Virus record (IMG/VR): IMGVR_UViG_3300038435_000069
Coordinates: 1 to 21,031 of that record
Length of the DNA stretch: 21,031 bases
Origin: a virus
Reading direction: 5' to 3' (one strand)
Shown here: positions 1 through 21,031 of the stretch, in pieces
Numbering within the stretch: the first letter of the stretch is position 1
How the letters are laid out: each line of letters begins with the position of its first letter
The notes under the pieces: generated by a model
Seen by the model: only the letters and a program-made list of their open reading frames with translations
Databases searched by the model: none
Told to the model about the DNA's origin: nothing
Made by a program: the position numbers and the translations under genes

Positions 1-87
1 CGGGGCGGGGGCCGCTTCGGGGGCGACAGGCGGGGCTGGGTTTGGCGTCGGCGCAGCGGGCGCCTTGCGGGTCGAGGGTTTTGCCAC
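1..87 (-). CDS. N-terminus of a Pro/Ala-rich late protein (partial)
   Basis: Only the first 29 codons are in the window; the frame stays open to the left edge. The start is a GTG at 85-87 preceded by a GGAG Shine-Dalgarno sequence about 7 bases upstream. The visible part starts MAKPSTRKAPAAP and is almost wholly Ala, Pro and a few basic residues, so it is probably a disordered N-terminal arm. It follows the terminator at 99-127, so it is either transcribed by read-through or from its own promoter. Its place after the capsid genes fits a head-completion, tail or internal virion protein, but nothing visible identifies it. Confidence 0.5.
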   Translation of the reverse strand, partial: MAKPSTRKAPAAPTPNPAPPVAPEAAPAP

Positions 88-98
88 TTCACTTCTCC

Positions 99-127
99 AA
101 AAAAAGAGGCCCGTCTTTCGACGAGCC
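99..127 (-). terminator. Rho-independent terminator after the capsid genes
   Basis: Read on the minus strand, an 8-bp stem (GGCTCGTC with GACGGGCC, one T-G wobble) closes a GAAA tetraloop and is followed after one C by a run of seven T. It lies 38 bases past the stop of the 85-aa gene and just before the GTG of the next gene. It would end or reduce transcription coming from the capsid genes. Confidence 0.8.
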
Positions 128-164
128 CCAGTTGACGACGGCGGGAGAGGATGCCGTCTATTCG

Positions 165-422
165 TTAGGCGACCGCGCCGAACGCGGTGGTCGCGGTGTC
201 GCCGGAGACCGACGTGACGAAGTGGAACGAACCCTTCGGCGTGGTCGTGTCGATGACGAGGACGATGTCGCCGACTGCCATGCCGAGCGGGACGCCGTTG
301 GTGTAATAGCCGGCACCGTTGGTCGTGGCGTCGTCGTCGGTCGACTTGTAGAGCCAGACCGAGCCGCTGCCGCCGACCTTATCGGCGATCAGCGCGGGGG
401 GATTGGTAACTGCATAAGCCAT
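165..422 (-). CDS. Small phage structural-type protein (85 aa), unknown
   Basis: The 85-aa protein has a beta-rich, Gly/Thr/Val-rich composition with motifs such as GSVWLYKSTDDD and VSGDTATTAFGAVA. It has no signal peptide or membrane segment. The ATG at 420-422 has an AAGGA sequence about 9 bases upstream. It is the gene immediately after the major capsid gene and before a strong terminator. That is the usual place of a head decoration or capsid-stabilising protein, and the composition fits, but this role is inferred from position. I do not recognise a named family. Confidence 0.75.
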   Translation of the reverse strand: MAYAVTNPPALIADKVGGSGSVWLYKSTDDDATTNGAGYYTNGVPLGMAVGDIVLVIDTTTPKGSFHFVTSVSGDTATTAFGAVA

Positions 423-468
423 TTCCGAAGATCCTTCCGAGCAGGGAATATTCAGGTGGCGCAGGCGA

Positions 469-486
469 CGCCGGGTTGCCCCGGCG
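469..486 (-). other. GC hairpin between capsid gene and the 85-aa gene
   Basis: A perfect 7-bp inverted repeat (CGCCGGG, loop GCAA on the minus strand, CCCGGCG) fills the 73-base spacer downstream of the capsid stop codon. There is no T tract, so it is not an intrinsic terminator. In the mRNA it could protect the capsid message from 3' exonucleases or lower read-through into the next gene. Confidence 0.4.
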
Positions 487-495
487 CCTCAAGCG

Positions 496-1347
496 TTATT
501 CAGCGGCGAAGGCGGAGCCGTCGTGGTTCATCACCACCACGCCCGAGTTCTGCAGGAGGACCGCGCCCATATCGATCGACGCGCGAGCCCAGGAATAATC
601 CTGTTCCTCGTCATAACCGACCGGGGACTGAAGCCCTTCCTTGTTCGCCGCGTGACCGATCGAAGACTTGTGGAACATGAAGCACTTCTCAGCATTCGTG
701 CCCACGCCAGGAAGGTTCGGGTGAACCACCCAGTTGACGCCCAGCCAGCGGTAATAGCCCGGCTTGTCGGCCCATGCCGTGTCGGCATTATCCATCGGCT
801 TCTTGCCAACATAGTCCGCGCTCGCGAACTCCTTGGTCATCAGCAGATAGGCCTCATACGCCGGAGTAATCAGGCCGCAGATCTGGCCGTCGAACGGCAC
901 GCCGTTATTGCCCAGGATCGTCTTCGAGCGCAGCGCCATCGCCAGCGATGCCGTTGCCGCCGCGCCCGTGTCGAGCGTGCCGGTGTTCAGCGTGGTGATG
1001 ATGTCGCTGTCGATCTTGCGATTGATGACCGCCATCGTGGTCATCTGCATGATCTCGCGCTGGTTGCCCTGCGACGCGAACACGTTGAAGCCAGTCTTGC
1101 GGACCAGGTCGTGCCATTCGGCAAGCGTGGCGGTCTTCTGGGTCAGATCGTCGGCACGCGCCGGGATCATGCCGTTGACGCCGCGGGTAACCGCCGTCGC
1201 GCCGCCGGTGCCGGCGACGAGGAAGGTGGCCTGATTGCCCTTGATAACAGCTTCGGTGGTGGTGAAATCGCGGACGAGCGACTGATGCTGCTCGAAGGTC
1301 GCGATGAACTCCTGGCGATATTGAATCTGGAATGCAGTGTCAGCCAT
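496..1347 (-). CDS. Major capsid protein
   Basis: The 283-aa protein is the main head shell subunit by character and context. It begins MADTAFQIQYRQEFIATFEQ and is a soluble mixed alpha/beta protein. It has the usual capsid pattern of a helical N-terminal arm, a long central helix (around MTTMAVINRKIDSDIITTL) and a beta-rich C-terminal half. It directly follows the scaffold-like gene, as coat genes do in podoviruses. An in-frame ATG exists 4 codons upstream at 1359, but GGAGG stands 5 bases before the ATG at 1347, so 1347 is chosen. The assignment rests on size, gene order and overall resemblance to phage coat proteins of BPP-1/Bcep22-like phages; I could not run a structural search. Confidence 0.85.
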   Translation of the reverse strand: MADTAFQIQYRQEFIATFEQHQSLVRDFTTTEAVIKGNQATFLVAGTGGATAVTRGVNGMIPARADDLTQKTATLAEWHDLVRKTGFNVFASQGNQREIMQMTTMAVINRKIDSDIITTLNTGTLDTGAAATASLAMALRSKTILGNNGVPFDGQICGLITPAYEAYLLMTKEFASADYVGKKPMDNADTAWADKPGYYRWLGVNWVVHPNLPGVGTNAEKCFMFHKSSIGHAANKEGLQSPVGYDEEQDYSWARASIDMGAVLLQNSGVVVMNHDGSAFAAE

Positions 1348-1538
1348 GCTGACCTCCATGAAAATCGAGGATGAGGATTTTCACAGGGCCGTCTGGTTGG
1401 GCTGGGATGACCGGGCCTCCGAAGAGGGGCGGTCTAGGAGCCTGCCGTGAACGGGGCTGTTACTTTTGGATGGCGGGGCCGAAGCCGGGCCAGTGACAAC
1501 GCTATACAACTAACTCGGATAACGATTCAACAATCTTG
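1348..1538 (-). promoter_or_regulatory. Intergenic leader before the capsid gene, possible promoter
   Basis: This 191-base gap is the longest within the head gene cluster. On the minus strand it holds a possible sigma-70-like promoter: TTGAAT at 1525-1530, an 18-base spacer, and TATAGC at 1501-1506, in a locally AT-rich patch. Downstream lies an imperfect GC hairpin near 1475-1495. The sequence AAAATC/GATTTT repeats in inverted form just ahead of the capsid start. A separate promoter or processing site would allow extra capsid mRNA. The promoter match is modest. Confidence 0.35.
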
Positions 1539-2570
1539 TTACTTCGGCAGCTTCTCGCGAGCGCCGATCAGCTCGCGATATCGTGCCTGCATGGTGGCAT
1601 CGGCGTTGTAGGCCTTGCGGTTGCTCCGCATGAACGCCTCGATCTTCGCAATTTCCTCGCCGATCGCGCTGGCCTGGTTGGCGCCGGCATTGGGCACAAC
1701 GGTCGCGAGCGGATTCTGCTCGAGCGTGATGCCCATCAACCACTTCACGACTTCGGCGTTGTTTAGGATCTGGACGCCGTCTCCGCCGACCGCGCCGGTC
1801 AAGGCCTCCCCAACTCCCGTGGGCATGCTGTCGAGCGCACCCTTTAACACATTGAGGTTGCGGCGGTAATCCGCACCCCATTCCTCCCGCAGAGCATCAT
1901 CGGTCGCCTGCTTCGCAGCGCCATTCGCTTCCGCCTGCGCGCCCATCTGCTCATCGACGATATCGTAATAGGCCTTGAGCGCCGCATCGACGACGCCCTT
2001 CGGTGCACCAGCGGCGTGCATTTCCTTGATGAAGGTGTCGACGGCGGGCTTGTCGTCGTCGCCGATGACGAGACCGTCGGGCAGCGATTCGAGATAGGCT
2101 TCCGGCTTGTCGGGCACGCCATTGGCCTTCGCCCACGCGGCCTTTTCCTCGTCGGTGCTGTTCTCGTCGATCGGCTTGATGAACTTGCCGGAGCGCAGAT
2201 CGCCATGCGTCTTTTTGAACTCTTTCATCGCGGCGGCCGGTGACTGGTAGCGACCGAGAAACTTGAGCACGTCGGCATCTTCGCCAGCCCATTCGGCCCG
2301 CCAATCCTTATCGTCGGCACCGCCGCCCGCGAGCGTGTCATTGCCTCCGCCGCCGGCCGTCGTGTCAGCACCGCCGCCACCGGCGACGGTATCGTTACCG
2401 CCTCCGCCCGCGACTGTATCGGACCCGCCGCCGCCAGAAGCGGTATCGCCACCGCCACCATGATCATCAGGCGCGCGCATATAGCGGCCCTTCGCCTGTT
2501 CGGCCGGGGTCATGCGCACGCCCATCAGGGCCAGCGGCGAGACGGTCGCCGCCAAGTTATTCGTTTTCAT
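1539..2570 (-). CDS. Scaffold-like head assembly protein with RTX-type repeats
   Basis: The 343-aa protein is acidic and mostly helical, lies directly before the capsid gene and after the portal region, and so is the likely scaffolding protein. Start ATG 2568-2570 has GAAGGA about 7 bases upstream; the frame is open further up but without a good start. Residues about 38-85 are four clear nonapeptides of the form GGGG(S/N/A)DT(V/T/L)A, plus degenerate copies at both ends; they match the RTX consensus GGXGXDXUX. Residues about 90-230 are charged (WAKANGVPDKPEAYLESLPDG) and the C-terminal half is helical, ending IGAREKLPK, as is common for scaffolds that bind coat subunits with a helical C-terminus. 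RTX-like repeats are unexpected in such a protein. The family itself was assigned from context and composition. Confidence 0.75.
   Translation of the reverse strand: MKTNNLAATVSPLALMGVRMTPAEQAKGRYMRAPDDHGGGGDTASGGGGSDTVAGGGGNDTVAGGGGADTTAGGGGNDTLAGGGADDKDWRAEWAGEDADVLKFLGRYQSPAAAMKEFKKTHGDLRSGKFIKPIDENSTDEEKAAWAKANGVPDKPEAYLESLPDGLVIGDDDKPAVDTFIKEMHAAGAPKGVVDAALKAYYDIVDEQMGAQAEANGAAKQATDDALREEWGADYRRNLNVLKGALDSMPTGVGEALTGAVGGDGVQILNNAEVVKWLMGITLEQNPLATVVPNAGANQASAIGEEIAKIEAFMRSNRKAYNADATMQARYRELIGAREKLPK
2316..2459 (-). repeat. 27-base tandem repeats coding for Gly-rich nonapeptides
   Basis: This in-gene stretch encodes consecutive 9-residue units (GGGGSDTVA, GGGGNDTVA, GGGGADTTA, GGGGNDTLA and a shortened GGGADDKDW). 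Codons differ between units, so the repeats are kept at the protein level and are not a recent DNA duplication. The units fit the calcium-binding RTX nonapeptide pattern. Confidence 0.8.
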
Positions 2571-2574
2571 GTCG

Positions 2575-2865
2575 TCATCCTTCTTTTGTGAATGCTTTGG
2601 CGTTGAGGACCAGCATCTTTCGGACCTGAAGCCCGACGAACCGCTTGCCTTCAGCGAACGCTGTCGCGGTGGGGTCGCCCGGCCGGTAGGACAGATCATA
2701 GGTGCCGGCGCAGAGCATCAACCATTCCAGCGCGAGCTGCTGCTGATGCGGTGTTGCCTCGCCGTGCTGAAGCGCCTGGAATGACGCGATATGCTTGGCC
2801 TCGTAATCAGGAGGGACATGCGGTCCGGCAGCGGCGGAACGGCGGGGGCGAGGTGGCGCGCTCAT
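2575..2865 (-). CDS. Bbp19-like phage virion-cluster protein (96 aa)
   Basis: The 96-aa protein has an N-terminal basic, Pro-rich arm, then a helical core. The core contains FQALQHGEATPHQQQLALEWL, a Tyr/Asp segment, and a C-terminal EGKRFVGLQVRKML block. That layout (phenylalanine-started helix, then a terminal GRR/GKR-hhh-I-x-x-hL helix) is what I know from the small Bbp19-type proteins in head gene clusters of BPP-1-like podoviruses. The stop lies 4 bases before the scaffold ATG, and its own start overlaps the 141-aa gene by 4 bases (ATGA). Its molecular role in such phages is not known to me. Confidence 0.7.
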   Translation of the reverse strand: MSAPPRPRRSAAAGPHVPPDYEAKHIASFQALQHGEATPHQQQLALEWLMLCAGTYDLSYRPGDPTATAFAEGKRFVGLQVRKMLVLNAKAFTKEG

Positions 2866-3287
2866 TTACGCTTGGCCTTGGCGCGTTCGTCATAGACGAC
2901 GGTGCCATCCGGGGAGACGAGCTGATCCTTGTCGTTCCATGAAGGCGCGCCGTCGGTCGCCCACTGCGATTCCCGTGAGAAGCTCTCGTGATAGGGCGTC
3001 TTCCAATAATCGGAGAAGTGCATGCGCCCGTCATTGGCATTGACCGCCTGCCGAGCATTGGGATTGCCGTCCTTCATGCCTTTCCAGAAACCCGCCATGT
3101 CATAATCTGAGGTCGGCGACGGATCGTAAGGCACCTTGTTGGCCTTGGCCCAGGCGAAGAACTCCTCCTGCTCCTTCGGCGACAGCCTGGTCTGATAACC
3201 GCCATCCGCCTTCTTCGCGTACCGCTGGTTGCGCTCGAAGACCGACGCCGCTGCGCCGTCGAGGATGGTGGAGCGCTTCCGGGTCAT
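2862..3287 (-). CDS. Conserved phage head-cluster protein (141 aa)
   Basis: The 141-aa protein carries the segment SDYDMAGFWKGMKDGNP, then HFSDYWKTPYHESFSRES and a closing APSWNDKDQLVSPDGTVVYDE. This is a pattern I recognise from phage structural operons next to portal genes, where it often occurs as an unassigned virion-associated protein. It is rich in aromatic residues and has no membrane segment. The start overlaps the portal stop by 4 bases (ATGA), so translation is probably coupled to the portal. The exact function is unknown. Confidence 0.7.
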   Translation of the reverse strand: MTRKRSTILDGAAASVFERNQRYAKKADGGYQTRLSPKEQEEFFAWAKANKVPYDPSPTSDYDMAGFWKGMKDGNPNARQAVNANDGRMHFSDYWKTPYHESFSRESQWATDGAPSWNDKDQLVSPDGTVVYDERAKAKRK

Positions 3288-4948
3288 GCCGCCATCGCAT
3301 CAGGCCCGAGAGCCTGCTGCGCCTCACCCATGGTCTTCGCGACCGTCGCCCCCGCGTTCATCTGCTCGAGCAGCTCGGCCGCCTGCGCCGACTGCTCTTC
3401 CTCGTCGCGGATCTCGTTCGCCTCATCCTCGCTGCGCAGCCACTTCGCCGGTGCGCCAATCGAGGTGATGACATCGCGGAACGCGGTGCGGACATCGATA
3501 TCGGCAGTGATGGTCGGGTCGAGCGTGATGGTGTCGGCGAGGATCGCCTTGACCTCCTGGAACTTCTGGCCCTTCTGCCGCTCGATCGCCTCGTGCAGCG
3601 GGCTCTCGAAGCGCCATGTCACCTCAGCATTGCTCAGCGATTTCGGCATCTGGTCGGCACGGCCGAACGCGCCATGGTCGAGCATCACCCCAAAAGTCGT
3701 CTCGCAGAGCGCGCCGTTATATTCGTCTTCCATCGGCTCGAAGATCGGCGAGGCCTGGCGGATATATTCCTGAATACGCTGCCCAACCTCATAGGCCGTC
3801 ATCTCCGGCCCATTCTGTGGCAGCGTCAGGATGTTGAGGAAGAAAGCCTCCTTGAGCATCGCCATGATGTCGCCGCGCATGTCGATGCCGATCGGGATGC
3901 CGCTCTTGTCCTGCGTCAGGGGGCGAAGCACCTCGCCGAGGCGCTCGTCATATTCCGAATCGACCCATGTCACGCCGCCCGCCTGGATGGAGATGTCGCC
4001 CCGGATCGCCTCCATCACGGCCACCATCGGCGGGTTGGTCGCCTTCTCGCCAGCTTCGAGCAGAACCCGCGTCATGTCCTGGATCAGTCGCATGTCGGGA
4101 AGCGCCGCTATGGTCGCCGGGGAGAAGGCATATTGCGAGCCGGACACGGTCTGCCAGCGCGGCACGACATATTTGAACCGGGTCTGGCCCATCGCTTCCA
4201 TGATGTGCTGGTTGTCGACGTCGATGAAGATCGAGATGAACGGCGTAACAAGTTGGCCGGCGCGGTTCCGGCGCAGCCACCGCTCATCGCCATAGTCCTC
4301 GGACGGCATCACGACGTGGCGGACGTTGAACTCGAAATAGGGGTTGGCGCGCGAGCCAGCCAGCTTCTCGCGGACCTTCTCATGCACGTTGGGGAACAGC
4401 TTCACCAGCATCGCCGCGGTCGGCTTCCACTTCCGATGCAGCGTGTCGACCATACCCTCCTCGCTTTCGGACCAGGCGCAGTCGCGCAGGTGCCAGCAGC
4501 GGAAGAGCAGGCCATCGGCGTTGCGATTGGTGTCGACCGACAGCACCGTCTGGCCGAACGCGGCGAAATCGTGATCGCCTTCCTTCGTCGCCCGGGTGAA
4601 CAGCGAGCGCCGATCGTACATCGCGCGGCGCATGGTGCCCGTCGCCTGCTCCAACCATTCCAGCGCCGGCTGATCCTCGAACTCCTCACGGCTCGCGCGC
4701 ATCGCGAACCACGGCACCGCCGTGGAGCGGAGCATCGACGAGAAGCTGTTGCCGAGATCTCGGCGCAACATGATCGGATAGCTGGTCGACAGATGATCGG
4801 CGAACTCATCGCCAAGCGTGCGGACGACTGTGAAGTCGGCGCGCTCGGGATAGCACTGGTCAGCGATCTCCTGCCACAGGCTGAGCAGCGTCCCGCGCTT
4901 GGCGAAGAGCTGATCACCGCGCTCGACCAGGGCTTTTGCGTCCATCAT
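3284..4948 (-). CDS. Portal protein (head-tail connector, T7 gp8-like)
   Basis: The 554-aa protein forms the dodecameric channel at one head vertex, through which DNA is packed and released. Its N-terminus (VERGDQLFAKRGTLLSLWQEIADQCYPERADFT) and the following SYPIMLRRDLGNSFSSMLRS segment are typical of the podoviral head-tail connector family (Pfam Head-tail_con). The length of about 550 residues fits that family. It has the usual middle beta region and an acidic helical C-terminus (EANEIRDEEEQSAQAAELLEQM). Two ATG codons stand in tandem at 4948 and 4945; the first overlaps the upstream stop as ATGA. Portals of this family go with short non-contractile tails, which is the main reason to call the phage podovirus-like. 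Confidence 0.92.
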   Translation of the reverse strand: MMDAKALVERGDQLFAKRGTLLSLWQEIADQCYPERADFTVVRTLGDEFADHLSTSYPIMLRRDLGNSFSSMLRSTAVPWFAMRASREEFEDQPALEWLEQATGTMRRAMYDRRSLFTRATKEGDHDFAAFGQTVLSVDTNRNADGLLFRCWHLRDCAWSESEEGMVDTLHRKWKPTAAMLVKLFPNVHEKVREKLAGSRANPYFEFNVRHVVMPSEDYGDERWLRRNRAGQLVTPFISIFIDVDNQHIMEAMGQTRFKYVVPRWQTVSGSQYAFSPATIAALPDMRLIQDMTRVLLEAGEKATNPPMVAVMEAIRGDISIQAGGVTWVDSEYDERLGEVLRPLTQDKSGIPIGIDMRGDIMAMLKEAFFLNILTLPQNGPEMTAYEVGQRIQEYIRQASPIFEPMEDEYNGALCETTFGVMLDHGAFGRADQMPKSLSNAEVTWRFESPLHEAIERQKGQKFQEVKAILADTITLDPTITADIDVRTAFRDVITSIGAPAKWLRSEDEANEIRDEEEQSAQAAELLEQMNAGATVAKTMGEAQQALGPDAMAA

Positions 4949-5181
4949 CCGCCGAGCGTCCCAGAGAGGTTCGAATTGCTGCCGAGGATGGTGTTGCCAG
5001 CGCCAACCGGCGCCTTCCCGCGCAGCAATTTGCGGCGGCGGGTCTCTTCCGGCGAAAGCGCCGAGATGATCGGAGTGGGCAGGTTCTTGGACGCAGCCTC
5101 TGCATCAGCGGCTGAGGTATCCTTCTTCTTTTTGCCGCCGATCAGACCAAAGGTGCCGACTTTCAGGATCTTCTTGGACAT
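4945..5181 (-). CDS. Small LGG-tail protein C (78 aa)
   Basis: This is the third of three adjacent small proteins with the same plan. It starts MSKKILKVGTFGLIGGKKKK, has an Ala/Pro-rich middle, a basic block (EETRRRKLLRGKAP), and ends GNTILGSNSNLSGTLGG. The ATG at 5179-5181 follows the stop of the preceding gene as TGATATG, and its stop overlaps the portal start as ATGA. Small basic proteins with an arginine block followed by an S/N-T-L/I-L motif are found near portal genes of several podoviruses; their role is unknown to me. The frame is open further upstream, but that part overlaps the neighbour. Confidence 0.75.
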   Translation of the reverse strand: MSKKILKVGTFGLIGGKKKKDTSAADAEAASKNLPTPIISALSPEETRRRKLLRGKAPVGAGNTILGSNSNLSGTLGG

Positions 5182-5182
5182 A

Positions 5183-5386
5183 TCAGCCCCCCAAGCTGTC
5201 CGAATCGGTAAGGAGCGTGCTCGACCTGCCGCCGCGGCCGAGCTGCTTGGCGATCGAGCGGCGTTTCGCGCGACGGATCGCTTCATCATCGGCGACCGGC
5301 ATGACAGGTGGTGCAACTTCGACGCCCGCCTTCTTCTTGCCGATGCCGAGCAGCTTCAATGGGGCGCTCAGGATCTTCTTCGCCAT
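5183..5386 (-). CDS. Small LGG-tail protein B (67 aa)
   Basis: The 67-aa protein begins MAKKILSAPLKLLGIGKKK, continues with a Val/Pro-rich linker, a basic helix (EAIRRAKRRSIAKQLGRGGR), and ends SSTLLTDSDSLGG. It shares its MAKKIL start, KKK patch, arginine block, T-L/I-L motif and LGG end with its two neighbours. It is joined to the genes on both sides by TGATATG stop-start junctions. The N-terminal part is short and hydrophobic but interrupted, so it is no convincing signal peptide. A minor virion or connector-associated protein is possible; the function is unknown. Confidence 0.75.
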   Translation of the reverse strand: MAKKILSAPLKLLGIGKKKAGVEVAPPVMPVADDEAIRRAKRRSIAKQLGRGGRSSTLLTDSDSLGG

Positions 5387-5387
5387 A

Positions 5388-5663
5388 TCAGCCGCCCAGC
5401 GTGGTGCCGGCCGGAGCCGAGTTGTTGAGGATGGTGTTCGGTGCCGGCGTCAGGCGGCGGCGCTTCCTGTCCATGGGGATCGCCGACCCATCGGGGTTGA
5501 TCGCGCCGATGGGCAGCGGCTCACCAAGGCCGGTCGGCTCGTGCTTCTTTTTCAGCATCTTGCTGGCACCGTAACCGGCGAGACCACCGATCAGCGCGCC
5601 AGGCAGACCACCGGTGGCGAGGCCGACAAGGCCGCCGCCGATCTTCAATATCTTCTTCGCCAT
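5388..5663 (-). CDS. Small LGG-tail protein A (91 aa) with Gly-zipper
   Basis: The 91-aa protein begins MAKKILKIGGGLVGLATGGL and continues with more Gly-rich hydrophobic sequence (GALIGGLAGYGASKML). That resembles the Gly-zipper stretches of proteins that insert in membranes. After KKKHEP come a Pro-rich linker, a basic block (MDRKRRRL) and the end NTILNNSAPAGTTLGG. The start ATG overlaps the TerL stop codon by one base (TAATG). It is the longest of the three related proteins. The hydrophobic Gly-rich region would suit a small ejection or membrane-active virion protein, which is inference only. Confidence 0.75.
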   Translation of the reverse strand: MAKKILKIGGGLVGLATGGLPGALIGGLAGYGASKMLKKKHEPTGLGEPLPIGAINPDGSAIPMDRKRRRLTPAPNTILNNSAPAGTTLGG

Positions 5664-7264
5664 TACCGCCTCCGCTTGCTCGTACGGCCCATGACGACCT
5701 TGGGGACGCGCCCCCCGGTCCCGCCGCGGCGCATGTTTCCCTGTTCTTCCCACTGTTTCAGATCGGTCGCGGCTTTGGGCCCGGCCCACCACGACATGAC
5801 GACGGCGTCGCCGCGGTCCGGCGAGCGACCGATGCGCTTCACCAAGGCCTCTTTCGATTCGAGCTTGATCCCCATGCCGCGCTTCATGCGGACGGTCTGG
5901 AACGTGGGCGCCGTCAGATCGGCCTCGAGCTCCTTATCGGCGAGCGGCAGCGCGATCGGAGATCCGCCCTTCTGATTGGGGTTCAGCGCCTCGCGGAAGC
6001 GCCAATATGCCTCGGTGCGGACGTTGTAGAATTGGAGCTGATTATCCTCCGTCCTCTTCATGGTCGTCTTCACGCCCATGTAACCGATCGCATCGACATC
6101 ATTGGCGACGAGATGGGCGAGGGCATCGCCGCCCCAGCCACCGCCGAGATCGACAATGATCTTCGAGCGGTCGCGGCGCTTTGCGATGACCTTCGCCGCG
6201 ACATCCGGGCCGCCTGGCGTTTCAGCACCGGGAATCACTTCGAGCGGAGCGAACCAGCCATCGTGACGGGGGGCGAGCACGCTGTTGTCGGCGCCACCCT
6301 GCGCCACATCGACACCGATCGCGCACTGCGGCACGCCAACAGGCGGACGCGGTTCCCATCGACGTTGCGCGGCCTTCACCCATTCGCTCGGAATAGCCTG
6401 ATCAACGCTATCGATCTTACCGGCCGAGAAGTCGCCGCGCAGGAGCTGAGATCGGAGCGGCTCTGGCAGCGAGTTGAGGCGCGCGCGATATTTCGGGGTG
6501 TTGCGATAGGGGTTATCGGCGAGCGCGGCGGGGATGAAGGTGAAAGACATCGGGTCTTCCAGTTCACCTTCGCCGCGAACATCGATTGGCTCGGGGCCAT
6601 CGACCCAGACGGGCATGCCCTCAACTAGCACCGCCCAGCGCAGCTCGCCCGGCTCGGCCTTTTTCGGATGGTTGGGGTCGAGCCATGGCGCGAACCATTC
6701 GGTCATCCAATAGCCGTCGGCGGAGCGCGGCGGGTTCGATGCCAGCACCACGCGGCACCGCTGGCCCTCCTCAGCGCGGAGCCATGCGATCAGCGACGAC
6801 ACCTGGACCAGCAGGAACTCGCCCGCTTCGTCGAACCCGAACAGATCGCGCTCGCGGCCGGCGTGCTTGTTCCAATCGCCTGGCTCTTTCATGCCGGCGA
6901 GCTTCAGCCCGCGACCATCCGACCAGGACCATTCGAGATCAGTCCCGTTGAAGCGGGCGCTGTCGCCGATGATCTCCTTACCGGCCTTTTCGAGCCCATC
7001 GGTCTGGGAAGATTCGCGGCGGAAGATGATCGACGAGCGATGCTCCTGCGATGCGAGCCCCATCAGCAGATAGGATTTTCCCCCGCCCGCCTGACCCCCA
7101 TAGAGCAGGATGTCGGCGGACGAGAGATAGGCGTCGGTCTGCGGGCCCGGTAGCGGCACGAAACGCATGTGGGCGGTCGCATCCAGCGCCATCTGGACGA
7201 CTTCCTCTTTCGCTTCCGGTGGTAAAGCCGCCAGCTTTTCGAGGACGCCGTCCAGGAGCGACAT
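5663..7264 (-). CDS. terL: Terminase large subunit (DNA packaging ATPase and nuclease)
   Basis: The 533-aa protein pumps phage DNA into the prohead and cuts the concatemer. The ATPase half shows the Walker A motif GGQAGGGKS (56-64), the Walker B motif LFGFDEAGEF (141-150, Asp145 and Glu146) and the coupling motif ASNPPR (175-180). The RNase H-like nuclease half shows GVDVAQGGAD (Asp319 and Asp326), a second acidic strand IIVDLGGGWGGDAL near 366-380, and the closing SPDRGDAVVMSWW. Length and order are complete. The start (ATG 7262-7264) is linked to the 175-aa gene as TGATATG. TerS is one gene further upstream. Confidence 0.95.
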   Translation of the reverse strand: MSLLDGVLEKLAALPPEAKEEVVQMALDATAHMRFVPLPGPQTDAYLSSADILLYGGQAGGGKSYLLMGLASQEHRSSIIFRRESSQTDGLEKAGKEIIGDSARFNGTDLEWSWSDGRGLKLAGMKEPGDWNKHAGRERDLFGFDEAGEFLLVQVSSLIAWLRAEEGQRCRVVLASNPPRSADGYWMTEWFAPWLDPNHPKKAEPGELRWAVLVEGMPVWVDGPEPIDVRGEGELEDPMSFTFIPAALADNPYRNTPKYRARLNSLPEPLRSQLLRGDFSAGKIDSVDQAIPSEWVKAAQRRWEPRPPVGVPQCAIGVDVAQGGADNSVLAPRHDGWFAPLEVIPGAETPGGPDVAAKVIAKRRDRSKIIVDLGGGWGGDALAHLVANDVDAIGYMGVKTTMKRTEDNQLQFYNVRTEAYWRFREALNPNQKGGSPIALPLADKELEADLTAPTFQTVRMKRGMGIKLESKEALVKRIGRSPDRGDAVVMSWWAGPKAATDLKQWEEQGNMRRGGTGGRVPKVVMGRTSKRRR

Positions 7265-7265
7265 A

Positions 7266-7793
7266 TCAGCTCGTGAAGACGGTGCTGATGATGTCGTACC
7301 AGACCTTGAGATGCAGGTCGGTATCGCCGGTGATGATCTCGCCGGAAAGCAGGTGGATCATCACCGCGGCATTGGCGACGGGCGCATAGTCGCCGGCGGT
7401 GGTGCCGGTCGATCCGGGCATCCCCACCATGCGGGTCTGCGCGGTCGTCTGGTCGAGGAAACCGGTGGTCTCGACGACACCGGAGCACTGCGCGCCCGAC
7501 GAATTGGTGTACTTCAACACCAGGTCTTCACCCGCGGCCACACCGGCATAGGCGGTGCCGGCCGGCTTGTAGAGGGCCATGCGGATCGGGATGATCGCCA
7601 GACCAGCGCCGGGTGCGGCAATCACCGAGATGGCCGTCGCGTTCAGCGCGAGGATCTGGGCCGAGGTGATCTTCTTGTAGGCGCGCAGGCCGAGGAAGCC
7701 CTTTTCGCCGTTCTCGAAGTTCTGGATCAGCTCGCCGTCGGGGCCGAGGCCCAGCTTGCGGCCGTGGAGGGAGGTGCGGATTTCACGCGCCAT
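7266..7793 (-). CDS. Unknown late protein between TerS and TerL (175 aa)
   Basis: The 175-aa protein starts MAREIRTSLHGRKLGLGPDG and from about residue 40 on is a run of beta-strand-like segments rich in Ala, Gly, Thr and Val (VVETTGFLDQTTAQTRMVGM, VMIHLLSGEIITGDTDLHLK). There is no signal peptide. AAGGAG stands 11 bases before the ATG at 7793. The composition suggests a virion beta-sandwich such as a head decoration or fibre-base protein, but it lies inside the terminase pair and not with the capsid gene. I recognise no family. Confidence 0.75.
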   Translation of the reverse strand: MAREIRTSLHGRKLGLGPDGELIQNFENGEKGFLGLRAYKKITSAQILALNATAISVIAAPGAGLAIIPIRMALYKPAGTAYAGVAAGEDLVLKYTNSSGAQCSGVVETTGFLDQTTAQTRMVGMPGSTGTTAGDYAPVANAAVMIHLLSGEIITGDTDLHLKVWYDIISTVFTS

Positions 7794-7863
7794 GATCGGT
7801 AACTCCTTCGCTTAGTGCTTGATGCTTGGTGGAGGTGCGCTGTCAGGCCCGCAGCGCGCGGGA

Positions 7864-8439
7864 TTACTGGACGGTCGGCGCCGCTTGCATGCCCCGCATG
7901 AGAGCGAAGGCGATTCGCCGCGCCTTCTCCTGGTCGGACATGTCGGCGATCGCGATGGGTCCACCATCGGCCCCGGTATGCTCATGCTTCTCGACGTAGA
8001 AGCCCATAATCTTGGCGATATCGACGAGGGCGCCGCGCTTGTCCCAGGTCTTAATCTTGGCGACTTGCTCCACGGCTGCCTCGGCATGGCCCTCGGTCTT
8101 CAGCGTGCGCACCTCGAACGCGGCGAGGCATGCTGCAGCGTCGGCGTCGAGCAGATGGATGGGGATCAGATTGCCCGCTGCGTCGAACAGCTTGCGCGGA
8201 TCGGAGAAGCCGATCTTCGCAAGCTCGTCGAGCACGCGAGCCTTGGTGATCACCGCCTTCTCGGCAGCTTTGCCGAGCAGCTCCTCAACCCGCGCCACTA
8301 TTTCGGGTCGGGCAGCGCAGCGGCAGCAGTTGCTGTTATTCGGCTTGAACCCTGCCACGGCATAGGCCGCGTTTTTGTCGAGCCCCTTCGCCAACTCCTG
8401 CGCGAACCGTTCATATCGGGCGTTCGCGAGGACGGGCAT
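7864..8439 (-). CDS. terS: Terminase small subunit
   Basis: The 191-aa protein recognises phage DNA for packaging and loads it on TerL. The N-terminal part (NARYERFAQELAKGLDKNAAYAVAGFKP) is the helix-turn-helix DNA-binding domain typical of small terminases, with the expected conserved pattern of a Phe-Ala-Gln-start helix and an AY-x-x-AG-[FY]-x-P turn. A helical oligomerisation region follows (ARVEELLGKAAEKAVITKARVLDELAKIG). The C-terminal part (YVEKHEHTGADGG, then a helix) is probably the TerL contact. Two Cys pairs around NCCRCAARPE are unusual. The start overlaps the upstream stop by one base (TGATG). Confidence 0.88.
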   Translation of the reverse strand: MPVLANARYERFAQELAKGLDKNAAYAVAGFKPNNSNCCRCAARPEIVARVEELLGKAAEKAVITKARVLDELAKIGFSDPRKLFDAAGNLIPIHLLDADAAACLAAFEVRTLKTEGHAEAAVEQVAKIKTWDKRGALVDIAKIMGFYVEKHEHTGADGGPIAIADMSDQEKARRIAFALMRGMQAAPTVQ

Positions 8440-8714
8440 CAGAACGATCGGATCTTATGCCCGGCCTGGACGTCGAAGTCGTGCCAGACGCCGGCCGGGA
8501 GCGGAAACTTGTTGCCCGTCGCCGGGGTGGCGCGGATGTCGATGTTGGTCGCGACCGTGCTGTAGACCGAGATCAGCGTTGTCTTACCCGCGAAGGCTGC
8601 CGACGCCGCGCCAGCAGCATCGAGCACCTGGACCGCGACAGGCGGCATCTTGCGACAAGGCGCGTTCGACTGCCGCGGTGCCTCAAGCTCGAGGACCGTG
8701 ATTTCGCTGGCCAT
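8439..8714 (-). CDS. First gene of the late operon, small beta-rich protein (91 aa)
   Basis: The 91-aa protein starts MASEITVLELEAPRQSNAPC, has the strands TTLISVYSTVATNIDIRAT and the end FPLPAGVWHDFDVQAGHKIRSF. The strand pattern and the final Pro-Leu-Pro-Ala-Gly turn are like small phage proteins annotated as virion-associated beta-sandwich proteins. AGGAGA stands about 5 bases before the ATG at 8714, so this start is preferred to in-frame codons further up. It is the first gene after the terminator at 8903-8944. The function is unknown. Confidence 0.72.
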   Translation of the reverse strand: MASEITVLELEAPRQSNAPCRKMPPVAVQVLDAAGAASAAFAGKTTLISVYSTVATNIDIRATPATGNKFPLPAGVWHDFDVQAGHKIRSF

Positions 8715-8902
8715 GGCATTCTCCTGGAAATGTTCAGGCGTTCGATCGCTTAACCGCTTCCAATGAACCGCACCGACAACGTCCAGGTCGGTGCGCAACG
8801 GACGGGCGCGGTGTTACCCTAATCGGGAGCGAACGCAGGGCTAGGACCGCCGCCTGAGGTCGGTCCCGGGTCTGCCCGTCGTTGGTCTCGGTGAAGCTGA
8901 AA
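8715..8902 (-). promoter_or_regulatory. Leader of the late operon with two hairpins
   Basis: This 188-base gene-free stretch separates early and late operons. It holds a perfect 9-bp inverted repeat, CGCACCGAC at 8769-8777 with GTCGGTGCG at 8787-8795, and a second one, GGACCG at 8844-8849 with CGGTCC at 8861-8866. I see no convincing -35/-10 pair. Late transcription may need a phage factor or read-through of the terminator by an antiterminated polymerase, as in lambdoid phages. The hairpins could be such a site or operators. Confidence 0.4.
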
Positions 8903-8944
8903 CGAAAAGAGCGGGCGGTGCATATCTCGCACCACGCCCACTCT
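8903..8944 (-). terminator. Rho-independent terminator at the end of the early operon
   Basis: On the minus strand, the 16-base arm 8929-8944 pairs with the 14-base arm 8908-8921 (10 bp with one wobble, a 2-base bulge, then 4 bp). The loop has 7 bases, and TTTT followed by CGTTTC comes directly after. It begins 47 bases after the stop codon of the 212-aa gene. It ends early transcription and makes a natural control point for the late genes. Confidence 0.85.
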
Positions 8945-8990
8945 CGATTTACCGAAAATCTCACAAACGCGGGAATCGCGCAAGGGGAGG

Positions 8991-9629
8991 CTACACGATG
9001 GCCGCCAACCCGACGCACGCCCACCGCATCATCGCCCAGTCCGAGGTGTCGACGAGGCTATCGTCACGGCGCGCGATGATCAGCCGATCGAGCCAGGTAG
9101 GACCGCCGTTGAGATGCTCGCCGAGGCAGAGGTCGCGGACAGCGCGCGTCACATCGCGCCCGCAAAGCTCAATCGCTGCCATCCGTTTGTTGAGGGCATC
9201 CTCGAGCGGATCCGGCGTGTCCCAGTCCATCTCGGCGCGCAACGATGCGACCGAGCCGCGACTGACCCGCTCGCCGAACAGGCCACCGCCGGGATTGAGC
9301 GCCGCATAGTGCCGCCAGTAGAGGCCGCCGAAGACGCGGCCAGCATCGCGCATGGCTTCCGGCGTGGCTGTCTCGGCGATGAGCAGACCAGCAACCCATG
9401 CTCGACCGACCGCATCGATGCCCTGCTGGGTGTCGTTCGCGATCGCCGCTGCGGCTTCGTCGACACGGCCGACGGACCAGAGTCGCGCGATCTCATCGTC
9501 GACCCTGCCCATCCGCTTGGCGCGCTGAAGCTGCAGCTCGGGCGTGCCGCGATCGATGCGAGGCGTGCGGACGAGATCACCGCTGGCATAGCGCGTGCCC
9601 GATTTCCGCTTCCGACCAGGTCTAGCCAT
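8991..9629 (-). CDS. Last early gene, conserved phage protein of unknown role (212 aa)
   Basis: The 212-aa protein has a very basic N-terminus (MARPGRKRKSGTRYASGDLV), then RIDRGTPELQLQRAKRM. A helical middle includes GRVFGGLYWRHYAALNP, and a C-terminal helical part follows. The layout recalls an unassigned protein seen in alphaproteobacterial prophages close to terS. GGGAGG lies about 9 bases before the ATG at 9629; longer forms would overlap the neighbour. Its place, last in the early operon and just before the terminator and late leader, is that of the late regulator Q in lambda. A role as late activator or antiterminator is therefore possible but rests on position and the basic N-terminus alone. 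Confidence 0.75.
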   Translation of the reverse strand: MARPGRKRKSGTRYASGDLVRTPRIDRGTPELQLQRAKRMGRVDDEIARLWSVGRVDEAAAAIANDTQQGIDAVGRAWVAGLLIAETATPEAMRDAGRVFGGLYWRHYAALNPGGGLFGERVSRGSVASLRAEMDWDTPDPLEDALNKRMAAIELCGRDVTRAVRDLCLGEHLNGGPTWLDRLIIARRDDSLVDTSDWAMMRWACVGLAAIV

Positions 9630-9963
9630 TGGGCAAACCTCCCCGCCGAGCCATAATTTCGGCGAGACGACCGGAGGACCATGCAAGATCGATCTCGCGC
9701 CGCGCCGCATACGGCGCGCCGTCTTTCCCATAATTGTCCACCATAACGCCGAACCGGGCTCCGAGCCCGTCGATGTTGACGTCGCACATCAGGACTTCAT
9801 CGCCGCGGTGCACGGCGATTACGCCTGCGACCGAAACATTCAACACGATGGCGCGATTCCCCGCCAGTTTGCAGATCAGCCAGTTTCGCAGGCGAATCTT
9901 GAGCGGTAGCCGGTCGCTGATCCGGCGGGGGTCTTCGCCGAAATGAAATGGCTCGTAGATCAT
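9622..9963 (-). CDS. Unknown early protein (113 aa)
   Basis: The 113-aa protein starts MIYEPFHFGEDPRRISDRLP, followed by a basic amphipathic segment (LKIRLRNWLICKLAGNRAIVLNVSV) and a charged C-terminus. GGAGGAAGG lies just before the ATG at 9963 and clearly sets this start; the open frame extends further upstream only over the neighbouring gene. It overlaps the upstream stop by 4 bases (ATGA) and the following gene by 8 bases. I do not recognise a family. The middle hydrophobic stretch is too short and too charged for a confident membrane call. Confidence 0.7.
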   Translation of the reverse strand: MIYEPFHFGEDPRRISDRLPLKIRLRNWLICKLAGNRAIVLNVSVAGVIAVHRGDEVLMCDVNIDGLGARFGVMVDNYGKDGAPYAARREIDLAWSSGRLAEIMARRGGLPNG

Positions 9964-10160
9964 TCCACCTTCCTCCGTCCATGTAGCTTCTCGGCCAGAA
10001 TCTCGGCCTGCTTCCAGTCCCACGGCCCGAGCCAGTCCCGGTTGATCAGGACGATGCCGTGATCGTGCCAAGCCTGCCGCGCAGCTTCGCGGGCCTTCGC
10101 CGGATCAGGGTCGCGCATAGCGCCGGCATGCTTGGCGAGGGGTGAACGGAGCGAGCTCAT
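9960..10160 (-). CDS. Small unknown early protein (66 aa)
   Basis: The 66-aa protein, MSSLRSPLAKHAGAMRDPDP followed by a helical part (AKAREAARQAWHDHGIVLIN) and WLGPWDWKQAEILAEKLHGRRK, is basic and probably all-helical. ATGA overlaps on both sides place it firmly in the operon. The tail resembles short phage proteins with a Trp-rich turn and a Lys/Arg end, but I can assign no function. Confidence 0.65.
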   Translation of the reverse strand: MSSLRSPLAKHAGAMRDPDPAKAREAARQAWHDHGIVLINRDWLGPWDWKQAEILAEKLHGRRKVE

Positions 10161-10471
10161 CGGTCTGCTCCGGAGCGTTCATTTCCGTTCGACGTCGCTT
10201 TCGCCTTCCGCTGAGCGAAAGACCTCAACCGGTGCGGCTCGCAATTTCGGACCTGCGGGAACGAGTTGGACGGGCTGCAACAGGTGAATGTTTCGCCACA
10301 TGCTCGGCACAGTGCTCGCCATTCGAGCAGGGTCGTCTCTGCTCCGTCCTGGCGAATGTGCGGTCGATGGCCGGTCAGGTCATAGCGCTGCCCGTTGATG
10401 ACGAGCGCCAGACCAACCGCCGGAATCGCGGCGAAGGCATAGGCCGAAGCGGGGAGACCTTTCCGAGCCAT
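10157..10471 (-). CDS. Zinc-ribbon-like small protein (104 aa)
   Basis: The 104-aa protein has an N-terminal Ala-rich part, a short beta segment (LALVINGQRYDLTGHRPH), and then a Cys cluster LCRACGETFTCCSP followed further on by VRNCEPHR. A CxxC with two or three later Cys and His residues suggests a zinc ribbon. A GTG codon at 10474 directly precedes the ATG at 10471. The ATG form overlaps the upstream TGA by one base (TGATG), like many junctions here, so it is chosen. It follows the RepA-like helicase gene, so a replication-linked role is possible. Confidence 0.65.
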   Translation of the reverse strand: MARKGLPASAYAFAAIPAVGLALVINGQRYDLTGHRPHIRQDGAETTLLEWRALCRACGETFTCCSPSNSFPQVRNCEPHRLRSFAQRKAKATSNGNERSGADR

Positions 10472-11916
10472 CACCGATCATTCCAATCGAGAGGAACATA
10501 ATCATCATCGGACGCCGGACCGGACAAATCGCCGGTGGGACTGGGCCGGACATCATCCCGGACATCTCCCGGGGCCCACGTAGTGGGGGCCCCGGAATGT
10601 CCGGATGTCCGGTCCCTGAATAATTCCGTGTCCGAGTAATGTCCGGCATGTGTCCGGCTTTCCCATGTCCTCCATGCGTAATCTTTCCAAACCTTAACAA
10701 TTCCAAGGCTTTGAAGCTTTTCGAGGTTGCGGCGAAAGGCTTTGGAAAGTGTGTCCGGCTTAGTGTCCGGCGCATGTCCGGAGGCCGACGCGCACTTTTC
10801 GCGCCAATCGTCGATCCGGACCACTTTTCCGACCTTCAAACGGTTGATTTCGTCGTCGGGAATATCCGGCGGAGGTATCATTCCAACGCGCTCTGTGGTG
10901 TTGTCGAGATGATGAAGAGCGAGCTTGGCACCATCAGGCAGGCGCATCGCCTTTGCGGCCGGCGTGTCGCTGGCGGGCGCGTAGGCCACGTCAGATTGCT
11001 CGACGACGCACGACGTAACAGGCTCACCGTCTTCATCCTCGCCCAGGCCAACGACCTTGAGACGGAAAAGCATTTCTAGACCATCTTCACCGTCCTTCTG
11101 CTTGGTCACGCGGACCTTCTTGATCTCCCCGGATTCGACGAGGAGGACCGTCTCGGCACCGCCCTTGAGGCTGCTATGTCCGCGCGGCTCTTCGCTCTCG
11201 GCATCCTTCGGCCGGTGATGCACGGGCATGGTCAGGCACTCGAACTGATTAGCGATGCGCTGGCAGTTCGAGATGTAGGTGACCATGTCGTCGGTGTTCT
11301 CCTTGCCGGCGCCGAAGGTCTTCGAGAGCGTGTCGATGATGATCAGCGCAGCCGACTGCTCGAAGTGCTTTTCGGCCTCGCGGATCGCATCGATGACGCG
11401 GTCGGTGTCCGCATCGGGTGCCTGCAGATCGACACCGACCGGGATGAGCGCGACAGGCGCCTTCTTGACATTATGGTGCCGGCGGAAGGCGGAGATGCGG
11501 TTGCGCAGCCCTGACACGCCCTCAGCGGCGATGATGACGACCAGGCCCTGCTTGACCTTATGCCCGTGCCAGTCCCAGCCCAGCGCGACGTGCATGCCCC
11601 AGTCAAAGGCGAGGAAGGTCTTGCCGCTGCCAGGATGGCCATAGAGGACGGCGATGCCGGTTGTGGGGAGGAGCCTCTTCACCAGCCAGAGGCCGGTGAG
11701 CTGCTCCTGGATGTCCTCGAAATATTGGAGGGGAAGAGGTGGCTTGGGCGCCGCATCGGACATGCCCGGCGTCCCCGGCGCGCCATAAATCGCTTCGATC
11801 CCCTCATCGAGATGACTGGGCACCTCGTCGCGGATCGGCACGACGTTGGTCGCCACCGGGATATCAGCGAAGGGATCAATGTTGGGGTCAAACTCAGGAG
11901 GCTCGTTCACGCGCAA
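10471..11916 (-). CDS. RepA-like hexameric replicative helicase (AAA_25 ATPase)
   Basis: The 481-aa protein is a RecA-fold ATPase of the RepA/AAA_25 type that unwinds DNA at phage or plasmid origins. Walker A is GHPGSGKT (93-100), Walker B is LIIIDTLS (191-198), and the later block MPVHHRPKDAE...RGHSSLKGGAE (230-255) is the characteristic sensor and arginine region. Residues 1-60 are acidic and Pro-rich. Residues about 370-420 look like a winged-helix DNA-binding domain. The last 60 residues are a Gly/Pro/Asp-rich tail whose DNA holds the TGTCCGG repeats. The start is uncertain: TTG at 11916 right after the upstream TAG, with GAGGGGG 5 bases before, or GTG at 11910. Confidence 0.85.
   Translation of the reverse strand: MRVNEPPEFDPNIDPFADIPVATNVVPIRDEVPSHLDEGIEAIYGAPGTPGMSDAAPKPPLPLQYFEDIQEQLTGLWLVKRLLPTTGIAVLYGHPGSGKTFLAFDWGMHVALGWDWHGHKVKQGLVVIIAAEGVSGLRNRISAFRRHHNVKKAPVALIPVGVDLQAPDADTDRVIDAIREAEKHFEQSAALIIIDTLSKTFGAGKENTDDMVTYISNCQRIANQFECLTMPVHHRPKDAESEEPRGHSSLKGGAETVLLVESGEIKKVRVTKQKDGEDGLEMLFRLKVVGLGEDEDGEPVTSCVVEQSDVAYAPASDTPAAKAMRLPDGAKLALHHLDNTTERVGMIPPPDIPDDEINRLKVGKVVRIDDWREKCASASGHAPDTKPDTLSKAFRRNLEKLQSLGIVKVWKDYAWRTWESRTHAGHYSDTELFRDRTSGHSGAPTTWAPGDVRDDVRPSPTGDLSGPASDDDYVPLDWNDR
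10515..10821. other. Candidate phage replication origin with TGTCCGG iterons
   Basis: Twelve copies of GTCCGG or its complement CCGGAC lie in about 307 bases; ten of them extend to TGTCCGG/CCGGACA. They form a left cluster (10515-10657) and a right one (10753-10821). Between them is an AT-richer segment (about 10680-10750) framed by a perfect 9-base inverted repeat, CTTTCCAAA (10683-10691) and TTTGGAAAG (10741-10749). The repeats fall in all three codon phases of the helicase gene, so protein coding cannot explain them. Iterons inside the gene for a replication protein are known from lambda O. Confidence 0.65.
10569..10595. repeat. Strong GC hairpin inside the iteron cluster
   Basis: CCGGGGCCCAC at 10569-10579 pairs with GTGGGGGCCCCGG at 10583-10595 except for two bulged G. 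The loop has three bases. It sits between inverse and direct TGTCCGG copies. It could help single-strand formation or serve as a primase or protein site at the suggested origin; it is within coding sequence. Confidence 0.6.
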
Positions 11917-12753
11917 CTATACCCCCTCGACGACAGGAAGACGGGCCGAACGCAGCACCGCGCGGGACAGGGCCGCGCGATCGGTGCCAGGCCCAGCCTT
12001 CAGCTTTGATGCACCGAGCCCAGCCCAGTTGATGGCCGCGAGATCACCGATGACGAGCGCGCCCGGCAGCTCATTGTCGGGGCTTTCCCGGACGAGGTCC
12101 GGCATGCGCTTACGCCGCTCGAGCAGGTCGCAGCGCGCGGTTGCCCATGCCGTGAAGAAGGCCCGGGGATCGGAATAGACGACCAGCTCGTCATAATAGG
12201 CCGGCAGGATGATATGCTCGTCGGCCTCGACGGTGTTGCGCCGCGGATCCCAGAGGATAACCGCCTCGATATCGATATGGTGCCAGTTCCGGACGCTCTC
12301 ATAATCGAAGGCGCGATAATATCCGACCGCTCCCCCTATGACGGTCTCGCCGCTGTCGCTGAGCATCGTCCGGAAGGGCGCGGTGGCAAAACCGCTGGCG
12401 GGATGAGCCGCAACGCCAGTCAGGCGGGCGATTGATGGTCGACCCAGCGCATAGCGAGCATCGTTCCAGCGCTTCGCGAGCGTCGGCCGGTTGAGGAGGC
12501 GCGTTAAGGCCTTCCATGCTTCCCGGGATATGCGGCCGATCTCATCCTCAAGCAGCATGAGGATGCCGTGCCCGAGCCAATCAGAGCGGCTGAACTCTAT
12601 CAGAGCGTCATGGCGATCCGAGCCGTCCAGGGCGTCGATATATTGGACAAGCGCGCGCAGCTCCTCGATCGCGTCGATTTCCTCCTGAGGCACTTGCGAT
12701 AGCGCCTCCATGCCGTCGCGGCAGAGATCGGCGAAGTCCTGTTCGGCGCCCAT
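11917..12753 (-). CDS. Unknown protein between two helicase genes (278 aa)
   Basis: The 278-aa protein is soluble. It has an acidic helical N-terminal third (MGAEQDFADLCRDGMEAL) and a middle with an aromatic beta region (GGAVGYYRAFDYESVRNWHH, then IDIEAVILWDPRR). The C-terminal third includes YSDPRAFFTAWATARCDLLE. No Walker or nuclease motif is visible. The start overlaps the upstream TGA by one base. Placed between a RecD-like helicase and a RepA-like helicase, it is a candidate replication accessory protein such as a primase, loader or single-strand binding partner, but I recognise no family. Confidence 0.8.
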   Translation of the reverse strand: MGAEQDFADLCRDGMEALSQVPQEEIDAIEELRALVQYIDALDGSDRHDALIEFSRSDWLGHGILMLLEDEIGRISREAWKALTRLLNRPTLAKRWNDARYALGRPSIARLTGVAAHPASGFATAPFRTMLSDSGETVIGGAVGYYRAFDYESVRNWHHIDIEAVILWDPRRNTVEADEHIILPAYYDELVVYSDPRAFFTAWATARCDLLERRKRMPDLVRESPDNELPGALVIGDLAAINWAGLGASKLKAGPGTDRAALSRAVLRSARLPVVEGV

Positions 12754-13880
12754 CAGACGACCACCGTGACGCGCTCGGCAGCGCGAGTGACCGCGGTGTA
12801 GAGCCAGTTGGCGCGCGAATCGCGGAACGAGCCGGATTCATCGAAGACGATCACACTATCCCATTGCGAGCCCTGGCTCTTGTGGCAGGTGATAGCCCAG
12901 CCGAAGGTGAACTCGTCGCTGTCGCGGCGCACGCGCCATTCGAGCGATGCTTCCCGGCCGTCGAAAAACTCCTCGAAGACCTCGATGCCGACAGGGTCGC
13001 GCTCCTCGTCCAACGACAGGACGTTCATGTCGATACGGCCGAACTTGTCGCCGACCTTCTGCACTTCCCACAGGCCGCCGTTGAAGAGGTGCTTCTTCCG
13101 GTTGTTGCGCAGGCATATAAGGCGATCGCCGACGACCGGGTGCGCGGGCGAGGCTGAGCCGCTCAACCCCTTCAACGCGCGGATACGCCGGTTGAAGGTC
13201 GTGCGGGTGCGATTGAGGCCGCAGAGGAGTTGATCCGAGCCCAGAACGAGCTCGCGCATCCGCTCCTGGCTGACATCGCCACGCCCGATGACCAGGCTCT
13301 CGCCATATTCACCGCGGCGGAGACGCCCGCCTTCACGGATTTCCATGCTGAGGCGGATGATCGGATTGTCCTGCGCCTGCCGATGGACCTCGGTCAGCAT
13401 GACGTCGGGCGCGGCGTTGATGAAGAAGCCCTCGTCTTTCACCGGCGGAAGCTGGGCGGGATCGCCGAGCACGAGGATCTTGACGCCGAAGCTGAGCAGA
13501 TCCTTGGCGAGATCTTCGCCGACCATCGAGACCTCATCGATGATCAGCAGCGCAGCGTCCGCAAGATCGCTGGCTTGGTTGAGGGTGAAGCGAGCCTCGC
13601 CGGTCGCTTCATCGACCTCAACGGCATAGATCAGAGAATGGATGGTCGACGCCCCATCGCAACCCTTCTTTCGAAGGACGAGCGAGGCCTTGCCGGTGAA
13701 GGTCGCATAAAGGACTAGCCCGATAGCCGATTCCGCCAATTCCTTGGCGAGAGTGGTCTTGCCAGTGCCGGCATAGCCGAACAGGCGGAAGACCTGCTTT
13801 CCGTGCGGATCGGCCAGCCACGCCTTCACTTCGGCAATGGCGCGGTCCTGCTGAGGTGACCAGCTCACAGGCGCCCCCAT
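12753..13880 (-). CDS. SF1B helicase, RecD/Dda type
   Basis: The 375-aa protein is a compact 5'-3' DNA helicase. Walker A is GYAGTGKT (35-42), motif Ia is ATFTGKAS, Walker B is LLIIDEVSM (111-119) and motif III is GDPAQLPPV (139-147). The C-terminal UvrD_C_2 region shows TCHKSQGSQWDSVIVFDES and the arginine-finger motif LYTAVTRA. The length is close to that of phage T4 Dda and about half that of RecD. It starts inside the end of the nuclease gene (16-base overlap). With the RepA-like helicase nearby, it probably serves at early steps of phage replication or in recombination. Confidence 0.92.
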   Translation of the reverse strand: MGAPVSWSPQQDRAIAEVKAWLADPHGKQVFRLFGYAGTGKTTLAKELAESAIGLVLYATFTGKASLVLRKKGCDGASTIHSLIYAVEVDEATGEARFTLNQASDLADAALLIIDEVSMVGEDLAKDLLSFGVKILVLGDPAQLPPVKDEGFFINAAPDVMLTEVHRQAQDNPIIRLSMEIREGGRLRRGEYGESLVIGRGDVSQERMRELVLGSDQLLCGLNRTRTTFNRRIRALKGLSGSASPAHPVVGDRLICLRNNRKKHLFNGGLWEVQKVGDKFGRIDMNVLSLDEERDPVGIEVFEEFFDGREASLEWRVRRDSDEFTFGWAITCHKSQGSQWDSVIVFDESGSFRDSRANWLYTAVTRAAERVTVVV

Positions 13881-14308
13881 CGATCGATGAACGGAGCTCC
13901 GGCATCGCGGAGATGGGCGATCAGCGTCTCCGGCCGGCGATAGACGCCGCAGCTATGGCCCTGCCGATAATAGAGGTTGAGCCGGTCCCGCTGACCTTTG
14001 GTCGGCGGCTTCTCGCCGTCCTTGAACTCGGCGAAGAAGATGCCGCGGGTGGTCGCGCTGGGCTTCCATGTCATCTGCAGATCGAGCGCACCGGCCCGAG
14101 CACCTTCGCGCCAGCGGCGGAGCCGCTCCCAGTCGCTGCCCTTGCCGGCGTTGGGAATAGCGAGGCAGTCGACGGCAGGCGCGATCGTCGCCATCATCGA
14201 CAGGAACGCGACCTGGCGCGCGAACTCGTCGCGCGGGTCAGCATCCTTCGCTTCGATGAACCAGGGCTCATCGTCCAGCGCTTCGGGGATGGCGAGAAAA
14301 TCCTGCAT
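13865..14308 (-). CDS. VRR-NUC domain nuclease
   Basis: The 147-aa protein carries the VRR-NUC fold of the PD-(D/E)xK superfamily. The visible active-site line is GALDLQMTWK (Asp), then IFFAEFKDGEKPPTKGQ (Glu-x-Lys and the conserved Gln), and the closing strand GHSCGVYRRPETLIAHL. Stand-alone VRR-NUC proteins in phages are thought to cut branched or replicating DNA. It lies beside a RuvC-like resolvase gene and a SF1B helicase gene, giving a recombination and replication cassette. The N-terminal 45 residues are acidic and not part of the domain. Confidence 0.85.
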   Translation of the reverse strand: MQDFLAIPEALDDEPWFIEAKDADPRDEFARQVAFLSMMATIAPAVDCLAIPNAGKGSDWERLRRWREGARAGALDLQMTWKPSATTRGIFFAEFKDGEKPPTKGQRDRLNLYYRQGHSCGVYRRPETLIAHLRDAGAPFIDRWGRL

Positions 14309-14311
14309 CGA

Positions 14312-14509
14312 TCAGCCGGCGCGACGCTGCTTTGCGATGGTCAGCTCATACTCGGCCGTCTTCCGATCGACGCGGAATCGCCGCATCAGGTCCTCGACCG
14401 TCATGGTTTCGATCGACTTGGCGGTGACGAGCATCGTCTTCATCGACGCGATAGCGTTGGCCACCGACGGCTGCTTCGAACCGAAATGGCGCTTGGGTCC
14501 GCGGTACAT
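14312..14509 (-). CDS. Small helix-turn-helix-like protein (65 aa)
   Basis: The 65-aa protein starts MYRGPKRHFGSKQPSVANAI and ends with an apparent helix-turn-helix (MTVEDLMRRFRVDRKTAEYE). The ATG at 14509 overlaps the stop of the resolvase gene by one base, which decides the start against a longer frame running into that gene. The basic N-terminus and HTH suggest nucleic-acid binding, perhaps local regulation. Confidence 0.7.
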   Translation of the reverse strand: MYRGPKRHFGSKQPSVANAIASMKTMLVTAKSIETMTVEDLMRRFRVDRKTAEYELTIAKQRRAG

Positions 14510-15078
14510 CAGGAGGCTCCTGTAAGGACGAGCTCGCGGTGCCACGGCGGCATGATGCGCAGGGCGTTGAGCTTGTAATCGAGGATGCCGAAGGCTTCGG
14601 CGGCGTCGTGGGATTTGGCGCCGGTGCGCGTGCGCGGCACGGTGAGACCGAGCGCTTCGGCGCGCTTGATCGCCATGAGCTTGAGATCACGGACCTCGTC
14701 GGTCCGCGGCATCGCGCCGAGGAAATGGCGGCGCCAGGTGCCTGCCGGGACATTGCTGCGCGCGATGCACAGCGCCTCGGAGAGGCTCAGGCAATGCTCG
14801 GCCAGGCCGTGCAGCACGATCGGCACCTCCGGCTTGTTGTGCCGGTCCATCTTTTCGATCGCCGAATAATCGAGCGGCTTTTCCCAGCAGATATGGTCGA
14901 TCGCGCCGAGCCGATGGAGATCGACGATATTCTGTTGGAGACGCAGATAGGCGCGCGCCCTGTATTCGGCGCTGGACGCCAACTCTTCCCAGACGCCCAC
15001 GGTCGGACGCTCCTCGCCATCAGCGAAGAGCGCCCAGCCCGTGGCGCTCATGGACAGATCGAGGGCCAGAACCCTCAT
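14509..15078 (-). CDS. RuvC-like Holliday junction resolvase
   Basis: The 189-aa protein has the RNase H fold of phage RuvC-like resolvases. The first strand is MRVLALDLSMSATGWAL with Asp7, the second acidic position is ICWEKPL with Glu66, and the closing helix is KSHDAAEAFGIL with Asp158 and Glu161. These match the catalytic acidic set of RuvC. It would cut Holliday junctions and branched phage DNA before packaging. It lies two genes before the VRR-NUC nuclease, so the phage has two candidate junction-processing enzymes. Confidence 0.85.
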   Translation of the reverse strand: MRVLALDLSMSATGWALFADGEERPTVGVWEELASSAEYRARAYLRLQQNIVDLHRLGAIDHICWEKPLDYSAIEKMDRHNKPEVPIVLHGLAEHCLSLSEALCIARSNVPAGTWRRHFLGAMPRTDEVRDLKLMAIKRAEALGLTVPRTRTGAKSHDAAEAFGILDYKLNALRIMPPWHRELVLTGAS

Positions 15079-15695
15079 CAGTTGACCGTGTGCAGGGACA
15101 GCGGCTTCTTTTCCGCCACCGGCATCTTCGGCGCTTCGCCATCGCCCATCGCGTCGACCATGTCGGGCGAGATGCCGATGCCGGCTTCCTTCATCAGGCC
15201 GTAGAGCGAGCGCAGATAGTCGTCACGCTTCTCGGTGGTCATGCCGAGCATGGCGTTGACCGACTTCGCTGCCGCCTTGTTGCAGTGGCAATCCTTCTCG
15301 ATGACCTTCCATGCGGCGCTGAGATCGCCGCGGGTCTTGGCGCCGTCTTCGATCGCCGGGGCAATGTCGCCACGCATGACCTCGATCGCGCGGGTAAAGT
15401 CGGGCTTCTTCGCGTCGCCGCTGGCGTCGCTCTTCTTCGGTTTCGCCATGTCAGGCTCCTTCGTCGTCGTGCTGTCGATCCCCGACAGCGGGGCAATGGG
15501 TGTGGAGATGGGTGGGCAGATGACCTTGGAGATCGGCTCGAAAGCCTCGGGAGGCGGCGGATCAATCGCATCGGCCTCGTCGTGAAGCTGGGCTTCGGCG
15601 ACGGAGATGCCGGCCACGCGCGCCGCATCCGTCATCGACATGAGGCGGCGGCTCTGCCGGTAGATGCGAAGCTGGACGGAGCCCCCGACAGACAT
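15078..15695 (-). CDS. Conserved phage protein with an internal start (205 aa)
   Basis: The 205-aa frame has two parts. Residues 1-45 include MSMTDAARVAGISVAEAQLH, which looks like a small helix-turn-helix, followed by a Pro-rich linker. Residue 83 is an ATG (15449) with AAGGAG 6 bases upstream. The remaining 123 residues (DFTRAIEVMRGDIAPAIED, DLSAAWKVIEKDCHCNKAA, DDYLRSLYGLMKEAGIGI) are what I know as a stand-alone conserved protein of alphaproteobacterial phages. So one frame may give both a fused long form and a short form. The upstream start overlaps the methyltransferase stop (TGATG). The function of the core is unknown. Confidence 0.75.
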   Translation of the reverse strand: MSVGGSVQLRIYRQSRRLMSMTDAARVAGISVAEAQLHDEADAIDPPPPEAFEPISKVICPPISTPIAPLSGIDSTTTKEPDMAKPKKSDASGDAKKPDFTRAIEVMRGDIAPAIEDGAKTRGDLSAAWKVIEKDCHCNKAAAKSVNAMLGMTTEKRDDYLRSLYGLMKEAGIGISPDMVDAMGDGEAPKMPVAEKKPLSLHTVN

Positions 15696-16276
15696 CAGGC
15701 GGCCTTCCAATCAAGGAATCCGCCAGTCCACGGGCCTACGTGACTGTGGTCCCAGACGAACCAGGCGAAGGCGATAACGCCGTGACCGTCGCCCGCCTCC
15801 TGGAGCTTGCCGCGCTGCATCGGTACGCGCCGCGACATGATCCACACGCGAGCGAGCGGGGTGTTCGGAAACCATTTCCCGCGTTCGACGCCTTCGAGAA
15901 AGGCAAGGCGCAGGAAGAGCGCGACCTTGCCTGTGGTGAGCTGAAGCGCGCGGTCGGTAAACTCGACCGCCCAGCGGAACGGAGGATTGGTCACGATGTT
16001 GGGTGCGATCGGCGACCACTCCATCAGGAAGTCACGGCCGCCTTCACCATAACCTCGGTCGATCAGGTCGGTGCTGATGACGGTGTGACCAGAAGCCTCG
16101 AGCACGCGGGACATATCGCCCTCGCCGCATGCCGGCTCCCAGATCGGCCCTTCGAATTGCTCGACCGACAGCAACGCCCGGGTCGCGCCGGGATGGGTGG
16201 GATAGAAATCCTCGGGATGGCGGTTGACCGGATCATCGGTCTGCGCCCGCGCGAAAGCTGAGCCGGAGGCGCCCAT
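15695..16276 (-). CDS. Phage DNA methyltransferase (N6-adenine type, probable)
   Basis: The 193-aa protein is a compact S-adenosylmethionine-dependent methyltransferase. Motif I is EPACGEGDMS (47-56), the acidic end of the second strand is VISTDLIDRG, and the catalytic motif IV is VTNPPF (95-100), which is typical of adenine-N6 enzymes. A target-recognition part is very short or missing. Phage enzymes of this kind can protect their own DNA from host restriction. The start and stop both overlap neighbours by one base. No restriction enzyme gene lies nearby. Confidence 0.82.
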   Translation of the reverse strand: MGASGSAFARAQTDDPVNRHPEDFYPTHPGATRALLSVEQFEGPIWEPACGEGDMSRVLEASGHTVISTDLIDRGYGEGGRDFLMEWSPIAPNIVTNPPFRWAVEFTDRALQLTTGKVALFLRLAFLEGVERGKWFPNTPLARVWIMSRRVPMQRGKLQEAGDGHGVIAFAWFVWDHSHVGPWTGGFLDWKAA

Positions 16277-16851
16277 CAGTAAGCCTGCGCTTTCTCGCGT
16301 TCCTGCTTCGCCTGCATGTCGCGGGTGACCTGGTCGATGATCCGCCGAGCTTCATCCTCAGCGGACTCGATGCCGAGATCGGCCTCGATGATGCGGCGCG
16401 CTTCCACCGCCGGGATATGCTTCCAGCGGACGAGCCATTTATATTCGTCGCGCCGCTCGGGCGGGCACCAGGACAACATTGTCTCGGACGTTGCGCGCCC
16501 AGCCTTGGCGCGGACTTCCGGCGATCGGTTCTTCGCCAAGACATCCGGCCGGCTGAGCACCGTCGCATAGATGAACTTGCCGTGCTCGACGCGGCTCGCG
16601 CGGACTTCCGGGCGCTGGTTCACCTCACGGACGCGCGCGATATGGGCGGCTCGATAGGCTGGATCGTCGAAGTTCGCGCGGATCGCTGCCAGCCGACGCT
16701 CTTCTAGCACCGGATCGGCCGCTATCTTCATGATCGAGCAGCGGCGGCAATGCGTCGTCGGCTTGGCCGCCGCGCAATTATCCCGGTTTTGGCAATGAGA
16801 CCGTGCAGGCTGAGTTTCGGCCGTCGCGAAGGAGGAGGGATCGAGCTTCAT
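16276..16851 (-). CDS. Cys-rich NUMOD-like phage protein (191 aa)
   Basis: The 191-aa protein has an N-terminal Cys/His cluster (SHCQNRDNCAAAKPTTHCRRC) that could bind zinc. Then come short repeated units of the form 'pe-v-RA' with paired basic residues (FDDPAYRAAHIARVREVNQR, RPEVRASR, SPEVRAKAG), like the NUMOD modules of homing endonucleases. The C-terminal part (WCPPERRDEYKWLVRWKHIP, EARRIIEADL) is a block I associate with alphaproteobacterial prophages. No HNH or GIY-YIG catalytic core is visible, so it is probably a DNA-binding protein and not a nuclease. The ATG at 16851 stands 2 bases after the upstream stop. Confidence 0.75.
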   Translation of the reverse strand: MKLDPSSFATAETQPARSHCQNRDNCAAAKPTTHCRRCSIMKIAADPVLEERRLAAIRANFDDPAYRAAHIARVREVNQRPEVRASRVEHGKFIYATVLSRPDVLAKNRSPEVRAKAGRATSETMLSWCPPERRDEYKWLVRWKHIPAVEARRIIEADLGIESAEDEARRIIDQVTRDMQAKQEREKAQAY

Positions 16852-16853
16852 GC

Positions 16854-17633
16854 TCAGTGCCTCAGGAACGCAATGGTGCGATCGCTCTGGAAGCAGAAAC
16901 CGCAGGTCGCGCAGCACGCCGCAGCGTCGACCTGCGCCGGGCAGATCACATGATCGGTGTCCCCGACGGCATCGACGACGACGCTGCCGTCGGTTGCCCC
17001 CCCCCATCCGCTGAAGCGCATCCGGAACCGGTCGCCGCGATAGCCCAGGATCTCGGCGAGGGCCGAGCCGATGGGATCATCATGCGGATCGCGCGCCGTG
17101 TAACCGAACACGTTGAGCGCGGGATAGCTTTCCAGCGCTTCGGCCCACAGCTCGACATAGTCGGTGGAGTAGAAGTCGCCGAGGACATGGAGGCGAACGA
17201 CGAAGCCGCCGGGATGGAGCTGCTGCAATAGCGCCAGCTCTTCCCAAAGGGCTTCCTCGAAGGCCCGGTCATGCACGATGCGCTGGGCATAATGCATGCC
17301 GTTGCCATAGCAGGCGTCGATGACCGCACAGGTTGCGGGACAGGTCTTCCGCTCTTCGAGCGTGAGCGTGAAAATGGGGAATCCTTCCCATGGTCCACGC
17401 TGCACCCGGTTGCCGATCTTGGGGCTGTTGACACCGCTCTTCAGGATCCGCTTCAGGCGCGGATCGCCGACGGCCATGACGGTGCTCGGGAAGATGGTGC
17501 GGGGCTCGCGGAGCGCGGCATGATCAGCCGGCAGAACAACGCCGGCGCGCCGCGGCTTGGGAGCAGCAAACCGCCGGAGATTGTCGGGAGCGCGAGCAAA
17601 GACGGTCTCGCCGTCGCCGGACCGAAAGCTCAT
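16854..17633 (-). CDS. GP88-family phage protein with Cys clusters
   Basis: The 259-aa protein matches the phage 'gene product 88' family as I know it: SPKIGNRVQRGPWEGFPIFT, LEERKTCPATC, a long helical middle, and RLHVLGDFYSTDYVELW. Two Cys groups stand out: CPATCAVIDACYGN near residue 100 (CX3CX5C) and CCATCGFCF near the C-terminus (CX2CX2C). Together they suggest bound metal or an iron-sulfur cluster; the barrel-like alternation of strands and helices in between recalls radical-SAM folds, but this is tentative. The start overlaps the upstream stop as ATGA. A run of nine C (16997-17005) lies in the gene and keeps the frame. Confidence 0.8.
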   Translation of the reverse strand: MSFRSGDGETVFARAPDNLRRFAAPKPRRAGVVLPADHAALREPRTIFPSTVMAVGDPRLKRILKSGVNSPKIGNRVQRGPWEGFPIFTLTLEERKTCPATCAVIDACYGNGMHYAQRIVHDRAFEEALWEELALLQQLHPGGFVVRLHVLGDFYSTDYVELWAEALESYPALNVFGYTARDPHDDPIGSALAEILGYRGDRFRMRFSGWGGATDGSVVVDAVGDTDHVICPAQVDAAACCATCGFCFQSDRTIAFLRH

Positions 17634-18100
17634 GCCGTCCTCCCATCGATAATTGCGAGGCGCTGGCGCCACCCGTCGTACATCGCGCCGGCGGCCTCGA
17701 TCGCGGCGCGGTCCTCGACGAGCTCCTCGTCGGTCATGACCTCGTCCTCGAGGTTCTCGGCGATCGCGGCCTGAGAGCGCGCGACGATCGTCAGAGCGCG
17801 GCGATCGGACACGACAGCGCCATCGAGCGGCACGACCTTCAACCCGATCAGCGCAAAGGCGGCATTGGCAAAGCGACCATTCCAGCGCTTGCAGGCGCGG
17901 AGCAATGTCGTCGCCGACATCTCAGCATTGGCTTTACGGTAAGCGGCGGCCTGGTCGTCGCTCTTGCCGAGCTCGGCGCCGAGATCCTCATCGGTCAGGC
18001 CGTCTTCCTCCTTGATGGCCTGCAAGGACTCGCCGAGCGTCGAAAGCAGTTTGGAACCGGAAACGGACCTATAGGAACCGTGGATTGTCGGGGCGCTCAT
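17630..18100 (-). CDS. CII-like early regulator (156 aa)
   Basis: The 156-aa protein has a probable helix-turn-helix near residues 22-75: LGESLQAIKEEDGLTDEDLG, AELGKSDDQAAAYRKANAE and MSATTLLRACKRWNGRF. Such proteins occur close to cro in alphaproteobacterial prophages, where they resemble CII-type transcription factors. The C-terminal half is helical (ENLEDEVMTDEELVEDRAAI). It is joined to both neighbours by ATGA. DNA binding is fairly likely; whether it turns genes on or off cannot be seen. Confidence 0.72.
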   Translation of the reverse strand: MSAPTIHGSYRSVSGSKLLSTLGESLQAIKEEDGLTDEDLGAELGKSDDQAAAYRKANAEMSATTLLRACKRWNGRFANAAFALIGLKVVPLDGAVVSDRRALTIVARSQAAIAENLEDEVMTDEELVEDRAAIEAAGAMYDGWRQRLAIIDGRTA

Positions 18101-18444
18101 GACTTAGAGCTCCCCAACATGAGAAACGTAGTCGAACCATTCCGCACACGTCGGAACCGAGCGATCCGGGTACCGCCCGCGATAGGCTGTCGGACCTTGC
18201 GAACCGTTGGGGGGGGGGAATGATCTGCAAAGCCTGGAACGGCGCGAAGCGCGACCGCGACGATGCCGCGATCGGTCAGGCGGACATGGCCGCGCTCCGC
18301 CAGCCGCTCGGCCATGCGATAGCCGAAACCCTTGTCGCGCCCCATCGCCTTCGACAGCCCAAACCGCGTGATCGGGGCAGGGGCGGCACGGATTACGTCC
18401 ATCGCGAGCTGTTGCGTCGGTGTGAGGCTGAACAGCGCGCTCAT
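18097..18444 (-). CDS. Winged-helix protein with a C10 tract (115 aa)
   Basis: The 115-aa protein has a winged-helix-like N-terminal half: TPTQQLAMDVIRAAPAPITR, LSKAMGRDKGFGYRMAERLA and ERGHVRLTDRGIVAVAL. The C-terminal half is basic and Pro-rich (HSPPPTVRKVRQPIAGG). The codons for SPPPT contain ten C in a row (G10 at 18209-18218 on the plus strand), and slippage there would shift the frame. ATG at 18444 overlaps the deformylase stop as ATGA. It is probably an early DNA-binding regulator. Confidence 0.7.
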   Translation of the reverse strand: MSALFSLTPTQQLAMDVIRAAPAPITRFGLSKAMGRDKGFGYRMAERLAERGHVRLTDRGIVAVALRAVPGFADHSPPPTVRKVRQPIAGGTRIARFRRVRNGSTTFLMLGSSKS

Positions 18445-18908
18445 GAGTTGGCTGCCCACGCCTTGTCGGTGATCAGGACGCCGTCGAGATGGTCGATCTC
18501 ATGCTGAACGACGCGCGCGATCAGGCCGGCGAAGGAGCGCGATTGCGGCGCGCCCATCACGTTTTTCCATTCGACATCGCACTTCGCCGGCCGCCAGACC
18601 GGGCGATGCCGTTGCGGCGGTACCGACAGGCAGCCTTCACGCATTACCGCCTCGCGATCCAGCGAGCGGACGATGACCGGATTGGCCATGGCGATCAGCT
18701 CGCCCTCGACCTCGACGACGATCAGGCGCAGCGGCGTTCCGATCTGGACCGCCGACAGGCCGAGGCCGCGCCACTGCCGCATCGTCATAGTCATCGTCGC
18801 GGCAAGGCCGGCGAGATCCTCACCGAACTCTTCGACCGGAACGGAGACCTCGCGCAGCAGCGGATCATCGTCACCCAAGACCCGGGGCAGGATCATCGGC
18901 ACGTTCAT
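18441..18908 (-). CDS. def: Peptide deformylase
   Basis: The 155-aa enzyme removes the formyl group from the N-terminal methionine of new proteins. All three family motifs are present: GLGLSAVQ (48-55, with the oxyanion Gln55), EGCLS (91-95, metal ligand Cys93) and QHEIDHLDG (135-143, metal ligands His136 and His140, catalytic Glu137). The protein ends 12 residues after motif III, so the C-terminal helix of E. coli Def, about 169 residues, is missing. A short C-terminus is known for phage-encoded deformylases. It is the second gene of the early operon, joined to cro by ATGA, and so would be made at once after induction. Confidence 0.95.
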   Translation of the reverse strand: MNVPMILPRVLGDDDPLLREVSVPVEEFGEDLAGLAATMTMTMRQWRGLGLSAVQIGTPLRLIVVEVEGELIAMANPVIVRSLDREAVMREGCLSVPPQRHRPVWRPAKCDVEWKNVMGAPQSRSFAGLIARVVQHEIDHLDGVLITDKAWAANS

Positions 18909-19132
18909 GCGGCGCGCTCGGTGGCGGTGGGCACTTCTTCAACGATAAACTGCTGCCAAGACAGCGCGTGACCGCGAGCCAGCGCCTTATCGATTATGAG
19001 CTGCCAATATTTCGGCGGAATGCTTTCGCGATTGCGCCATTGGCGGACGGTGACCCCTGGCATGCCGAGGTCAGCGGCCATGGTCTCGGCGTTGCCGTCC
19101 CATGGCTCGAAGATGTGCGCGAGCTTTGACAT
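18905..19132 (-). CDS. Cro-like regulator
   Basis: The 75-aa protein has one helix-turn-helix (AETMAADLGMPGVTVRQWRN, then RESIPPKYWQLIID), as in small Cro-type repressors that recognise their operators as dimers. It faces the cI gene across the operator region and leads the early operon. Start ATG 19130-19132 is preferred; the frame is open upstream but would cross the operators. There is no Shine-Dalgarno sequence, and the promoter at 19141-19168 would start RNA within about 3 bases of the ATG, so its mRNA may be leaderless. Confidence 0.85.
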   Translation of the reverse strand: MSKLAHIFEPWDGNAETMAADLGMPGVTVRQWRNRESIPPKYWQLIIDKALARGHALSWQQFIVEEVPTATERAA

Positions 19133-19140
19133 GCCGCAAA

Positions 19141-19168
19141 CTGATACAGCACGTATCGACAACGTCAA
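19141..19168 (-). promoter_or_regulatory. Early lytic promoter (PR-like) for cro
   Basis: On the minus strand, TTGACG (-35, 19163-19168) is separated by 16 bases from TATCAG (-10, 19141-19146). The -10 overlaps one operator half-site and the -35 overlaps the other operator, so bound repressor would cover the promoter. The same plan recurs at 20417-20444. Transcription should begin near 19133-19135, practically at the cro ATG. Confidence 0.65.
19143..19157. promoter_or_regulatory. Repressor operator 1 at cro/cI
   Basis: Perfect palindrome GATAC-N5-GTATC (arms 19143-19147 and 19153-19157), 15 bases in all. It is the usual size of a lambdoid operator. A second one lies 24 bases further right, and two more of the same form lie near 20404-20442. 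Confidence 0.8.
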
Positions 19169-19183
19169 TACCTCTCGTATCGG
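19156..19183 (+). promoter_or_regulatory. Weak promoter for cI (PRM-like), overlapping the cro promoter
   Basis: On the plus strand TCGACA at 19156-19161 is separated by 16 bases from TATCGG at 19178-19183, a mirror image of the cro promoter on the opposite strand. The -10 is poor, as is usual for maintenance promoters. Initiation near 19190 would leave a leader of about 15 bases before the cI ATG at 19206. Confidence 0.4.
19167..19181. promoter_or_regulatory. Repressor operator 2 at cro/cI
   Basis: Palindrome AATAC-N5-GTATC, arms 19167-19171 and 19177-19181, with one mismatch to the perfect form. Its centre is 24 bases from operator 1, about two helix turns, which allows side-by-side binding of repressor dimers on one face of the DNA. 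Confidence 0.75.
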
Positions 19184-19205
19184 ACCGGGCTTTAGTCCTG
19201 TCTCG

Positions 19206-19889
19206 ATGTCGAATCAGGCCGACCGTCTCAGAGAAGCCCGCCTCAAGGCCGGCTATTCGTCAGCTTCGGCGGCAGCTCGCGCCTTTGGCTGGACTGAATC
19301 CGCCTATCGTCACCATGAAAACGGCACGCGCCCATTCGATATAGAAACGGCCAAGCGCTACGGTCGCGCGTTCAAGGTTAATCCCGGCTACCTCCTCGCG
19401 CTCGACAAGGTTACCGGGCAAGCGCCGGTCACAAGCGAGCAGGGCGAGATCACCGTGATCGGCGCGGTCGAGGCGGGCATGTGGCGTGAACAGGCCGAGT
19501 GGCCGTTAGAGGATCAATATACGATTGAAGTTCCGGCATCACCGATTCCGGGCGAACGCTTTGGGCTGGTCATGCAAGGGCTGTCGATGGACAAGACCAT
19601 TCAGCCGGGCTCGACGCTGGAGTGCCTGCGCATTCTTTTCGGTGTCTATACGCCGCAGCCCGGCGATCTTGTGATCGTTGAACGCAAGCGCCACGATCTT
19701 ATCGAAACCACTTGCAAGCGGCTGCATTTGACTTCGGAGGGGATCTGGCAACTGCTATGCGAGAGTACCAGACCGGAGTTTCAGGCGGTAATCGAGATCG
19801 GCAAGCCCGACCCGGACCAGATCACCGATGATGAATATCGCGTAGTGGCTGTTGTGCTCAGGGCTTACCAATTTCATTTTCGGCGATAA
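19206..19889 (+). CDS. CI-like prophage repressor (HTH plus S24 peptidase)
   Basis: The 227-aa protein keeps the lytic genes off and is inactivated after DNA damage. The N-terminal XRE-type helix-turn-helix covers about residues 5-68 (LREARLKAGYSSASAAARAF, ESAYRHHENGTRPF). The C-terminal part is an S24/LexA-like self-cleaving domain: cleavage site Ala90-Gly91 in GAVEAGMW, nucleophile Ser127 in QGLSMD, and Lys171 in TTCKRL. Both catalytic residues and the cleavage site are present, so RecA-stimulated autocleavage is expected. Start ATG at 19206 is chosen because in-frame ATGs further up lie at or beyond the operators. Its stop is one base from the stop of the convergent 59-aa gene. Confidence 0.93.
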   Translation: MSNQADRLREARLKAGYSSASAAARAFGWTESAYRHHENGTRPFDIETAKRYGRAFKVNPGYLLALDKVTGQAPVTSEQGEITVIGAVEAGMWREQAEWPLEDQYTIEVPASPIPGERFGLVMQGLSMDKTIQPGSTLECLRILFGVYTPQPGDLVIVERKRHDLIETTCKRLHLTSEGIWQLLCESTRPEFQAVIEIGKPDPDQITDDEYRVVAVVLRAYQFHFRR

Positions 19890-19890
19890 G

Positions 19891-20070
19891 TCACCACCCA
19901 GCGCGGTTGATCATGTCCGCGCATATCCCGATCGATATCAAGGCCCAGAGCGTTAATAGCGCCCCGCCACGCCATCTCGGTGCGAAGAGCATCCGACCGC
20001 CGGTGATCAGGCAAAGCGCAGCCATCACTCCCGCCACGATTGCGGCAGCAGTGTACATCACCATCGTCAT
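19891..20070 (-). CDS. Small two-helix membrane protein (59 aa)
   Basis: The minus-strand frame from ATG 20068-20070 to TGA 19891-19893 encodes 59 residues. There are two hydrophobic segments, YTAAAIVAGVMAALCLITGG (about 6-25) and ALLTLWALISIGICADMI (about 38-55), joined by a basic loop (RMLFAPRWRG). The loop charge puts it on the cytoplasmic side, with both ends outside. It begins 6 bases after the stop of the secreted-protein gene, so the two form an operon. Other ATGs stand at codons 3 and 5. A holin shape is possible, but no endolysin gene is near. The function is unknown; a lysogeny-linked membrane role, such as exclusion of other phages, is conceivable. Confidence 0.6.
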   Translation of the reverse strand: MTMVMYTAAAIVAGVMAALCLITGGRMLFAPRWRGGALLTLWALISIGICADMINRAGW

Positions 20071-20076
20071 CGCTGT

Positions 20077-20352
20077 TCAGTAACCGCGCGACCGGTCCCA
20101 GCTCGGCCTGGTCGATCCCGTCAGGCTATTCGTTGATCGGTTCGGATCCCGGGTGCCTGTCTGGCCGGTGTAGGGGTTGTAATTGCCCTGCGCAGAATAG
20201 TTGTTGTAGCGCGAGCTATCGGGCGTGCTCCGATAATGCGGCTGAACATATGTGCCGTCGCTGCGCATATAGCCCTGAACGTGAGTGCTGGACTGTGCCA
20301 GCGCTGGGGCCGCTGCGGCTATCGCGAGCAGCAGAGCTAAAACCTTCGTCAT
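20077..20352 (-). CDS. Secreted small protein with signal peptide (91 aa)
   Basis: The 91-aa protein starts MTKVLALLLAIAAAAPALAQ, a clear Sec signal peptide with a likely cut after ALA. The mature part (HVQGYMRSDGTYVQPHYRST, RYNNYSAQGNYNPYTGQTGT) is the short Tyr/Asn/Gly-rich module seen in many proteobacterial exported proteins ('GY.R.DGTYV.PHYRS...NY...GN.NPYTG..G'), whose role I do not know. GGGAGA lies about 8 bases before the ATG at 20352; a GTG just before it is the alternative. The gene lies between cI and the second operator pair, opposite in direction to cI, which is a usual place for a lysogenic-conversion gene. Confidence 0.82.
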   Translation of the reverse strand: MTKVLALLLAIAAAAPALAQSSTHVQGYMRSDGTYVQPHYRSTPDSSRYNNYSAQGNYNPYTGQTGTRDPNRSTNSLTGSTRPSWDRSRGY

Positions 20353-20403
20353 CACCGTTCTCCCACGGACGAAATCCGTAGGTGGAACGATTGCATATTA
20401 GTC

Positions 20404-20418
20404 GATACAAGATGTATT
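20404..20418. promoter_or_regulatory. Repressor operator 3 (distal pair)
   Basis: GATAC-N5-GTATT, arms 20404-20408 and 20414-20418, one mismatch from a perfect palindrome. It carries the same motif as the cro/cI operators about 1.24 kb away. Its right half merges with the -35 box of the rightward promoter. Confidence 0.75.
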
Positions 20419-20444
20419 GACATAGCCGATACGTGATGTATCAA
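20417..20444 (+). promoter_or_regulatory. Second lytic promoter, repressed by CI, reading rightward
   Basis: TTGACA at 20417-20422, a 16-base spacer, and TATCAA at 20439-20444. The -35 is a perfect consensus. The layout (operator, TTGAC, operator with the -10 in its end) matches the cro promoter position by position. It should drive the 103-aa gene at 20540 and the repeat-protein gene. Initiation near 20451 gives a leader of about 90 bases. Confidence 0.7.
20428..20442. promoter_or_regulatory. Repressor operator 4 (distal pair)
   Basis: Perfect GATAC-N5-GTATC, arms 20428-20432 and 20438-20442. It is 24 bases from operator 3, exactly the spacing of operators 1 and 2. It overlaps the -10 of the rightward promoter. 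Confidence 0.8.
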
Positions 20445-20491
20445 CACTCCACCGCCGGAGCATTTCCCCCCGCTCTGTCTCCGGCGCCCCA

Positions 20492-20525
20492 GGCCCTCGG
20501 TCCACCGCCCCCCGGACCGAGGGCC
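20492..20525 (+). other. Perfect 12-bp hairpin in the leader of the rightward operon
   Basis: GGCCCTCGGTCC (20492-20503) and GGACCGAGGGCC (20514-20525) form a perfect 12-bp stem with a 10-base loop. It ends 5 bases before the GGAGG ribosome site of the 103-aa gene. No T run follows, so it is not a normal terminator. It may control translation, pause polymerase or act as an antitermination or processing site. Confidence 0.65.
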
Positions 20526-20539
20526 GCACGGAGGATGGA

Positions 20540-20851
20540 ATGTCGGTTCACATGAACATCACCGCTGCTGACCCCGCGCTCTCCGATTGGATCGAGCACG
20601 ACGGCGGCGATTGTCCTTTGCCCTATGAGACGCTGGTCAACCTCAAGTTCCGCAGCGGGCTGATTGAGAACAAGCCCTGCTTCGCCGGCTTCTGGCGGAC
20701 TGGTGGCCCGCGCAATTGGTGGCGTCGTCGCACCGGACCGATGCTGACCTGGACGGACCAGTCTCGGAACGACTGCATCACGCATTACCGCCTCGTGCCG
20801 GTCACGCTGACCGACGTCGTGCGCCTCTCGCCGACGAGCATCGCGGCATGA
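20540..20851 (+). CDS. Small phage protein of the rightward operon (103 aa)
   Basis: The 103-aa protein has a motif pattern known from small phage proteins: W-I-E-H-D-G-G-D-C-P (17-26), then a beta segment (LVNLKFRSGL), a Trp-rich middle (GGPRNWWRRRTGPMLTW) and the strand DCITHYRLV. The start ATG has GGAGG 5 bases upstream. It is the first gene behind the distal repressor-controlled promoter, so it should be made early after induction. The function is unknown. Confidence 0.8.
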   Translation: MSVHMNITAADPALSDWIEHDGGDCPLPYETLVNLKFRSGLIENKPCFAGFWRTGGPRNWWRRRTGPMLTWTDQSRNDCITHYRLVPVTLTDVVRLSPTSIAA

Positions 20852-20882
20852 CCTCCATTTCTAATCCAGCAGGAGAAAATTG

Positions 20883-21031
20883 ATGATCTACAAGGGCAAG
20901 CATACTGGCGATCTGATCCTCAAGAAGGGCGCCGATGCCTCGGCGCTGACCAGCGTCGGCGGGTCCGTCTACGTCAGCGAGAACGCTCAGTTCGATGCCT
21001 CGGCGCTGACCAGCGTCGGCGGGTACGTCGA
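20883..21031 (+). CDS. Repeat protein with 20-residue units (partial)
   Basis: The gene starts at ATG 20883 with AGGAG about 8 bases upstream and leaves the window after 49 full codons. After MIYKGKHTGDLILKKGA come 20-residue units: ADASALTSVGGSVYVSENAQ and then FDASALTSVGGYV. Regular short repeats with the pattern A-L-x-x-V-x-G-x-V-x-V are typical of beta-solenoid proteins of the leucine-rich or pentapeptide-like kind found in phages. It is the second gene of the rightward operon. How long the repeat domain is cannot be seen. Confidence 0.8.
   Translation, partial: MIYKGKHTGDLILKKGADASALTSVGGSVYVSENAQFDASALTSVGGYV
20933..21031 (+). repeat. 60-base tandem repeat in the repeat-protein gene
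   Basis: A 32-base stretch beginning at 20933 recurs exactly at 20993, one unit of 60 bases later, followed by near-identical sequence. The near-perfect DNA identity means recent duplication or gene conversion. The array runs past the window end, so copy number is unknown. Confidence 0.85.

Follow-up and report, generated by a model that had tools for sequence, protein, structure and literature searches.

The question raised by this locus is why one paired palindrome occurs twice, in inverted orientation, on either side of a cI-like gene, and whether a single repressor acts at both places. The window, i.e., the whole virus record IMGVR_UViG_3300038435_000069 (21,031 bp), was scanned for GATAC-N5-GTATC, and all four sites that the initial annotation had reported were recovered where it had placed them, as pairs at 19143/19167 and 20404/20428 with 24 bp between starts in each pair (Table 1). 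The four 15-bp palindromes conform to (G/A)ATAC-N5-GTAT(C/T); two are exact and the other two carry one mismatch, which in each pair lies at the mirror-image position, in the half-site carrying TTGAC. The match also continues between the operators, as had been claimed, forming inverted arms of 41 bp (19142-19182 and 20403-20443) that are 85% complementary, lie 1220 bp apart, and contain TTGAC in the spacer between their two palindromes. Thus, cI is flanked by two inverted operator sets of the same sequence. The suggested promoter elements, TTGAC(A/G)-N16-TATCA(A/G), overlap the operators on opposite strands, leftward at the proximal pair beside cI and rightward at the distal pair.

Table 1. 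Features of the proposed immunity region; positions are those of the window, and promoters and transcript starts are predictions.
Feature	Position	Strand	Sequence or remark	Basis
cro, 75 aa	18905..19132	-	Start codon 10 nt past operator end	carph-isopro / P22-Cro-like HTH
Predicted cro promoter (PR-like)	19141..19170	-	TTGACG N16 TATCAG; predicted start ~19132-19134	
Proximal operator at -10 of cro promoter	19143..19157		GATACAGCACGTATC	Pattern scan, relatives, weight matrix
Proximal operator at -35 of cro promoter, cI side	19167..19181		AATACCTCTCGTATC	Pattern scan, relatives, weight matrix
Gap to cI start, 24 nt	19182..19205	+	TA at -13/-12 (TAGTCC), possible -10 of leaderless cI promoter	
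cI repressor, 227 aa	19206..19889	+		Pfam, PHROG_4, LexA alignment, AlphaFold
Small hydrophobic protein, 59 aa, cargo	19891..20070	-	Convergent with cI	ORF only
Small secreted protein, 92 aa, cargo	20077..20355	-		PHROG_29674
Distal operator at -35 of rightward promoter	20404..20418		GATACAAGATGTATT	Pattern scan, relatives, weight matrix
Predicted rightward promoter (PL-like)	20417..20444	+	TTGACA N16 TATCAA; predicted start ~20451	
Distal operator at -10 of rightward promoter	20428..20442		GATACGTGATGTATC	Pattern scan, relatives, weight matrix
Two GC-rich stem-loops, rightward transcript leader	20453..20525	+	Includes hairpin 20492-20525	Folding z -2.8
First rightward-operon gene, 103 aa	20540..20851	+		PHROG_9174

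Single sites with up to two mismatches are not rare in the window (5 observed, 4.6 expected). Pairs with at most one mismatch were absent from 2000 shuffles of the window, pairs with at most three were absent from 20 shuffles of the 470 kb of relatives (9.4 Mb), and 397 additional genomes of the same family as one host genome contained no such pair. When a weight matrix built from relatives only was run over the 21-kb window, the four operators scored 17.1-18.9 bits and the next best site 4.2, so that the scan of the whole phage record returned these four alone; neither the matrix nor comparison with relatives revealed a third operator at either pair.

The cI product combines a helix-turn-helix (HTH) carrying YRHHENGTR with an S24/LexA-type C-terminal domain (Pfam) and belongs to PHROG_4, transcriptional repressor. 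The family profile contains a LexA-like C-terminal domain, and in the window protein Ala-Gly (VEAGMW), Ser (GLSMDK), and Lys (CKRL) stand at the LexA/CI positions when the sequence is read against a LexA alignment, so that the S24 domain is predicted to be self-cleaving. The AlphaFold model (mean pLDDT 87) has the lambda repressor as its nearest solved structure, and by this model CI has the lambda-repressor fold. As a single-protein query against genome contigs, the window CI gave no match. The CI proteins of three relatives (L036, L019, and L038) share the HTH and operators with the others and align poorly past the HTH; the S24 Ser and Lys motifs are absent in the alignment, and induction must therefore differ there.

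Adjoining cI and divergent from it, past the proximal operators, is a gene with homologues at the equivalent place in 30 relatives by alignment. NCBIfam NF046037 (carph-isopro) is matched by 25 of 26 family members, the window protein itself scoring 37.1 against a cut-off of 38. The family profile matches both PDB 3bd1 (Xfaso1 Cro) and 1rzs (P22 Cro), and the AlphaFold model, with five helices, has 3bd1 as its best PDB match, a weak one by fold (E 0.66); unlike those two proteins, however, the window family goes under an NCBI domain name of its own. These matches and the position of the gene identify the carph-isopro proteins as likely Cro proteins. In the leftward operon, cro is directly followed by a peptide deformylase gene (18441-18908, minus strand).

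In a search with the single-pair pattern, virus contigs yielded 40 stretches and bacterial genomes 8; once duplicates and contigs ending too soon were removed, 34 distinct relatives remained. Although these were picked by one pair, a second, inverted pair was present across cI in 28 of the 34 and absent in six with enough DNA, some of which have a different repressor. Ten further contigs were obtained with the CI protein alone and judged by inspection, and nine have two inverted pairs (L069 has none). The same layout occurs in the named phages Synechococcus Ssp-JY40 and Yong-M3-232, Bradyrhizobium ppBeUSDA76-2, Ruegeria 45A6, and Caulobacter DMCA, and the same method gave no convincing inverted double pair in Nostoc Nsp-JY10, Rhizobium N28_2 and TM3_3_3, or Microcystis Mwe-JY08; the DNA of the whole region had no match among named phages. 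Named hosts of pair-carrying genomes are Aureimonas, Zavarzinia, Sphingomonas, and Sphingobium, and metagenome-assembled genomes with the pair are labelled Parvibaculaceae, Sphingomonadales, Robiginitomaculum, or Proteobacteria. One relative, L050, is a prophage of Sphingobium lactosutens DS20. Ssp-JY40 and Yong-M3-232 (L079/L080), recorded from cyanobacteria, carry an alphaproteobacterial-type switch with a CI 44% identical to that of the window, and their real host may be a companion bacterium and not the stated Synechococcus. On the Sinorhizobium meliloti megaplasmid pSymB (2274468-2275157; L088), a CI-like regulator is flanked on either side by AACAC-N5-(G/A)TGTT sites and may be what remains of a prophage or a domesticated switch. 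That dozens of independent phages have cI between two inverted pairs supports the proposal that one CI silences both a leftward cro operon and a rightward operon.

The promoter-like elements recur with the operators. In promoter direction, the consensus of 70 pairs is GTATTGAC-N(5-8)-GATAC-N5-GTATYRT, in which TTGAC straddles the edge of the upstream operator and the downstream one ends in TATYRT; among the relatives, L032 alone lacks TTGAC at its distal pair. The sixth base of the -10 element is T in 44 of the 70 pairs and not in this phage, for which reason neither window promoter passed a strict sigma-70 consensus scan; the scan returned nothing in the region. The two pairs differ in what follows them: at the proximal pair, 30 of 30 loci have a start codon, either ATG or GTG, 7-11 nt past the operator, whereas at the distal pair only one of 29 has an ATG in that interval (ATG alone, 28/30 versus 1/29; Fisher p 2e-13). 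With the -10 element at the operator end, the predicted transcript start coincides with the cro start codon or lies only a few bases from it, and the cro mRNA is thus probably leaderless.

In several relatives found by CI search, half-sites are altered at both places (GGTAC/AGTAC, AATCC/GATCC, and GGTGC with GGATT), and other classes likewise occur in the named phages ppBeUSDA76-2 (GCTAC), 45A6 (GACAC), and DMCA (AATGC). The score of the proximal-distal alignment exceeded all 100 shuffles in L068, L072, L075, L076, L079, L080, and L087, equalled the best shuffle in L070, L077, L084, L086, and L088, and fell below it in L055, L071, and L073, although L055 has consensus-like pairs at both places. 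Spacing follows the same trend: three loci with a proximal spacing of 32 have distal spacings of 30-32, and the two are correlated even among GATAC loci (permutation p 0.006). Over all operator classes, own pairs beat foreign pairs (0/20000 permutations), a figure biased by the variant loci, in which the distal site had been identified by aligning it with the proximal site of the same locus. Within the GATAC class there was no covariation of half-sites (own 9.43, foreign 9.41 of 10), since these are nearly invariant. CI residue 33, just before YRHHENG, is Ala or Gly with GATAC sites and mostly Thr or Arg with changed half-sites, except that L053 combines Thr with GATAC sites; this association, noticed after the fact, makes it a possible specificity residue.

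Inverted repeats can also arise by duplication, and similarity of the five central bases is higher within loci than between them (2.45 versus 1.99 of 5), which would favour a recent second copy, or a recombination or packaging signal without regulatory role. However, the arms do not match outside their 41 bp, the half-sites are constant despite variation in the centre, operator classes of different sequence share the layout, and TTGAC and TATYRT stand in register at both copies, all of which make this origin very improbable. The altered half-sites that match at both places instead argue for one CI acting at both pairs, as do the lambda-like genes beyond each side. On the cro side, the relatives have CII-like, RusA-like, and O-like genes, and beyond the distal pair they have integrase, excisionase, and Erf-like genes; the Yong-M3-232 annotation likewise has cII on one side and cox with integrase on the other.

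The interval between cI and the distal pair bears on what else the distal operators might do. The initial annotation had placed cI and two genes for secreted or membrane products between the pairs, and this stands, with the amendment that both cargo genes run opposite to cI, unlike the arrangement in lambda. The 59-aa hydrophobic protein has no family match in Pfam or PHROG, and a protein similar to the 92-aa secreted one is found at the equivalent place in L025 (4062-4448); membrane or secreted products recur here in several relatives, and the interval may be comparable, by analogy, to the place of rexAB in lambda. Just left of the distal pair, TAATAT (minus strand, about 20394-20399) is a candidate -10 for a leftward cargo promoter that the distal operators would overlap, and both cargo genes run leftward from there. 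The distal pair may thus also lie over a promoter for the two cargo genes. It might even serve mainly this promoter, Cro, or a different repressor, governing the divergent pair of rightward operon and cargo genes and not lysogeny as a whole; in four relatives with a pair and no second one (L014, L021, L033, and L044), the CI profile is matched only over short parts of the HTH, and such sites may therefore be used by other repressors. Nevertheless, many relatives have nothing between cI and the distal pair, which is still present with TTGAC and faces away from cI, and the genes beyond it are those of integration, excision, and recombination. A main role of this kind is therefore unlikely, and it would in any case be compatible with control of the same site by CI.

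The rightward transcript is predicted to have a leader. Among the relatives, folding of the distal-side leader is significantly better than that of proximal-side or control sequences, and 19 of 29 distal leaders have a hairpin whose 3' arm contains a Shine-Dalgarno-like sequence, against 11% in controls (examples are L025 at about 4498-4530, L051, L032, and L016). Such a stem-loop suggests possible translational control of the early operon. The window leader differs from those of the relatives in being longer, with two GC-rich stem-loops and its own Shine-Dalgarno sequence outside the first hairpin, and an Rfam search returned only a sub-threshold chance match. The second rightward gene (20883-21031, plus strand), truncated where the contig stops, opens with DASALTSVGG repeats.

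On the other side of the proximal pair, cI starts 24 nt past the operator in most loci, and TA is enriched at -13/-12 from its start codon in the relatives, so cI may be leaderless too. In many relatives this gap holds a third operator, in registers +15, +24, and +35 (L013 at 4053, L029, L026, L037, L040, L045, L007, L008, L024, and L079), of which +15 and +24 both place TA near -13/-12 of the cI start; the window has none there. The two Synechococcus phages have GATAC sites and three operators on each side. In the window, the centre of the cI-side operator lies 32 bp from the cI start codon, as it does (about 32 bp) in most relatives, and should cover the -35 of the cI promoter, in which case CI would repress and not activate its own gene, depending on where the cI transcript starts.

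The lambda immunity region comprises OR1-3, OL1-3, cI, rexAB, and cro, and CI bound at OR2 activates cI from -42. The window resembles it in having two inverted operator sets over outward lytic promoters (here predicted) with cI and cargo between, in the 24 bp between operators (also the OR1-OR2 and OL1-OL2 distance in the lambda record), in an S24-type CI, and, through the relatives, in the PR/PL gene order (CII-like and O-like genes on the side of cro; integrase, excisionase, and recombination genes past the distal pair). It differs in having two operators per set and not three, although some relatives (e.g., L013, L029, and L079) have three on the cI side; in the 32 bp between operator centre and cI start codon, compared with 42 for OR2; and in a cro start codon 10 nt past the operator, compared with 26 nt from OR1. 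No N-like gene was recognised in the short rightward part of the window, and the pairs are 1.26 kb apart instead of 2.4 kb. The description of the locus as a compact lambda-like PL/PR design is thus borne out by layout and gene order, whereas activation of cI by CI, as in lambda, is not expected from the geometry.

Lambda CI loops 2.3 kb of DNA with two sets of three operators (PMC5880393). The topology of the window is the same as that of OR and OL, and both pairs are retained in nearly all relatives, 404-2564 bp apart, as might be expected if CI at the two pairs also looped the ∼1.26 kb between them and the loop were needed for tight repression and cI autoregulation. However, helical phasing of the pair-to-pair distances was not found over this range (10.0-11.0 bp tested), and the second promoter alone accounts for the second pair. 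The data thus speak neither for nor against a loop, which is possible; its necessity, as an addition to the double switch, is a tentative proposal that falls short of probable.

Other phages offer partial parallels. In PY54, cI and cro are both transcribed as leaderless mRNAs, as determined by RACE, with OR sites next to cI and OL sites preceding repA (PMC4488713). The window resembles PY54 in its leaderless regulators (here predicted) and has two groups of sites, as does immB of the telomere phages PY54, N15, and phiKO2 (OR and OL sites), but these are another phage group, and PY54 Cro binds only OR3. Rhizobium phage 16-3, whose repressor C has been studied in complex with its operators according to the reference list of PMC10460002, is likewise a temperate phage of an alphaproteobacterium.

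Overall, the locus is very probably the immunity region of a temperate alphaproteobacterial phage with a lambda-like double switch, in which one CI would act through four operators on two outward promoters; the core layout of one CI module, two operator pairs, and two predicted outward promoters is strongly supported by the sequence comparisons. CI dimers would bind the four near-identical palindromes, two of which cover the leftward promoter of cro and the main lytic operon (PR-like) and two the rightward promoter of a second early operon (PL-like). With the operators at -35 and -10 filled, 24 bp or ∼2.3 turns apart as in OR1-OR2, both promoters would be shut, and pairwise cooperativity of CI is likely. 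DNA damage would lead to RecA-assisted self-cleavage of CI and open both promoters at once, and Cro, made from a leaderless mRNA, would then act at the same sites.

The kind of switch is already known from lambda OR/OL. Within the material searched, what is new is its breadth in Alphaproteobacteria, the operator code, the constant, predicted leaderless cro, the position of the operator relative to cI, and the likely identity of carph-isopro as Cro. A literature search returned nothing on carph-isopro and no description of GATAC-N5-GTATC as a phage operator in the journals it covered, which excluded most subscription journals, among them those with the 16-3 operator papers. The chance is somewhat below even that these phages form a large, undescribed alphaproteobacterial class of switch. 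In such a class, cI and the two lytic promoters would all be repressed by CI, with no CI-activated PRM; cI and cro would both be expressed from leaderless mRNAs; and repressor specificity would have changed several times, with concerted changes in the two operator sets.

For phages annotated mostly as hypothetical, the sequence recipe of paired palindromes with TTGAC in the spacer, occurring twice and inverted around an HTH gene, locates CI operators, cro, cI starts, and two early promoters, and it gives the NCBI carph-isopro family a likely function as Cro. With pairs 0.4 to 2.6 kb apart and several operator codes, the relatives also form a natural series of double-operator switches suited to testing the long-standing question of whether a second operator set serves looping or only a second promoter.
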